Assembly: GCF_022341425.1 (NCBI RefSeq) | Contig: NZ_JABFUC010000001.1 | Span: forward strand, 124,001-188,000 | Direction: 5' to 3' | Length of the DNA: 64,000 nt | Origin: Billgrantia campisalis | GTDB taxonomy: Bacteria; Pseudomonadota; Gammaproteobacteria; Pseudomonadales; Halomonadaceae | Shown: positions 1 to 64,000 of the stretch, piece after piece | Position numbering within the stretch: position 1 is the stretch's first letter | How the letters are laid out: every line of letters starts with the position of its first letter | Program-made: the position numbers and the translations under genes | Notes under the pieces: model-generated | Database searches by the model: none | Told to the model about the DNA's origin: nothing | What the model saw: only the letters and a program-made list of their open reading frames with translations

Positions 1-678
1 ATAGCGGCGAGCCACATCGATCATCGACACCATGGCATCGATGGCCCCCACGTTGCTGCCTTCCAGGGCACCGGTCGCCACGCGGGCCTCTTCGTCGGCG
101 GCCAACATCGCCACATTGCCTTCGGCATCGGGCCGCGGGCGAAACAGGCCGTCATCGCCGCGCACCAGATCCTCCTCGGGCGTGACCAGCTTGAGTCGCC
201 CGACATCGGCAAGTGCGTCGGGCCCCTCCCCTTCGCCGATGGCGCTCAGGGTGCCGTCGGCGCCCATGAAGAGCTGCGAGCCCGGGGGCACCTGAATGGG
301 GCCGCCATCGCCCATGACCGGGCGTCCGCCCACCATCAGCACGCCATCGCCGGCGATCTGCAGGTCGCCGCGCCGCGTGTAGGCTTCGGTGCCATCTTCG
401 GTCTGCACCGCCAACCAGGCATTGCCCTGCATCGCCACGTCCAGCTCGCGACCGGTGGCGTTCATCGGCCCGGGGGTGAAATCGCTGCCCGGCGTGGTGC
501 CCGCCACGGAGACGCGGGTGGGCAGGGCGCCGTCGCCCTGCACCGGCACCGCGCGCATGGCATGCAGCTGGGCGCGAAACCCGGCGGTGTCGAGGTTGGC
601 CAGGTTGTGGCTGACCACCGCCTGCTGGTCCATGCTCTGCTTGGCGCCGCTCATGGCGGTATAGAGGATGCGATCCAT
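1..678 (-). CDS. flgF: Flagellar basal-body rod protein FlgF (3' end beyond window)
   Basis: Proximal rod protein of the flagellar basal body, exported by the flagellar type III apparatus and assembled in the periplasm. The visible 226 codons stay open to the left edge, so the C-terminus is missing. The N-terminus (MDRILYTAMSGAKQSMDQQA) followed by VVSHNLANLDTAGFRAQ is the rod/hook-family signature, with Asn-Leu-Ala-Asn near residue 27. A FlgE/F/G-type segment (TRRGDLQIAGDGVLMVGG) follows. It is downstream of flgE in the flgB-C-D-E-F order and separated from it by 125 bp containing a hairpin. FlgG is the main alternative, but this length before the variable region and the gene order favour FlgF. 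Confidence 0.93.
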   Translation of the reverse strand, partial: MDRILYTAMSGAKQSMDQQAVVSHNLANLDTAGFRAQLHAMRAVPVQGDGALPTRVSVAGTTPGSDFTPGPMNATGRELDVAMQGNAWLAVQTEDGTEAYTRRGDLQIAGDGVLMVGGRPVMGDGGPIQVPPGSQLFMGADGTLSAIGEGEGPDALADVGRLKLVTPEEDLVRGDDGLFRPRPDAEGNVAMLAADEEARVATGALEGSNVGAIDAMVSMIDVARRY

Positions 679-760
679 CGTTGTGCCTGCTATCTGCTAA
701 CCAGGAAGAACGAACCCCGCTTGGGCGGTACCCAAACCGGGTGCCTGTCGTACAAGCCCG

Positions 761-788
761 GGCTGGCGCTCCCAGCGGAGCGCCAGCC
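761..788 (-). terminator. Hairpin between flgE and flgF
   Basis: A perfect 12-bp inverted repeat (761-772 with 777-788, loop CAGC) lies in the flgE-flgF gap. The minus-strand RNA would form a very stable GC stem, followed only by CGGGCTTGT rather than a real U tract. It is more likely an attenuator, RNA-stability element or partial terminator lowering flgF relative to flgE than a full intrinsic terminator. A second, weaker GGTACCC/GGGTGCC stem lies at about 727-744. Confidence 0.5.
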
Positions 789-803
789 TGGAAGACGTCA
801 GGC

Positions 804-2312
804 CTAGAGGTTGATCACGGTCTGCAGCAGCTCATCCTGGGTGCTGATGGAGCTGGAGTTGGCCTGATAGGCGCGCTGGGCAACGATCATATCCACCAGC
901 TGCTTGGCCAGGTCCACGTTGGAGTTCTCCAGCACGCCGGACTCGATGGTGCCGAACACTCCTGTACCTGCCACGCCGAGGATCGGCAGCCCCGAGGCGT
1001 TCGTCTCACGCCAGGCGTTATCGCCTGCGGGTTGCAGCCCCTCCACATTGGCAAAGCTGGTCAGCACGACCTGACCGGCGTCGCGCCGCTCTTCATTGGT
1101 ATAGTTGCGGATCACCCGGCCGTCGTCGGTCACCTCAATGCCGGCAAGGCTGCCCGAGCTATAGCCATCCTGGCTCAGGCTATTCTGAACAGAGTTATTG
1201 CTGAACTGAGTGGTGCCGGTCAAGATAAAATCGTGGTTGAGTGGATTGGCCCCCTCACCCACGGTGAAATTCAGCTCGGCTCGATCACGAGTCTGGGCAG
1301 CATCATCTACCGAGGCCTGTTCAAATGCAGTTTCTAGATCCGAACCAAGCGCTGAAGCATCAGCCACGTCGTAAATAGGATTTTCCCCGAAATCGAGCTG
1401 GTAGCCGGCTGCCGCAACACCCACAATATCATCGGCATTCCGTGCATTATTTCCATTTTCATCCAAATCGGAATACCTGGCAAGCTGCCCATTTTCGTTG
1501 AAACGCATCCAGAAGGCATTCTTCATGTCTTGTGCAGCACCGGCCTCCCCATCAAACTCAAGCTTTCCATCAACCGCCTGAAAAACTCGCCAGGCGTTTG
1601 TATCGTCATCAACCTTTTCAAAATAAACAGTTATATTCCGCGCATTACCCAACGAGTCGTAGGCAGTAAAGCTATTGGAAAAGTGGTAACTCACGTCCAG
1701 TTCAAGGGGCTCACCGTCAGCATCATAGTCACCATCATTGTCGACCGTTAGAGCATCACCGTTCTCATCCACTGCACCAAGAGAAATGGTTTGCAGTTGC
1801 TCGCCGGCCCTCGCACTGGAGTCGAGATTATAGGTGGCACTTACTTCTGTTGTAGCATTGGCTGGAATATCATCGGACGGCACCCGAATCGGCTGGGGGG
1901 CTCCACCCGCCACCACGGCAGAGAAGGGGTCGTTGGGATCGGTCAAGCCATAACCGGTCAGCCGCTGACCGCTAGCATTGACCATATAACCCTGATTATC
2001 GAGGTTGAACTGGCCGTTACGCGAGAACACGATCTCGCCACCGGGCTGCTCGAGGCGATAGAACCCTTCACCGGCAATGGCCAAGTCCAGGTTGCGGCCA
2101 GTGTTTTCCAGGTCGCCGGATTCGAAGTTCTGGGTCACAGCCGCGACGCGTGTGCCCAGACCAACCCGGCTATTGGCGCCGGCGAAGACGTCGGAAAAGG
2201 CCACGCCGCTGCTCTTGAAGCCCACCGTCTGGGAGTTGGCGATATTGTTGCTGACGACCTTCAAATTTTCGGACTGGGCGGCCAGGCCGCTAAGGGCTTG
2301 TGAAAAGCTCAT
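804..2312 (-). CDS. flgE: Flagellar hook protein FlgE
   Basis: Structural subunit of the flagellar hook, polymerised outside the cell on the distal rod with FlgD as cap. The start is placed at MSFSQALSGLAAQSENLKVV (502 residues), because the frame extends 42 codons further upstream but the conserved family N-terminus begins here. Signatures seen are the N-terminal VVSNNIANSQTVGFKSSGVAF rod/hook motif, the LDLAIAGEGFYRL segment, and the C-terminal SNVDLAKQLVDMIVAQRAYQANS helix. The middle (about residues 140-370, positions 1200-1900) is Asp/Asn-rich and clearly more AT-rich than the ends, as expected for exposed hook domains that evolve fast or recombine. It lies between flgD and flgF. Confidence 0.96.
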   Translation of the reverse strand: MSFSQALSGLAAQSENLKVVSNNIANSQTVGFKSSGVAFSDVFAGANSRVGLGTRVAAVTQNFESGDLENTGRNLDLAIAGEGFYRLEQPGGEIVFSRNGQFNLDNQGYMVNASGQRLTGYGLTDPNDPFSAVVAGGAPQPIRVPSDDIPANATTEVSATYNLDSSARAGEQLQTISLGAVDENGDALTVDNDGDYDADGEPLELDVSYHFSNSFTAYDSLGNARNITVYFEKVDDDTNAWRVFQAVDGKLEFDGEAGAAQDMKNAFWMRFNENGQLARYSDLDENGNNARNADDIVGVAAAGYQLDFGENPIYDVADASALGSDLETAFEQASVDDAAQTRDRAELNFTVGEGANPLNHDFILTGTTQFSNNSVQNSLSQDGYSSGSLAGIEVTDDGRVIRNYTNEERRDAGQVVLTSFANVEGLQPAGDNAWRETNASGLPILGVAGTGVFGTIESGVLENSNVDLAKQLVDMIVAQRAYQANSSSISTQDELLQTVINL

Positions 2313-2340
2313 TGAGTTATCCTCGTTCCCTGCTGCGCGA

Positions 2341-3033
2341 TTACAGAATTTGTTTGATATCGTTGAGGCCAACCTGGCCATAGACGGCGCCGAGATCCAG
2401 GCGCACGTTCCCGTTACTATCCTTGGGCGTGACGCCACCCACCATGGCGTAGTTCAGCGCCTGGGCACTGATGGATTCACCATCGCGGTCGGTGGCCTCC
2501 AGCCTGACGCGATAGGAGCCGGGAGCGGCACTATCGCCCTCTGATGTCTTGCCGTCCCACTGGAACGACTCCACGCCAGCCTTCACGGAGCCAATATCGT
2601 AGCGGCTGACCACCTGGCCGCTCGCATTGGTAATCGTCACCCGCACGTTTTCGGCGGGCTTCTCCAGCTCGATACCGAAGGGCGTGGTGTGGGCCTGGCC
2701 GGCCTCACCCTGCTCGAGCAGCACGCGATCGCCTTTCACCAGCACGCCCTGCCCGATCAGGTGCGTGGCCTGCATAGCCTGGTTGGCATCCATCTGCGCC
2801 GTGATGCCCTTCAGGGTCTGATTGAGCTGCTCGATACCGCTGACCGTATTGATCTGGGCGATCTGTGAGGTCATCTCATGGTTTTCCAGGGGGTTGAGCG
2901 GATCCTGATTCTGGAGCTGCGTGGTCAACAGCAACAGGAAACTCTCTCTCAGCTCATCCGACTGGCTCTGGTTCAGCTTGGGTCCGCCGCCGTTGAGACT
3001 GGACAGCGCCGCGGGATCAATGCCTCCCACCAT
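2341..3033 (-). CDS. flgD: Flagellar hook assembly cap protein FlgD
   Basis: Hook-capping protein needed for ordered addition of FlgE subunits. The 230 residues contain the family's N-terminal scaffold motif (FLLLLTTQLQNQDPLNPLEN) with EMTSQIAQINTVSGIEQLN. An FlgD Ig-like/tudor region follows, with the FLN-type strand pattern 'VRVTITNASGQVV' and 'FQWDGKTSEGD'. The gene starts 2 bp after the flgC stop and ends 28 bp before flgE, so it is clearly part of one transcript. Confidence 0.96.
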   Translation of the reverse strand: MVGGIDPAALSSLNGGGPKLNQSQSDELRESFLLLLTTQLQNQDPLNPLENHEMTSQIAQINTVSGIEQLNQTLKGITAQMDANQAMQATHLIGQGVLVKGDRVLLEQGEAGQAHTTPFGIELEKPAENVRVTITNASGQVVSRYDIGSVKAGVESFQWDGKTSEGDSAAPGSYRVRLEATDRDGESISAQALNYAMVGGVTPKDSNGNVRLDLGAVYGQVGLNDIKQIL

Positions 3034-3035
3034 GA

Positions 3036-3443
3036 TCAGCCCTCCCCTAGGGTCAGTGTCTTGAGCATCATCTGCTTGCTGGTGTTCATGACCTCGACGT
3101 TGGCCTGATAGGAGCGCGAGGCGGAGATCATATTGACCATTTCATGGACCGGCTCGACGTTGGGCATGGTCACGTAACCCTCCTCGTTGGCCAGCGGGTG
3201 TGCCGGGCGATACTCCAAGCGCATCGGCGAGGGGTCCTCGATGACCTCGCGCACCCCGACGCCGCCGATGCCGTGACCGCCCTGCAGGCGCGACTCGAAC
3301 ATGACCTGCTTGGCGCGATAGGCCTCCCCGTCCGGCCCGGCAACGCTGTCGGCGTTGGCCAGGTTGCTGGCGGTAACGTTCATGCGCTGCGACTGGGCGC
3401 TCATGGCCGAGCCGGAGATATCGAATACGGAAAACATCGACAT
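3036..3443 (-). CDS. flgC: Flagellar basal-body rod protein FlgC
   Basis: Proximal rod subunit, 135 residues, the usual size. It starts [17 protein letters not shown] and contains the rod signature [15 protein letters not shown]. The C-terminus has the family helix [20 protein letters not shown]. Flanked by flgB upstream (31 bp) and flgD downstream (2 bp). Confidence 0.96.
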
Positions 3444-3474
3444 GAATTAGCTCTCTCTGGTGACTCGCCCACGA

Positions 3475-3888
3475 TCACTCGGGCTGCATGGCGCCTTTCA
3501 GCCCTTGAATGCGGCTGTTGAGGATGGTCAGTGCCGCCTGGTAGCGCACCGCGTTATCGGCGAACTGGGTACGCTCCCGATCCATGTCCACCGTATTGCC
3601 GTCCAGGCTCGGCTGGTCCGGCACCCGGTAGAGCAGGTCATGCCCCGGCGGCGCGAAGCCCTGGCCGGCCAGGTGCCGGTCGCTGGTTCGCGCCAGGGCC
3701 ACGGCGCCGCCGGAAGCGCGGCCATGTTCCACCGCCTTCTTCAGCTCGCTGGCGAAATCCATGTCGCGCGCCTTGTAGTTCGGCGTGTCGGCATTGGCAA
3801 TGTTGCTCGCCAGCACCTTGTGGCGCTCCTGGCGAAGCCCCAGTGCCTGCTGGTGGTAGTTGAAGGCGGACTCGAGCTGGTCGATCAT
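3475..3888 (-). CDS. flgB: Flagellar basal-body rod protein FlgB
   Basis: Most proximal rod subunit. The start is set at MIDQLESAFNYHQQALGLRQ (137 residues, the family norm). The open frame continues 38 codons upstream without family similarity, and a GGGAGC ribosome site precedes the chosen ATG. The KVLASNIANADTPNYKARD motif is diagnostic of FlgB/FlgC, and the C-terminal TILNSRIQGLKGAMQ helix is present. First gene of the flgBCDEF run. Its promoter should lie in the 187-bp gap shared with divergent flgA; no convincing sigma-54 or sigma-28 element was found there. Confidence 0.95.
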   Translation of the reverse strand: MIDQLESAFNYHQQALGLRQERHKVLASNIANADTPNYKARDMDFASELKKAVEHGRASGGAVALARTSDRHLAGQGFAPPGHDLLYRVPDQPSLDGNTVDMDRERTQFADNAVRYQAALTILNSRIQGLKGAMQPE

Positions 3889-4075
3889 CCCGGCGCTCCC
3901 GTGTGCGGAACCTGTAAAACGAATGCGGAACTTGTTGATGCTGAAGAATAGCCACGGAGGTGTCACCTCAATGGCAAGAACAGGAGGGTTTTCCGCGGCC
4001 ATTTCTCATGTTTCACGCCCCGGGGCCGGGATAGAATCGTCTGACCCCCGTTACCAGCGGCATTGATCCACCCTC

Positions 4076-4783
4076 ATGGCCTACTTCAGCCCCCAACGCC
4101 TGCCGATGCGCCTCAACGGATGCCTGCTTTCCCTCGCCCTGCTGCTGTCGAGCACGGCGATGGCGGACGATAACGCCGCACTGATGCAAGCGGTTCATGG
4201 CTTTCTGCATGATCGCGCCCAGGCTCTGGGCGATGAGATCATCGTCGAGCTTCACCCCCCGTCGGCCAGGCTTCCCGCCTGCGAGGCGCCGGAGCCTTTT
4301 CTGACCCGCGACGGCGAGCTGCCGCTGGGACGAGTCTCGGTGGGCGTGCGCTGCGGCAGCGATGGCAGGCAAGTGCGCTACCTGCAGGCCGAGATCGGGG
4401 TCATCGGCCACTACCCGGTACTCAACCGGGCCCTTGCCGCCGGCGAGAGCGTGCGGGAGAAAGACCTGGAACTGCGTGAGGGCAATCTGGCCGACCTGCC
4501 CAGCCGCGCCCTGCTGGACGGCGAGACGATCGTCGGCCAGGTCGCCACCCGCCCCCTGCGCGCCGGGGAACCGCTTCAGGAGCACCAGTTCCGGGCCCTG
4601 CCGCTGGTGGAGCGCAACCAGCGTGTCTCGATCGAGGCTCACGGCTCAGGCTTTCGAATCTCTCGCGAGGGCCAGGCGCTGGAGCCCGGCGGCCTTGGCG
4701 ACAGGGTGCGGGTTCGGCTGAGTTCACGGGAGGTCATCACGGCGGAGGTCATCGGCGACGCCACGCTTGTCGTGGACTTCTAG
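4076..4783 (+). CDS. flgA: Flagellar P-ring chaperone FlgA
   Basis: Periplasmic chaperone that helps FlgI form the P ring. A signal peptide is visible (hydrophobic CLLSLALLLSS then TAMA-DD cleavage). If translation starts at the internal Met at 4106, the signal peptide has the usual length, so either start is possible. The C-terminal SAF domain is recognisable (YPVLNRALAAGESVREKDLELREGN, then GQVATRPLRAGEPL and the final VRVRLSSREVITAEVIG). Divergent from flgB and upstream of flgM, as in many gammaproteobacteria. Confidence 0.94.
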   Translation: MAYFSPQRLPMRLNGCLLSLALLLSSTAMADDNAALMQAVHGFLHDRAQALGDEIIVELHPPSARLPACEAPEPFLTRDGELPLGRVSVGVRCGSDGRQVRYLQAEIGVIGHYPVLNRALAAGESVREKDLELREGNLADLPSRALLDGETIVGQVATRPLRAGEPLQEHQFRALPLVERNQRVSIEAHGSGFRISREGQALEPGGLGDRVRVRLSSREVITAEVIGDATLVVDF

Positions 4784-4872
4784 CGCCAACTGCGGCAGCC
4801 TGAAGGGTGCGCCTGGAACGCGCCCGCATTCCAGTGTGCACAAGCTTTTGTGCATAAATTTGTGCCGTGCCG

Positions 4873-4899
4873 TAAAGTTCCGCCGTCAGCTGCCGATAG
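4873..4899 (+). promoter_or_regulatory. Sigma-28 (FliA) promoter of flgM-flgN
   Basis: TAAAGTTC (4873-4880), an 11-bp spacer and GCCGATAG (4892-4899) match the class 3 flagellar consensus TAAAGTTT-N11-GCCGATAA at 14 of 16 positions. Transcription would begin near 4907, about 25 bp before the flgM start. This fits the known FliA-dependent synthesis of its own anti-sigma factor. Confidence 0.9.
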
Positions 4900-4931
4900 C
4901 ATGAGAAAGCACCGGTCATGAGGCCCCCATC

Positions 4932-5219
4932 GTGAAGATCAACAGCCAGAACCCCCTGTCTCGCCCCACGCCGGCAACGCCGCGTGACGACACCCCCAAG
5001 GCGAAAGACAGCGACAAGGCGAACCAGCAGAGCGGCGGCCCCTCGGCAACGACGCACCTGCGCCAGGCCACTACCGATGCCTCACGCGATATCGATACCG
5101 TCAAGGTCGAGGAGATTCGCGACGCCATTCGCGAGGGACGCCTGGAGATTCACGCCGAGCGCATCGCCGATGCTCTGATCGAATCCCTTCAGCAAACGAC
5201 AGGCAGCGACAACGCATGA
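4932..5219 (+). CDS. flgM: Anti-sigma-28 factor FlgM
   Basis: Binds and inhibits FliA until the hook is complete and FlgM is exported. 95 residues, GTG start giving the family N-terminus MKINSQNP. The N-terminal half is disordered and rich in Ser/Thr/Pro/Lys. The C-terminal FliA-binding helices read VDTVKVEEIRDAIREG-like (here DIDTVKVEEIRDAIREGRLE) and IHAERIADALIES. It overlaps flgN by 4 bp (ATGA), so the two are translationally coupled behind the sigma-28 promoter. Confidence 0.95.
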   Translation: MKINSQNPLSRPTPATPRDDTPKAKDSDKANQQSGGPSATTHLRQATTDASRDIDTVKVEEIRDAIREGRLEIHAERIADALIESLQQTTGSDNA

Positions 5220-5665
5220 GCCTCAGCCAACTGCTCACCGAACAGCAGCAACGCCTGGATGCACTGATCGCGCTACTTGAACGGGAACGCGCCCTGCTGA
5301 CCTGCGCCAAGATTGACGGCGAGGCCCTCAAGGAGGTCGCCGAACGCAAGGGCGAGCGACTCGAGCAGTTGGAAGCCACGGAAACCCTGCGCCAATCCGT
5401 CCAGCGCCGCCTGGGCTATGCCGAGGGCCTTGAAGGCGCCAACCAGGCCGCCCGGGATGCCGGCTGCCAGCAGGAGTGGGCACAGACGCTTGAACGCACT
5501 CGAGAGGCACACCGCCTCAATACGCTCAACGGCCAGCTGCTCAGCCTGCGCATGTCCCAGAACAAGCGTCTGCTGGACTTCATCCATGACGCTGCCGAAA
5601 AGACTGTCTATCGCGCCAGCGGCCGTGTCGCCGCCCAGCCCGGACGCCTCAACACCTCGGTGTAG
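5216..5665 (+). CDS. flgN: Flagellar export chaperone FlgN
   Basis: Cytoplasmic chaperone for the hook-filament junction proteins FlgK and FlgL. 149 residues, almost entirely helical and coiled-coil-like, with heptads such as LTEQQQRLDALIALLERERALL near the N-terminus and LNTLNGQLLSLRMSQNKRLLDFI in the C-terminal half. Identity is supported by size, helical pattern and the ATGA overlap with flgM. Confidence 0.9.
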   Translation: MSLSQLLTEQQQRLDALIALLERERALLTCAKIDGEALKEVAERKGERLEQLEATETLRQSVQRRLGYAEGLEGANQAARDAGCQQEWAQTLERTREAHRLNTLNGQLLSLRMSQNKRLLDFIHDAAEKTVYRASGRVAAQPGRLNTSV

Positions 5666-5812
5666 CCGCAACACCTCGACCGGGATACTGCCAGCGCTTC
5701 AGCTGCCCCTCGCCAACCGCCAACCCATCTCGACTACCACTGCCTGCCGACGCCGACCCTCGCCCAACGGGCTGACCGCCACGGGCAAGCCCTATCATCG
5801 TGATGCTTCGCC

Positions 5813-7840
5813 TCACAGGAACTCATCGAGCGAATGGTCGACCTCACCTCCCTCGCTGACCACCACCTCGTCACGCCCCGCCGACTTCGCTCGATAACAA
5901 GCGGCATCGGCGCGGGCAAGCACCGTCTCGATCGACAGGTCCCCCTCCTGCAGGGACGCCACACCGATACTCAAGGTAACGCGATACTCCCTGCCACCAT
6001 GGGTGACACCGATCTCGGAAACCGCCTGACGCAGGGCTTCGGCAATCTTCGTTGCCTGGCGCAGCGTGCAGCTCGGCAGCAGAATCGCGAATTCATCTCC
6101 CCCCTGCCTCGCCACATGGTCGCTGCGACGCACCTCCCAGGCCACCACCTGGGCTATGCGCCGCAGCATCTCGTCGCCCAGGGCATGCCCGCCCTCGTCG
6201 TTGATGGGCTTGAAATGGTCGAGATCGAAGAGGATCAACACCGAAGGCGTGCCGGTCTTGGCATACTCGGCCAGGGCCTCTTCCAGGCGCCGCTCGAAGC
6301 CGCGCCGATTGAGCAGCCCCGTCAAGGGATCATGCTCCGCCTCCCAGCGCTGTAGCGCCTCCTGCTGACGACTCTCGGTGATGTCCTTGACCATACCGAC
6401 AAAGCCCAGCGGCTGTTCGCTGCCCCGCACCTGGCTGGCATGCACTTCCAGCCACAGCGTCTCGTCACGCCCGTTGACAAAGCGCAGCTGGCGGACGAAC
6501 TCGCTGCCTGTCGACAGGGTATGTCGCCACATGTCCTCGGCTCCCTGACGATCGGCGGAATGGATCCGCCCCCACCAGTCCCGGGCTCCGCTCACCCGAC
6601 CAAGCCCCAGTAGCTCCAGCAGCGCCGGGTTCATGTAGGTCAGTCGCCCCTGCAGATCGGCGACGAACATGCCAAGCGGGGTGGAGCCCAGCACGGCATC
6701 GAGGAAGGCCTGGCGGTCCTTGAGATGCTCCAGCGCGGCGTGACGCTCATGCTCGAGGCGATTGAAGGTGTTGGCCACCTGCTGCAGCTCATCCATATGG
6801 GTCGACAGCGCCAAGTAGCGGCGCTCACCGGCAACCACTTCGCCGATCTGGCGCTCGAGCCGCTGCAGCGGCGCCAGCAACTTCTTGACCAGCCAGTACA
6901 TGCTGGCCAGCAACAGCACCGCGACACCCAGCCAGGCCCACCACAACCTGGCCAGGAAACTGCCCAGCGGCTCATACACCTGAGACTTGGGGAGCACAGC
7001 CCCCACCACCCAGTCGGCCGGCCACACCTGCCGGTACGCGACCAGCGCCGGCTCGCCGTAGACGCCGCGAGCGACCGCCTCTCCCTGCCAGCCGCTTAGC
7101 GCAAGATCGAGCGTCACCAGGTCCTGCTGGTTCACCGCCTCAACCAGCTCTCGATCACGACGGGGATGAAACAGCAGCTCCCCGGACGCCGCGAACACCG
7201 ATACATAGCCCACGTCACCGAGCCTGACGGCCTCCAGGCGTCGGAAAAGCCCTCCCTGGACCAGGTTGACCATGCCTCCCACCACGCCGCGAAATTCGCC
7301 GCGCTCACCGATTCGTGGCACCAGCATCAGCACCAGCGGCTCTCCGCTGGCCCGCCCCACGAAGGGGCGGCTGACATAGGGCCACGGCGAATGACGCACC
7401 ATGCGAAAATATTCCGTCCCCGCCGTTTCCAGCCCCACCCGCCCTTCTACCATCGGCCAATCCGCCAGCACGCGACCATCGGGACCGGTCACCATGATGC
7501 CTTCAAACCACTCCAGCAGCGCCTGATTGTCTTCCAGCAGCGATTTCAGCTCCTCTGGCTCTCGCCCTTCCAACAGCGACGCCAAGCGCTCGAGAGAGGA
7601 CAGCCGTCGATTCACATTGTCGGTGAGCCCATCGGCGATCAGCTGCGCATCGTAGCGAAGGTGCGCTACGCTGGCATCCTCAACCAACTCCTTGCCGAAC
7701 AACCAGGCGAGCATCAACAGCAGCCCCACAATAGCCAGCCAGGTAGTGACCAACCCCACCAACAGTCGGCCCTGCAGCGAGCAGAGCCGTCGAATAGATG
7801 AGTTGAGCAGCGTGGATGCCATAGGGGACGGTATGCGCAA
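5813..7840 (-). CDS. Membrane diguanylate cyclase: Cache-HAMP-like-PAS-GGDEF
   Basis: Predicted to make c-di-GMP from two GTP. Order: TM helix (about residues 25-50), a periplasmic double-Cache-type sensor (about 55-285, with the typical YVSRPFVGRASGEPLVLMLVPR and GDVGYVSVFAASGELLFHP strands), a second TM (about 295-315), a HAMP-like linker, a PAS domain (about 385-500), and a GGDEF domain with intact RQGGDEFAILLP. RRSD five residues before GGDEF is a complete inhibitory I-site (RxxD). The longest frame begins with TTG at 7840 behind AGGGAG; an ATG at 7822 is the alternative. Divergent from the degenerate GGDEF-EAL gene. The ligand of the Cache domain cannot be told. Confidence 0.9.
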   Translation of the reverse strand: MRIPSPMASTLLNSSIRRLCSLQGRLLVGLVTTWLAIVGLLLMLAWLFGKELVEDASVAHLRYDAQLIADGLTDNVNRRLSSLERLASLLEGREPEELKSLLEDNQALLEWFEGIMVTGPDGRVLADWPMVEGRVGLETAGTEYFRMVRHSPWPYVSRPFVGRASGEPLVLMLVPRIGERGEFRGVVGGMVNLVQGGLFRRLEAVRLGDVGYVSVFAASGELLFHPRRDRELVEAVNQQDLVTLDLALSGWQGEAVARGVYGEPALVAYRQVWPADWVVGAVLPKSQVYEPLGSFLARLWWAWLGVAVLLLASMYWLVKKLLAPLQRLERQIGEVVAGERRYLALSTHMDELQQVANTFNRLEHERHAALEHLKDRQAFLDAVLGSTPLGMFVADLQGRLTYMNPALLELLGLGRVSGARDWWGRIHSADRQGAEDMWRHTLSTGSEFVRQLRFVNGRDETLWLEVHASQVRGSEQPLGFVGMVKDITESRQQEALQRWEAEHDPLTGLLNRRGFERRLEEALAEYAKTGTPSVLILFDLDHFKPINDEGGHALGDEMLRRIAQVVAWEVRRSDHVARQGGDEFAILLPSCTLRQATKIAEALRQAVSEIGVTHGGREYRVTLSIGVASLQEGDLSIETVLARADAACYRAKSAGRDEVVVSEGGEVDHSLDEFL

Positions 7841-8204
7841 TGCACTCCCTCTCAGATTGCGTGGCGACCGGTTGTAGCGATCGATGTTCTCGGCGCTGCG
7901 GCAAGCGCGACAGTGAAAGCGCCAAATGACCCACTCCAGTCAAGCAAAGCCGTGCCACAAGGGCGCCCGGAAGCCTGGGCAATGGCGCTTTAGGGGTTAT
8001 ATCGGCAGGACACACGCGGCCTTGAGGGTAAACTCTTGCCTGTCACCTGGAAAATGCCGGAAAACACCACCTGCTCAACGCCCGAAAAGAGGCAGGATTA
8101 GAATAAAAAAGCAAAGCACCCTAAAGTCATATTTGTCGCTGACGATAAGTTGAAGTGAATCCATCGGACAGCTTGTCGAAGGTGGAAACGATCAACAAGG
8201 CCTG
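7841..8204. other. 364-bp divergent intergenic region between two c-di-GMP genes
   Basis: No coding frame of credible composition was seen. The part near 8085-8160 is AT-rich and carries the sigma-28-like promoter listed separately. No equivalent promoter could be found for the leftward gene, so the two neighbours are probably not co-regulated. Confidence 0.6.
8122..8148 (+). promoter_or_regulatory. Probable sigma-28 (FliA) promoter
   Basis: TAAAGTCA (8122-8129), 11-bp spacer, GACGATAA (8141-8148). This matches TAAAGTTT-N11-GCCGATAA at 13 of 16 positions with the exact spacing, 56 bp upstream of the GGDEF-EAL start. It would place that gene in the late flagellar regulon together with flgM. 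Confidence 0.75.
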
Positions 8205-9971
8205 ATGCCGAGAGCGATGAACGAACACTCCCCACCCCCACCGCACGAACGGGTCAGCTCGCTGGCAACGCACCCCGCACGGCTCGTCCAGAAGGGCTTC
8301 GAGCAGGGGCAGACCGGCATGGTGATCACCGATGCCAAGGGACATATCGTGCTGGCCAATCCGGCATTCTGCCGCCTAACCGGCTGCGAACCGGCCACAG
8401 CCAGTGGCCAGCCGATCGAACACTTCTTCGCCTCGCTGCACGAACCGGCCAACTTGCCCGCTGCGACCAACCGCACCAACGCCTCCGCCGCAACGCCCTC
8501 CTGGCAGCAGGAGGTACTGTGTCGCCACCAGGAGGGCGAGTCGCAGCCTATCCTGATGACGGTTGATGCCCTGCTCGACGACAAGGGGCGCCCAAGCCAT
8601 TACCTGCGCACATTCATCAACCTCGCCTCCCAGGACGGCAGCCGGATCGGGGGACGCCACTGGGTGCACGTCGACACCATGACGGGGCTACCCAACTGGC
8701 TGCTCCTGCGCGACCGACTCAACCATGCCCTGGCCCAGGCCGAGCGCGCCGATCAGGGCATGGCACTGCTGTTCATCGACATCGACCGCTTCAAGGCCAT
8801 CAACGATACCGCCGGACACCTTGAAGGCGACCGCCTGCTCGGCGAACTGGCACGACGCTTGAATGGCTCGCTGCGCAGCAAGGACACCCTGGCCAGGCTG
8901 GGTGGGGATCAATTCGTCATTCTGCTCGAGAAGGACGCCACGGCCGACGCCGCCCAGGCCGTGGCGGAGCGCCTGCAGGAGGCCCTGGAGCCACCGTTTA
9001 TCGCCAACGGACAGCGTCTGCTGCTGACTGCCTCGATCGGCATCGCGCTGTTCCCCAGCGATGCCCAGGACGAGGAGTCGCTGATCACCGGGGCACGCAG
9101 CGCCATGTACACGGCCCGCAAGCGGGGCCCCGGTCGACTGGCTTTCGTCAATCAGCGCCTGACCACGCAGCTCAAGGAGAAACATCGGCTGGAAAACCAG
9201 CTGAGCGAAGCCGCCCACCTGCCCGAGAAGTATTTCGACATTCACTACCAGCCGGAGCTGGCAACGACCAGCGGACGCTGCGTCGGCCTCAAGGCCGTGT
9301 TGCGCTGGCGTCAAACGCGTCGGGGGAAGCGCATGCCGGCGGATTTTCTGGATATCATGAACCGCCTGCGACTCGGCGTCCGCCTCGACCGCTGGGCCAT
9401 TTCACGCATCATCGCCGACCGGCAGCGCTGGATTGCGGAGGGCCTGCCAAGCGGAAAGCTACCCGTCTCGGTTACGCTGAGCGAATCCCACCTGGCCCAC
9501 GATACCTTTGACCGCCGGCCGCTGGATCACTTCCTGCGCAGCCAGGAAACGGCGCCACTGGAATGGCTGACACTGGAGGTGCCGGAGGGCGCCGTGACAC
9601 AGCGCCTGGACGATGCCATCCACATGCTCAAGCGCATCGAGAAGCTGGGCGTACGCTTGGCGGTGAGCGGCCTTGGCACACAGCCGATTGACCTCGCGTG
9701 GCTCGCTCGCCTCCCTTTTCATCAAGCCAGACTCAGCGCAAGCCTCACCTCCCCCGCCAACGACAGCGAGCGCAACCTGGCCAAGGCGCTGTGCCATCTG
9801 CTCGATTCGCTGTGTATCGAACCGGTCATCACCGACATTGACGATGCCGCCAGCGCCGCCCTGGCGACCACTCTGCCCGCCGCCCGCGTACTGGGCGACC
9901 AGCTCTGCCCGGCACTGGCACCCGAGGCACTCGACAAGTGGCACGCCAGCCACCTTGCCGCCGAGCCGTAG
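8205..9971 (+). CDS. PAS-GGDEF-EAL protein with both catalytic sites degenerate
   Basis: 588 residues, no membrane segment: PAS (about 25-150), GGDEF (about 155-310), EAL (about 325-575). The cyclase signature reads GGDQF rather than GG[D/E]EF. The EAL signature reads LKAVLRW, so the metal-binding Glu of E-A-L is lost. The expected Asn of VNLS is Thr (VTLS), the DDFGTG loop is VSGLGTQ, and the KIDRSF lysine and the late AEGVE glutamate are also gone. Overall folds are still aligned well. This suggests a c-di-GMP- or partner-binding regulator rather than an enzyme. The sigma-28-like promoter upstream suggests a flagellar or motility role. A surviving cyclase or phosphodiesterase activity is unlikely. 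Confidence 0.88.
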   Translation: MPRAMNEHSPPPPHERVSSLATHPARLVQKGFEQGQTGMVITDAKGHIVLANPAFCRLTGCEPATASGQPIEHFFASLHEPANLPAATNRTNASAATPSWQQEVLCRHQEGESQPILMTVDALLDDKGRPSHYLRTFINLASQDGSRIGGRHWVHVDTMTGLPNWLLLRDRLNHALAQAERADQGMALLFIDIDRFKAINDTAGHLEGDRLLGELARRLNGSLRSKDTLARLGGDQFVILLEKDATADAAQAVAERLQEALEPPFIANGQRLLLTASIGIALFPSDAQDEESLITGARSAMYTARKRGPGRLAFVNQRLTTQLKEKHRLENQLSEAAHLPEKYFDIHYQPELATTSGRCVGLKAVLRWRQTRRGKRMPADFLDIMNRLRLGVRLDRWAISRIIADRQRWIAEGLPSGKLPVSVTLSESHLAHDTFDRRPLDHFLRSQETAPLEWLTLEVPEGAVTQRLDDAIHMLKRIEKLGVRLAVSGLGTQPIDLAWLARLPFHQARLSASLTSPANDSERNLAKALCHLLDSLCIEPVITDIDDAASAALATTLPAARVLGDQLCPALAPEALDKWHASHLAAEP

Positions 9972-10085
9972 CCTTGAGCGACGACCCACCATAGCCGCCA
10001 TAGGCGACGTCGGGCGGTGGACTCGGGGCGCTACGCCGCCCATAGCAGCACTGCCTAAACACGCACACCATGGTACCGCACGCAC

Positions 10086-10119
10086 GAAAAAGCCGCCTAG
10101 CGGGATGCGCTAAGCGGCT
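10086..10119 (-). terminator. Intrinsic terminator downstream of tRNA-Ala
   Basis: On the minus strand AGCCGCTTAGCG, loop CATCC, CGCTAGGCGGCT forms a 12-bp stem (10091-10119), followed by a run of five T. It sits 18 bp beyond the tRNA CCA end and is a textbook rho-independent terminator. Confidence 0.9.
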
Positions 10120-10136
10120 GATTCGATGTGTCTTGT

Positions 10137-10212
10137 TGGTGGAGCCTAGCGGGATCGAACCGCTGACCTCAACACTGCCAGTGTTGCGCTCTCCCAGCTG
10201 AGCTAAGGCCCC
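10137..10212 (-). tRNA. alaW: tRNA-Ala (anticodon GGC)
   Basis: The minus strand begins GGGGCCTTAGCTCAGC and ends with an encoded CCA. The seven-base acceptor stem includes the G3-U70 wobble that is the alanine identity element. The anticodon loop CTGGCAG is closed by a CAACA/TGTTG stem, and the T loop is GTTCGATCC. 76 nt with CCA. Confidence 0.97.
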
Positions 10213-10468
10213 ACGTGAACTCGCCTTGCGAGAACGAGGCGAATACTACCCAGCTGACGCAGGGCCGTCAACACCAGAAGGAAAAAACTTCTCATCCCGC
10301 GCCGGGCACGGCGCTAGATCTACCCAGGTCAATTTGCCTTGTTGACTGAGTGTGGCAAGCTTTGAACTTTGAAGCGCCACCGGCTCACCCCGTCTGGCCT
10401 GGGTTTTCAGAACAGTGGCCACGGAGCACCCTGTGGGATCCTTTCAGCAACGCCGAGGAACGTCAGCC

Positions 10469-11116
10469 TTGATCAAGGTTCTCATTGTCGACGACCATCA
10501 ACTGGTCCGCACCAGCCTTGCCCGCCTGCTGGACAGCGAACAGGATATCGAGGTGGTCGGAGAGGCCGCCAGCGGTGAGCAAGCCATCACCCTGAGCCGC
10601 GCACTGAATCCAGACGTGGTGCTGATGGATCTGCGTATGCCCGGCATCGGTGGCCTGGAAGCGACCCGCAAGATCACCCGCACCAGCCCCGACGTGCGCG
10701 TTCTCGCCTTGACCGGATTCATGGAAGACAATTTTGCTCAGCGCCTGCTGGAAGCCGGGGCCAGCGGCTTCATCAGCAAGGACACTCAGCCTCCCGACAT
10801 GGTCGATGCCATTCGCAGTGTCTTCGCCGGCCAGCGCTATATCGGCTCGGACATCGCCCAGCGCTTGGTGCTGTCGCGCTTCGAACCGGATGAAAATCCC
10901 TTCGACCAGCTGTCTCAGCGTGAACTGCAGGTGGCCATGATGATCGTCAACTGTCAGCGCGTCGCGGAAATTTCCGATCGCCTGTTCCTCAGCCCCAAGA
11001 CCGTCAACACCTATCGGTATCGGATCTTCGAGAAGCTGGGGGTACAGACCGATGTGGAGCTCACCCACCTCGGCCTGCGCCACGGCCTGGTGGAGGGCTT
11101 CAGCACCGCCAACTGA
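10469..11116 (+). CDS. uvrY: GacA/UvrY-type response regulator
   Basis: LuxR-family response regulator, expected partner of a BarA/GacS sensor kinase, which typically activates Csr/Rsm small RNAs. Receiver domain: IKVLIVDDHQLVRTSL with the acidic pocket, phosphoacceptor Asp in VVLMDLRMPG, Thr in LALTGF and Lys in FISKD. C-terminal LuxR-type HTH: LSQRELQVAMMIVNCQRVAEISDRLFLSPKTVNTYRYRIFEKLGV. The start is the TTG at 10469, preceded 9 bp upstream by GAGGA, because family members begin with (M)IKVL; the frame stays open 18 codons further. It is followed by uvrC and pgsA, the classic gammaproteobacterial order. Confidence 0.94.
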   Translation: MIKVLIVDDHQLVRTSLARLLDSEQDIEVVGEAASGEQAITLSRALNPDVVLMDLRMPGIGGLEATRKITRTSPDVRVLALTGFMEDNFAQRLLEAGASGFISKDTQPPDMVDAIRSVFAGQRYIGSDIAQRLVLSRFEPDENPFDQLSQRELQVAMMIVNCQRVAEISDRLFLSPKTVNTYRYRIFEKLGVQTDVELTHLGLRHGLVEGFSTAN

Positions 11117-11166
11117 GGCGCTCGATCTGGTACCCTGGGGCCCTACCGATCGCCACCCGACCCACC

Positions 11167-12981
11167 ATGAGCTTCGATTCCCGGCAGTTCCTCGCCAACC
11201 TCACCCAGGCACCTGGCATCTACCGCATGCTCGATGCGCGGGGCGAGACCCTCTATGTGGGCAAGGCCAAGCGGCTGAAGGCTCGCCTGGCCAGCTACTT
11301 CCGCGGCACCCTGAATGCCAAGACCCAGGCCATGGTCGCCCGCATTGCCGACATCCAGGTCACGGTCACCCGTAGCGAGATCGAGGCGCTGCTGCTCGAG
11401 CAGACGCTGATCAAGGAACTGCGTCCGGCCTACAACATCCTGCTGCGCGACGACAAGTCCTACCCCTTCGTCTTCGTCTCCGACCGTCACCCCTACCCGG
11501 CGCTGGAGTACAAGCGAGCCAGGAAACGGCATGACGACGGGCGCTATCTGGGGCCCTACCCCAGCAGCGGCGCCGTGCGCGAGAGCCTCTCGCTGATGCA
11601 GAAGATCTTTCGTATCCGTAACTGCGAGGATAGCGTCTTCGCCCACCGCACACGCCCCTGCCTGCAGTACCAGATTCAGCGCTGCAGCGCCCCCTGCGTC
11701 GGCTACATCAGCGAAGCCGACTACCGCCGCGACCTGGAGCATGCCGTCATGTGTCTGGAAGGCCGCAGCGAGCAGGTGACCCGCGAGTTGACCGAGGCCA
11801 TGGAGGCCGCCAGCCGCGACCTTGCCTTCGAGGATGCCGCGCGCCTGCGCGACCAGATCCAGCACCTGCGCCAGCTGCAGCAGCGCCAGTTCGTCGACAC
11901 CGAAGGCGGCGATGCCGACATCTTCGCCCTGGCCAGCCGGCCAGGTGCGCTGTGCATTTCCGTGCTCGCCGTGCGCCAGGGACGACTGCTGGGAGCCCGG
12001 CACCATGCCCCGGAGAACGGACTCGACCTGGGCCCGGAAGCGCTGCTCGGCGACTTCATCAGCCAGTACTACCTGGGCCAGGGCCGCGTGATCCCCCAGG
12101 AAGTCATCACCAACCTGGCGCTTCCCGACAGCGATATCCTGGAGAGCGCCCTGAGCACCCGCGCGGAACGCCGCATCCGCTTGACCCACCGCGTTCGCGG
12201 TCATCGCAGCCAGTGGCTCGAGCTGGCCCGTACCAACGCCGAACAGCAGCTTGCCGGCCAGCTGGCCAGCCAGACCCAGCTGACACGACGCTTCGAGGCG
12301 CTGCGCACCGCCCTGAACCTGCCCGAAGCCCCCAACCGACTGGAGTGCTTCGACATCAGCCACAGCCATGGCGAAGCCACCGTGGCATCCTGCGTGGTCT
12401 TCGACCACGAGGGGCCGCGCAAATCCGACTATCGGCGCTTCAATATCGAGGGGGTGGCCGCCGGCGATGACTACGCCGCCATGCGCCAGGCCCTGGAACG
12501 CCGGTTTCGACGCCTGGCCGAGGGCGAGGGCCATGTGCCCGACATCCTGCTGGTGGACGGCGGCAAGGGGCAGCTTAACCTGGCCAGGGACATCCTCGCG
12601 GGACTCGAGCTGCCCGACATTCTGCTGCTGGGTGTCGCCAAGGGTGCCACCCGCAAGGCCGGGCTGGAGACCCTCTTCCTGGAAACCGTCGACCGACAGC
12701 TCGATCTGGACGCCACGTCGCCGGCGCTGCACCTGATTCAACACCTGCGCGACGAGGCCCACCGGTTTGCCATCACCGGCCACCGAACCCGGCGTGACAA
12801 GGCACGCCGCAGCTCGACCCTGGAGGGGGTTGCCGGCGTGGGCCCCAAGCGACGCCGCGAACTGCTGCGCTTCTTCGGCGGTCTGCAGGGGGTAAAACAG
12901 GCCAGCCGCGAGGAGCTCGCCCGTGTGCCGGGCATCAGCGCCACGCTCGCCGAGGCAATTCATCGCGCCCTGCATGGATGA
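11167..12981 (+). CDS. uvrC: UvrABC excinuclease subunit C
   Basis: Makes the dual incisions in nucleotide excision repair. 604 residues. N-terminal GIY-YIG nuclease (PGIYRMLDARGETLYVGKAK) for the 3' cut. UVR/UvrB-binding motif near 205-235 (DLAFEDAARLRDQIQHLRQL). RNase H-like C-terminal nuclease for the 5' cut (RLECFDISHSHGE, then DYRRFNIEG and PDILLVDGGKGQL with catalytic Asp). Tandem helix-hairpin-helix at the C-terminus (LEGVAGVGPKRRRELLRFFG and VPGISATLAEAI). The start is 50 bp after uvrY. Confidence 0.98.
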   Translation: MSFDSRQFLANLTQAPGIYRMLDARGETLYVGKAKRLKARLASYFRGTLNAKTQAMVARIADIQVTVTRSEIEALLLEQTLIKELRPAYNILLRDDKSYPFVFVSDRHPYPALEYKRARKRHDDGRYLGPYPSSGAVRESLSLMQKIFRIRNCEDSVFAHRTRPCLQYQIQRCSAPCVGYISEADYRRDLEHAVMCLEGRSEQVTRELTEAMEAASRDLAFEDAARLRDQIQHLRQLQQRQFVDTEGGDADIFALASRPGALCISVLAVRQGRLLGARHHAPENGLDLGPEALLGDFISQYYLGQGRVIPQEVITNLALPDSDILESALSTRAERRIRLTHRVRGHRSQWLELARTNAEQQLAGQLASQTQLTRRFEALRTALNLPEAPNRLECFDISHSHGEATVASCVVFDHEGPRKSDYRRFNIEGVAAGDDYAAMRQALERRFRRLAEGEGHVPDILLVDGGKGQLNLARDILAGLELPDILLLGVAKGATRKAGLETLFLETVDRQLDLDATSPALHLIQHLRDEAHRFAITGHRTRRDKARRSSTLEGVAGVGPKRRRELLRFFGGLQGVKQASREELARVPGISATLAEAIHRALHG

Positions 12982-13050
12982 TGCCGTCACCTGCAGATAG
13001 AATAGTGCCCGTTACGGCATCCCAGACTTCCGGTAAGGACCCCGCCCATA

Positions 13051-13599
13051 ATGAACATCCCCAACATCCTGACGCTGGCCAGAATCGCCTTCATCCCGCT
13101 GCTGGTGGTGTTCGTCTACCTCCCCTATACCTGGAGCATGCCCGTGGCGGCCGCCCTGTTTGCGCTGGCAGCGATGACCGACTGGCTGGACGGCTACCTG
13201 GCAAGACGCTGGGACCAGGCCACGCCCTTCGGCGCCTTCCTCGACCCGGTGGCCGACAAGCTGATGGTCGCCGTCGCCCTGGCACTGCTGATCGAGCGCT
13301 TCGACAGCGCCTGGCTGACGCTGCCGGCGCTGGTGATCATCGGCCGCGAGATCGTGATCTCCGCCCTGCGTGAGTGGATGGCCGAAATGGGCAAGCGTGG
13401 CAGCGTCGCCGTGTCCTGGCTGGGCAAGGTCAAGACCACCCTGCAGATGGTCGCCATTCTGCTACTGCTGGCCTTCGCCCCCGGCACCCCGCTGGCCATG
13501 GTGGGCGTGGCGACACTCTACGTGGCGGCGATCCTTACCTTCTGGTCCATGGCGCTTTATCTCCGCGCCGCCTGGCCGCACCTGAGTCGGTCGATGTAA
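13051..13599 (+). CDS. pgsA: CDP-diacylglycerol-glycerol-3-phosphate 3-phosphatidyltransferase
   Basis: Inner-membrane enzyme that commits CDP-diacylglycerol to phosphatidylglycerol and cardiolipin. 182 residues, starting [20 protein letters not shown] as in family members. The CDP-alcohol phosphotransferase motif D-x2-DG-x2-AR-x8-G-x3-D-x3-D is complete ([20 protein letters not shown] then LDPVADK). About five membrane segments. Follows uvrC by 69 bp and precedes the tRNA cluster, as in Escherichia coli. Confidence 0.97.
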
Positions 13600-13661
13600 G
13601 CCGGTGAACAACAAGCATTTGACAGCCGCGCATGCATCCGTATAATTCGCTCTCGAGTCGA

Positions 13662-13736
13662 GCGGGAATAGCTCAGTGGTAGAGCATCGCCTTGCCAAGG
13701 CGAGGGTCGGGAGTTCGAATCTCCTTTCCCGCTCCA
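13662..13736 (+). tRNA. glyW: tRNA-Gly (anticodon GCC)
   Basis: GCGGGAA/TTCCCGC acceptor stem, D arm GCTCAGTGGTAGAGC, anticodon loop TTGCCAA closed by CGCC/GGCG pairing, T loop GTTCGAATC and encoded CCA. 75 nt. First of the Gly-Cys-Leu tRNA series after pgsA. Confidence 0.97.
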
Positions 13737-13761
13737 GACTTGCAGAGTCAGATGCGTGACA

Positions 13762-13814
13762 GCGAGGGTCGCGAGCCGGTGCGCCGGTCCGATCGAATCT
13801 CCTTTCCCGCTCCA
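13762..13814 (+). pseudogene. Decayed tRNA-Gly remnant
   Basis: GCGAGGGTCGCGAG (13762-13775) matches 13700-13713 of tRNA-Gly with one change. After a 17-bp insert, 22 bases of its T arm, acceptor strand and CCA recur exactly (13793-13814 versus 13715-13736), followed by a shared GACTTGCA. The 5' half and D arm are absent, so it cannot fold as a tRNA. Either a duplicated tRNA-Gly that decayed or the scar of recombination at the tRNA 3' end. Confidence 0.75.
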
Positions 13815-13848
13815 AGACTTGCATCGAGTCTGACCTACGACTCCTTGA

Positions 13849-13922
13849 GGCTGGATGGCAGAGTGGTTATGCAGCGGACTGCAACTCCGTGTACGCCGGT
13901 TCGATTCCGACTCCAGCCTCCA
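13849..13922 (+). tRNA. cysT: tRNA-Cys (anticodon GCA)
   Basis: GGCTGGA/TCCAGCC acceptor stem, anticodon loop CTGCAAC within CGGA/TCCG pairing, T loop GTTCGATTC and encoded CCA. 74 nt. Second tRNA of the Gly-Cys-Leu series. Confidence 0.96.
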
Positions 13923-13956
13923 CTATTCCCTTCAGCTCCCCGCTCGACACCGTGCC

Positions 13957-14043
13957 GCCCGGATGGCGAAATTGGTAGACGCAAGAGACTTAAAATCTCT
14001 CGGTGGCAACACCGTGCCGGTTCGAGCCCGGCTCCGGGCACCA
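13957..14043 (+). tRNA. leuZ: tRNA-Leu (anticodon TAA)
   Basis: GCCCGGA/TCCGGGC acceptor stem, anticodon loop CTTAAAA, and a long type II variable arm (CGGTGGCAACACCG) typical of leucine tRNAs. T loop GTTCGAGCC and encoded CCA. 87 nt. Ends 57 bp before nadB. Confidence 0.97.
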
Positions 14044-14100
14044 GGCGCCTCGCCAGACTGATCTCCACCGGCTCGCCCGGTCTGCCACGCGGCGGGGCTG

Positions 14101-15717
14101 ATGCAACGTGCTCCAGCGAGAACCCGCATGCTGCGAAGCGAACACGATGTTCTGGTGATCGGCGGCGGCGTGGCCGGGCTGACCCTGGCCCTGCATGCCG
14201 CAGAGTCGCGCCGCGTCACCCTGGTACGCCCCGCCAGCGATGACCAGGGGGCCAGTCGCTGGGCACAGGGCGGTATCGCCGCCGTACTCTCCCCCCAGGA
14301 TGATTTCGATGCCCACGTGGCAGACACCCTGGTGGCCGGTGACGGCCTATGCGACGAGCGAGCCGTGCGCTTCACCGTCGAGCAGGGCCCTGCCGCGATC
14401 GAGTGGCTGCTGTCGCTGGGCGTTCCCTTCACCCGCGACCCCAGCCCCGATGCCGGCTACCCCTATCACCTGACACGAGAAGGCGGCCACGGCGCCCGGC
14501 GCATCATTCACGCCGAGGACGCCACCGGCCGCGCCGTGCTCGATACCCTGATGATTCATGCCCAGGCGCATCCGGCCATTACGCTGCGTGACGACCTCAC
14601 CGCCATCGGCCTGATCGGCGACGCCCTCGGCCAGTGCCGCGGCGCTCGCTGCCTGGATGCCGACGCCCGGCCCGTCGAGCTGCTGGCCAGCGATACCGTA
14701 CTGGCCACCGGCGGCGCCAGCGGACTCTATCGCCATACCACCAGCCCCCAGCCGGCCAGCGGCGAAGGCATGTTGATGGCCGCCGAGCTGGGTGCGGCAC
14801 TGATGAACCTGGAGTTCCAGCAGTTTCACCCCACCTGCCTCTACGACCCGGAAGGCCCGCCTTTCCTGATCAGCGAAGCGGTGCGCGGCGAGGGAGGCAG
14901 GTTGCTCAATGCCCGAGGTGAGCGCTTCATGCCGGCGCTGGACCCCCGTGCCGAGCTTGCCCCGCGCGATATCGTCGCGCGCGCCATCGATGCCGAGATG
15001 CAGCGCACCGAGTGCGATCATGTCTACCTGGACATCCGCCACCTGGGCGACGCGGCCATCCGCCATCACTTCCCGACCATTCACGCCCACTGCGCCAGTC
15101 GCGGGCTGGATATCGTGGCGCAGCCCATTCCCGTGGTCCCCGCCGCCCACTACAGCTGCGGCGGCGTGGCCACCGACCTCGATGGCGCTTCGAGCGTGCC
15201 CCATCTCCACGCCGTTGGCGAAGTGGCCTGCACCGGGCTCCACGGCGCCAACCGCATGGCCAGCAACTCGCTGCTCGAATGCCTGGTATTCGCCCGCAGC
15301 TGCGCCGGGCGGCTCGCCGAGCGCCGTGAACCGGCCCAGGCCCCGCTCTCTCCCTGGCAGCCCGGGGCAAGCAGCGTGGACAGGGAACGACTCCGCGCGT
15401 GGCGACTGGGGATGCGCGACATCATGAGCGCGAGGGTCGCGATCGTGCGCCGGGATAGCGGCCTCGAGCAGGCGGCAGACGCGCTCGAGCAGCTGGCGAG
15501 CGAGGTGGCGCCGATGGTTCAGCAAGCCAGGCCCAGCGTCGCCCTGGCCAGCCTGTGGCACGCCCTGCGGCTGGCCAGGCTTACCGTGGCCAGCGCCCGC
15601 CACCGCCGGGAATCACGCGGACTGCACTACAACCCAGACTGCCCGCGGCATGACGACGGCAAGACTGCCCCAAAACCCTCGCGGATCCATCTTTCCAACC
15701 TTCCCGACGAAGCCTAG
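14101..15717 (+). CDS. nadB: L-aspartate oxidase
   Basis: FAD enzyme oxidising L-aspartate to iminoaspartate, the first step of de novo NAD synthesis (with NadA). The FAD-binding GxGxxG motif lies in HDVLVIGGGVAGLTLALHAA, followed by GASRWAQGGIAA. The flavoprotein motif TREGGHGARRIIHAEDATGR and the substrate region FQQFHPTCLY...FLISEAVRGEGG are all present, with PAAHYSCGG and LHGANRMASNSLLE near the C-terminal third. 538 residues from this ATG; the ATG at 14128 (529 residues) is equally possible. Convergent with ygfX. Confidence 0.97.
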   Translation: MQRAPARTRMLRSEHDVLVIGGGVAGLTLALHAAESRRVTLVRPASDDQGASRWAQGGIAAVLSPQDDFDAHVADTLVAGDGLCDERAVRFTVEQGPAAIEWLLSLGVPFTRDPSPDAGYPYHLTREGGHGARRIIHAEDATGRAVLDTLMIHAQAHPAITLRDDLTAIGLIGDALGQCRGARCLDADARPVELLASDTVLATGGASGLYRHTTSPQPASGEGMLMAAELGAALMNLEFQQFHPTCLYDPEGPPFLISEAVRGEGGRLLNARGERFMPALDPRAELAPRDIVARAIDAEMQRTECDHVYLDIRHLGDAAIRHHFPTIHAHCASRGLDIVAQPIPVVPAAHYSCGGVATDLDGASSVPHLHAVGEVACTGLHGANRMASNSLLECLVFARSCAGRLAERREPAQAPLSPWQPGASSVDRERLRAWRLGMRDIMSARVAIVRRDSGLEQAADALEQLASEVAPMVQQARPSVALASLWHALRLARLTVASARHRRESRGLHYNPDCPRHDDGKTAPKPSRIHLSNLPDEA

Positions 15718-15729
15718 AGCCCCCCTTAC

Positions 15730-16134
15730 TCAGCTATGCTGCACCAGCCAGCGCCGCAGCCGATGCAGCGCCTCGCGGCGGCTGCTGTCCGGCCACAGCC
15801 ACAGGGTGCGCCCCTCGCCTCCCAGCTGCAGGGCGATCAGCCAGGGCCCCAGGTAGCGACAGTGCAGCACCACCTCGCGGCACTCACCCTCCGGCCAGGC
15901 GCGCCAGAACCAGCGCCCCTTTCCTTCCTGCTCGGGGACCAGCTGCAGCTCCCCACGCAGGGGACGATAGGCCAGATACCCCAGCATCAGCGCCACCCAT
16001 GCCGCTGCCACCAGCGCCAACTGTGGAGAGCCGTAGCGCGCCAGCACGGCCAGCACGGCTACTCCCAGCAGGGCGTGGCTCCACCAGACCAGCCTAGACG
16101 GGACGACGGGTATCGTTATCGGGGTTGTCGGCAT
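15730..16134 (-). CDS. ygfX: YgfX-family membrane protein
   Basis: 134 residues with two adjacent TM helices near the N-terminus (about 18-52), then a soluble domain containing REVVLHCRYLGPWLIALQL. This is the layout of YgfX (CptA), the membrane partner encoded next to SdhE. The ATG lies inside the end of sdhE (41-bp overlap), indicating coupling. YgfX has been described as a toxin-like protein acting on the cell-division cytoskeleton or as an accessory to SdhE; which applies here is unknown. Confidence 0.8.
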   Translation of the reverse strand: MPTTPITIPVVPSRLVWWSHALLGVAVLAVLARYGSPQLALVAAAWVALMLGYLAYRPLRGELQLVPEQEGKGRWFWRAWPEGECREVVLHCRYLGPWLIALQLGGEGRTLWLWPDSSRREALHRLRRWLVQHS

Positions 16135-16390
16135 GGGCCTGAATCAGCTCCACGATGCGGCAAAATGCCGCGTCGGTCGGCGCCTCCCGGCGCATCAGCC
16201 AGGCGAACAGATCCTGATCCTCCTCCTTGATCAGCTCGCGATAAGCGGCCTGATCGACGTCGTCAAGGTCGTCATAGCAGTGCTCGAGAAAGGGAATCAG
16301 CAGCAGGTCAAGTTCCCACATGCCGCGGCGGGAGTGCCAGTAGAGCCGCTTGCGCAGGGCAGCGGCATCCGGGTTAGTCGCTTCGCTCAA
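16094..16390 (-). CDS. sdhE: FAD assembly factor SdhE
   Basis: Small protein promoting covalent FAD attachment to succinate dehydrogenase and fumarate reductase flavoproteins. The conserved RGxxE motif is present (RKRLYWHSRRGMWELDLLLI), with the later DDVDQAAYRELIKEEDQDLFAWLM. The start is placed at a TTG preceded by GAGG (98 residues), because upstream codons have no similarity to the family. Overlaps ygfX. Divergent from ihfB. Confidence 0.9.
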   Translation of the reverse strand: MSEATNPDAAALRKRLYWHSRRGMWELDLLLIPFLEHCYDDLDDVDQAAYRELIKEEDQDLFAWLMRREAPTDAAFCRIVELIQAHADNPDNDTRRPV

Positions 16391-16442
16391 CGTCGGCCTC
16401 GAGTGTCCGGGTGAATGGACCGCCAGTATACCGGAGCCATCG

Positions 16443-16468
16443 ATGCGGGGCAGCATACCGCCCCGCAT
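16443..16468. promoter_or_regulatory. Perfect 9-bp hairpin in the sdhE-ihfB divergent region
   Basis: ATGCGGGGC (16443-16451) and GCCCCGCAT (16460-16468) are perfect inverted repeats around an 8-base loop. The element lies 13 bp before the putative ihfB -35 box and 53 bp from the sdhE start. It could be an operator or a terminator-like insulator. No U tract follows on either strand. Confidence 0.45.
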
Positions 16469-16480
16469 TGCCCACACTGC

Positions 16481-16509
16481 TTGACCATGGTCGTAGTGCG
16501 TTGTTTTAT
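16481..16509 (+). promoter_or_regulatory. Candidate sigma-70 promoter of ihfB
   Basis: TTGACC (16481-16486), 17-bp spacer, TTTTAT (16504-16509). Five of six and four of six consensus positions. 82 bp upstream of the ihfB start and the best sigma-70-like pair seen in this gap. Confidence 0.5.
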
Positions 16510-16591
16510 CTCGATTTGAACAGTATGCTGAAGACAGAACAAGAATGCCGCCCATATCCACCCGGACCTGGGGACCGCCTGGAGATAGCCG

Positions 16592-16888
16592 ATGACCAAA
16601 TCCGAGTTGATCGAGCAGATCGCAATGCGACAGCCTGAGCTTTCGATCAAGGAGGTCGAATCCTCGGTTCGCCTCATTCTCGACGACATCACCGATACCC
16701 TTGCCGAAGGCGGTCGAGTGGAGATACGCGGCTTCGGCAGCTTCTCACTGCACTACCGGGAGCCCCGGGTCGGCCGCAACCCCAAGACCGGCGAGCCTGT
16801 CGCGCTGGAGGGCAAGTTCGTGCCACACTTCAAGCCCGGTAAGGAGCTGCGTGAGCAGGTCAATGCCAGCCGAGCGCTCGGCTACTAA
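16592..16888 (+). CDS. ihfB: Integration host factor subunit beta
   Basis: Nucleoid DNA-bending protein, forming a heterodimer with IhfA. 98 residues, beginning [18 protein letters not shown]. The HU/IHF signature is complete ([20 protein letters not shown] then [14 protein letters not shown] and [11 protein letters not shown]), with the Pro of RNPKTG that intercalates into DNA. In many gammaproteobacteria rpsA lies directly upstream; here the upstream gene is divergent sdhE. lapA follows after 29 bp. Confidence 0.97.
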
Positions 16889-16917
16889 CGACTCCATCAT
16901 TCACAAGGGATAGACAC

Positions 16918-17223
16918 ATGCGTTGGCTCAAAGGCCTGATCCTGGCCATCATACTGCTGGGGGTGCTGCTGGTCGGCATCCTGTTCGCCGTCAATAATCA
17001 GCACACGGTCCCCCTCAATCTGATCTGGGTCGAGCTGCCGCCAATCTCGCTCTCCGTGTGGCTGCTGGCATCGCTGGCCAGCGGCGTGGTGCTGGGCATG
17101 CTGGCCATGACCGGTGTATGGCTGAGGCTGCGCACCACGCTGTCACGCGCTCAGCGCTTGAATCGCCAGCAGCGCAAGGAGCTCGATCGACTCCGCGTTC
17201 AGGAGCTCAAGGAACTGCCGTAA
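16918..17223 (+). CDS. lapA: Lipopolysaccharide assembly protein LapA
   Basis: Small inner-membrane protein, 101 residues, with two TM helices (about 5-25 and 42-66) separated by the conserved NNQHTVPLNLIWVELPPISL, and a C-terminal cytoplasmic coiled coil. Abuts lapB with no gap. LapA and LapB cooperate in controlling LpxC turnover and LPS synthesis. Confidence 0.92.
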   Translation: MRWLKGLILAIILLGVLLVGILFAVNNQHTVPLNLIWVELPPISLSVWLLASLASGVVLGMLAMTGVWLRLRTTLSRAQRLNRQQRKELDRLRVQELKELP

Positions 17224-18411
17224 ATGCCCGATGCACTGCTGCTGACCCTGTTGGCGGCAGCCGTTGCCATCGGCTGGTGGCTAGGCCGCCGCGAACGACA
17301 GAGTCTTCGACATCCCGCGCGGCCCACTTCGCTGTCGCGGGATTATTTCGTCGGCCTGAACTATCTGCTCAACGAGCAGCCGGATCGCGCCATCGAAGCC
17401 TTCGTCTCGGCACTGGAGGTCAACAGCGAGACCATCGACACCCATATCACCCTGGGCAACCTGTTTCGCGCCCGCGGGGAAGCCGACCGGGCGGTCAAGA
17501 TTCATCAGAACCTCCTGGCCCGCCCCACCCTGACCTCCGCGCAAAGCGATCAGGTCCAGCTCGAGCTGTCGCGGGACTTCCTGCATCTCGGCCTGCTCGA
17601 CCGTGCCGAGCGGCTGCTCAAGCAGGTCATCCACGAAACGCACCATGACCCGACACGCCTGGCCGCCAAACGCCTGCTGGTGGACCTCTTCGATCGTGAA
17701 GGCGAGTGGCAGGCGGCCTTCGAGGTGGCCTACCCGGCCCTGGTTCGGCAGCACGAGGATATTCGCCGGGCCGCGGCCCACTGGCTGTGCGAACTGGCGC
17801 AGCAGGAGCGCCACTCGGCAAGCCCGGGGCTGGCCCGCAAGCACCTGCGCAAGGCGCTCTCCATCGACAAGCAGTGCGTTCGCGCCACCCTTCAGCTTGC
17901 CGAACTGGAGCAGGATACCGGCCACTACCGCGAGGCGATCCGCCTGTTGATGCGCATCCCCGATCAGGACAGGGACTTCGTGCCGACCCTGCTGACCCCG
18001 CTGCAGCACGCCTACGAGATGCTGGATGACGAAGCGGGGCTGGCCGACTGCCTGCAGCAGCTCCTGGATCGCGAGCCCTTCACCAGCCTGATCATCCGAC
18101 TCGCCGAGGTACGCCGCAAGCGGGAGGGGCTCACGGCGGCCATCGACCTGGTCACCGAGCAGCTCGACCGCGAGCCCAACCTGGGGGCGCTGGACTATCT
18201 GCTGGACCTCTACCAGCACCAGCAACTCGAACAGGGCGAGCCGGACACCCGTATCCGGCTGCTCAAGCAGCATACCCATACCCTGCTCGCGGCCAGGCCC
18301 CGTCATCGCTGCAGGCGCTGCGGCTTTTCCGGCGAACCGCTCCACTGGCAGTGCCCACGCTGCCGCAGCTGGGGCACGACGCGGCCGATCACCGGCATTG
18401 AGGGGGAGTGA
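17224..18411 (+). CDS. lapB: Lipopolysaccharide assembly protein LapB
   Basis: Membrane-anchored regulator of LPS synthesis that delivers LpxC to FtsH. N-terminal TM (about 3-18), then tetratricopeptide repeats (for example RAIEAFVSALEVNSETIDTH and LGNLFRARGEADRAVKIHQN), and a C-terminal rubredoxin-like metal site CRRCGF...CPRCRSWGT with four cysteines. 395 residues, the family size. Starts immediately after the lapA stop and ends flush against the convergent pyrF stop. Confidence 0.96.
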   Translation: MPDALLLTLLAAAVAIGWWLGRRERQSLRHPARPTSLSRDYFVGLNYLLNEQPDRAIEAFVSALEVNSETIDTHITLGNLFRARGEADRAVKIHQNLLARPTLTSAQSDQVQLELSRDFLHLGLLDRAERLLKQVIHETHHDPTRLAAKRLLVDLFDREGEWQAAFEVAYPALVRQHEDIRRAAAHWLCELAQQERHSASPGLARKHLRKALSIDKQCVRATLQLAELEQDTGHYREAIRLLMRIPDQDRDFVPTLLTPLQHAYEMLDDEAGLADCLQQLLDREPFTSLIIRLAEVRRKREGLTAAIDLVTEQLDREPNLGALDYLLDLYQHQQLEQGEPDTRIRLLKQHTHTLLAARPRHRCRRCGFSGEPLHWQCPRCRSWGTTRPITGIEGE

Positions 18412-19125
18412 TTATTCCGCTTGGTTTTTCCCTAGCTCTTGCTCGATGGCAGCTAGCGCCGCCATGGGATCCTTGGCCTGGGTCACCGGGCGCCCCACCA
18501 CCAGATGGGTACTGCCGGCGTCCATCGCCTCGCGCGGGGTCATGATGCGCCGCTGATCCCCGGCCGCGGCAAAGCTCGGGCGAATCCCCGGGGTCACCTT
18601 GAGAAAGGCCTCCCCGCAAAGCTCGCGCAGCCGCGACGCTTCATGGGCCGAGCACACCACGCCGTCCATGCCGCTATCCAGGGCCAGCTGCGCCAGTCGC
18701 TCGACCTGAGTGGCCGGGTCCACGGTCACCCCCACCTCGGCGAGGTCCGCTGCCTCCATGCTGGTCAGTACCGTCACGGCGATCAGGTGAGTCGCCAGCG
18801 CATGACGCTCCAGGCGCTCACGGGCCGCCTCCATCATCCGCCGCCCGCCGCCGGCATGCACATTGACCATCCATACCCCCTGCTCGGCAGCGGCCTGCAC
18901 CGCGCCCGCCACGGTGTTGGGAATATCGTGGAACTTGAGGTCGAGAAACACCTCGAAGCCGCGCCCATGGAGGGCCTCGACCACATCCGGTCCGCTGCGG
19001 GTGAACAGCTCCTTGCCTACCTTGAGCCGGCAACGGGCCGGATCCAGGCCGTCGGCCAGGCACAGGGCCGCGTCCAGGGAAGGATGGTCGAGGGCAATGA
19101 TCAGCGGCGAGTCATGAGACACCAT
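18412..19125 (-). CDS. pyrF: Orotidine 5'-phosphate decarboxylase
   Basis: Last step of UMP synthesis. 237 residues. Active-site tetrad motif [13 protein letters not shown] carries the Asp-Lys-Asp charges, with LKVGKELFT upstream and the phosphate-binding VTPGIRP and VVGRPVTQA near the C-terminus. In many gammaproteobacteria pyrF follows lapB on the same strand; here it is convergent. Confidence 0.97.
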
Positions 19126-19285
19126 GCAAGCTCCAGTCGGCGATGGGATGAGATTGGCGCCACAGTATATCAGCCGCCCCGCTCATGCGTTGCCCGTGGC
19201 CTGGTCTATGCTCATCTTAACTAGGAACAAAATTCGCAGCCTCGGCGCGATACATGAGTAAAAACTGATGGACTGGGAGGTTTCC

Positions 19286-20437
19286 ATGACCAGCGATCAA
19301 CGCATCGGCCCTATCGCCCTGTCCAACATCCGCGCAAGAAGGGTACTCGACGCTCTCCTCGAAGGCTCCGGCGTCACCCTGAACGGCCCCGCCCCCTGGG
19401 ACCCCCAGGTCTACCATCCCGACTTCTGCTCTCGGGTGCTTCGCCAGGGCAGCCTGGGTCTCGGAGAAGCGTACATGGACGGCTGGTGGGAGTGCGAACG
19501 CCTGGATGACATGACCTGCCGCCTACTGCTGCATGGTCTGGGAGAGCGCGCCCACACCCCCTCGGAGCGCATGATGTACCGGCTCCAGGCGGGGCTGATC
19601 AACCTGCAGAGCAAGGCCCGCGCCTATATCGTGGGCGAAACCCACTACGACCTTGGCAACGACCTCTTCGAGCGCATGCTCGACCCCACTCTCTGCTACT
19701 CCTGTGGCTACTGGAAGACGGCCAGCACCCTGCACGAGGCACAGCTGGCCAAGCTGGAGCTGGCCTGCCGCAAGCTCGAACTACGCCCGGGAATGCGCGT
19801 GCTGGATATCGGCTGCGGCTGGGGCAGCTTCGCCGAGCACGCCGCTCGTCACCACAACGTCAGCGTAACCGGCATCACCATTTCACGGGAACAGGCCGAG
19901 CTGGCACGCAAACGCTGCGCCAACCTGCCGGTGGCGATCGAGCTCAAGGACTACCGCGAGCTTGAAGGACGGTTCGATCGCATCGTCTCGATCGGCATGT
20001 TCGAGCACGTGGGGCATCGCAACTACCGCACCTACTTCGAAACGATAAGGCCACTGCTGGCCGAGGATGGTCTTCTGCTGCTGCACACCATCGGCTCCAA
20101 CCGAACAGAGGTGAGCATCGACCCCTGGATCAATCGCTACATCTTCCCTAACGGCATGCTGCCCTCGATCAAGCAGATCGCCGATGCCAGCGAAGGCGTG
20201 CTGCTGATGGAAGACTGGCAGAATTTCGGGGCCGACTACGACACCACCCTGATGGCCTGGCTGCACAACGTCGATACCCACTGGCACGAGATCGCCAATC
20301 GCTACAGCGAGCGCACCCGACGCATGTTCCGCTACTATCTGTCGGTCTGCGCCGGCGCCTTTCGGGCCCGCGACCTGCAGCTGTGGCAAATCGTCTTCTC
20401 CCGGAGACGCCCGGGCCGCTATGACGCCCCTCGCTGA
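19286..20437 (+). CDS. cfa: Cyclopropane-fatty-acyl-phospholipid synthase
   Basis: Transfers a methylene from S-adenosylmethionine to unsaturated acyl chains of membrane lipids, a stress adaptation. 383 residues from the ATG behind GGGAGG (19275-19280). SAM motif VLDIGCGWGSFAEHAA, active-site regions HYDLGNDLFERMLDPTLCYS and GMFEHVGHRNYRTYF, and YIFPNGMLPS near the end. An N-terminal substrate-binding domain precedes the methyltransferase fold. Stands alone, with a 160-bp upstream gap shared with pyrF. Confidence 0.96.
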   Translation: MTSDQRIGPIALSNIRARRVLDALLEGSGVTLNGPAPWDPQVYHPDFCSRVLRQGSLGLGEAYMDGWWECERLDDMTCRLLLHGLGERAHTPSERMMYRLQAGLINLQSKARAYIVGETHYDLGNDLFERMLDPTLCYSCGYWKTASTLHEAQLAKLELACRKLELRPGMRVLDIGCGWGSFAEHAARHHNVSVTGITISREQAELARKRCANLPVAIELKDYRELEGRFDRIVSIGMFEHVGHRNYRTYFETIRPLLAEDGLLLLHTIGSNRTEVSIDPWINRYIFPNGMLPSIKQIADASEGVLLMEDWQNFGADYDTTLMAWLHNVDTHWHEIANRYSERTRRMFRYYLSVCAGAFRARDLQLWQIVFSRRRPGRYDAPR

Positions 20438-20692
20438 TCCCGCTTTTGCCCCAGATCATGCCTTACAGGTTTTGTGGTCAATTTCTTACAGCGAAGGCAC
20501 TCTATTTCACGATTCGATACATTGTATATTACTGCATTAGCCATAACATAAGCTGATCGTTTGCTTCCTCCAGGCTCGCCTCTCCGAAACGGCGCAGTTT
20601 CCCGACCGAACCAGGCCGCCGAACGCGAAGCCAACAGAATAATCAGCCCGGAACCACGGGCACATGCTTAGTAACACAACAGGAACACCCGC

Positions 20693-21601
20693 ATGCCTGA
20701 GAACAATATCGTGCCGGGTGGGGGTCTGGATGAGTCGGCACACCTTCACGACTTTACCGAGCGACTGCCCGGCGTCATCTTCCAGTTCTACCGTGGCCAC
20801 AACGGCCACATGCACTTCCCCTACCTGGCCGGCAGTGGCACCAGCCTGCTTGGCGTCGACCGCCGCCAGTTGGCCCACGACGCCCGCTACCTGCTGGACC
20901 GTCTGGACGAAGAGGACTTTCCGCGCCTGATGGCCGCCATCGAACGCTCCGCCCGCTACCGCTTGCCGATCGCCACCAAGTTTCGCTTTCGGCTGCCCGG
21001 TGGGCGCTGTCGCTGGGTCGCGCTGCGCGCCCAGCCTGAGGATGCCGACAGCGGCGTGCTCTGGCATGGACTGATGATCGACATCACCGAGCAGATGGCC
21101 GAGGAAGCGCGCCTGCGCAAACTCTCCGACACCGATCCCCTGACCGGGCTGCCGAACCGCCGCAAGCTGATCAACCGGCTCAATGAAGAGGTATCGCTGT
21201 GTAACCGCCACGGCACTCCCTTATCGTTCATGCTGCTCGACCTCGACCATTTCAAGCAGATCAACGATACCTGGGGCCACCTGCAGGGCGATCAGGTGCT
21301 GACCGAACTGGGCACCCTGTGTCGGCAAGTGCTGCGCGAGGAGGACACCGTCGGCCGCCTGGGCGGCGAAGAGTTCGCCGTGGTGCTGCCACTGACCCCC
21401 ATGGTGCGCTGTCGGCCACTTGCCGAACGGCTACGCCAGCGGATCGAAGCGCACGACTTCGGCATCGAACCGGGGCAGATCACCGTTAGCATCGGCCTGG
21501 CCGAATACCGCCTGGGCGAGCCGCGCGATACGCTGATCGAGCGGGCCGACCGCAGCCTCTACGCCGCCAAGCATCAGGGCCGCAACCGGGTCGTGGCCTG
21601 A
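20693..21601 (+). CDS. PAS-GGDEF diguanylate cyclase
   Basis: Soluble c-di-GMP synthase, 302 residues. N-terminal PAS-like domain (about 15-130, ending GLMIDITEQMAEEARLRKLS), then GGDEF with the complete catalytic motif RLGGEEFAVVLP. A full inhibitory site is present: REED lies five residues before GGEEF. Substrate loop DLDHFKQINDTWGH is normal. The 255 bp before it are AT-rich and hold no gene. Signal sensed is unknown; no cofactor motif such as a haem or flavin site is obvious. Confidence 0.9.
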   Translation: MPENNIVPGGGLDESAHLHDFTERLPGVIFQFYRGHNGHMHFPYLAGSGTSLLGVDRRQLAHDARYLLDRLDEEDFPRLMAAIERSARYRLPIATKFRFRLPGGRCRWVALRAQPEDADSGVLWHGLMIDITEQMAEEARLRKLSDTDPLTGLPNRRKLINRLNEEVSLCNRHGTPLSFMLLDLDHFKQINDTWGHLQGDQVLTELGTLCRQVLREEDTVGRLGGEEFAVVLPLTPMVRCRPLAERLRQRIEAHDFGIEPGQITVSIGLAEYRLGEPRDTLIERADRSLYAAKHQGRNRVVA

Positions 21602-21616
21602 CCCGAGCGGCATCGA

Positions 21617-22231
21617 TCAGCGCAGTACACCGCGACGCTGCAGCAGCCGCATCAGGGCATGAACGGGCAGATAGAGCACCACCGGCCATGCCAGCATCAG
21701 GCCTACCAGATAGACCAGCGGATGGAGCATGTCCTGGGGCGACCCGAAGGGGCCGTGCACCCAGTTGATATTTCGCTCGGTCGCGGTGAACAGGAACGTC
21801 AGCGGCACCACCACCCAGGTCAGCACCGTCTGCCACAGCAGCGCACGGCGCACATAGCCAAGCCGCCATACCGCGAAACCGGCCACCAGCGGCAGCACCA
21901 GATGGTAGAACGAGAGCGCCTTGGCCAGCGTCGGGTGGTCGGGGTCGAACATATACTCGGTACCGCCGATGGGATGCACCCCGGTCAGCCAGGCGCCCAG
22001 CACATCCAGCCCCCACAGGGTCCCCACCAGCAGCACGGCCAGCAGCTGCATGGAGAGCAGCAACCGGTGCTCCCACCACAGCCCGACAAGGATCAGAAAG
22101 CTCGCCAGGTTACACAGCCAGAAATAGTTCTGGGCCCCCAGCATCACCGCAAAGGTCGGCGCCCACAGCACGATCCAGAGCGTGAACCCCAGCTTCAGCC
22201 ATCGCGGCAGTGATACGTTCGACTCCCTCAT
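21617..22231 (-). CDS. Unidentified integral membrane protein
   Basis: 204 residues with about six predicted TM helices (near 14-32, 38-58, 60-80, 105-125, 135-150, 165-190). A conserved-looking periplasmic or cytoplasmic loop reads GVHPIGGTEYMFDPDHP, and another GPFGSPQDMLHPLVYL. I do not recognise the family. Convergent with the GGDEF gene (15-bp gap) and divergent from the aminotransferase. Confidence 0.7.
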   Translation of the reverse strand: MRESNVSLPRWLKLGFTLWIVLWAPTFAVMLGAQNYFWLCNLASFLILVGLWWEHRLLLSMQLLAVLLVGTLWGLDVLGAWLTGVHPIGGTEYMFDPDHPTLAKALSFYHLVLPLVAGFAVWRLGYVRRALLWQTVLTWVVVPLTFLFTATERNINWVHGPFGSPQDMLHPLVYLVGLMLAWPVVLYLPVHALMRLLQRRGVLR

Positions 22232-22376
22232 GCGTGCTCTCCCGTGACGGTTCGCCTGTCACTGTAGCAAGTACTGTGGCAAGGCCGGCGAGTGGCAGTT
22301 CAGCGAGCGCAATGGCATCATGGGGGATGCTTGAGTATTCATTCTTGCCGCCAGAACCGACGAGGTTAGGAATTAC

Positions 22377-23564
22377 ATGTTCGAACACATTGAGCGGGTT
22401 CCCGGGGACGCCATCCTCGGTCTGATCGAGGCCTTCAAGAAGGACACCAATCCCCAGAAGGTCGATCTCGGCGTCGGCGTCTACAAGGACGCCCAGGGCA
22501 ACACCCCGGTGATGCGCGCCGTCAAGGAAGCCGAGGCCCTGCTGCTCAAGAACGAGACCACCAAGACCTACATCGGCTCCCACGGGGCGCCGGCCTACGG
22601 CGAGGTAGTACTGCCCATGGTGCTGGGCGAGGACTCACCGGTCCTGACCGCCAAGCGTGCCAGCGCCACCCAGTCACCCGGCGGCACCGGCGCCCTGCGC
22701 CTGGCGGCCGACTTCATCGCCCACCAGCTGCCCGGCAAGGACATCTGGGTCTCCGACCCGACCTGGCCCAACCATCTGGGCATCTTCCCGGCCGCCGGCC
22801 TGACGCTGCACAAGTACCCCTATGTGGACGCCGACAACCGGCTGGACTTCGACGGTATGCTTGCGGCCCTGAAGCAGATCCCCGAAGGTGACGTGGTGCT
22901 GCTCCACGCCTGCTGCCACAACCCCACCGGCTTCGACCTCTCCCGGGAGCAGTGGCAACAGGTGCTCGAGGTGGTGCGTGAGCGCGGCCTGCTGCCGCTG
23001 ATCGACTTCGCCTACCAGGGCTTCGGCGAGGGCCTGGACGAAGACGCCTACGGGGTCCGCCTGATGGCCGAGAGCCTCGACGAGGTGATCATCACCAGCT
23101 CCTGCTCGAAGAACTTCGGCATCTACTGCGAGCGGACCGGCTGTCTGATCATGGTGGCCAAGGACACCGAGCAGATGGAGAACGTGCGCTCCCAGATCGC
23201 CATCGTCGCCCGCGAGAACTACTCCAACCCGCCGGCCCACGGCGGCGCCATCGTCAGCGAGATCCTGCACTCCGCCGAGCTTGCCGCCGTGTGGCGGGAA
23301 GAGCTCACCGAGATGCGCGACCGCATCAATACGCTGCGTCGCGACTTCGTCGAGGCGCTCAAACCCTACGGCCTGGACCAGAAGTATGCCTGCGTCGCCG
23401 AGCAGCGCGGCATGTTCTCCTACACCGGCCTGACACCCGAGCAGGTCGACCGCCTGCGCGACGAGTTCGGCATCTACATGGTGCGCTCGGGCCGCGCCAA
23501 CGTGGCCGGCTTCTCCCACGAGAACCTGCCCTACCTGGCCAAGGCGATCGCCGCCGTCAACTGA
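22377..23564 (+). CDS. tyrB: Aromatic/aspartate aminotransferase (TyrB/AspC type)
   Basis: PLP-dependent class I aminotransferase, subgroup I-alpha, 395 residues. The PLP lysine is K245 in SSCSKNFGIYCERTG. Other landmarks are VDLGVGVYKDAQGNTPVM, YIGSHGAPAY, HACCHNPTGFDL and the C-terminal RSGRANVAGF with the substrate-carboxylate Arg. Substrate preference between aspartate and aromatic amino acids cannot be fixed from sequence, so the symbol is tentative. Confidence 0.92.
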   Translation: MFEHIERVPGDAILGLIEAFKKDTNPQKVDLGVGVYKDAQGNTPVMRAVKEAEALLLKNETTKTYIGSHGAPAYGEVVLPMVLGEDSPVLTAKRASATQSPGGTGALRLAADFIAHQLPGKDIWVSDPTWPNHLGIFPAAGLTLHKYPYVDADNRLDFDGMLAALKQIPEGDVVLLHACCHNPTGFDLSREQWQQVLEVVRERGLLPLIDFAYQGFGEGLDEDAYGVRLMAESLDEVIITSSCSKNFGIYCERTGCLIMVAKDTEQMENVRSQIAIVARENYSNPPAHGGAIVSEILHSAELAAVWREELTEMRDRINTLRRDFVEALKPYGLDQKYACVAEQRGMFSYTGLTPEQVDRLRDEFGIYMVRSGRANVAGFSHENLPYLAKAIAAVN

Positions 23565-23770
23565 TCGGCCATCCTTGCCAGACGCGATGCCCGGGCCCTG
23601 CCCGGGCATCGTCGTTTCGGGTAGAATGCCGCTCGATTTTCGATACTACAGCCGCCGGGGGCGCGGTGCGCCTCTGTGCGCGCAGGGCAACGCCAGACTT
23701 GACCGATCAGTCAGCTCAGGTCCAGACTGCTGGTTGCCTTGACGACAACCACACAACATAGAGGCTTACC

Positions 23771-25300
23771 ATGGCGGCAACTCCCGACACCTCCCCCGTG
23801 CACTACCCCTGGTACAAGAAGGAGGATACCGACGCCTTCTTCGCGCTGTTCCAGAACAACATCGCCAACTTCGTGATCATCGCCATCACCATGCTGGGCA
23901 TGGGCTTTCCCGCGTCCATCGTCTTCGGCCAGGTACTCCCTGGTGCGGCCGTGGCCGTCATGGTGGGCAACTTCTACTACGCCTGGAGCGCGGCGCGGCT
24001 CGCGCGCCGGGAAAACCGCACCGACGTCACCGCGCTTTCCTACGGGATCTCGACTCCGGTAATGTTCGTTTTCCTGTTCGGCGTGCTGCTGCCGGCCATG
24101 CAGCTCACCGGCGACGCCGAGCTGGCCTGGAAGGTGGCGGTGGCCGCCTGCTTCATCAGCGGTGCCATCGAGGCCGCCATCAGCCTGATCGGCCGCTGGG
24201 TCCAGCACCACCTGCCCCGGGCCGCGATGCTGGGGGCTGTGGCCGGTGTGGCGCTGACTTTCATCGCCGGCGAGATGCTCTTCAAGACCCTGGAAATCCC
24301 GGTCATCGGCCTGCTGGTGCTGGCGATCATCATCGTCGGCCTCGTGGGCCGGGTGGCAATGCCGTTTCGCATTCCCACCTCGCTGTTCGCCATCGTCATC
24401 GGCACCACCCTCGCCTACCTGATCGGCGCCACCGAAGATGGTCAGTTCAGCGACGCTTTCACCCACCTGGGCTTCTACCCGCTGCTGCCGACCCTGGCCT
24501 GGTTCGAGGGGCTTGGCCTGCTGCTTACCGGCATGCTGGCGGTACTCACCGTGGTGCTGCCGATCACCCTGTACAATGCCATCGAAACCATGAACAACGT
24601 CGAGGCCATGGAGGCCGCCGGTGACAAGTACGACGTCCGCGAGTGCCAGGCGGTGGACGGTGCCGGCACCATGATCGGCGCACTGTTCGGCGGCGTCTTC
24701 CCCACCACGGTGTACATCGCCACCGTCGGGGCCAAGTGGATGGGCGCCGGGCGCGGCTACAGCATCCTCAACGGCGCCGTCTATGCCATTGCCACCATGT
24801 TCGGGCTGATCGCCGCCCTGGCCGCCATCATCCCGGTCTCGGTGGTGGCGCCGATCCTGGTGTTCGTCGGCATGTCGATGATCGCCACCGCCTTCCAGAG
24901 CAACGACAGCCGCTACTACCCCGCCGTCGCGCTGGCCATGCTGCCCTATTTCGCCAACTACGTGATGACCCGCTTCAATCGCGGCGCCGGCGAGGTGGTC
25001 TCGGATATCTCCCCGGCCATCGTCTCGCTCGGCCAGGGCGCCATGTTCACCGCCATCCTGATCGGCGCCATGACAGTCTCGGTGATCGACCACCAGTTCC
25101 GCCGCGCCGCGGTCTTCGCCGCCGTGGCGGCCGGCTTCTCCTTCATCGGGCTGATGCACGCACCGGAGCTGGCCTTCCATGCCGCCGGAGACTACATGCT
25201 CGGCTACCTGGTGATGGGCGCTCTGTTCCTCTATTTCGCCTGGCAGCAGGAACGACTGGCCGCGCCGCGACCGGTCACCCCGCCCTCATCGGCCGATTAA
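23771..25300 (+). CDS. NCS2-family nucleobase (xanthine/uracil-type) permease
   Basis: Inner-membrane transporter, 509 residues with about 12-14 TM helices. NCS2 landmarks: ETMNNVEAMEAAGDKYDVRE in TM8 with the usual acidic residue, and DGAGTMIGALFGGVFPTTVYI in the following half-helix. Most similar in style to the branch annotated as uracil/xanthine/permease proteins of unknown substrate. Stands alone, with a good terminator downstream. Confidence 0.85.
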   Translation: MAATPDTSPVHYPWYKKEDTDAFFALFQNNIANFVIIAITMLGMGFPASIVFGQVLPGAAVAVMVGNFYYAWSAARLARRENRTDVTALSYGISTPVMFVFLFGVLLPAMQLTGDAELAWKVAVAACFISGAIEAAISLIGRWVQHHLPRAAMLGAVAGVALTFIAGEMLFKTLEIPVIGLLVLAIIIVGLVGRVAMPFRIPTSLFAIVIGTTLAYLIGATEDGQFSDAFTHLGFYPLLPTLAWFEGLGLLLTGMLAVLTVVLPITLYNAIETMNNVEAMEAAGDKYDVRECQAVDGAGTMIGALFGGVFPTTVYIATVGAKWMGAGRGYSILNGAVYAIATMFGLIAALAAIIPVSVVAPILVFVGMSMIATAFQSNDSRYYPAVALAMLPYFANYVMTRFNRGAGEVVSDISPAIVSLGQGAMFTAILIGAMTVSVIDHQFRRAAVFAAVAAGFSFIGLMHAPELAFHAAGDYMLGYLVMGALFLYFAWQQERLAAPRPVTPPSSAD

Positions 25301-25356
25301 GTCGTTCCGCTCGAGTACGCCAAGAGAGACAGGCCCTGCCAGGAAACTGAACTGCA

Positions 25357-25396
25357 CCCCGACGCTTGGACCCACTATCCAAGCATCGGGGTGTTT
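25357..25396 (+). terminator. Terminator after the NCS2 permease gene
   Basis: CCCCGACGCTTGG (25357-25369), 9-base loop, CCAAGCATCGGGG (25379-25391): a 13-bp stem with one mismatch, followed by TGTTT. 56 bp after the permease stop and 28 bp before the convergent MATE gene stop, so it could serve both directions. Confidence 0.75.
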
Positions 25397-25423
25397 CAAT
25401 GAGCAAACTCTATAACGCGTGGT

Positions 25424-26770
25424 TCAAGCTGCTGGTTGCGCAGCGGCTCCAAGCTCTCGTCTGAGCAGCTGCCAGGCGGCCAGGCCCGCACAGAGATTGC
25501 CGAAGGCGGCACCGATGGCCAGGCCGGTCAAACCACCGAGCTGCGCGCCCAGCCAGAGGCACGGCAGATAGAAGAGAAACAGCCGCGCGCCGGACATCAG
25601 CATGGCGCGTAGCGGCCAGCCCAGCGCATTGCCGGCCGAGACCACCAGCATGCAGATCCCCAGCAAGGCATAGCTGGGCAGCAGGAACCGGATCAGCATC
25701 GTCAGCGCATCGCGCACCTCAGGGGTGCCGGACAGCACCAGCGCCACCCAAGGGGCGGCAAGGGCTATCACCACACCCAGCCCCAGCTGCCAGACCAGGA
25801 CCACCCTGAGCGCGAGGCGCAGCAGCCGGCGAATCTGCTCCCAGTCGCCGGCCCCATGGCAGCGCCCCAGCCAGGGCGGCAGCGACATGGTCATGGCCAG
25901 CACCACCATCAGCGACAGGGTTTCCAGGCGGCTGGCGAGCCCCCAGGCCGCCACCTGCGCCTCACCCAGGCCCGCCACGACCGTGATCGCCAGCATCGCG
26001 GCCAGGGGCGGCATCAGCTGGCTGACCATGGCCGGCGCGGCGATGCCGACAAAGGGCCTTGCCGACTGTCTCAGCTCGGCACCCAGCCCCTCTCGGGCCA
26101 GCCAGTCGGTGTGGCGTAGCCGTCGGGCGAGCACCACCAGTCCGCAGCCGAAAGCGATCGCCGTGGCCCAGGCGGCCCCGGGCAGGCCCAGTCCCGACCA
26201 AGGGCCGACGCCGAAGATCAGCAGCGGGTCGAGCACCAGATTGACCAGGCTGGTCACCACCATCATCTTCCCCGGCAGGCGGGTATCGCCATAGGCGCGG
26301 AACAGGCTATAGCCGAAGTAGAGTGCCGCCCCCAGCCAGGCGGCCAGCAGCTGCGGCGCCCAGTAGCCGCGGATCAGCTCGCGAGTCGCCGCATCCGCTC
26401 CCAGGCTGTTGAACACCGGCTCCTGGATCGCCCACAGCAGCAGCGCCAGCAGGGCGATGGCGCCGGCCCCCGCCAGCAGCACCAGGCTACCCAGGCGCCT
26501 TGCCCGGGCCTGCTCCCCGGCGCCCAGGGCGCGGGAGATCAGCGCCGCGATGGCGATGCCGAGCCCCACCTGAATGCCGATGATCAGAAAGGAGAGCGGG
26601 AAGGTGAACGACTGGGCGGCCAGCGGCGCGGTGCCCAGCCGGGCGATAAAGGCGCTGTCCACCAGCTGGAAGCCGAGCAGCGCCAGCACCCCGATGGCCA
26701 TGGGCCAGGTCTGACGCCACAGGGTCACGCCCAGCGGTGGGCTGTCGTTGAGTCGTCGGGTCACGGTCAC
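25424..26770 (-). CDS. MATE-family multidrug/cation antiporter
   Basis: 448 residues with twelve TM helices in two MatE halves. The first half contains QLVDSAFIARLGTAPLAA and the second AAWGLASRLETLSLMVVLAM. A DinF/NorM-like exporter using Na+ or H+. The substrate is unknown. Start at MTVTRRLNDSPPLGVTLW; no operon partner. Confidence 0.9.
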   Translation of the reverse strand: MTVTRRLNDSPPLGVTLWRQTWPMAIGVLALLGFQLVDSAFIARLGTAPLAAQSFTFPLSFLIIGIQVGLGIAIAALISRALGAGEQARARRLGSLVLLAGAGAIALLALLLWAIQEPVFNSLGADAATRELIRGYWAPQLLAAWLGAALYFGYSLFRAYGDTRLPGKMMVVTSLVNLVLDPLLIFGVGPWSGLGLPGAAWATAIAFGCGLVVLARRLRHTDWLAREGLGAELRQSARPFVGIAAPAMVSQLMPPLAAMLAITVVAGLGEAQVAAWGLASRLETLSLMVVLAMTMSLPPWLGRCHGAGDWEQIRRLLRLALRVVLVWQLGLGVVIALAAPWVALVLSGTPEVRDALTMLIRFLLPSYALLGICMLVVSAGNALGWPLRAMLMSGARLFLFYLPCLWLGAQLGGLTGLAIGAAFGNLCAGLAAWQLLRRELGAAAQPAA

Positions 26771-26818
26771 TCCGTGGCGGGACAGGGGGCAGCCATTCTA
26801 GCCGGCCCCACCAGGCTA

Positions 26819-26949
26819 TGTACGAAAAGTCGGCGAGCGAAGGTCAGGCAAGGCAAAAATCGGCGAAAAAGCGGAGTTTACGGGGTGTAAATGAGCATTT
26901 TGAGCCGATTTTTAACGCCGGATGGCCGAGCGCAGGCAGTTTGCGTGCA
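26819..26949. repeat. 131-bp palindromic MITE-like repeat
   Basis: Imperfect terminal inverted repeats (TGTACGAAAA at 26819-26828 and TTTGCGTGCA at 26940-26949, 8 of 10 paired). Nested inside are AAAAATCGGC (26855-26864)/GCCGATTTTT (26904-26913), perfect, and TTTAC/GTAAA around 26877-26891. No coding capacity. The composition and GAGCGAAGGTCAGGCAAGGC-type sequence look like a dispersed repeat family rather than a gene regulator, but only one copy lies here. Confidence 0.7.
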
Positions 26950-26958
26950 AAGCCGAAC

Positions 26959-26990
26959 GTCGACACCCCCGGCAAGCCGGGGGTGTCGAC
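26959..26990 (-). terminator. 14-bp perfect hairpin downstream of yceI
   Basis: GTCGACACCCCCGG (26959-26972), loop CAAG, CCGGGGGTGTCGAC (26977-26990). It is 33 bp past the yceI stop. No proper U tract follows on the minus strand (GTTCGGCTTTG), so it may be a terminator or a 3' RNA-protecting stem. It sits directly beside the 131-bp repeat. Confidence 0.6.
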
Positions 26991-27022
26991 ACACTTCGGG
27001 TCTCAAACCAAGGCTTGCGGCC

Positions 27023-27607
27023 TTACTGGCGCACGCCCTCGAAGGTCACGTAGAGCTCGAGGTCATGCATCACCTCGGGGAAGTCGCTCATGTCGATACC
27101 GTAGTCGGCCAGGGCCAGGGTGGTGCTGCCCTCGAAGCCGGCACGATAGTTGCCCCAGGGGTCTTCGCCCTCGCCCATCAGGGTCACCGGCATCTCGATC
27201 TCGCGGGTCTCCCCCTTCAGGGTCAGGTCGCCGGTCAGCACGCCTTCACTGTCGCCGTTGGGCGTGAAACCGGTGGAGACGAAGGTGGCGGACGGATAGT
27301 CGCCGGCGCTGAGGAAGTCATCGCTGAGGAAGTGGCGGTCGCGCTCGGCGTGGTTGCTGTTGAGGCTGGTGACGTCGACTTCCATCTCGACGCTGGAGGC
27401 CTCGAGGTTGTCGGCAGCGTAGTAGAAGCGCCCTTCGAAGGACTCGAAGTTGCCCAGGATGTAGGAGTAGCCCAGGTGGTTGATCTTGAACTGGATAAAG
27501 GCGTGCTGGCCGTCGGTGTCCACCACATAGTCGGCGGCCTGGGCCTGGCTCACACCCACCAGGGCAGCGGTGCTCAGGGCGGTGGCGAGTGCGGTCTTCT
27601 TGAACAT
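27023..27607 (-). CDS. yceI: YceI-family periplasmic lipid-binding protein
   Basis: 194 residues with a clear signal peptide (MFKKTALATALSTAALVGVS then AQA-AD). The mature part is a lipocalin-like barrel of the YceI family: YVVDTDGQHAFIQFKINHLG, FEGRFYYAADNLEASSVEM, NSNHAERDRHFLSDDFLSAG, and LTLKGETREIEMPVTL. The family binds long polyisoprenoids in structures. Encoded just before a cytochrome b561 gene, the usual pairing, suggesting a quinone-related role. Confidence 0.94.
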   Translation of the reverse strand: MFKKTALATALSTAALVGVSQAQAADYVVDTDGQHAFIQFKINHLGYSYILGNFESFEGRFYYAADNLEASSVEMEVDVTSLNSNHAERDRHFLSDDFLSAGDYPSATFVSTGFTPNGDSEGVLTGDLTLKGETREIEMPVTLMGEGEDPWGNYRAGFEGSTTLALADYGIDMSDFPEVMHDLELYVTFEGVRQ

Positions 27608-27682
27608 GGAGTTCTCCTTTCCAGATTGAGGTTCAGTGTTGTCAGTCGGGACTCGCTGAGCGAGCCGATGGGGCAGGCTCCC

Positions 27683-28237
27683 TCAGGAGCGACGGGAGCG
27701 CACCGGATTGAGCATACGCGTCAGGGTGTCGTGACGGTCGAGGAAGTGGTGCTTGAAGGCCGCCAGGGCATGGCCACCGGCCAGCAGTATCAGGGCCAGG
27801 GCGCTGTACCAGTGAATCTCCCCGGCGATGGACTCCTGGTTGGGCAGCCGGCTGATCAGCGCCGGCACCTCGAACCAGTCGAAGACGCTGATGCCGCGCC
27901 CCCGGGCGGTGGAGATCAGGTAGCCGCTGATCATGACCACCAGCAGCAGCCCATAGAGGGCGGTGTGGCCAAGATGCGCCGCCAGCCGCTCGAAGCGACT
28001 GCCCTGGACGGCAGGTGTCGGCTGCATGAAGCGCCACCCCAGGCGCAACAGGGTGGCGAACAGCAGCAGCATGCCGATGGAGCGGTGCCACCAGGGCGCC
28101 AGGTTGTACCAGGCGTGGAAGTAGCCGAGATCGACCATCCACCAGCCCAGCGCGAAGAGCCCGACGATGGTGACGGCGCTGAGCCAGTGCAGTGCGATAC
28201 TGATCAGGCCCCAGCCGGAGCGGGTGTTACGCCACAT
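27683..28237 (-). CDS. cybB: Cytochrome b561
   Basis: Inner-membrane di-haem b protein of the prokaryotic b561 family, 184 residues from MWRNTRSGWGL, which has GAGGA 6-10 bp upstream; the frame extends 38 codons further without similarity. Four TM helices with haem-ligand histidines in ALHWLSA, WHRSIGMLLL, HWYSALALILLAGGHALAAF and HLGHTALYG. Upstream neighbour of yceI on the same strand, 75 bp away. Confidence 0.92.
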   Translation of the reverse strand: MWRNTRSGWGLISIALHWLSAVTIVGLFALGWWMVDLGYFHAWYNLAPWWHRSIGMLLLFATLLRLGWRFMQPTPAVQGSRFERLAAHLGHTALYGLLLVVMISGYLISTARGRGISVFDWFEVPALISRLPNQESIAGEIHWYSALALILLAGGHALAAFKHHFLDRHDTLTRMLNPVRSRRS

Positions 28238-28422
28238 GCGACATCCTCGTTCGAAAAAACGAATCGTTCGCAAGCTTACCCGAGGGTGACGCCGAGGTCC
28301 GCTGAAAAAATCTGCATATAACGTTCGGAAAAATCCCATGCTGCGGCGCAAGGCAGTGGGAACTAATTGAACATTTTGGAATATACAGATGGAGCCGGCC
28401 GGGGCAGCGCCCCAGCGCTGGC

Positions 28423-29619
28423 TCAGACCAAGGCGTCGAGGCCCCGGGCGAGATCGGTCCGAATGTCCTCCAGATTCTCCAGGCCAACGGCCACCCGAAT
28501 CAGCCCCTCCGCGATCCCTGCCGCGGCTTTCTGCTCCTCGGAGAGACGCCCGTGGGTGGTGGTGGCCGGATGGGTGATGGTGGTCTTCACATCACCCAGG
28601 TTGCCGGTGATCGACAGCATGCGGGTGGCGTCGATCACCGACCAGGCGCCCTCGCGCCCCCCTTTGACTTCAAAGCCGAGCACCGCGCCGAAGGCGCCCT
28701 GCTGACGACTGGCCAGGGCGTGCTGGGGGTGATCGGCCAGGCCGCTGTAGTGCACCCGCTCGACCGCGGGGTGCGCCACCAGCCACTGCGCCAGCGCCAG
28801 CGCACTGGTGCAGTGGGCCTTCATGCGCAGGCTGAGAGTCTCAAGCCCCTTGGTGAAGACCCAGGCGTTGAAGGGGCTCAGGCAGGGACCGCAGGTACGC
28901 ACCACTCCGAACACCTCCTCGAGCTCCTTGTCGCGGCCGACCACCGCGCCGCCGACCGCCCGGCCCTGGCCATCCAGGTATTTGGTGGCCGAATGAATCA
29001 CCAGGTCGGCCCCCAGCGCGAGGGGTCGCTGTAGCGCCGGCGTCAAGAAGCAGTTGTCGATGGCCAGCAGAGCCTCATGACGGTGGGCGATCTCGGCCAG
29101 GGCGGCGATATCCACCACCTCGGACAGCGGGTTCGACGGCGTCTCAGCGAACAGCAGCCGGGTCGCCGGCGTGATCGCCGCCTCCCAGGCCGCGAGATCC
29201 GAGAGCTCGACATAGCGGGTGGTGATGCCCAGCTTGCCCAGATACTTGTCGAACAGGCTCACCGTGGAGCCGAACAGCGAGCGCGAGGCGACGATCTCGT
29301 CGCCGGCCGAGAGCAGCGCCAGGGCGGTGGCGAGGATGGCCGCCATGCCGGAGCTGGTGGCCACGCAGCGCTCGCCGCCTTCGAGTGCCGCCAGGCGGCG
29401 CTCGAAGGTGTGCACCGTGGGGTTGGTGAAGCGCGAATAGACGTTACCCGGCTCTTCGCCGCCGAACTTGCGCGCGGCCTCCGCGGCGCTGCCGTAGACG
29501 AAGCTCGAGGTGGGGAAGATCGGCTCGCCATGCTCCTGCTCATGGGTGCGGTCGTGCCCCGTGCGAATCGCCAGGGTATCCAGTCCCCAGGCCGCCTCCG
29601 GTCTCTGATCGTCGTGCAT
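28423..29619 (-). CDS. metZ: O-succinylhomoserine sulfhydrylase
   Basis: Cys/Met-metabolism PLP enzyme making homocysteine directly from O-succinylhomoserine and sulfide. 398 residues; PLP lysine in HSATKYLDGQGRAVGG, phosphate-binding ATSSGMAAI, and NVYSRFTNPTVHTFERRLAA. Assignment to MetZ rather than MetB rests on position after purF, the Pseudomonas order, and the N-terminal LDTLAIRTGHDRTHEQEHGE. Last gene of the long trpF-metZ run. A GC-rich hairpin overlaps its stop codon (28392-28424) but lacks a U tract. Confidence 0.93.
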   Translation of the reverse strand: MHDDQRPEAAWGLDTLAIRTGHDRTHEQEHGEPIFPTSSFVYGSAAEAARKFGGEEPGNVYSRFTNPTVHTFERRLAALEGGERCVATSSGMAAILATALALLSAGDEIVASRSLFGSTVSLFDKYLGKLGITTRYVELSDLAAWEAAITPATRLLFAETPSNPLSEVVDIAALAEIAHRHEALLAIDNCFLTPALQRPLALGADLVIHSATKYLDGQGRAVGGAVVGRDKELEEVFGVVRTCGPCLSPFNAWVFTKGLETLSLRMKAHCTSALALAQWLVAHPAVERVHYSGLADHPQHALASRQQGAFGAVLGFEVKGGREGAWSVIDATRMLSITGNLGDVKTTITHPATTTHGRLSEEQKAAAGIAEGLIRVAVGLENLEDIRTDLARGLDALV

Positions 29620-29628
29620 GGTCGGCCC

Positions 29629-31152
29629 TCAGTCGTCGATGTCGTCGTCCTGATTGTGCATCCCCACCAGGGCATGGTCACCGGCACTCTGCTGCTGCTT
29701 GGCCTCGTCGCTGCGCGACGCCTCCAGGTTGGCCAGGTAGCCGTCGTCGATATCGCCGGTGATGTACTGGCCGTCAAAGACCGAGCAGTCGAAGGCGTCC
29801 AGTGCCGGATTCACTTCACGGCAGGCGGCCTTCAGGTCCTCGAGGTCCTGGTAGAAGATGCGATCGGCGCCGATCAGCTCGCCCACCTCGGCCTCGCTGC
29901 GCCCATGGGCGATCAGCTCGATAGCCGCCGGCATGTCGATACCGTAGACGTTGGGGTAGCGCACCGGCGGCGCCGCCGAGGCGAAATAGACCTTGTTGGC
30001 ACCGGCCTCGCGGGCCATCTGGATGATCTGCTTGCAGGTGGTGCCGCGCACGATGGAGTCATCCACCAGCAACACGTTCTTGCCCTTGAACTCGATGTCG
30101 ATGGCGTTGAGCTTCTGACGCACCGACTTCTTGCGCTGGGTCTGGCCGGGCATGATGAAGGTGCGACCGATGTAGCGATTCTTCATGAAGCCCTCGCGAT
30201 AGGTCACCCCGAGGTGCTGGGCAAGCTCCAGCGCCGAGGTGCGCGAGGTATCGGGAATTGGGATCACCACGTCGATATCGTGCTCCGGCCACTCGCTGCG
30301 GATGCGGTCGCCGAGTTTGCGGCCCATCTGCATGCGGGTGCCATAGACATAGGCGCCGTCGAGGATCGAGTCGGGCCGCGCCAGGTAGACGTGCTCGAAG
30401 ATGCACGGCGCCAGGATCGGCCGGTCAGCACACTGCTGGGTGTGAATCTGGCCGTCCATGTCGACGAAGATCGCCTCGCCCGGCGCCAGGTCGCGATGCA
30501 GCTCGAAGCCACCCACGTCCAGTGCCACCGACTCGGAGGCGATCATCACGTCCTGACCCTGCCCCTCATCGCGGGTGCCGAACACCACCGGACGGATGCC
30601 GCTGGGGTCGCGGAAGGCCACCAGGCCCACGCCATTGATGATCGCCACCGCGGCATAGCCGCCGCGACAGCGACGATGCACCCGACGCACCGCATCGAAG
30701 ATGTCGCCCGGCTCCAGGTGCGGCCCCTGCTTGCCCAGCTCGTGAGCGAAGACGTTGAGCAGCACCTCGGAATCGGAGCTGGTGTTGATATGGCGCAGAT
30801 CGGAGGAGAACAGCTCCTGCTTGAGCTGGTCGGAGTTGGTCAGGTTGCCGTTGTGGGCAAGCGCGATGCCGTAGGGCGAGTTGACATAGAACGGCTGCGA
30901 CTCCGCCTCGCTGGACGAACCCGCCGTCGGGTAGCGCACATGGCCGATGCCCAGATTGCCCTTGAGGCGGGCCATATGGCGAGTGTGGAAGACGTCACGC
31001 ACCAGACCGTTGCTCTTGCGCAGCAAGAAGCGCCCCTCGTTCCAGGTCATCATACCGGCGGCATCCTGGCCGCGGTGCTGGAGCACCGTCAGGGCGTCAT
31101 AGATCGCCTGGTTCACGGTCTGCTTGGCCAGTAGGCCCACGATACCGCACAT
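29629..31152 (-). CDS. purF: Amidophosphoribosyltransferase
   Basis: First committed step of purine synthesis, transferring glutamine nitrogen to PRPP. 507 residues. Begins [15 protein letters not shown], so Cys2 is the glutaminase nucleophile and no propeptide is present. PRPP-binding motif [18 protein letters not shown] in the C-terminal phosphoribosyltransferase domain. Nine bp before metZ and 61 bp after cvpA. Confidence 0.98.
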
Positions 31153-31213
31153 TCCACCTTACCTCGCTTGCCTTGAGGAGACGCCACCGCGGGGTGGGTC
31201 CCGGATTGGTATG

Positions 31214-31786
31214 TCAGGGAGTTGTCGTCGACTCGCCGGCGCCATCGCCTTGGCGCTCGCTGCCGGGCAGCGAGATATCGCGCAGCGACTCGGGCAGTTC
31301 GGGAACCGTGCCTTCCCAGGTCTCGAGCTGGCTGACCGCCCAGTCGCGCAACTGCTCGAAGGTCGGCCTGAGCTCGGCGTCCTGCCAGGCCTCGAGCTGG
31401 GCCAGCGGCGTCAGGCTGATCAGTATGGTGGCCACCACCAGAATGGCCGCCCCACGGGCCACGCCGAAGCAGGCCCCGGCCACGCGGTTGAAGAAGCCCA
31501 TGCCGACCCACTCCACCGCCGCATGCACCATGCGGATGACGATCCCGCACAGCAGCACCACGCCGAGAATCACCAGCACGAAGGCCAGCACCAGGCGCCC
31601 ATCGGGGTTGTCGATGACCCCGCTGAGCATGTCGGCCACCGGCTCCGCCAGCAGCCGGGCCGCCAGCAGGGCGATGATCCAGGCCGCCAGCCCCAACCCC
31701 TCGCGGATCAGGCCGCGCATGAAGCCGGCCAGGGTGGAAACGGCCAGCACGGCGAGGAAGATCCAGTCGATCCAGGTCAAGGTCAT
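31214..31786 (-). CDS. cvpA: CvpA family membrane protein
   Basis: 190 residues with four TM helices (about 5-22, 28-48, 64-88, 102-122) and a C-terminal cytoplasmic tail rich in acidic residues. Family signatures are WIDWIFLAVLAVSTLAGFMRG and GFFNRVAGACFGVARGA. Named for colicin V production in E. coli. Always next to purF; molecular function still uncertain. Confidence 0.93.
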   Translation of the reverse strand: MTLTWIDWIFLAVLAVSTLAGFMRGLIREGLGLAAWIIALLAARLLAEPVADMLSGVIDNPDGRLVLAFVLVILGVVLLCGIVIRMVHAAVEWVGMGFFNRVAGACFGVARGAAILVVATILISLTPLAQLEAWQDAELRPTFEQLRDWAVSQLETWEGTVPELPESLRDISLPGSERQGDGAGESTTTP

Positions 31787-31790
31787 GGCG

Positions 31791-32501
31791 TCACTCCCTC
31801 ACCCTCACCAGCAGCCCCTGCAAGTTGGCCTCTTCCTTGAGCTCCGCCATGGCGCGCTCGCCGGCGTCCGAGCTCTCGTAGGGCCCCACGTAGACTGTGG
31901 TCAGGTTGTTGTCGCGCAGCCGACTATAGGCGCTGAAGCCCTGGTCGATCAGCTGCGCCTCGAGGCGCTCGGCGTTGGAGACTTCGCCGAAGCTGCCGAC
32001 CTGCACGGCCCACTCGCCCGACGGCGCCGCCGCGGTAGGGGTCGGCGCCGACTCGGCGGGCGCGGAATCGGTCGCTCCCTGGCGATCCAGGCGCTCGGAG
32101 GCCGCCCGCGCCAGATCGGCGATCGGATCCTCGGCGGGCGGCTCGCTCGCCGGCGCCTCAGGCTCGGCGGGTACCGGCTCCCGGGCCGCCACATCGGGCT
32201 CAGCCTCGCGCTCCGGTCGAGCGAACATGGGCGCCACCTCGGGAATCGGCTGGACCGTCTCCGCGTCGGCGCCGGGCTCCTGCAGCGCCGTGCCCGGGGC
32301 TTCTGTCTGGCCCAGGCTGGCCGGCGGCTGGGGCTCGGGCACGTCACGGCGCTCGACCGGCACCGGCTGCTCGATGGTCAGCACCGGCTGGGGACGCTCG
32401 TCGCGGGGCGCCGGCTCATCGAACAGCATCGGCACGAAAATCACCGCCAGGGCGATCAGGATCACCGCCCCGCTGATTCGCTCGCGCATTCCATATTTCA
32501 T
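31791..32501 (-). CDS. dedD: DedD-like SPOR-domain protein
   Basis: 236 residues: one N-terminal TM helix (about 10-27, RISGAVILIALAVIFVPML), a long Pro/Ala/Glu-rich periplasmic linker, and a C-terminal SPOR domain (about 160-236, EWAVQVGSFGEVSNAERLEA through TTVYVGPYESSDAGERAMAE). SPOR domains bind denuded glycan at the septum, so a division role is expected. Four bp upstream of cvpA. Confidence 0.93.
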   Translation of the reverse strand: MKYGMRERISGAVILIALAVIFVPMLFDEPAPRDERPQPVLTIEQPVPVERRDVPEPQPPASLGQTEAPGTALQEPGADAETVQPIPEVAPMFARPEREAEPDVAAREPVPAEPEAPASEPPAEDPIADLARAASERLDRQGATDSAPAESAPTPTAAAPSGEWAVQVGSFGEVSNAERLEAQLIDQGFSAYSRLRDNNLTTVYVGPYESSDAGERAMAELKEEANLQGLLVRVRE

Positions 32502-32591
32502 CTTGCCCTCCTGCCCAGGCCCCGGGCGCTACCAGGCGGCTGTGGCTCGTCATTCAACAGTCAGACAGCCGTATCCCATTAGCCTATCCCG

Positions 32592-33878
32592 TCAGCCCGA
32601 TGCCTGCTTCCACGCCAGTATGGCCGCCACGGTGAAAAAAGAGCCACACACCAGCACGCGATCCTCGGGCGCCAGCCGCGCCTCCAGCCATTCGGCGCCG
32701 GCCTGGGGCGAGTCGGCCCGGTGGACCACATCGCCCTGCCTCGCCGCGATCGGTTCGGCCAGCGCGGCGGCGCTGCGCGCCCGCTCGCCCTCCAGGCTCA
32801 CCGTCACCCAGGCATCGGCGATCGGCGCCAGGGCCTCGATCACCCCCTCGGCATCCTTGTCACCGAGCATGCCCAGCAGCACCCAGGTACGCCCGGCGCA
32901 TGGCCGCTCAAGCAGACGCTTGGCCAGGTAGCTCGCCGCGTGGGGATTGTGGCCGACGTCCAGACACCACTGCCCCAACCACTGCATGCGCCCCGGCAGC
33001 CGGACCTCGGCCAGCGCCCGCCGACAGGCCGCCGGCGCCAGCCCCACCCCGGCCAGGGCCAGCGCCTGCAGCGCCGTTGCGGCATTGTCCAGGGGCAGCC
33101 CGGGGTCGGGCAAGCCAGCCAGTGACAGGGGCTTGCCCTGCGGGCCCCGCCCCTGCCAGCACCAGCCCTCGGCACCGGGTTCACTGCGCTCAAAGGCTTC
33201 GTCCAGTGCGACCACCTCGGCACCGCGCTCGGCGGCCACCTCGCGCACGCTGATCGGCAGGTCCAGCCCCCCCAGCACCGCCGGTCGACCGCCACGCAGG
33301 ATACCGGCCTTCTCGCGGCCGATCTGCATGAGGTCGTTGCCCAGGAAGGCCGCATGGTCCCGGGCGATGGTGGTGATCACCGCCACGTCCGGGTCGATGA
33401 CGTTCACCGCATCCAGCCGCCCGCCGAGGCCGACCTCGAGGATGGCCAGGTCGGGCTGGCGCCGGGCGATGGCGTGCAGCGCCCCCAGGGTGCCGACCTC
33501 GAAATAGGTCAGGCTGACCGGCTCGCCATCGAGCCGCGCCGCTTCGACCGCCTCGAACCCGGCGATCAGCGTCGCGTCGTCGGCCTCTTGACCGTCCAGG
33601 CACAGCCGCTCGTTGTAGCGCAGCAGGTGCGGCGAGGTGTAGGTGGCGGTGGAAAGCCCATGCGCCCGTGCCAGCGCCTCGAGCATGGCCACGGTAGAGC
33701 CCTTGCCGTTGGTGCCGGCCACGGTGATCACCCGGGCCGCCGGGCGGCCATCGAGCAGGCCCATGCGGCGGGCGACCTCGGCCACCCGCTCGAGGCCCAG
33801 CTCGATACCCACCGGATGCGCCGCTTCGAGCCGGGCCAGCCAGGCACCCAGGCTGGCAGGGAGTGAGGGAGAGGTCAC
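32592..33878 (-). CDS. folC: Dihydrofolate/folylpolyglutamate synthase
   Basis: Bifunctional Mur-ligase-like enzyme, 428 residues. P-loop VAGTNGKGSTVAMLEA, catalytic segment EVGLGGRLDAVNVIDPDVAV (typical FolC motif), and a C-terminal ligase domain with VCGSFFTVAAIL. Lies 8 bp after accD on the same strand. Confidence 0.96.
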   Translation of the reverse strand: MTSPSLPASLGAWLARLEAAHPVGIELGLERVAEVARRMGLLDGRPAARVITVAGTNGKGSTVAMLEALARAHGLSTATYTSPHLLRYNERLCLDGQEADDATLIAGFEAVEAARLDGEPVSLTYFEVGTLGALHAIARRQPDLAILEVGLGGRLDAVNVIDPDVAVITTIARDHAAFLGNDLMQIGREKAGILRGGRPAVLGGLDLPISVREVAAERGAEVVALDEAFERSEPGAEGWCWQGRGPQGKPLSLAGLPDPGLPLDNAATALQALALAGVGLAPAACRRALAEVRLPGRMQWLGQWCLDVGHNPHAASYLAKRLLERPCAGRTWVLLGMLGDKDAEGVIEALAPIADAWVTVSLEGERARSAAALAEPIAARQGDVVHRADSPQAGAEWLEARLAPEDRVLVCGSFFTVAAILAWKQASG

Positions 33879-33886
33879 GGGCGGCG

Positions 33887-34942
<1,056 letters not shown>

Positions 34943-35019
34943 GTCAGAAAGGCTTCCGTATGCTGTTGTGCCCGGCAGCGGCCGGGCATCATGAATCGAG
35001 TCGGGTCGCGAGGGTTATC

Positions 35020-35835
35020 TCAGCGCTTGCTCAGGGCATCCAGGGCGGTGCGCATCTCGCCCAGCACCGCCTTGAGCTCGCCGGCAATGACCTCCGGCGT
35101 CTCGGCGTTGGCGGCGATGCGGCTGACCAGGGCCGAACCGACGATCACGCCGTCGGCCACCTTGCCCACCTCGGCCGCCGAAGCGCCGTCGCGGATGCCG
35201 AACCCCACGCACAGCGGCAGCTCGGTCTGCTCGCGCAGCGGGGCCAGATGGCTGGCCACGTCCTCGGCGTTGAGGGTCGCCGCCCCGGTCACGCCCTTGA
35301 GCGCCACATAGTAGAGATAGCCCTCGCCGTGGGCGCATATTGTAGCGGCCCGTTCATGGGAAGTGGTAGGGGCGACGAGAAAGATCGAGGCTAAACCGCG
35401 GGCCTTGAGAATGGGGCCGAACTCATCGGCCTCCTCGGGGGGCATATCCACGGTGAGCACGCCGTCGATCCCCGCCTCGGCGGCCTGATCGGCGAAGGCC
35501 TCCAGGCCGATGCGCTCTACCGGGTTGAGGTAGCCCATCAGCACCACCGGAGTGTCGCGATCGCGGCTGCGGAACTCGCGGACCATCTCGAACAGGTGAC
35601 TCAGGCGCGTGCCGTGCTTGAGCGCCCGCTCGCAGGCCTTCTGGATCACCGGACCGTCGGCCATGGGGTCGGAGAACGGCACGCCGAGCTCGATGATGTC
35701 CGCGCCGGCCTCCACCAGGGCATGCATGAAGCCCACGGTATGCTCAGGCGCCGGATCGCCGGCGGTGATGAAGGGGATCAGCGCCCGACGGCCCTCGGCC
35801 TTGAGCGTGGCAAAACGTTGGTCGATACGGTTCAT
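35020..35835 (-). CDS. trpA: Tryptophan synthase alpha chain
   Basis: Cleaves indole-3-glycerol phosphate to indole, channelled to TrpB. 271 residues, TIM barrel. Catalytic Glu and Asp lie in [20 protein letters not shown]; the later [12 protein letters not shown] and phosphate-binding VGFGIRD and [11 protein letters not shown] are present. Follows trpB by 9 bp. Confidence 0.97.
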
Positions 35836-35844
35836 TTGAGCCCC

Positions 35845-37059
35845 TTAGAATTCGATTCCGTCGATCTTGGCGACTGTCATGATGTCCTTGTCACCGCGCC
35901 CGGAAAGATTGACGACGATGTTCTGGTCGGCTCGCAGGGTGGGCGCCAGCACCTTGGCATAGGCCAGGGCGTGGGCGGACTCCAGCGCCGGCATGATGCC
36001 CTCGACGTGGGTCAGCTCGCGAAACGCCTCGAGCACGGCGTCGTCGTTGGCGGCCACGTAGTTGACCCGGCCCACGTCCTTCCACAGGGCGTGCTCCGGC
36101 CCCACGCCCGGGTAGTCCAGGCCGGCGGAGATCGAATGGGTGTCGGAGACCTGGCCGCCCTCGTCGGACATCAGGTAGGTGCGGTTACCGTGCAGCACCC
36201 CGCGCGGCGCACCGGAGGCCAGGGGCGCGGCGTGGCGCCCGGTCTCGACGCCGTCACCGCCGGCCTCGACGCCGTACATGGCGACCTCGTCGTCCTCGAC
36301 GAAGGGGTAGAAGAGCCCCATGGCGTTGGAGCCGCCGCCCACGCAGGCGATCAGCGCATCGGGCAGCTTGCCGAACTCCTCCAGCGACTGGCGACGCGCC
36401 TCGCGGCCGACCACCGAATTGAAGTCGCGCACCAGCATCGGATAGGGGTGCGGGCCGGCCACGGTGCCGATGATGTAGAAGGTGTCGTCGACATTGGTGA
36501 CCCAGTCGCGCAGGGCCTCGTTCATAGCATCCTTGAGGGTGCGGGTACCCGACTCCACCGGGATGACGTTGGCACCGAGCAGGCGCATACGATAGACGTT
36601 GAGCTTCTGGCGCTCGACGTCCGCGGCGCCCATATAGACGTCACACGCAAGCCCCAGGCGGGCCGCCACGGTGGCGGTGGCCACGCCGTGCTGGCCGGCG
36701 CCGGTCTCGGCGATCACCCGCGGCTTGCCGCTCTTCTTGGCCAGCAGCGCCTGACCGATGGTGTTGTTCACCTTGTGCGCGCCGGTGTGATTGAGGTCTT
36801 CGCGCTTGAGCCAGATCTGCGCCCCACCCAGCTGCTTCGACCATCGCTCGGCATGATAGAGCGGTGAAGGCCGGCCCACGTAATGGGCCAGGTCATAGTC
36901 GAATTCCGCCTGGAAGTCGGGATCGTCGCGAAGACTCAGGTAGGTCTTCTCCAGATCGTCCAGGGCGAAGCTCAGGGTCTCCGAAACGAACCGGCCGCCG
37001 TAGGGACCAAAATGGCCGCGGGCATCCGGCAGTCGGGTCAGGTCACTGAACTTGCTCAC
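35845..37059 (-). CDS. trpB: Tryptophan synthase beta chain
   Basis: PLP enzyme condensing indole with serine. 404 residues. PLP lysine in [16 protein letters not shown], catalytic Glu in [16 protein letters not shown] phosphate loop [10 protein letters not shown] and C-terminal LSGRGDKD. Located between trpF and trpA. Confidence 0.98.
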
Positions 37060-37140
37060 TAAGACACCTCGTCGGGTCGTCAGAAGGGACAGGGATGGAT
37101 GAACATAGGGTAACCCGGGGGTGCGGTCGATACCGGCGGC

Positions 37141-37791
37141 TCAGCCACGCCCGGCATCGGCACCTCGCACCGCCGCGATAAAGGCCTCGAGCCGCTCGGC
37201 GTCCTTGCGGCCGGGAGCCGCCTCGACGCCGCCCGACACATCCACCGCAAAGGGGTGCACGGTGGCGATGGCATCGGCCACATTCTCCGAGCGCAGGCCC
37301 CCGGCAAGGATAACAGCTTTCGCCAGGTTTTCGGGGATTCGCGACCAGTCGAAGGTCTCACCGGTGCCGCCGGGAACCCCCGGCCGATAGGCATCCAGCA
37401 GCAGCGCCCCGGCGCCGCGATAGGCCTCGGCCGCGGCGTGCAGGTCGAGGCCCTCGCGCATGCGCAGCGCCTTGATCCAGGGACGCGAGAAGCCGGCACA
37501 GAAGGCCGGCGCTTCATCGCCGTGGAACTGCAACAGGTCGAGGTGGCGCGCGCAGCGCTCGATCAGCGCCGGCTCCTGGTCGACGAACAGCCCCACCCGG
37601 GTGACGAAGGCCGGCACCCGGGCGCTGAGCTCGGCCAGCCGCGCCTCGTCCACCGCGCGCTTGCTGCCCGGCCAGAGCACGAAGCCCAGGGCATCGGCAC
37701 CGGCCGCCACCGCGGCATCGACATCCGCCTCGCGGGTCAGGCCACAGATCTTGATGCGGGTACGAGAGCAGGGAAAAGGCGTGTCGGCCAA
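37141..37791 (-). CDS. trpF: Phosphoribosylanthranilate isomerase
   Basis: TIM-barrel isomerase of tryptophan synthesis, 216 residues. Catalytic Cys in RIKICGLTREADVDAA and Asp in FAVDVSGGVEAAPG. Also LQFHGDEAPAFC. The start is TTG with GGAG 8-11 bp upstream. In Pseudomonas trpF directly follows truA; here the four-gene RiPP-like locus separates them, ending 85 bp upstream. Confidence 0.95.
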   Translation of the reverse strand: MADTPFPCSRTRIKICGLTREADVDAAVAAGADALGFVLWPGSKRAVDEARLAELSARVPAFVTRVGLFVDQEPALIERCARHLDLLQFHGDEAPAFCAGFSRPWIKALRMREGLDLHAAAEAYRGAGALLLDAYRPGVPGGTGETFDWSRIPENLAKAVILAGGLRSENVADAIATVHPFAVDVSGGVEAAPGRKDAERLEAFIAAVRGADAGRG

Positions 37792-37876
37792 GGAAACACT
37801 CCAGAGACATTGTCATACGGGTGGAAAAAACTAGCGAGGCCACCTGGCTCCAGGCCCTAGCGATCCCAGCAATATT

Positions 37877-38917
37877 TTACGGGTTCACCGTCGACGCATG
37901 AAGGTCCAAGCGAACGGCCTCATGCACCGCCGGCAAATGCGCATAGCCGCTAGGATACCATAAGCGCTTGATGGGAATGGATTGGGCGATACGGGCCAGG
38001 CGCTGGAAACGGCTTGCATGCAAGCGGCTTTCACCCTCCTCCGACGCCTCAGCGAATACGGGCCATTCGGCATGCGCATCGAAAAGGTGCACCAGGAAGG
38101 AGTGCCTGACCAGCTGGATCATGGCCTCCCCCGCCGCCACCGGATCGATTCGCACCGCGCCATCCGCCGCGTCGATATCGCCAGCCAAACGGCGCTCCAG
38201 CAGATAGATGCAGGCCACCGGCAGGGTCGCCGACGCTACCCTGCCGACCCGCCCCGCCGGCACGCTGAGCTTTGCAAAGGCCGGATGCACCAGGGGAAAA
38301 GTGTCCGTCTCACCGACAAATCGCCCCGCCTGCTCCGGCGTCAACTTCATCTGGGGGAAGCCATGTCGGCAAACAACGCTGCCATCGTGATAATGCAGCG
38401 CAGAAATATCATCGGCGAGCAGCGGGATCCCCGCCTCGACCAGCGAGGCTACCAGGGTACTCTTGCCCCCGGTGCGATCGGCGGCGAACAGCACCGCCCG
38501 GTCGTCAACGACCACCGCTCCGGCATGAATGGCCGCCACGCCCGACAGCTCGAGGTAGTAGGCCATCACATGCCCCAGCAGGCAGATCTCGACCATGTAC
38601 TCGAGCGCTGGGGCGTGGAGCTCGCAGCGGATCTCCCCCGCGCTCAGCCAGAAGTCCGCGATCCGCGGAAAGCGCATCACAATACCGGCCGGTGCGGCAT
38701 AAGCCTGCACGACCCTTTCCCCGAAGCGGTTCTTGTCGGGGCTCTGGTAGAGCGAGGTCTCTTCCAGCAGCGTTGGCGGCGGGGTCACATGCGTTAGATG
38801 AAAACGCAAGTCGGGCTGCATGTCCGAAGGCGCGGCGGTCATCGGGGTGCGGAAGGGGTAATCGGTTTCCAGACAGTAACCGAACAGGAGATGCCGATGG
38901 AAAGAAACGATCGCCAC
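37877..38917 (-). CDS. HPr-kinase-like P-loop protein of the RiPP locus
   Basis: About 346 residues. The GTG at 38917 is chosen because AAGGAG lies 8 bp before it; another GTG three codons earlier leaves only 1 bp. The central part (about 130-185) resembles the catalytic core of HprK: VAAIHAGAVVVDDRAVLFAA, a Walker A variant AADRTGGKST in which the first P-loop Gly is Ala, and a HprK-type LLADDISAL with paired Asp. The rest has no clear family. Related kinases occur in some lasso-peptide clusters, where they phosphorylate the precursor's C-terminal Ser. The precursor here ends in Leu, so the target is uncertain. 35 bp beyond the preceding gene and last of the four. Confidence 0.78.
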   Translation of the reverse strand: MAIVSFHRHLLFGYCLETDYPFRTPMTAAPSDMQPDLRFHLTHVTPPPTLLEETSLYQSPDKNRFGERVVQAYAAPAGIVMRFPRIADFWLSAGEIRCELHAPALEYMVEICLLGHVMAYYLELSGVAAIHAGAVVVDDRAVLFAADRTGGKSTLVASLVEAGIPLLADDISALHYHDGSVVCRHGFPQMKLTPEQAGRFVGETDTFPLVHPAFAKLSVPAGRVGRVASATLPVACIYLLERRLAGDIDAADGAVRIDPVAAGEAMIQLVRHSFLVHLFDAHAEWPVFAEASEEGESRLHASRFQRLARIAQSIPIKRLWYPSGYAHLPAVHEAVRLDLHASTVNP

Positions 38918-38951
38918 GCGCCACACTCCTTCGTCGCCGATACAAAATAGG

Positions 38952-40184
38952 TTAACGGTATATCAAGAGTCCGTTTTTCTCGAGTTCCGCCACGAAAACG
39001 GCAAGGTCATGGCCCAGGGTGGACGGGGCAATGTCGTAGCGCTCCAGCAGCGCTGCCTCGGCAGCCTCCAGGGTGCCGTGCTCTAGCACGTAGCGCCACA
39101 TCTCGGCTGCCGAGCCCTCCAGGCGGAAGCAGGGAGCGGTATGGCCTGAATCCTCCGGCATCCTCGCCACCGCAACGGCCGAGTCGATCTCGGCCCAGAG
39201 GACGCGATCGGCTGGCCTGATCGGGCCCGGGCAATTGGGGAGCAGCATGACGTTTCCCTCGATACCGGCGACAGCGGGCTCACACCGCAATGTTTCCGCC
39301 GCAATACGCCGCTTGAGGCACAGGTGGGAGGGCATGAGATGCCAGCCAGCCTCAAAGCGCCGGGCATCGGCATTCCAGAACTTTGAGTCGGGCTCGCTCC
39401 AGGCGAAGGCAAAATAGGCGACAACCCCGATCCAGTACCCCTGCTCGCCCGTTCGCGACTGCTGCTGACTGCACCATTCGGCATAGCCCTCCCCATAGCG
39501 TCGCGGCCCCAAGTCGCGCAGGACCTCGGCACTCAAGCAGTCGATAACCCGCGCTTCACGAGACATCAGTGCTTCCCGAAAGCCCTCGGGAGCCAGCAAG
39601 GAGGCAAACACGACCTGATGCTTTCCCGCATGCTTCAGGTATTGCTGCAGCCTCAGCCCGGAAATGGCACAGTCGTCCACGATCACGATCGGAGCACTGG
39701 GTCGCTCACTCCGGAGCGTGCCGATATCCCGAAGCTGATCGGGCCGTAGGTCGAGCGCATAGGCCAGCATGCCCAGCACTATATGCCCCCCACGAGGGAT
39801 GGTAGCGAAATGAAAGGAGCTTAGCTCCTCACGGCTGAAGCGCTGCCTGAGGCGCAGGGCCAAGCGCTCAGTCAGCTGCTCGGCATCTTGATAGTCGATA
39901 TAGCGGTAATGCTCGGTTGCCTCGTCAAGCAAGGTTGCCAGGTTCTGCAGGCGCTCATGTTCAAAGGCAGAGAAGTTTCCGAAGGCAGCGATCAGCGGTA
40001 CCGGGTGGCATCTGGCGACCTGCCTGACATTTGGCAACTTTCGCCATAGCGGATTGCTGGAAATCGTCGCCAACAAGGAAGAGAGCGCGGTTTCCACCGC
40101 GCTCTCCTGCATAAAAGACAGTAGATGTGAGATACGACCACCACCATCCCACAGCAGCACACTTCCAATGGATACCGGCGACAT
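38952..40184 (-). CDS. Phosphoribosyltransferase-like / PqqD (RRE) fusion protein
   Basis: 410 residues from the ATG at 40184. Residues about 95-240 look like a type I phosphoribosyltransferase: HFATIPRGGHIVLGMLAYAL (PRGG near 130-133) and PRPP-loop-like IVIVDDCAISGLR (Asp-Asp at 170-171). Residues about 325-410 have the PqqD/RiPP-recognition pattern: VLWAEIDSAVAVARM, FRLEGSAAEMWRYVLEHGTL, then a helical end with ELEKNGLLIYR. PqqD-like domains (B1 in lasso clusters) bind the precursor leader. The fusion to a phosphoribosyltransferase-like domain is unusual. 56 bp downstream of the precursor. Confidence 0.75.
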   Translation of the reverse strand: MSPVSIGSVLLWDGGGRISHLLSFMQESAVETALSSLLATISSNPLWRKLPNVRQVARCHPVPLIAAFGNFSAFEHERLQNLATLLDEATEHYRYIDYQDAEQLTERLALRLRQRFSREELSSFHFATIPRGGHIVLGMLAYALDLRPDQLRDIGTLRSERPSAPIVIVDDCAISGLRLQQYLKHAGKHQVVFASLLAPEGFREALMSREARVIDCLSAEVLRDLGPRRYGEGYAEWCSQQQSRTGEQGYWIGVVAYFAFAWSEPDSKFWNADARRFEAGWHLMPSHLCLKRRIAAETLRCEPAVAGIEGNVMLLPNCPGPIRPADRVLWAEIDSAVAVARMPEDSGHTAPCFRLEGSAAEMWRYVLEHGTLEAAEAALLERYDIAPSTLGHDLAVFVAELEKNGLLIYR

Positions 40185-40240
40185 TATCCACCCATCCAAA
40201 AAGTAGTTATTATTTTCACTTTAGCTATAGACTATTAAGT

Positions 40241-40414
40241 TCAAAGGCCAGGATTATCCTCATGGCCTCCTGGATCGACACTCCCCTGCCTCAGGTCACC
40301 TCCTGGGTTAGTCAGTCCCACTTGGGTAATGTCACTGACGCTTCCCCACTGCTTTAGCTGTGGGGGTTCATAGTGACGGAGCGTTTCTTGCTGCCTTTCT
40401 TCATTACGGCTCAT
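40241..40414 (-). CDS. Lasso-type RiPP precursor peptide
   Basis: 57 residues. The ATG at 40414 has GGGAG 8 bp upstream. Residues 15-30 read YEPPQLKQWGSVSDIT, an exact match to the leader motif YxxPxLxxxGxxxxxT bound by PqqD-type recognition domains. With the conserved Thr at position -2 (T30), the leader ends at Q31. The 26-residue core starts at V32, with the first ring (VGLTNPGGD) closable to D40 as a nine-residue macrolactam. The tail is long, Cys-free and without aromatic residues; it repeats an N/D-P-G-[G/L] motif three times in the core and ends DNPGL. Encoded between the cyclase-like gene and the PqqD fusion gene. Confidence 0.82.
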   Translation of the reverse strand: MSRNEERQQETLRHYEPPQLKQWGSVSDITQVGLTNPGGDLRQGSVDPGGHEDNPGL

Positions 40415-40548
40415 TTTCAATACTCCCGAATTCCGGCACACAATTAATTACAGTACCGCATCACAAGCATACAAACCTGGGGCCATAACGGCAAAATGAT
40501 TTTCATAACCCATCAATCAAATGTTTCTCATGCTTCGACACGCAAGCC

Positions 40549-42438
40549 TCACCAGAATTCACGCAACCAAAGCTCTAACGAGAGAGTTGACCATAGGTCA
40601 AACATCTTCCTTTCCCCATTAACGTAGGCGTTGAAATCATGGAGCAGTCGATCACCATCAATATAGCCTAGGCTGGCGCAGCGGCTGTCCTTGATCAACG
40701 CCATGACATTTGTGTAAGCCTCCTTGCGCAAGGCACGCTCATACAAGGGCTCTGGTGACACCTTCCTTGCCGACTCAATGGCCTCAGAAGGCATGATGCC
40801 GCGCATGGCGCGCCGGGGCAGGCGCTTAAAATCGCTGCGCCGGGTAAGCTGATGCTGAGGGCACGCCAGCACGAAGCTCGCCAGCCGTCGATCGCTCCAG
40901 GGGTCCAGCACTGACATGCCGTGAGCAGCCGCAGCACGGGCATCGTTAATCAGCCCTCGAGTGACGAAGGAGGAAAAGACGAGCTCATAGCGCTGCCGGC
41001 CGGCAAGATGGACACTGTCCGGCAGCTCGCCGTGGATGGAGATCCCGGGTACGACCCCATGCTGGGTGAGAAACGCCTGCCGAACATGAGCAGCCCCCAG
41101 CGGCGAGGGGCTGGCCGCCCACCCCAAGCGCTGAGCCAGCTGCTTCACCGCCGCCAAGGGCGCGGCCGACTGCGGCAATGATGGCTTGAGTAGTGTCGCA
41201 ACCAGCAAGCGCGCAGCCGAGCTCCGCGATGAACGGCGCAGCGAGCGCCACTCATCCAGCGCTTCTTGCCAGCGCCGCGCTGACACCAGCCCATGGAGCG
41301 CATTGACGTTGTCCCCGCACATCACGTCGCCACGATTTCCGGATATCATCGATCGCGCCCCATCCCGCCGTGCCGCTTCCAGGCTCTTATGAACGAATGC
41401 CTGGTACATGGTCATGAAGGGGTCGTCAGGATGTGGCACATGCAGAGCGAGATCATGCAGGGGGTATGTCAGTGAGGCATCGATCTCGGTGACGGGAATT
41501 TGATAGGCAGACGCTATACGATAAATATTGGCGCGCTCATCGCACTGCGGAAAATCGTTGAATGCCAAGCTATATGCTCGCAGTGTTGCAACGGGCTCGC
41601 CTTGCTGCCTAAGCCAGCCGGCCACGGAAGCCACCGAGCCAGAATCCATACCACCACTCAGGCTGATAGCAGCGGGAGAATCCATTGACTGTAGTCTACA
41701 GCGAACCGTTTCCAGTAGAATGTCGCGCAAATGCTCTACATAGTCGCCATCGTCGCGGTATATAAGCGTCTCACTTGGTACTGCCTGCCAGAATCGACGC
41801 CGCCGACACTGCCCTTGCAGGTTGACCGAAACGTGCTGTGCAGGCTCCAGTTCTTCTATACCGTCATAAAACGAGATGCCTGCCGGGGTTTGCATGCCCG
41901 CCAAGTGCCAGGCAACGGCTCGCTCATTGATCCGCTTAGGCACACGGCTTGCCGCCAGTAGCTGATGTGCTTCACTCGCGAACAGCAGGCAGTCGGGTTC
42001 AAGACGGTAGTAGAGTGTGCACATCCCCATGGCATCGCGTACAAGGTGCAGCTGCCGACGCTGACAATCCCACCAGGCGAACGCGAAATCGCCTAGCAGT
42101 TTATCCATCGCCTGCTCGCCACGCCGCTGCATGAGCGAAAGTATCGCGTCAGCATCGGAGTCTCTATCTGAGCACCGACCATCCAGCAGTTCCCGGCGAT
42201 TATCGAGTCGCGCACAGGCCACCAGTGCATGGGCGCTATTTCCGGAGACGGCAAGTCCGTCGACTGACCTATCACGCCTACCGCTGTCACGTAACAAGCA
42301 GGCGATGCCCAGCGGGCCCTGGTAGTGGTAGCGAATGCCATCAGGGCTTAGGTGAGCCGCACGGGCTGCCATGGATTCAAGCACCAGCGGTGATACCGGC
42401 TGGCCATCGAAGCGCAAGATTCCGCAAATTCCGCTCAC
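40549..42438 (-). CDS. Asparagine-synthetase-like enzyme (lasso cyclase type, C protein)
   Basis: About 629 residues from the GTG at 42438, which has GGGAGG 11 bp upstream and gives the usual family start VSGICGILRFDG. A TTG start 11 codons earlier is possible. N-terminal class II amidotransferase fold, but the Cys lies at residue 5, so it cannot be a processed N-terminal nucleophile. The C-terminal synthetase domain has the ATP-pyrophosphatase loop SGGMDSG (261-267). In lasso clusters this enzyme adenylates the ring Asp/Glu and forms the macrolactam. It precedes the precursor by 134 bp. First gene of the locus. Confidence 0.85.
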   Translation of the reverse strand: MSGICGILRFDGQPVSPLVLESMAARAAHLSPDGIRYHYQGPLGIACLLRDSGRRDRSVDGLAVSGNSAHALVACARLDNRRELLDGRCSDRDSDADAILSLMQRRGEQAMDKLLGDFAFAWWDCQRRQLHLVRDAMGMCTLYYRLEPDCLLFASEAHQLLAASRVPKRINERAVAWHLAGMQTPAGISFYDGIEELEPAQHVSVNLQGQCRRRRFWQAVPSETLIYRDDGDYVEHLRDILLETVRCRLQSMDSPAAISLSGGMDSGSVASVAGWLRQQGEPVATLRAYSLAFNDFPQCDERANIYRIASAYQIPVTEIDASLTYPLHDLALHVPHPDDPFMTMYQAFVHKSLEAARRDGARSMISGNRGDVMCGDNVNALHGLVSARRWQEALDEWRSLRRSSRSSAARLLVATLLKPSLPQSAAPLAAVKQLAQRLGWAASPSPLGAAHVRQAFLTQHGVVPGISIHGELPDSVHLAGRQRYELVFSSFVTRGLINDARAAAAHGMSVLDPWSDRRLASFVLACPQHQLTRRSDFKRLPRRAMRGIMPSEAIESARKVSPEPLYERALRKEAYTNVMALIKDSRCASLGYIDGDRLLHDFNAYVNGERKMFDLWSTLSLELWLREFW

Positions 42439-42576
42439 GACACGCTGAGCCTCCCGCCCTTCAAACGCCAAGGAGTCAGGCGATGAAGCCGCGGGTCGGG
42501 CTCAAGACCCCGCCTCCAGCGATGTTCAACGCCACTGCGACGCGCTGTCGACACTACACTCCGACCGACAGTCACT

Positions 42577-42587
42577 TACATAATGTA
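42577..42587. promoter_or_regulatory. Small palindrome upstream of the RiPP locus
   Basis: TACAT-A-ATGTA is a perfect 5-1-5 palindrome, about 140 bp upstream of the cyclase-like start in an AT-rich patch. Possible operator for the insert. No convincing -35/-10 pair was found, and a run of eight G (42616-42623) lies nearby. Confidence 0.25.
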
Positions 42588-42657
42588 GCAGAAAACAACC
42601 TAGGAGTTACTTTTTGGGGGGGGCGGAGACGTGGCGTGCCAGGCTGATCCGCCGCGC

Positions 42658-43629
42658 TCAGTCGACGGACGCCGCCACCGGCCTACCCCGCCGGAACTCG
42701 ACCATGGGGCAGTCGGGCAGCGCCCTCTCGCCGGTCCATTCGCCGAGAAACGCCAGCAGGTTCGGACCCAGCGGCTCGGCCGGCAGTCCCCAGGCCTCAT
42801 CGTAGAGCGAATCAACGAAGTGCAGGCCGCAGGCCGGGGCGGTGACGTCGGCCAAGGTACGATCCTTCAGCGCCATCAGCTCGGCCAGATAGTCATCGCC
42901 GCGCTCGCCGCGTCCCACGGTGACCAGTGCACCGACGATATTGCGGATCATATGGTGCAGGAAGGCGTTGCCCTGGACATCGACCACGACCAGGGGGCCG
43001 TGGCGATGCACTTCGATGAAATGCAGATGGCGCCAAGGGGTCTTCGACTGGCAGCCGCCGGCGCGGAAGCTCGAGAAGTCGTGCTCACCCACCAGCGCCT
43101 GGGCGGCACGGTGCATGGCGTCGGCATCCAGCGGGTCGCGACACCAGGTGACGTTGGCGCGCTCCAACACCGGACGGCTGGGCTGGTTGAGGATCACATA
43201 GCGGTAGCGACGCGCCAGGGCCTTGAAGCGGGCGTGGAAGGTATCCGGCACCTCGTGCACCCAGCGCACGGCGACATCCCGCGGCAGATTGGCATTGACG
43301 CCGAACACCCAGGCCTTCTGGGAGCGCGGCACCGGCGGGTCGAAGTGGACGATCTGGCGAGTGGCGTGCACGCCGGAGTCGGTACGGCCGCTGGCATGTA
43401 CCGTTATCGCGTGGTTGGCCACCTTCGCCAGGGCCGCTTCCAGCGCCCCCTGCACCGAAGGCGCATGCTTGAGCCGCTGCCAGCCGCAGTAGGCGCTACC
43501 GTCGTATTCCACGCTGAGGGCCAGGCGGCCGCTCAGCGGTCGGCGTTCATCGAGAGGTTGGAACAGGGTCATTCGGCCGTCAGCTTCGCTTGTATCGAGA
43601 GTGGGTCGTATCGGACTGGGCAGCTTCAC
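42658..43629 (-). CDS. truA: tRNA pseudouridine(38-40) synthase
   Basis: Modifies U38-40 in tRNA anticodon stem-loops. 323 residues from a GTG whose last bases overlap the fimV stop (GTGA); an ATG at 43572 giving 304 residues is also reasonable, because family similarity begins after it. Catalytic Asp in HASGRTDSGVHATRQ, YDGSAYCGWQRL near the start, GQ-type GCQSKTPWRHL, and NAFLHHMIRNIVGAL. Confidence 0.95.
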   Translation of the reverse strand: MKLPSPIRPTLDTSEADGRMTLFQPLDERRPLSGRLALSVEYDGSAYCGWQRLKHAPSVQGALEAALAKVANHAITVHASGRTDSGVHATRQIVHFDPPVPRSQKAWVFGVNANLPRDVAVRWVHEVPDTFHARFKALARRYRYVILNQPSRPVLERANVTWCRDPLDADAMHRAAQALVGEHDFSSFRAGGCQSKTPWRHLHFIEVHRHGPLVVVDVQGNAFLHHMIRNIVGALVTVGRGERGDDYLAELMALKDRTLADVTAPACGLHFVDSLYDEAWGLPAEPLGPNLLAFLGEWTGERALPDCPMVEFRRGRPVAASVD

Positions 43630-46277
43630 AGCCGATAATGGTCGATCAGTTCCCGGGCCTGCATCCGCAGCCGGGGATCCTCGGCGCTGTCCAGCAACGG
43701 CTCGAGCAGCCTCCTGGCCCGCTCGGTCTCGCCAACCTCCAGCAGGCGGCGGGCCTCGTCGAGGTCGTCGAGGTGGCCAGGGCTGACGCGCAAGCCGTCA
43801 TTATCCGGATCCAGAGGCGGAAAGGCCACCTCCTCCACGTCCCACTCTCCGTCGTCTGCCCCCTCGGGCACGCGGCCGGGAATATCTTGGCTTTCGCTTT
43901 TGATCTCAGGCTCCGGCACTGGCACATCCTCGGAGCCGCTGTCGCCGCTGGTGAACTCTATGCTGGGCTGCATCGGTGTCTCCTGACGTGCGGCGGGCTC
44001 AGGGTCCAGAGGCGGCGGCTGATAGTCGATTACCTCTGGGGCCGATTGCTGGCGGCCAAGCGGGGGCTGCTCCGCTTCCCCTTCGGCGGCCTCGCCACCC
44101 CGTACCCCCTCGCGGGTGGCGTACTCACCGGCCGTCTGGGCATCATCGGGCTCAGGCGTCTCCCCGTGATCGGCGTCTTTCTCGCCGTAAAGCGCCTCAG
44201 GTGGCTCCGGCGCCAGATGCTCACTCTCCCCCTCGACGGGGAAACGGGCGTGATCGCGCTCCAGCCCGGAAGAGGCCTGTGCCATGACATCCGCGGCATC
44301 GTGCGCCGGCTCATCGGCAATGGGGGGACCATCCTGGTCTGCGCTGCCCTGGCTTGCGCTACCCTCGTCTTCAGACTCTGGCCGGCGGCTTGCCATCAGG
44401 CGGTCGACCTCGGCGCGGATTGCCGGGTCGTGACTCTCGCGCAGCCGTTCGGCCTGGACCTGTGCCGCCTGCCAGTCTCCCTGCTCCTGGTAGGCAATCA
44501 GCAGCTTGAGCCGCAGATCCTCACGCCCCGGCTCCCTGGCCAGCCCGGCAAGCAGCACATCCCGAGCCTGATCATAGCGACCGTAGGCCATGAAGATATC
44601 CGCCTCGCTGATCGCCTCGGCGCGGGGCATGGCGCTCGAACCGGGTGCGGCGGCAATCATCCCGGGCACCACCGGCGGCTCGACTGTCGACGTCGAGGCG
44701 CTCGCAGACGAGACGCCAGGTGCCGCCTGGGTAGGCGCCGATACCGTGGTCGGCGTCGCCCCGTGCGCCCCATGCGGCATGGTCGCAAAATCGGCAGCGT
44801 GGTGGGTTTCACCATGACGGCGACGCCTGATCAGCAGCCACAGGCCTAGCAGACCCGCCACGCCGGCTGCACCAAGCACCAGGTTGCGATCCATCTGGGC
44901 CGGGTAGACGGCCCCCCACCAGGGCGCGTCGGCGTCGTCGGCCGGCGCACTGCCGGGCGGCACCACCCCGCCGGTGCCGGGCCCATCCTCTCCCGCGCCG
45001 CCGGCCAGCAGTGCCACCAGCTGGTCGCGCAGGATGTCCACCTCCTCACGCAGTCCACTCACCTGGTCCTGCAGTGCATCCCGCTCCTGCTGCACCGCCT
45101 CAAGCGCCTCGCGACTCTCCAGCCAGCGCCGTTCGAGACGCGCCAGCCGATGTGCTTCATCCGGCTCGATCAGCCCCTCGGCCCCCAGGGAGGCCAGCAC
45201 CTCGGGGTCCAGTCCCACGCTGCCCGGCGCATCGCGCTCCGGGGCCGTCGTGTCGGCCACCACCGACTCGGCCGTCTCGGCGGCCACCTGAGCATCGGTG
45301 AGCAGCGTCAGACGCGGGGACTCCCCGCCGTTCGCTTCGGCGATCTCCGGATCCGCGCCGCCGGCAACCGGCGCATCGGCCTGGGTAGCGGCCCCAGTCG
45401 CGCGAGGTTCCGTCTCTATCGGTACGCTGGCCACGGCGGTTGGCGGCTCGGCACCGGTATCCAGCGGTACCCGGGCCGGGGCGCCGCTGCCGCGATTCGC
45501 CCAGGCCCGGTTCATGGCCTGCACGGTCGACGCCGCCTCCTCGGCGCTGCGCGCCGCGATAGCCTCACGCGAGGGCACCGTCAGGGTATGGCCGGCGCGC
45601 ATGGCATTGATATTGCCGGAGGGGAAGACGTCCGGATTGGCCTGAACCAGCGCCACCATCATCTGGTCCATGCTGATCGAGCTGTCGGGTCGCAGGCGGC
45701 TGGCCACCGACCAGAGGGTATCGCCGCTGCCTACCCAGGCCTCGCCGCCACCCTGCCCCCTCGCCGTCGGGCGTTCCGCCGGACGTGCCGGCGCCGCCAG
45801 AGTCGGCGATGATGGCGGCGACGTAGCCTGCGACGCGGCGGCACGAGTGGCCGCCGCCGCGCCGGCCAGCACCGGCAGCTGATCATAGTTGGGGGGATCG
45901 AGCAGCAGCGTGACCTCTCGCAGCGACTGGCCGCCGGGCCAATCGAAACGCAGCATCAGATCCAGCCAGGGCTCGCGAATGGCGCGACTGCTGGTGAGAT
46001 CGAGCATCAGTTGGCCTTGATGCTCACGGACCGCCAGCCCCACGCTGGCCGCCAGCGGCGTGCGGCTAAGGCCGGCCGCCTGGAACGCACCCGCCTCGGC
46101 CACCGAGACATTGAGCCGGTCCGGCTCCATCCCGGCAGTGTCGGTCAATGGAATGGTGGCACGCAGCGGCGCATTGAGCGACGAGTGCACCTCGACCTCC
46201 CCCAGCCCGAGCGACACTGCCTGCGGACTGACAGCAGACAGGGTAAGCAGCATGGTGAGTGTCAGCTTGCGTCTCAT
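43626..46277 (-). CDS. fimV: FimV-family peptidoglycan-binding polar protein
   Basis: 883 residues, large and acidic. Signal peptide (MRRKLTLTMLLTLSAVSPQA). N-terminal FimV periplasmic domain (LGEVEVHSSLNAPLRATIPL). LysM domain about residues 182-235 (GDTLWSVASRLRPDSSISMD). Coiled-coil segment near 370-415. TM helix near 470-485 (LVLGAAGVAGLLGLWLLI). A long Asp/Glu/Pro-rich region with TPR-like repeats (YGRYDQARDVLLAGLAREPG). C-terminal FimV motif LDEARRLLEVGETERARRLL. In Pseudomonas FimV organises the pole and type IV pili. Upstream of truA and downstream of asd, as there. Confidence 0.95.
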   Translation of the reverse strand: MRRKLTLTMLLTLSAVSPQAVSLGLGEVEVHSSLNAPLRATIPLTDTAGMEPDRLNVSVAEAGAFQAAGLSRTPLAASVGLAVREHQGQLMLDLTSSRAIREPWLDLMLRFDWPGGQSLREVTLLLDPPNYDQLPVLAGAAAATRAAASQATSPPSSPTLAAPARPAERPTARGQGGGEAWVGSGDTLWSVASRLRPDSSISMDQMMVALVQANPDVFPSGNINAMRAGHTLTVPSREAIAARSAEEAASTVQAMNRAWANRGSGAPARVPLDTGAEPPTAVASVPIETEPRATGAATQADAPVAGGADPEIAEANGGESPRLTLLTDAQVAAETAESVVADTTAPERDAPGSVGLDPEVLASLGAEGLIEPDEAHRLARLERRWLESREALEAVQQERDALQDQVSGLREEVDILRDQLVALLAGGAGEDGPGTGGVVPPGSAPADDADAPWWGAVYPAQMDRNLVLGAAGVAGLLGLWLLIRRRRHGETHHAADFATMPHGAHGATPTTVSAPTQAAPGVSSASASTSTVEPPVVPGMIAAAPGSSAMPRAEAISEADIFMAYGRYDQARDVLLAGLAREPGREDLRLKLLIAYQEQGDWQAAQVQAERLRESHDPAIRAEVDRLMASRRPESEDEGSASQGSADQDGPPIADEPAHDAADVMAQASSGLERDHARFPVEGESEHLAPEPPEALYGEKDADHGETPEPDDAQTAGEYATREGVRGGEAAEGEAEQPPLGRQQSAPEVIDYQPPPLDPEPAARQETPMQPSIEFTSGDSGSEDVPVPEPEIKSESQDIPGRVPEGADDGEWDVEEVAFPPLDPDNDGLRVSPGHLDDLDEARRLLEVGETERARRLLEPLLDSAEDPRLRMQARELIDHYRL

Positions 46278-46468
46278 GGGGTTCCCTTGCGTTACCGGCG
46301 CACAGGCCGCCGATCATCGATTGATGTTGTCATAGTGTGCCGACGTAGGCCGTTACGAAATATGTACCACATCTGTCTGCTCCCCGCGCCCTACCGGGGT
46401 CAAACCCGAGGCATTTCGTTCAACGCCTGCCCCCGGTCCGGCCGGGCCCCGCACCGCTCGCACAAAGC

Positions 46469-46508
46469 GAAGCGGGGCACCTCCACCCTGGTGGAGATGC
46501 CCCGCTTC
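46469..46508 (-). terminator. Stem-loop terminator after asd
   Basis: GAAGCGGGGCA (46469-46479)/TGCCCCGCTTC (46498-46508), extended by CTCCAC/GTGGAG across one mismatch, loop CCTG. 36 bp past the asd stop. Strong 17-bp stem, with a weak U-rich end on the minus strand (GCTTTGT). It separates asd from fimV transcription. Confidence 0.7.
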
Positions 46509-46543
46509 AGGTCAGCGCACCCCGGAAGGCACGCTTGGCACGC

Positions 46544-47656
46544 TTACTGCTCGCGCAGAATCTTCAGCATCCGCTTGAGGGGCTCGGCGGCGCCCCACAG
46601 CAGCTGGTCGCCGACGCTGAAGGCGGAGAGGTACTCGCCGCCCATGGCCAGCTTGCGCAGTCGACCCACCGGCACGTCCATGGTGCCGGTCACCGCGGCC
46701 GGGGTCAGGCCGGCGACGGTGGCTTCCTTGTCGTTGGGAATCACCTTGACCCAGTCGTTGTGCTTGGCGATGCGATCCTCGATCTCATCGAGGGGCACGT
46801 CCTGCTTGAGCTTGATGGTGAACGCCTGGCTATGGGAACGCATGGCGCCGATGCGCACGCAGAGGCCGTCGATGGGGATGGGATTGTCCTGCAGGCCGAG
46901 GATCTTGTTGGTCTCCACGGTGCCCTTCCACTCTTCCTTGCTCTGGCCGTTGTCGCGCTTGACGTCGATCCAGGGCAGCAGGCTGCCGGCCAGCGGCGCG
47001 GTGAAGTTCTCGGTCGGGAAGTCGCCCGAGCGCATCGCCGCGGTCACCTTGCGGTCGATGTCCAGGATAGCGCTGGATGGGTCGGCCAGCTCGGCGGCGG
47101 TGCTGTCGCGCAGCGCACCCATCTGGTTGAGCAGCTCACGCATGTGCTTGGCACCGGAGCCGGACGCCGCCTGATAGGTCATCGAGGTCATCCATTCGAT
47201 CATGTCGGCCTCGAAGAGCCCGCCCAGGCCCATCAGCATCAGGCTGACGGTGCAGTTGCCGCCGACGAAGGTGCGGGCACCGCGCGCCAGCTGATCGTCG
47301 ATCACCTTGCGGTTGACCGGGTCGAGGATGATGGTGGCCTCATCCTCCATGCGCAGGGTGCTGGCGGCATCGATCCAGTAGCCCTTCCAGCCGCTGGCGC
47401 GCAGATCGCCATAGACCTGCTTGGTGTAGTCGCCGCCCTGGCAGGTGATGACCACGTCGAGCACCTTGAGCGCTTCGATGTCGGTGGCATCCTTGAGCGG
47501 AGGCACTTCGACACCCACGTCGGGGCCCGGCTGGCCAGTCTGGGAAGTGGTGAAGAAGACCGGCTCGATGCCCTTGAAATCCCCATCTTCCAGCATGCGC
47601 TGCATCAGCACGGAACCAACCATGCCGCGCCAACCGACGAAACCGACTTTCAACAT
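46544..47656 (-). CDS. asd: Aspartate-semialdehyde dehydrogenase
   Basis: NADPH enzyme in the aspartate family pathway (Lys, Met, Thr, diaminopimelate). 370 residues, the gram-negative form. NADP motif [18 protein letters not shown], active-site Cys in [19 protein letters not shown], substrate region [15 protein letters not shown] and [10 protein letters not shown]. Downstream of leuB, as in Pseudomonas. Confidence 0.97.
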
Positions 47657-47729
47657 GTGAAGTCCTCCAGCAATCGAATGTGGGACATATTATACAGGAA
47701 GCAGGGCCGAGGGCCGAGGGACGAGGAAT

Positions 47730-47757
47730 CTCGAACCTCGAACCTCGAACCTCGAAC
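47730..47757. repeat. Four tandem copies of a 7-mer between leuB and asd
   Basis: CTCGAAC repeated four times without interruption (47730-47757), ending exactly at the leuB stop codon. Preceded by GGGCCGAGGGCCGAGG. Tandem 7-bp units outside the coding frame could vary in number by slippage. Confidence 0.9.
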
Positions 47758-48837
47758 CTACTGAGCTTCGAAGGCGGCCAGCACGGCGTCGCCCATCTCG
47801 GCGGTGGAGACGGTGCGGGTGCCCTCTGAAGCAATATCGGCGGTGCGCAGGCCGTCGTCCAGCACCTTGCCGACCGCGGCTTCGATGCGGCTTGCCAGCG
47901 CCGGTTCGTCCAGGGAGTAGCGCAGCATCATGGCCACCGAGAGGATGGTCGCCAGGGGGTTGGCGATGCCCTGGCCGGCGATGTCCGGGGCGCTGCCGTG
48001 GCAGGGCTCGTACATGCCCTGGCCGCTCTCGTTGAGCGAGGCCGAGGGCAGCATGCCGATGGAACCGGTCAGCATGGCGGCGGCGTCGGAGAGGATATCG
48101 CCGAACATGTTGCCGGTGACCATGACGTCGAACTGCTTGGGCGCGCGCACCAGCTGCATGGCGGCGTTGTCGACGTACATATGGGAGAGCTCGACGTCCG
48201 GGTACTCCGGCGCCAGGCGCTCCATCACTTCGCGCCACAGAATGGTGACCTCGAGCACGTTGGCCTTGTCGACGCTGCACAGCTTCTTGCCGCGTTTCTG
48301 GGCCATCTCGAAGGCGACGCGGCCGATCCGCTCGATCTCGCTCTCGGAATACACGTAGGTATTGAAGCCGACCCGCTCGCCGTCGCGCTCCTCGATGCCG
48401 CGGGGCTGGCCGAAGTAGATGCCGCCGGTGAGCTCGCGCACGATCATGATGTCGAGCCCGGCCACCAGCTCGGGCTTGAGGCTGGAGGCGGAGGCCAGCT
48501 GCGGATAGGTGATCGCCGGACGCAGGTTGCCGAACAGGCCGAGGTTCTTGCGCAGGCCGAGCAGGCCCTTCTCGGGGCGCTTGCTGAGGTCCTCGAGCGT
48601 GTCCCACTTCGGCCCACCCACGGCGCCGAGCAGAATGGCGCGGGCGGCCTTGGCCTTGTCCAGGGTCTCGGCGGGCAGCGGCTCGCCATGGGCGTCATAG
48701 GCGCTGCCGCCGACCAGGCCCTCTTCCACTTCGACGTCGAGGCCCTGGGCCTGACAGGCGGCCAGGATGCGGCTGGCCTGGGCGGTGATCTCGGGGCCGA
48801 TGCCGTCGCCCGGCAGTACCAGAATCTTCTGAGTCAT
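47758..48837 (-). CDS. leuB: 3-isopropylmalate dehydrogenase
   Basis: NAD-dependent oxidative decarboxylase of leucine synthesis. 359 residues from [18 protein letters not shown]; the frame continues 17 codons upstream without family sequence. Active-site Tyr/Lys region [35 protein letters not shown], and [20 protein letters not shown]. The 249 bp upstream contain a 95-bp palindromic repeat. Confidence 0.97.
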
Positions 48838-48906
48838 CTTTTCATCAATCCTTGTCGAGTCTTGAGCCGAGACGAAGCGACCGACCATCCCGGCACCGGG
48901 GCTGAT

Positions 48907-49001
48907 CCGGGGCAGGCCCTTCGCGGAGGCGCTGTGAACCCATCCCTGGGCGCTACATTTGCCTTCCCTGGCAAATGACCTCCGCTACGGGCCTCCCCCG
49001 G
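48907..49001. repeat. 95-bp palindromic repeat, copy 1 (leuD-leuB gap)
   Basis: Outer arms CCGGGGCAGGCCC (48907-48919)/GGGCCTCCCCCGG (48989-49001), then GCGGAGG/CCTCCGC. The inside has two small hairpins around TCCCT-type loops: CCCA/TGGG and ATTTGCC/GGCAAAT. Same length and architecture as the copy at 51270-51364, with about two thirds of positions identical. Lies between leuD and leuB, in the leuB 5' untranslated region if the genes are co-transcribed. Confidence 0.85.
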
Positions 49002-49087
49002 CGCCCCTCATGTCGTCAAACCGAACCTGCTCGCAGGCCTGCCGCCGGAACAGCCCCGCACCACCGACGGATGCAAAGTAAGAGCGG

Positions 49088-49741
49088 TCAGGCTTGAGCG
49101 GAATCGCGGAACAGCCAGGGGCGCGCGGCGCGGTGCTTGGCCTCGAAGGCGCGAATGGCGTCCTCGTCCTTCAACGTGATACCGATGTCGTCGAGCCCCT
49201 CGAGCAGGCAGTGCTTGCGGAAGGCGTCGACCTCGAACTCGAGGATCTCGCCGGAGGGCGTGATCACCCGCTGGTTCTCGAGGTCGACGTCCAGGGCGTA
49301 GCCCTCATTGGCCTCCACCTCGGCGAACAGACGGTCGACCGTCTCTTCGGGCAGGGTGATCAGCAGCAGGCCGTTCTTGAAGGCGTTGTTGTAGAAGATA
49401 TCGGCGAAGCTCGGGGCGATCACCACCCGGAAGCCGAAGTCCTCCAGGGCCCAGGGGGCATGCTCGCGGGAGCTGCCGCAACCGAAGTTGCGCCGGGCCA
49501 GCAAGACGCTTGCGCCCTGATAGCGCGGCTGATTGAGCACGAAGTCGGGGTTCTTCGGGCGCTGGGAGCAATCCTGGCCGGGCTGCCCCTCATCCAGGTA
49601 GCGCAGTTCGTCGAACAGGTTGACGCCGAAGCCGGTGCGCTTGATCGACTTCAAGAACTGCTTGGGGATGATCAGGTCGGTGTCGACGTTGGCCCGGTCG
49701 AGTGGCGCCACGAGCCCTTCGGTGCGTTCGAATTTCTTCAT
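49088..49741 (-). CDS. leuD: 3-isopropylmalate dehydratase small subunit
   Basis: Swivelling domain of isopropylmalate isomerase, 217 residues, aconitase-family. Substrate-binding motif [18 protein letters not shown], with [10 protein letters not shown] near the start. Three bp after leuC, so translationally linked. Confidence 0.97.
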
Positions 49742-49744
49742 GAT

Positions 49745-51196
49745 TCAGGCCTCCTGTACCTGGGCATCGTCATTGGCGGCGAGCTGCCTCACGTCCACGA
49801 AGTGGCCGGCGATGGCGGCGGCGGCGGCCATGGCCGGGCTCACCAGATGGGTGCGCCCGCCATAGCCCTGGCGCCCCTCGAAGTTGCGGTTGGAGGTGGA
49901 GGCGCAGTGCTCGCCGGCACCCAGCTTGTCGGCGTTCATGGCCAGGCACATGGAGCAGCCCGGCTCACGCCATTCGAAGCCCGCCTCGATAAAGATCTTG
50001 TCGAGCCCTTCGGCCTCGGCCTGGCGTTTCACCAGACCCGAGCCCGGCACCACCATGGCGAGCGCGATGGAATCGGCGACCTTCTTGCCACGGGCGACCT
50101 TGGCCGCCTCGCGCAGATCCTCGATGCGCGAGTTGGTGCAGGAGCCGATGAACACCTTGTCGAGGCGGATATCGGTGATCTTCTGCCGGGGCGCGAGCCC
50201 CATGTACTCCAGCGCCCGGGTGTAGCCGCGCTGCACGGTCTCGTCGGGGGCCTCGGCGGGGTCGGGCACCTCGCCGGAGATCCCGGTGACCATCTCGGGG
50301 CTGGTGCCCCAGCTGACCTGCGGCTCGATCTCGGCAGCGTCCAGGGTCATCACCTTGTCGAACTGGGCATCGTCATCGGAGACCAGGCCGCGCCAGTCGG
50401 CCACGGCGGCGTCCCACTGCTCGGCGGTGGGCGCATAGGGGCGGTCGTGTAGGTAGTCGATGGTGGTCTCGTCCACGGCGATCAGGCCCACCCGGGCACC
50501 CGCCTCGATGGCCATGTTGCAGACCGTCATGCGACCTTCCATGGAGAGGTCACGGATGGCGCTGCCGGCGAATTCGATGGCATAGCCGGTGCCGCCGGCG
50601 GTGCCGATCTTGCCGATGATCGCCAGCACGATGTCCTTGGCGGTGACGCCGGTGCCCAGCTTGCCTTCGACGCGCACCTGCATGTTCTTCATCTTCTGGG
50701 CGAGCAGGCACTGGGTGGCCAGCACGTGCTCCACCTCGGAGGTGCCGATACCGTGGGCGAGCGCCGCAAAGGCCCCGTGGGTGGCGGTGTGGGAGTCGCC
50801 GCAGACCACCGTCATGCCCGGCAGGGTGGCGCCCTGCTCGGGGCCGACCACGTGGACGATGCCCTGGCGGGCGTCGTTGATCTTGAACTCCTCGATCCCG
50901 AAGGCTTCGCAGTTGTCGTCCAGGGTCTGGACCTGGATCAGCGACACCGGGTCCTTGATCCCGGCGTTGCCCTCGGCGCGCTCCTTGAGCGTGGTGGGCA
51001 CGTTGTGATCCGGGGTCGCCAGGTTGGCATCCAGGCGCCACGGCTTGCGTCCGGCCAGGCGCAGCCCCTCGAAGGCCTGGGGCGAGGTCACTTCGTGGAG
51101 CAGCTGGCGGTCGATATAGATCAGCGCGGTGCCGTCGTCGCGCTCCTTGACGAGGTGCTGTGACCACAGCTTGTCGTAGAGTGTCTGGCCTGCCAT
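49745..51196 (-). CDS. leuC: 3-isopropylmalate dehydratase large subunit
   Basis: [4Fe-4S] isomerase converting 2- to 3-isopropylmalate. 483 residues. Cluster cysteines in [13 protein letters not shown] and [10 protein letters not shown]; also [20 protein letters not shown]. First gene of leuC-leuD-leuB. Divergent from the LysR gene. Confidence 0.98.
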
Positions 51197-51269
51197 ATCG
51201 TTTCTCCCGGGCTCTTGGGCCCTTTGCGTGTCCGGTCTATCTCAGTGCCGCACTAGCATCGCGGCTTTC

Positions 51270-51364
51270 CCGGCGACAGGCCTATGAGGAGGCGCTGTGA
51301 ATACTTCCCTGTACGCTACCGATTCCTTCCCTGGAATCGGACCTCCTCTTCGGCCTGTCCCCGG
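51270..51364. repeat. 95-bp palindromic repeat, copy 2 (upstream of leuC)
   Basis: Outer arms CCGGCGACAGGCC (51270-51282)/GGCCTGTCCCCGG (51352-51364), then GAGGAGG/CCTCCTC. Inner hairpins TAC/GTA and CCGATTCC/GGAATCGG around TTCCC(T) loops. Compared with copy 1, the arms and inner stems change on both sides in a compensating way, while GGAGGCGCTGTGAA, CGCTAC and TTCCCTGG are kept. Confidence 0.88.
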
Positions 51365-51466
51365 CGCCGCTTACTCATGCAGCGACTATCAATCGCGGCC
51401 CTTGGCCCTTGATGTCATCAAGTCTCACGCGGCTCGCCCATAAAATCAATTCATGTTATTTATCCA

Positions 51467-51477
51467 TTGGATTCCAA
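51467..51477. promoter_or_regulatory. Dyad TTGGA-T-TCCAA before the LysR gene
   Basis: Perfect 5-1-5 inverted repeat 22 bp upstream of the lysR-type start in the leuC-divergent region. LysR regulators commonly bind short T/A-ended dyads here; a plausible autoregulatory or leuC operator. Confidence 0.35.
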
Positions 51478-51499
51478 ATGGGAATAGATAGGAGCGCGC

Positions 51500-52408
51500 G
51501 TGGATACCCAGAGCCTGCAGGCCTTTCTCGCCGTGGCCGACAGCGGCAGTTTCTCGCGGGCCGCCGAGCAGCTGCACCTCACCCAGCCGGCGGTCAGCAA
51601 GCGCATCGCCGTGCTCGAGGAGCAGGTCGGCGCCCGGCTGTTCGACCGCATCGGCCGGCGCGTCGGCCTCACCGAGGCGGGACGCGTGCTGCTGCCGCGG
51701 GCGCGCCAGATCCTGGTGATGGTCGACGACAGCCGCCGGGCGCTGGGCAATCTCACCGGCAATGTCGGCGGTAGCCTGACACTGGCCACCAGCCACCATA
51801 TCGGCCTGCACCGCCTGCCGCCGCTGCTCAAGGCCTACACCCGCGACCACCCGGAGGTGCGCCTGGATCTGCATTTCCTCGACTCCGAGCAGGCCTATCA
51901 GGGGGTCCTCGACGGCGAGCTGGAGCTAGCCGTGGTGACCCTCGCCCCCCGGCCGGACCCGCAGCTCGAGGCGGTGCCAGTATGGGTCGACCGGCTCTGC
52001 TTCGTCTGCGCGCCGGACCATCCCCTGGCCGCCCGCGGTCGGCTGGCCCTGCACGAGCTGTGCGCCTTCGACGCCGTACTGCCCGGCCCACTGACCTTCA
52101 CCCGCACCCTGATCGAGGCGCGCTTCGCCGCGGCCGGGCTCTCGCTGCCGGTGGCGCTCTCCACCAACTACCTGGAGACGCTGAAGATGATGACCGCCAT
52201 CGGGCTGGGGTGGAGCCTGCTGCCGGAGCGCCTGGTCGCCGGCGAGCTGCATGAACTGGACGTGGAGCATCCCCCCATTCATCGCCCGCTGGGCTACCTG
52301 GTCCACCACAGCCGTACCCTCTCCAACGCCGCCCGGGCCATGCTGGCACTACTCGACGAGGCGCGCGAGCCGGGGGCGAAGGCTCCATCCAGCGACGATA
52401 TTGGTTAG
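51500..52408 (+). CDS. LysR-family transcriptional regulator
   Basis: 302 residues, GTG start with GGAG 5 bp upstream. N-terminal winged HTH (LQAFLAVADSGSFSRAAEQL then HLTQPAVSKRIAVLEEQVG), linker helix, and a periplasmic-binding-like effector domain (about 90-290). Position divergent from leuC matches the LysR gene next to leuC in Pseudomonas. Regulation of the leu genes is inferred only from that. Confidence 0.93.
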   Translation: MDTQSLQAFLAVADSGSFSRAAEQLHLTQPAVSKRIAVLEEQVGARLFDRIGRRVGLTEAGRVLLPRARQILVMVDDSRRALGNLTGNVGGSLTLATSHHIGLHRLPPLLKAYTRDHPEVRLDLHFLDSEQAYQGVLDGELELAVVTLAPRPDPQLEAVPVWVDRLCFVCAPDHPLAARGRLALHELCAFDAVLPGPLTFTRTLIEARFAAAGLSLPVALSTNYLETLKMMTAIGLGWSLLPERLVAGELHELDVEHPPIHRPLGYLVHHSRTLSNAARAMLALLDEAREPGAKAPSSDDIG

Positions 52409-52456
52409 ACTGCTTATTTTGTCGTCCGCCGACCGCCCTGCTGGAGCCCACCTGCC

Positions 52457-53800
52457 GTGACACGATCCGACACCGACTCGCCAACGCCGCATCGCCGCCA
52501 CGCTCTGGCCGGGGCGCTGCTGCTGCTGGGCCTGGTGGCACAGATCGCCGGTTTCGCCGGGGTGTCACTCCTGCCGCACCTGGTCGGCTACGCGCTATGG
52601 CTGGCCACGGCGCTGCTGTGGCGCGATATACCGCGCCGCACCCGCTGGCAGGCCGGGGCACTGGCCGGGATCGGGCTGGGGCTGCTGGTCATCGCCCAGC
52701 TGCGCTATGATGCCGCGATCGAATGGCCGGCGATCCTCGACGGCAACACCTATGTGGTGGCCATGCTGCTGGGGGTAAGCTTCATCGGCCTGATCGGCAA
52801 CCGCAGCGGCTCCACGCGACCGCTGGGACGGGCGATAACCGGGATACGCGGCACGGCCGGTACCTGGCTGGGGGTGCACCTGCTGGGCACCATCCTGAAT
52901 CTCTCGACGGTGTTCATGATCGGCGACCGGCTGGCCCGGCGCGCCCCACTGACCACGCCCCAACTGCTGGCGCTGAACCGCGGGCTCTCCAGCGCCGCGC
53001 TCTGGTCGCCCTTCTTCGCCTCCATGGGCGTGGTGATGACCCTGGCCCCGAGCATGCAGTACACCCAGGTGTTGGCCGCGGGGCTGCCGCTGGCACTGAT
53101 CGCCGGCCTGCTCACCACGCTGGAGCTATCGCGCCGCTTCGATCTCAGTGAAACCGCCGGCTTTTCGCTGTCACCGCGCAGCCTGCTGATGCCGGTAATC
53201 ATGGCCGCGCTGGTCATGCTGTTTCACTACCGCCTGACCCCGACGCTCTCCATCGTCAGCATCATCACCTTCCTGCTGCCGGCCGTGGCGCTGGTCAGCA
53301 ACCTGCCGTCCGGACCGCGCTGGACCCTGCATCGGGTGCGTCAGCACACCCTGGTGCGCCTGCCCGCCATGCGCGGCGAGGTCGCCCTGTTTCTCTCGGC
53401 GGGGCTGCTGACCCTGGGATTATCGAACCTGATCGCCGCCGCCACCGGCAGTGAGTGGACGCTCTTCGCGCACTTCGGCGCCGGACAGGCGATTATCAGT
53501 TTCCTGGCCATCGTCGCCAGCGCCGTGGTGGGCCTGCACCCGATCATCGGCGTCTCGGTGCTCGCCTCGATGCTCGACCTCGCCCCCGACCGGCAGACGC
53601 TGTTCGCCTTCACGGCACTGGCCTCCTGGGCGGTGGGCACCTCGGTGGGGCCGCTGTCCGGCATCAACCTCTCGCTGCAGGGGCGCTACGGCATCAGCGG
53701 CTATCGCATGATGCGCCACAACCTGGGCTATGCGGCCGTGATGACCGCGCTGGTGGTGGTGGCGATCATGGTGCTGGAGGCCTACTCCGACACTCGATAG
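52457..53800 (+). CDS. Unidentified polytopic membrane protein
   Basis: 447 residues, GTG start, about 11-12 TM helices. Conserved-looking loops with small and polar residues inside membrane stretches: LNRGLSSAALWSPFFASMGV and GTSVGPLSGINLSLQGRYGI, reminiscent of transporter re-entrant loops of the ion-transporter type. I cannot place it in a family. 48 bp after the LysR gene and possibly co-transcribed. Its 3' end overlaps the convergent zinc-ribbon gene by 19 bp. Confidence 0.75.
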   Translation: MTRSDTDSPTPHRRHALAGALLLLGLVAQIAGFAGVSLLPHLVGYALWLATALLWRDIPRRTRWQAGALAGIGLGLLVIAQLRYDAAIEWPAILDGNTYVVAMLLGVSFIGLIGNRSGSTRPLGRAITGIRGTAGTWLGVHLLGTILNLSTVFMIGDRLARRAPLTTPQLLALNRGLSSAALWSPFFASMGVVMTLAPSMQYTQVLAAGLPLALIAGLLTTLELSRRFDLSETAGFSLSPRSLLMPVIMAALVMLFHYRLTPTLSIVSIITFLLPAVALVSNLPSGPRWTLHRVRQHTLVRLPAMRGEVALFLSAGLLTLGLSNLIAAATGSEWTLFAHFGAGQAIISFLAIVASAVVGLHPIIGVSVLASMLDLAPDRQTLFAFTALASWAVGTSVGPLSGINLSLQGRYGISGYRMMRHNLGYAAVMTALVVVAIMVLEAYSDTR

Positions 53801-54297
53801 AAGTAGCGGTGCCCGCACTTGTGGCAGGGCTCGATGCGCGCCACCTGCTCGAGCTGGACCACGGCATCGCAGTGCACGCAGGCCATGCGCCCCGGCACCG
53901 CCATTTCGCCTTCGCAGTAGTCGGCGCGGGACGCTTCCAGGTCCTCTTCGAAGCGCAGCCGCTCGACCTTGCTGCGATCGGCGATGGAGAACAGCGCCTC
54001 CACCACCTTGCGCGACAGCTGATCCAGGTCGATGCCCAGCCAGGTGGCGACGCTGTGCCCGCCGGCATTCAGGTAGCGGCGCATGTCGACCAGGTCACGC
54101 TCCACCCAGGCACGCAGCAGGGACAGCTCGTCCTTGGTGAACTCCTCCAGCTCGGCCTCGAACTCCACGGCGTCGTCGAGTTCCTGCTGCAGGTTTTCCC
54201 AGGTCAGCTCCTTGGCGCCATCGCGCAGTCTGTCCAGCATGCGCTCGTAGCCTTCGCGCAGCCGGTGTTCGCGATGCGGGTCGGGACGTTCACTCAT
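53782..54297 (-). CDS. ybeL: YbeL-like zinc-ribbon protein (DUF1451)
   Basis: 171 residues from MSERPDPHREHRL, with AAGGAG 6 bp upstream; the frame runs 26 codons further without support. The first 130 residues are helical and acidic (WENLQQELDDAVEFEAELEE). The C-terminal zinc ribbon has CVHC...PCHKCGHRYFYR. The E. coli homologue also sits near leuS. Function unknown. Confidence 0.87.
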   Translation of the reverse strand: MSERPDPHREHRLREGYERMLDRLRDGAKELTWENLQQELDDAVEFEAELEEFTKDELSLLRAWVERDLVDMRRYLNAGGHSVATWLGIDLDQLSRKVVEALFSIADRSKVERLRFEEDLEASRADYCEGEMAVPGRMACVHCDAVVQLEQVARIEPCHKCGHRYFYRVSE

Positions 54298-54434
54298 GGC
54301 GTTCTCCTTGCAACAAGCTTGCTCGCGGGACGGGCATGGCCGGCCCCGCCGGTCTGGGGTATCCTTGGGTACCATTTAGACGACATGTCGCCGTCAGTTC
54401 AACGTTTTATCGCTTTCAAGCGATCAACGACTGA

Positions 54435-57089
<2,655 letters not shown>

Positions 57090-57115
57090 GTCCACCACGG
57101 CACAGGGAGCCACCC

Positions 57116-57598
57116 ATGCAGCGACGCACCTTGCTTAGCCTGGGCCTGGCCGGCGCCGCCGGCCTCGCCCTCTCCGGCTGTGGCTTTCGGCTACGCGGCT
57201 TCGACACCCCCGACACGGGGCTCGAGGAACTCAGCCTGGCCGGCCCCGACAGCGAGCTGGCGCGGCGGGTCGCCGAGCGGTTGGAAGCCGCCGGCACCCG
57301 GGTGCATGACCAGGCCCCGCTGATACTCAACCTCGGCGCCGAATCCTTTGGCGAACGTCGGCTCAGCGTGCTCGACAGCGGCCCGCGTGAGATCGAAAGC
57401 ATCCTGACGGTGCCCTTTTCGGTGCAGAGACGCACCGATGGCGCCTATCGGCTATCCCAGCAAACCCTCGAGGTCAGCAACCGCTTCACGATCAGCGACG
57501 CCAACCTGCTGGCCCAGGAAGAGATCCGCGAGGACGCCCGTGAGCGCCTGCGCCGCGAGGCCACCCGTCAGCTGCTCGACCGCCTGCGCTCTCTATAA
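57116..57598 (+). CDS. lptE: LPS-assembly lipoprotein LptE
   Basis: Outer-membrane lipoprotein that plugs the LptD barrel in LPS export. 160 residues from MQRRTLLSLGLAG; an earlier in-frame ATG at 57086 overlaps leuS. Lipobox ALSGC, with Cys at about residue 22, and the family's start of mature protein GFRLRG. A beta-rich core with SVLDSGPREIESILT follows. Between leuS and holA, as in E. coli. Confidence 0.94.
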   Translation: MQRRTLLSLGLAGAAGLALSGCGFRLRGFDTPDTGLEELSLAGPDSELARRVAERLEAAGTRVHDQAPLILNLGAESFGERRLSVLDSGPREIESILTVPFSVQRRTDGAYRLSQQTLEVSNRFTISDANLLAQEEIREDARERLRREATRQLLDRLRSL

Positions 57599-57655
57599 AA
57601 TAAACTCTCAATTCAAGGGCTTCCGGATCACCCCGATGGTAAGAGGACGTGCTCG

Positions 57656-58714
57656 TTGAAAGTCTTTCCCGACAAGCTGCCCGAAGCGCTGAGCCGTAAG
57701 CTGCCGCCGGTGGTGATCGTCGCCGGCGACGAGCCCCTGCAGCACATGGAGGCCTGCGACGCGGTGCGCGCAGCAGCCCGCGCCCAGGGCATCGAGGAGC
57801 GCGAAGTCCTCCACGTGGAGGCCAACTTTGCCTGGGGACGGCTGCGCGAGTCCGCGGCCAGCCTGTCGCTGTTCGCGTCAAGCAAGCTGATCGAGCTGCG
57901 CCTGGGCAGCAACAGCCTCGGCCAGGAAGGGGCCAAGGCGCTCAAGGAACATGCCGAGCAGCTGCAGGGCAGCGACGATGTGCTGCTGATCAGCATGGGC
58001 AAGCTCGACTACCGCCAGCAGAAGAGCGCCTGGTTCAAGGCATTGGACAAGGTCGGCCTGTTCGTCCCCGTCTGGCCGGTGGATATCGCGCGACTGGGCT
58101 TCTGGCTGCGGGACCGCGCCGGCCGCCACGGCCTCAACCTCGACCTCGACGCCGCCCGCCTGCTCGGCGAACGCACCGAGGGCAACCTGCTGGCCGCCGA
58201 CCAGGAGCTACAGAAGCTGGCGCTGCTGCTGCCACCCGGTGCGCGGGTCGGCCCAGCGCAGATCGCCGGCGGCGTGGAGAGCAGCGCCCGCTACGATGTC
58301 TTCACCCTGATGGACGCCTGCCTCAAGGGCGAGCGGGCGCGAGTGTCGCGCATCATGGCCGGGCTGCGCGGCGAAGGGGTCGAGGCGCCGATCGTGCTCT
58401 GGGCGCTGGCCCGGGAGCTGCGCACCCTGCTCTCCCTGCACCAGCACCTGGACCAGGGCCAGAGCTTCGAGCACGCCTGCAAGGCCCAGAAACCGGCCAT
58501 CTTCGACAAGCGCCGCCCCGCCTACCAGCAGGCCATCAACCGCCTGCCGCTCAAGCGGCTGCACAAGCTGCTGCTGTTTGCCCAGCGCCTGGACCTGGCG
58601 ATCAAGGGCGCCAGTCCCCTCCCCGCCTGGGATGGCCTCCACGACTTGGCGCTCACCCTGGCCGGGGGCCGCGGGCTACTCGCCGAACTTCCCTCCTCAT
58701 ACCGAGTAGGGTGA
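57656..58714 (+). CDS. holA: DNA polymerase III subunit delta
   Basis: Clamp-loader subunit that opens the beta clamp. 352 residues. TTG start with GAGGA 8 bp upstream, giving the family N-terminus MKVFPDKLPEALSR. Landmarks: VVIVAGDEPLQHMEACDAVR (RecA-like fold without a working P-loop) and the C-terminal collar helices YQQAINRLPLKRLHKLLLFA. Follows lptE. Confidence 0.95.
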   Translation: MKVFPDKLPEALSRKLPPVVIVAGDEPLQHMEACDAVRAAARAQGIEEREVLHVEANFAWGRLRESAASLSLFASSKLIELRLGSNSLGQEGAKALKEHAEQLQGSDDVLLISMGKLDYRQQKSAWFKALDKVGLFVPVWPVDIARLGFWLRDRAGRHGLNLDLDAARLLGERTEGNLLAADQELQKLALLLPPGARVGPAQIAGGVESSARYDVFTLMDACLKGERARVSRIMAGLRGEGVEAPIVLWALARELRTLLSLHQHLDQGQSFEHACKAQKPAIFDKRRPAYQQAINRLPLKRLHKLLLFAQRLDLAIKGASPLPAWDGLHDLALTLAGGRGLLAELPSSYRVG

Positions 58715-58807
58715 CTGCTCTGATATAAAGCGTTAACTCTGCGTCATATAATCGGCTTAGAATCCTGCCAATATCCCACTGAAGATCACAGCCCGGGAGT
58801 TACCCGC

Positions 58808-59332
58808 ATGCGCCGCCTCTTTCGTCTAACGCCTTCACGGGCCGCCCTCTTGACCGGCCTGCTAGTGATGTTCGCCATGACGGCCGCCCAAGCTGCGGCT
58901 ACCCCCAGCGCGCTCACCCCGTCACAGGATGACACGCCGATACTCACGCTACACAGCGACAACGAGCGCCGGTCGGTCAGCCGTGCCGAGATCGAGTCAT
59001 CACCCCTCTACGAGGTGACGCTGCAGCACTTCGAAGGTATACAGGGGAGCTTCGCGGGCGTCTGGCTGGACGATTTTCTCGATGCCCAGGGCCTCGGCGA
59101 CGCCGGCACGCTGCGGTTTATCGCTCATGACGACTATACCGTCTTTCTGAGCCCCGAAGACCGCGATGCGAGGCGTTACCTGCTCGCTACACGCTTGGAT
59201 GGCGAACCGCTCACCCTCACGGAGTTCGGCCCCAGCATGCTGATCGTTCCCGCCGATGCCGAGGCCGTTGAAGCCGGCACGGCGAGTATGACCCACTGGA
59301 TCTGGTCGATTCGAGACATCCTGGCCCAATGA
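58808..59332 (+). CDS. Periplasmic molybdopterin/pterin-fold protein (PruR-like)
   Basis: 174 residues with a signal peptide (ALLTGLLVMFAMTAAQAAA). The mature part resembles the oxidoreductase molybdopterin-binding (SUOX) fold: TLHSDNERRSVSRAEIESSP, FEGIQGSFAGVWLDDFLDAQ, LRFIAHDDYTVFLSPEDRD, GPSMLIVPADAEA and a Trp-containing C-terminus (THWIWSIRDI). No obvious cysteine ligand for Mo. It ends with an ATGA overlap with a membrane GGDEF protein, an arrangement known for pterin sensors such as PruR. Function is inferred. Confidence 0.72.
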   Translation: MRRLFRLTPSRAALLTGLLVMFAMTAAQAAATPSALTPSQDDTPILTLHSDNERRSVSRAEIESSPLYEVTLQHFEGIQGSFAGVWLDDFLDAQGLGDAGTLRFIAHDDYTVFLSPEDRDARRYLLATRLDGEPLTLTEFGPSMLIVPADAEAVEAGTASMTHWIWSIRDILAQ

Positions 59333-60450
59333 GTGAACGCCAACACCTGGCCCTAAGGTGGCAGCTGGCCCTGGGGTTCACCCTGTTGGCGGGGGTCTGC
59401 GCCCTGGCGATCGGCCTCTACGTGGCCAATGCCCGCCAGCACGTGGGGGCCAACTACACGGCGCTGGTGGCCGACGTGGTGCGCGCTCAGCAGCACCCCG
59501 TATTGCTTCGAGATGCTCTGGACAGGCTGCACGAACCATCCCCACAGGCGCATCAAGAGCGCCTCGACAATCTGCTGTGGCGAATACCGCAGCATATTGA
59601 AGGCGTCACCCATGGCCTCGAAAGAAGCCAGCTTGATCCGGCCGACTATACGGCACCGCTCGACAGGTTGCGTGGCGTGAAAGAACAGCTGCCTGAACTG
59701 CAACGGCGAGTCGACGAGATGCTGGCCGGTGTCCCCCCGGACGAGCTGAGGCGACTCGGTTACCTCATCGAGAACGACCTGGCTCGTGCCTATAGCGAGC
59801 TCAATGAGCTCATCCACACCGCCGCCGGGGAACAGCGCCTCATCATGGAGCGCCTGACACTTGCCATCGGGGTGCTCGTACTGCTGTCCCTGCTGGTGGT
59901 CGGCGCGCTGATGCTCGCCCTGCTGCGCCTGAATCACCAGCGGGCCGCCGTGGCACGCCTCAGCCAGATGGATGAACTCACCCGGCTTGGCAACCGCCGC
60001 CACCTGCTGGAAGCCGCCGAGGTGCTGCACCAGCAGAGCCGCCGCAACGGCCAGCCGCTGAGCCTGGCACTGCTTGACCTGGACCACTTCAAGCGGCTCA
60101 ACGATACCTACGGCCACCCCGCCGGCGACCGCGTGCTGGTAAGATTCGCCGAGGCACTGAGGGAAGAGACACGCCAAGCCGACGTTATCGCTCGCATGGG
60201 CGGGGAGGAGTTCTGCGTGCTGATGCCCGACACCCCCGCCAGCGGCGCCCTGGAGCTGGCCGAGCGAATCCGAAAGCGGATCGCCGCCCTCTCCCATCAG
60301 GAACTCGGCATACCGACCTCGATCAGCGTTAGCCTCGGCGTGGCCACAGGGGATGGCGAAAGTTCCAACTTCGACAGCCTCTACTCGCGCGCCGACCACG
60401 CCCTCTACCTGGCCAAGGCCAACGGCCGCAACTGTACGCAGGTGGGGTGA
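59329..60450 (+). CDS. Membrane diguanylate cyclase paired with the PruR-like protein
   Basis: 373 residues: TM helix (about 10-30), a mainly helical periplasmic domain (about 31-180), a second TM (about 185-207) and a cytoplasmic GGDEF domain. The catalytic motif is intact (ARMGGEEFCVLMP) and RQAD five residues upstream is a full inhibitory I-site. Starts inside the stop of the pterin-fold gene (ATGA), so the two proteins are made together; a periplasmic interaction controlling cyclase output is likely. Confidence 0.9.
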   Translation: MSERQHLALRWQLALGFTLLAGVCALAIGLYVANARQHVGANYTALVADVVRAQQHPVLLRDALDRLHEPSPQAHQERLDNLLWRIPQHIEGVTHGLERSQLDPADYTAPLDRLRGVKEQLPELQRRVDEMLAGVPPDELRRLGYLIENDLARAYSELNELIHTAAGEQRLIMERLTLAIGVLVLLSLLVVGALMLALLRLNHQRAAVARLSQMDELTRLGNRRHLLEAAEVLHQQSRRNGQPLSLALLDLDHFKRLNDTYGHPAGDRVLVRFAEALREETRQADVIARMGGEEFCVLMPDTPASGALELAERIRKRIAALSHQELGIPTSISVSLGVATGDGESSNFDSLYSRADHALYLAKANGRNCTQVG

Positions 60451-60604
60451 AGGGAAAATCGCCTGCAAGGGCATGAAATTTCACGCCATTTCCGCCTATA
60501 CTGCATGGGCATCGTGAGCACACCTCCTTTCAGCTCGGGAAGGATACCGAGTGGGGATCATTCAGGAGCCGGAAGATCATTCGACCAAAGTAAGGAACCC
60601 AACG

Positions 60605-61000
60605 ATGAAAAAGCTCTGCCGTATTCTCAGCCCGCTGCTAATTCTTGCCCTGGTGCTGGGCAGCCTGTCGGTGTCCGCCGCCCCGCTTGCACCGGGCAGC
60701 GATCTGATCTCCACCCAGGCAGCGCTCTCCGCCGAGCGTGCCGATAGCGACCGCGAGCGGATTCATGAGGTCCTGGCCCGTGACGACGTTCAGGCGCAGC
60801 TGGTGGCCCAGGGCGTGGACCTGGACGAAGTGGAGGCTCGCGTGGCGGCGTTGTCCGATGCGGAAGCCCGCCAGATGGCGGACCAGCTTGAAGAGATGCC
60901 CGCGGGAGCCAGCGTGGTCGGCGCCCTGTTTGCCGTCTTCGTGATCCTGCTGGTTACCGACATCCTCGGCCTGACCAACGTCTTCCCCTTTACGCGCTGA
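60605..61000 (+). CDS. PA2779-family (DUF6627) secreted/membrane protein
   Basis: 131 residues from MKKLCRILSPLLILALVLGS, a signal peptide; the frame begins 18 codons earlier. After SAAPLAPGSDL comes a helical region with EVLARDDVQAQLVAQGVDLD and VAALSDAEARQMADQLEEMP, then a C-terminal TM helix (ASVVGALFAVFVILLVTDILG). The layout matches the PA2779 family, which is found beside a PA2778-like cysteine peptidase, as here (10-bp gap). Function unknown. Confidence 0.8.
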   Translation: MKKLCRILSPLLILALVLGSLSVSAAPLAPGSDLISTQAALSAERADSDRERIHEVLARDDVQAQLVAQGVDLDEVEARVAALSDAEARQMADQLEEMPAGASVVGALFAVFVILLVTDILGLTNVFPFTR

Positions 61001-61010
61001 AGCCGTACGC

Positions 61011-61970
61011 ATGCCTGATGCAATCCCTCAGCGCATCGCTCGACTTATCAACGCCCGCCTAGCGGGCGTTATCGCATTGGCGTTCGCTTTTCTACTGATA
61101 ACCGGCTGTGCCACATCGCCAGCGTTAAGCGAAACCGCCCAGCAGCAGCTGCCGCGCCAGTCACAACTGAGCGATGTCCCCTTCCACGCCCAGCGCGACT
61201 ACCAGTGCGGCCCGGCCTCCCTGGCCATGGTACTCCACGCCGACGGCGTCGACGTGGAGGTCGACACCCTGATCCCACAGGTCTTTCTGCCCGGGCGCGA
61301 GGGTAGCGTCCAGCCGGAAATGCTGGCCACCGTGCGGCGCCACGGCCGCATTCCCTTTGTGCTCGACACGAGCTTCGAGGCTCTGGTGACCGAGTTGGCC
61401 GCCGGTCGGCCGGTGGTGGTGATGCAGAACCTGTCGCTGCCCGCCTGGCCGCTGTGGCACTACGCCGTGGCGATCGGCTACGACCTCGACACCCGGGAGA
61501 TGACCCTGCACAGCGGCGAGGAAGCGGCGCGCATCGAGTCCTTCCGCCGCTTCAATGCCACCTGGGCCCGCAGCGATCGCTGGGCCTTCGTGGCATTGCC
61601 ACCGGGCGAGCTTCCCGAGGGAGTAGCGGAGGATCGCGCCCTGGAAGCAATCGCCGATTACGAGCAGGTTCAGGGAGCGGCAGCCGCCCTGCCCGCCTGG
61701 GAGGCCCTGGTTGGCCGCTTCCCCGATTCGGCCCTAGGGCACTTCGCGCTAGGCAACGCCCGCTACGAACTGGGAGACATCGAAGGCGCCATCGAAGCGT
61801 TCGAACATGCAACGGACATCCACCCCGACCTCGCCGTCGGCTGGCTGAATCTGGGGCTGGCACTGCAGGAACAGGGCCAACGGGACGCCGCGCAAGAGGC
61901 GCTGACACGCGCCGCTACCCTGCCGGGACGCTGGCAGGCTAAGGCCGAAGCCGCCTTGGGTGCACAATGA
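61011..61970 (+). CDS. PA2778-family C39-like peptidase lipoprotein with TPR repeats
   Basis: 319 residues. Signal peptide with lipobox (FLLITGCATS). Residues about 50-200 form a C39-like papain fold: catalytic Cys in YQCGPASLAMVLHADGV, His in LWHYAVAIGYD and Asp following. C-terminal tetratricopeptide repeats (about 220-310, ALGHFALGNARYELGDIEGA). Predicted lipoprotein protease or peptide-processing enzyme, partner of the preceding gene. Confidence 0.87.
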   Translation: MPDAIPQRIARLINARLAGVIALAFAFLLITGCATSPALSETAQQQLPRQSQLSDVPFHAQRDYQCGPASLAMVLHADGVDVEVDTLIPQVFLPGREGSVQPEMLATVRRHGRIPFVLDTSFEALVTELAAGRPVVVMQNLSLPAWPLWHYAVAIGYDLDTREMTLHSGEEAARIESFRRFNATWARSDRWAFVALPPGELPEGVAEDRALEAIADYEQVQGAAAALPAWEALVGRFPDSALGHFALGNARYELGDIEGAIEAFEHATDIHPDLAVGWLNLGLALQEQGQRDAAQEALTRAATLPGRWQAKAEAALGAQ

Positions 61971-62028
61971 GCCGTGTCCGTTTATGGTAAGTCTCAAGCG
62001 CTAGAAGGAATGGGGAAAGGAGCAAACC

Positions 62029-62469
62029 ATGGCTTACGATATCGTCCTGAAGCGGGTCTACAGCGAACCGAGCCCGGAGGATGGGGCCCGCGTACTGGTC
62101 GACCGCCTGTGGCCCCGCGGCAAGCCCCGCGAGAGCCTGGCGCTTACCGACTGGTACCGGGACGCCTCCCCATCGCCGCTGCTGCGACGCCAGTATCACC
62201 AGGGCGAGATCAGCGGCGCGGTGTTCGCCGCGCGCTATCGCGGCGAGCTGCGCGACGCCCCGGACAGTCTCCTGCCACTGATGCGCCACGCCCGCCGCGG
62301 CCGGCTGACGCTGCTCTCCGCCGCCCGCAATCTCGACGACTCCCACCTGCCGATCCTGCATGACATGTTGATTAAGGCCCTGCGCGAGGAGGACGCCGCC
62401 GATCTCGAGCCGGCCTCGCCGCCATGTTTTGGCCATCAGCTCGACGATTCCGGTGCGGCCCGTTCATGA
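62029..62469 (+). CDS. DUF488 (YeaO-like) protein
   Basis: 146 residues. The family motif VLVDRLWPRGKPRESLALTD then WYRDASPSPLLRR and LTLLSAARNLDDSHLPIL is clear. Function of the family is not established. The last 34 bp overlap the convergent O-antigen-ligase gene. Confidence 0.9.
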   Translation: MAYDIVLKRVYSEPSPEDGARVLVDRLWPRGKPRESLALTDWYRDASPSPLLRRQYHQGEISGAVFAARYRGELRDAPDSLLPLMRHARRGRLTLLSAARNLDDSHLPILHDMLIKALREEDAADLEPASPPCFGHQLDDSGAARS

Positions 62470-63767
62470 GGGAGTGACAGCCGGCGCTCATGGGCCCGCA
62501 GCGCCACCCAGCAGGCCACGCAGAGCCCCAGATAACCGCTCAGTCCACGCACGTCGCGCAGCATCGACTGGGTCAGGCCAAAATCGATGAAGGCTACCGG
62601 CACCATCATGCCCGCCGCCGCCAGCACCTGAGTGCCCGGGTCCGCCCCGGGGCGGCGTAAACGTCGCCAGCACAGCCAAAGCGGCACACCGTAGAGCATC
62701 AATAGCCCGGTCAGCCCCACCACGCCTCGCCTCGCCATAGTATCGATCACATCGCTGTGCAACTGATCGTGTCGCTCCACCGCCGCTGGCAGCCTTCCTT
62801 CTAACACCAGGTCGTGGATGGCCATCTCCATCCGCCCTTCTCCCCAGCCCAGCCAGGGCCTTTCCCGAACCAGCAGGATGCCACCGCGCCACATCTCCAG
62901 GCGCGCGCCCACCGAATTCGCGCGCGTTTCTCCCTGCCAGTATTGCTGAACATTGGTCACTGCCTGCACTATTCGATGACTCACTCCGGTGTGGGGTACA
63001 GCCGCGGCCACCAGCAGCACCAGCACGACTAAACCCGCGAGCCCATAGCGCCAGCGCGACGGGACCAGGTCTCGCGCCGCGCGGTAGGCCAGCAGCAGCA
63101 GGAACGGCACCGCGATCCAGCCTCCTCGTGTGCCTGAGAGCAAAGAGCCCAGCATGCCGCTCACCGCAGCCAGTAACGCAGTCCCGAGCAGCACCCGGCT
63201 ACGCGGATACCCGCGACGCAGGCACCAGAGCGCTGCCAGCAGCGAAAGCGTGCCCAGCAGCAGGGATAAATTGCCGAAGGGGATGGCGTTCATCGCATTG
63301 CTGGCCCGGGAACGTCCCAGCACCAGCCGCTCATAAAGCGCAATGCTGCCCGCTCCCAGAGCACCCGAGCACACCGCCCACCACAGCAGCCTCGGGCTGG
63401 GCGGGTAGCGAAGCAGCCATACCAGCAGCGCCGTCGCCAACAGCGGCCATAGCGGCAGCAGCACTCTCTGGTTACCCTCTCCCACCGGCCAGTGCCCGGT
63501 ACGCCAAACATCCAGCAGCCAGAGTCCGCCATAGGCCAGCAACACCAGCACCAGCCAGGCATCGTCCCCCGCACGGAGCAGGCTACGGCGTGCCCTGCTT
63601 GTGCCATGGTCTTCGCCGGTCAGCCACAGGACACCGCTGCCTAGCACCATCACGGCCAACGCCAGCAACGGCACCACCGCATAGGCCATGTGAACCACGA
63701 TCAGCAGTGCCACAAATGCGAACAGGAGCACCCCGTTGAGGCCTTGCCAAATCTCCCCATGCCGCAT
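62436..63767 (-). CDS. O-antigen ligase/polymerase family protein
   Basis: 443 residues, about 11-12 TM helices. Wzy_C-type large loop near residues 270-345 (PWLGWGEGRMEMAIHDLVLE then ERHDQLHSDVIDTMARRGVV), with the conserved Gly-Glu-Gly and a His-rich segment; TRGGWIAVPF in the first half. Could be WaaL (O-antigen to lipid A-core) or a Wzy polymerase; sequence cannot separate them. Its upstream side is AT-rich sequence at the window edge. Confidence 0.83.
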   Translation of the reverse strand: MRHGEIWQGLNGVLLFAFVALLIVVHMAYAVVPLLALAVMVLGSGVLWLTGEDHGTSRARRSLLRAGDDAWLVLVLLAYGGLWLLDVWRTGHWPVGEGNQRVLLPLWPLLATALLVWLLRYPPSPRLLWWAVCSGALGAGSIALYERLVLGRSRASNAMNAIPFGNLSLLLGTLSLLAALWCLRRGYPRSRVLLGTALLAAVSGMLGSLLSGTRGGWIAVPFLLLLAYRAARDLVPSRWRYGLAGLVVLVLLVAAAVPHTGVSHRIVQAVTNVQQYWQGETRANSVGARLEMWRGGILLVRERPWLGWGEGRMEMAIHDLVLEGRLPAAVERHDQLHSDVIDTMARRGVVGLTGLLMLYGVPLWLCWRRLRRPGADPGTQVLAAAGMMVPVAFIDFGLTQSMLRDVRGLSGYLGLCVACWVALRAHERRLSLPHERAAPESSS

Positions 63768-64000
63768 TAGCGACTCCTACAGTGTCAGCACTTTTTTATG
63801 AAAAGATATCAGGCTTTTCCTGAGATTTATCCCCTATCCATGTTATCTAAAGTCATTACGACAACGGCATAAAAACCATCTTGGTCAACACCTCAACATC
63901 TCTTACTATCAACTTATATCAATTACATAAAATTACACAGCTTTAACATATACGATCAATTACGGCAAAAATCAAGAATCCAGGAAAAGAAACAAACAGA
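63768..64000. other. AT-rich sequence at the right edge
   Basis: 233 bp with GC content far below the rest of the window and with runs such as TTTTTTAT and ACATAAAATT. No coding frame or clear promoter seen. Could be the edge of a transferred surface-polysaccharide region. Confidence 0.6.

What the first reader, a model, noticed from the sequence alone, without database searches (positions are those of the whole stretch)
37877..42438. Four-gene lasso-type RiPP locus without a visible leader protease or exporter
The genes run on one strand in the order cyclase-like, precursor, phosphoribosyltransferase-PqqD fusion, HPr-kinase-like. The leader motif, the PqqD domain and the asparagine-synthetase-like enzyme together are the hallmark of lasso-peptide loci. 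The usual B2 transglutaminase-like protease (Cys-His-Asp) and the ABC exporter are absent, and every base between truA and trpF is otherwise accounted for. Either the protease is encoded elsewhere, the phosphoribosyltransferase-like domain replaces it, or the product is not a classical lasso peptide.
Basis: partly seen in the sequence, partly recalled or inferred. Interest (0 to 1): 0.93.

Follow-up and report, generated by a model that had tools for sequence, protein, structure and literature searches.

The report
Lasso-peptide pathway with phosphoribosyltransferase-like tailoring enzyme
Four neighbouring genes in a Halomonas-type bacterium likely form one half of a split pathway for a knotted (lasso) peptide; the genome's only gene of the matching protease family lies 27 kb away next to a transporter gene, and one of the four proteins, a predicted phosphoribosyltransferase fold fused to a leader-binding domain, would add a sugar-phosphate to the peptide, a modification I did not find reported for such peptides.

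The parts
40549..42438 (-). Lasso cyclase-like protein (C), asparagine-synthetase type
   Evidence: PF00733 110 bits, NF033535 272.6 bits (below its cut-off 525); each residue of SGGxDS conserved in at least 48 of 49 relatives scored at 550 bits or more; only NF033535-matching protein in this genome at E up to 0.001. GTG start at 42438 chosen; an upstream TTG at 42471 is possible.
40241..40414 (-). Lasso precursor peptide (A), 57 aa; leader Y(-17)..P(-14).L(-12)...T(-2); proposed core VGLTNPGGD(9)LRQGSVDPGGHEDNPGL
   Evidence: NF033521 lasso leader 24.1 bits over cut-off 19; 50 unique leader-matching ORFs near the fusion gene in this and related loci. The core start is inferred from T(-2).
38952..40199 (-). 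PRTase-PqqD (RRE) fusion, 415 aa: N-terminal region 1-95, type-I PRTase fold about 96-297, PqqD/RRE about 325-415
37877..38926 (-). HprK-like peptide kinase (K)
   Evidence: TIGR04352 33.1 bits, below cut-off 200; His, Lys and two Asp residues conserved in 49 of 49 relatives scored at 250 bits or more.
42658..43629 (-). truA, upstream flank; lies between the two halves of the pathway
   Evidence: ORF; 83-92% identical homologues lie beside the locus in 6 of 12 fetched same-genus relatives (L018-L023).
37141..37791 (-). trpF, downstream flank
   Evidence: ORF; used as a landmark.

Best explanation
The locus is most likely one half of a split lasso-peptide pathway in which the B2-family protease, its B1 partner and the exporter encoded 27 kb away would act in trans, and in which a phosphoribosyltransferase fold fused to a leader-binding domain is predicted to add a phosphoribosyl-type group to the precursor. 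Proposed order: the leader (Y..P.L ... T(-2)) is bound by the stand-alone B1 and by the PqqD domain of the fusion. The HprK-like kinase would phosphorylate Thr4 of the core (five residues before the ring Asp9), as BsfK does to Ser3 of BsfA. The fusion's PRTase domain would then use PRPP on that phospho-residue or on another group of the leader-bound peptide. B1/B2 from the distant module would remove the leader, the cyclase would join Val1 to Asp9, the nucleotidyltransferase-like protein may add a further sugar or nucleotide, and the ABC protein would export the product. Shown by calls: gene content, location, single copy of B2, conserved motifs, predicted folds, co-occurrence. Inferred: trans action (my estimate 0.85), Thr4 as kinase target (0.6), PRPP-dependent peptide modification (0.4), the acceptor residue (0.2).
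For: One lasso B2 and one lasso cyclase-like protein in the genome, at two places. B2 module: B2, PqqD, ABC, NTP_transf_5. Contiguous versions: G094 NT-ABC-C-A-fusion-K-B2-B1 and G117 B1-B2-NT-ABC-C-fusion-K (a precursor ORF beside the fusion was found for G094 only); G018, G048, G054, G088. Four genomes with lasso-type cyclases at two sites and one B2. B2 over cut-off in 9 of 13 same-genus genomes with the fusion against 12 of 77 without (p 1.7e-4; at least 90% complete: 9 of 10 against 11 of 71, p 5.6e-6). Among 39 named loci with at least 2 kb on both sides, 35 have the kinase and 35 the cyclase nearby. PRTase and RRE folds. Conserved motifs. Ring Ser/Thr at D-5 in 36 of 47 fusion-linked precursors against 2 of 12 others, the position BsfK modifies (PMC10368454, passages).
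Against: No expression, product or activity data. 4 of 13 fusion-bearing same-genus genomes show no B2 over the cut-off: G016, a truncated locus, and G060, G061, G063, which are 85-88% complete. The PRTase domain matches no Pfam PRTase model over cut-off. The alignment to E. coli Gpt is weak (hhalign probability 7.4%, E 0.0048 for one comparison) and puts Ile/Leu where Gpt has the third Asp of IDDLVDTG, so the catalytic machinery is not that of a purine enzyme. Foldseek/VIA matches show fold, not activity. D-5 Ser/Thr is missing in 11 of 47 fusion-linked precursors with a ring acid, and 3 more have no acid at 7-9. The PRTase domain could bind PRPP or a nucleotide as a regulator; one fold match (5vog) is a ppGpp-bound protein. 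NF033535 also rings in control genomes without lasso loci, and G146 and G156 have a third, weaker match (187 and 174 bits), so it counts lasso cyclases only roughly.
Confidence: 0.55

Rival explanations
1. The fusion is a non-catalytic adaptor: its PqqD domain delivers the precursor to the kinase, and its PRTase-like domain senses PRPP or a nucleotide (or only scaffolds), much as BsfB1 accelerates BsfK without being an enzyme.
For: BsfB1 speeds phosphorylation by BsfK (PMC10368454, passages). The third Asp of Gpt's IDDLVDTG is Ile/Leu here. PRTase-fold regulators (PyrR) are among the fold matches. The fusion gene usually neighbours the kinase gene (35 of 39 loci with at least 2 kb flanks).
Against: Clusters also carry a stand-alone PqqD (25 of 63 loci; 30 of the other 38 have under 8 kb on one side), so a second plain adaptor seems redundant. 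PRGG and DD...G are invariant in 59 sequences, relatives being 29-75% identical to this one, stronger than I would expect for a scaffold.
Confidence: 0.3
2. The PRTase-like domain replaces the B2 protease and the locus is a self-sufficient four-gene lasso system.
For: Neither B2 nor exporter is seen between truA and trpF.
Against: B2 exists once in this genome and once in each of 7 other fusion-bearing genomes searched. In several relatives B2 is in the same cluster as the fusion. The fold is a PRTase.
Confidence: 0.04
3. The locus is a decaying remnant: cyclase, precursor, fusion and kinase persist after rearrangement and no product is made.
For: Decay occurs in relatives: G016 keeps a truncated fusion and no cyclase nearby; G084 and G156 carry the fusion gene in two pieces.
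Against: In this genome the four ORFs are uninterrupted and keep the conserved motifs, and the distant B2 module is intact. A two-site layout with truA in between recurs in 8 of 15 genomes (this one included) with B2 and fusion on one contig.
Confidence: 0.08
4. The distant B2 module serves only another peptide, so the four-gene locus uses an unknown protease.
For: In G123, G136, G146 and G156 the B2 module is next to a different cyclase and precursors with a C-terminal Ser.
Against: In this genome no other lasso cyclase-like match exists and no leader-matching ORF was found, by the pattern used, in the 20 kb around B2. In G094 the B2 gene is adjacent to the kinase and fusion genes, and in G117 it is in the same gene block.
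Confidence: 0.08

Closest known systems
bsf lasso cluster of Bradymonas sediminis (BsfA, B1, B2, C, D, K, N; PMC10368454, passages read)
   Same: Same gene set without the fusion: precursor with Y(-17)/P(-14)/L(-12), discrete B1, B2, cyclase, ABC transporter, kinase, predicted nucleotidyltransferase; ring Ser/Thr five residues before the ring acid.
   Different: Penultimate leader residue Ile, 8-residue ring, no PRTase-RRE fusion listed, genes in one cluster.
Paeninodin and pseudomycoidin clusters (PadeK, PsmK, PsmN; known to me here through passages of the review PMC9266682)
   Same: Kinase with a His-Lys-Asp-Asp motif acting on the precursor; pseudomycoidin adds a nucleotidyltransferase-like enzyme that installs hexose on the phosphorylated Ser.
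   Different: They phosphorylate a C-terminal Ser; fusion-linked precursors end in Ser in only 2 of 50. No PRTase fusion in the passages seen.
Type-I phosphoribosyltransferases (for example HGXPRT 5bqp, E. coli Gpt)
   Different: Fused to a lasso RRE; the third Asp of Gpt's IDDLVDTG replaced by a hydrophobic residue; genomic context is RiPP synthesis.
Lasso B1 proteins TbiB1 and TfuB1 (5v1u/5v1v, 6jx3)
   Different: Here fused to an enzyme fold, and the genome has a stand-alone PqqD in addition.
Cebulassopins, lasso peptides from a split operon (only the title seen, in the reference list of PMC13352647)
   Same: Lasso pathway genes not in one operon.
   Different: Paper not read; no link to a PRTase fusion known to me.

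Membership tests
Lasso peptide biosynthetic gene cluster | Precursor with YxxPxL leader motif, Thr(-2) and Asp/Glu at core position 7-9 | tested here: met
   NF033521 24.1 bits over cut-off 19; Y(-17), P(-14), L(-12), T(-2), D9 by counting on the sequence.
Lasso peptide biosynthetic gene cluster | Asparagine-synthetase-like cyclase (C) | tested here: met
   PF00733 over cut-off; NF033535 272.6 bits is below its cut-off of 525; SGGxDS conserved.
Lasso peptide biosynthetic gene cluster | RRE (B1) and B2 leader protease encoded in the genome | tested here: met
   NF033537 62.3 bits over 33, single copy; PqqD 65.8 bits over 23.4; both 27 kb away from the precursor.
Lasso peptide biosynthetic gene cluster | Threaded macrolactam product | not testable with these tools
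   Needs mass spectrometry or NMR.
Paeninodin-type kinase lasso clusters | C-terminal Ser in the precursor as kinase target | tested here: not met
   This precursor ends in Leu; 2 of 50 fusion-linked precursors end in Ser against 12 of 13 precursors of other clusters.
BsfK-type ring-phosphorylating kinase clusters | Ser/Thr five residues before the ring acid | tested here: met
   Thr4 with Asp9 here; 36 of 47 fusion-linked precursors with a ring acid. Phosphorylation itself not tested; kinase not compared with BsfK by sequence.
HPr-rel-A system (TIGR04352 kinase) | HprK_rel_A equivalog score over 200 bits | tested here: not met
   33.1 bits.
Type-I phosphoribosyltransferase | PRTase fold | tested here: met
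Type-I phosphoribosyltransferase | Over-threshold family match | tested here: not met
   PF24390 16.6 of 27 and PF00156 11.5 of 26.3 bits.
Type-I phosphoribosyltransferase | PRPP-dependent transfer activity | not testable with these tools
   PRPP-site residues invariant in 59 aligned sequences; activity needs an assay.

The most novel reading that the evidence does not exclude
A leader-guided phosphoribosyltransferase modifies lasso peptides: the fused RRE presents the precursor, the kinase phosphorylates the ring Thr/Ser, and the PRTase domain transfers phosphoribose from PRPP onto it, giving the first PRPP-dependent modification of a ribosomal peptide, spread across more than ten phyla.
Probability: 0.33. 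Interest if true: 0.88.

Novelty: new variant of a known kind. Interest (0 to 1): 0.64.

Why it matters
If the PRTase domain is active, lasso peptides carry a chemical group that the review passages and word searches here did not show, and a new enzyme handle would mark a distinct, widely spread subclass with a ring-phosphorylation signature. The split layout also shows how cluster-based mining can call such loci incomplete: in five of 15 genomes with both genes on one contig, B2 lies 24-33 kb from the fusion gene with truA between them, and in four of these five one B2 may serve two precursor classes, which can be tested directly.

Tried and rejected
PRTase as protease substitute: rejected (B2 present). 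HPr-rel-A membership: rejected by score. C-terminal Ser as kinase site: rejected by the precursor ends. I first took the tail Gly-Ser as the likely kinase site; G[ST]-hydrophobic is in 43 of 49 fusion-linked tails (shuffled mean 7.8, maximum 18), but also in 6 of 13 other precursors (shuffled mean 1.4, maximum 6), so it is not specific, and the D-5 ring position fits better. A first scan of genome contigs with the single protein found no relative; the alignment found 63 loci. Promoter and terminator scan: 3 promoter-like sites against 1.4 expected, only one on the coding strand, and one terminator-like site against 3.4 expected; uninformative. The N-terminal 95 residues of the fusion were not folded or searched alone. 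The best match of the fusion profile to a solved PRTase by sequence is 1wd5 at E 0.12. Cyclase and kinase trees: fusion-linked rows need 4 label changes each, not one clade; heterocystous cyanobacterial rows sit apart.

Counting choices. Alignment A1 holds 58 of the 59 proteins plus the window's own (P0025, 269 residues, left out); itself scored only the 7998 candidates sharing most words. In one search only rows over set scores were used (kinase 250, cyclase 550, B2 60, fusion 300 bits), so weaker relatives were dropped; in that set of 61 fusions the R and both G of PRGG are in 60. In one search the ORF pattern itself demands Y/W/F..P.L and Thr, so those are not independent findings; several loci gave no matching ORF; L023 and the short single-gene loci were left out; fusion-linked means a fusion gene on the same strand within 3.5 kb. 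In one search the ring acid was taken at 9, else 8, else 7. In one search only 9 candidates a genome were scored, of a sample of 201 genomes.

Literature: searches found no paper with their terms; some searches gave listings in which I saw no PRTase linked to a lasso peptide or RRE by title or abstract start. One search listed 11 papers with both 'lasso peptide' and 'phosphoribosyl'; I looked at the word in two of them (histidine and purine biosynthesis genes only), nine were not opened. 'Phosphoribosyl' does not occur in the main texts held of PMC9266682, PMC7470986, PMC12710340, PMC13352647 and PMC10368454; supplements not read. The library lacks most subscription papers.
Full report
Observation. 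The window is G000:C11:124001-188000 of a 4.27 Mb genome. Between truA and trpF, on the minus strand, lie a cyclase-like gene (40549-42438), a 57-residue precursor (40241-40414), a 415-residue fusion (38952-40199) and an HprK-like gene (37877-38926). The precursor passes the lasso leader model (24.1 bits, cut-off 19). The cyclase matches asparagine-synthetase families and, below its cut-off, the lasso cyclase model NF033535. The fusion has PqqD over cut-off and only sub-threshold PRTase hits. The kinase hits HprK models only below cut-off.

The missing protease. A whole-genome search with PF13471 gave one match, at C11:191619-191951. Reading the stretch and family scans give B2 (NF033537 62.1 bits, cut-off 33), a 90-residue PqqD protein, an ABC transporter and an NTP_transf_5 protein at C11:191496-195360, next to UDP-sugar dehydrogenase and polysaccharide-synthesis genes. 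This is 27 kb from the fusion gene and 3.5 kb beyond the window. NF033537 finds one B2 in each of 8 fusion-bearing genomes tested, this one included. NF033535 finds a single cyclase-like protein in G000, G024 and G066. No leader-matching ORF was found, by the pattern used, in the 20 kb around the G000 B2. The two places therefore hold complementary parts.

Relatives. The fusion has a match in 13 of 90 same-genus genomes, this one included. PF13471 over its cut-off is present in 9 of these 13 and in 12 of the other 77; among genomes at least 90% complete, 9 of 10 and 11 of 71 (Fisher p 1.7e-4 and 5.6e-6, relatedness ignored). The four without B2 are G016 (truncated fusion, no cyclase nearby) and G060, G061, G063 (85-88% complete). 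Seven further fusion-bearing genomes from other genera, out of a family sample of 201, all have B2. In 15 genomes B2 and fusion are on one contig, 1.2 to 33 kb apart; G066 has them on different contigs. The layout ranges from one block (G094: NT, ABC, cyclase, precursor, fusion, kinase, B2, PqqD; also G117, G018, G048, G054, G088) to two sites with truA between them in 8 of 15 (G000, G020, G024, G084, G123, G136, G146, G156). In G123, G136, G146 and G156 the distant site has its own cyclase, its own kinase-like genes and precursors ending in Ser, but NF033537 finds one B2 in each genome. G146 and G156 also have a third, weaker NF033535 match elsewhere; that model rings in control genomes too, so these may be ordinary asparagine synthetases. 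The simplest reading is that this B2, with its PqqD and exporter, serves both precursors. This is inferred.

Breadth. A scan of named genomes gave 63 loci with the fusion. In one search rows from such loci carry 13 phylum labels (among them Pseudomonadota, Spirochaetota, Verrucomicrobiota, Cyanobacteriota, Gemmatimonadota, Acidobacteriota, Chloroflexota, Nitrospirota, Deinococcota, and one archaeal label); many are metagenome bins, so single labels may be wrong. Of 63 loci, 49 have the kinase within 3.5 kb and 47 the cyclase within 5 kb; of the 39 with at least 2 kb on both sides, 35 and 35. B2 was recognised in 23 of 63, and in 13 of 22 with at least 8 kb on both sides. Examples of the compact order PqqD-B2-cyclase-fusion-kinase are L069 (Spirochaetales), L104 (Chloroflexi) and L109 (Nitrospirae).

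Precursors and kinase. I collected 50 unique leader-matching ORFs near fusion genes and 13 beside other lasso cyclases. C-terminal Ser: 2 of 50 against 12 of 13. Ser/Thr five residues before the ring acid: 36 of 47 with a ring acid against 2 of 12; other ring positions of the fusion-linked set have Ser/Thr in 3 to 8 rows. BsfK of Bradymonas phosphorylates Ser3 of a core whose ring acid is Asp8, that is the same D-5 position, in a precursor without a C-terminal Ser (PMC10368454, passages). The kinase His, Lys and two Asp residues are conserved in 49 of 49. I therefore predict Thr4 as the kinase target here. PsmN, a nucleotidyltransferase-like enzyme, is credited with putting hexose on phosphoserine in pseudomycoidin (review PMC9266682, passages), a precedent for a second enzyme acting on the phosphate.

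Mechanism and limits. The fused RRE implies that the PRTase domain acts on, or in the presence of, the leader-bound precursor, before B2. The most economical use of kept PRPP loops is transfer of phosphoribose to the peptide. Which atom receives it is unknown. The rival that the domain only senses PRPP or a nucleotide and helps the kinase is not excluded.

Novelty. Split lasso operons are known (a title in the reference list of PMC13352647), as are kinase- and nucleotidyltransferase-bearing lasso clusters. A PRTase fused to an RRE was not seen in the papers searched (limits under Tried and rejected), and no NCBIfam or Pfam model covers the fusion as a whole. I file it as a new variant of the lasso-peptide kind.

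Noticed in passing
G000:C11 and same-genus genomes: In 17 of 21 same-genus genomes with a PF13471 protein over cut-off, such a gene lies 11-42 kb from trpF on the same contig (in the other 4 it is on another contig; G040 and G084 have a second copy elsewhere). Lasso genes of the genus seem tied to one chromosomal neighbourhood that, in G000, contains polysaccharide genes.
   Followed up: partly
L193, L194, L197, L199 (genomes G123, G136, G146, G156): A second lasso system with precursors ending in ...KPGS or ...QPGS and HprK-like genes of a different branch sits at the B2 site, 24-33 kb from the fusion locus.
   Followed up: partly
L192 5237-5569, L196 6899-7072, L198 9734-9964: Extra leader-bearing small ORFs beside or near the kinase position share a PGS[TV] tail; two of the three have no acid at core positions 7-9. 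Possible second substrates without a normal ring.
   Followed up: no
L028 (G016): Truncated fusion gene and a kinase gene beside trpF, no cyclase found in the stretch, no B2 over cut-off in the genome: a probable relic of the pathway.
   Followed up: partly
L023 (G084), L198 (G156): The fusion gene lies in two pieces in these genomes (the cyclase gene too in G084).
   Followed up: no
window 60551-61970: A small hydrophobic-peptide ORF followed by a 319-residue ORF that by eye looks like a cysteine-peptidase plus TPR protein; not searched.
   Followed up: no
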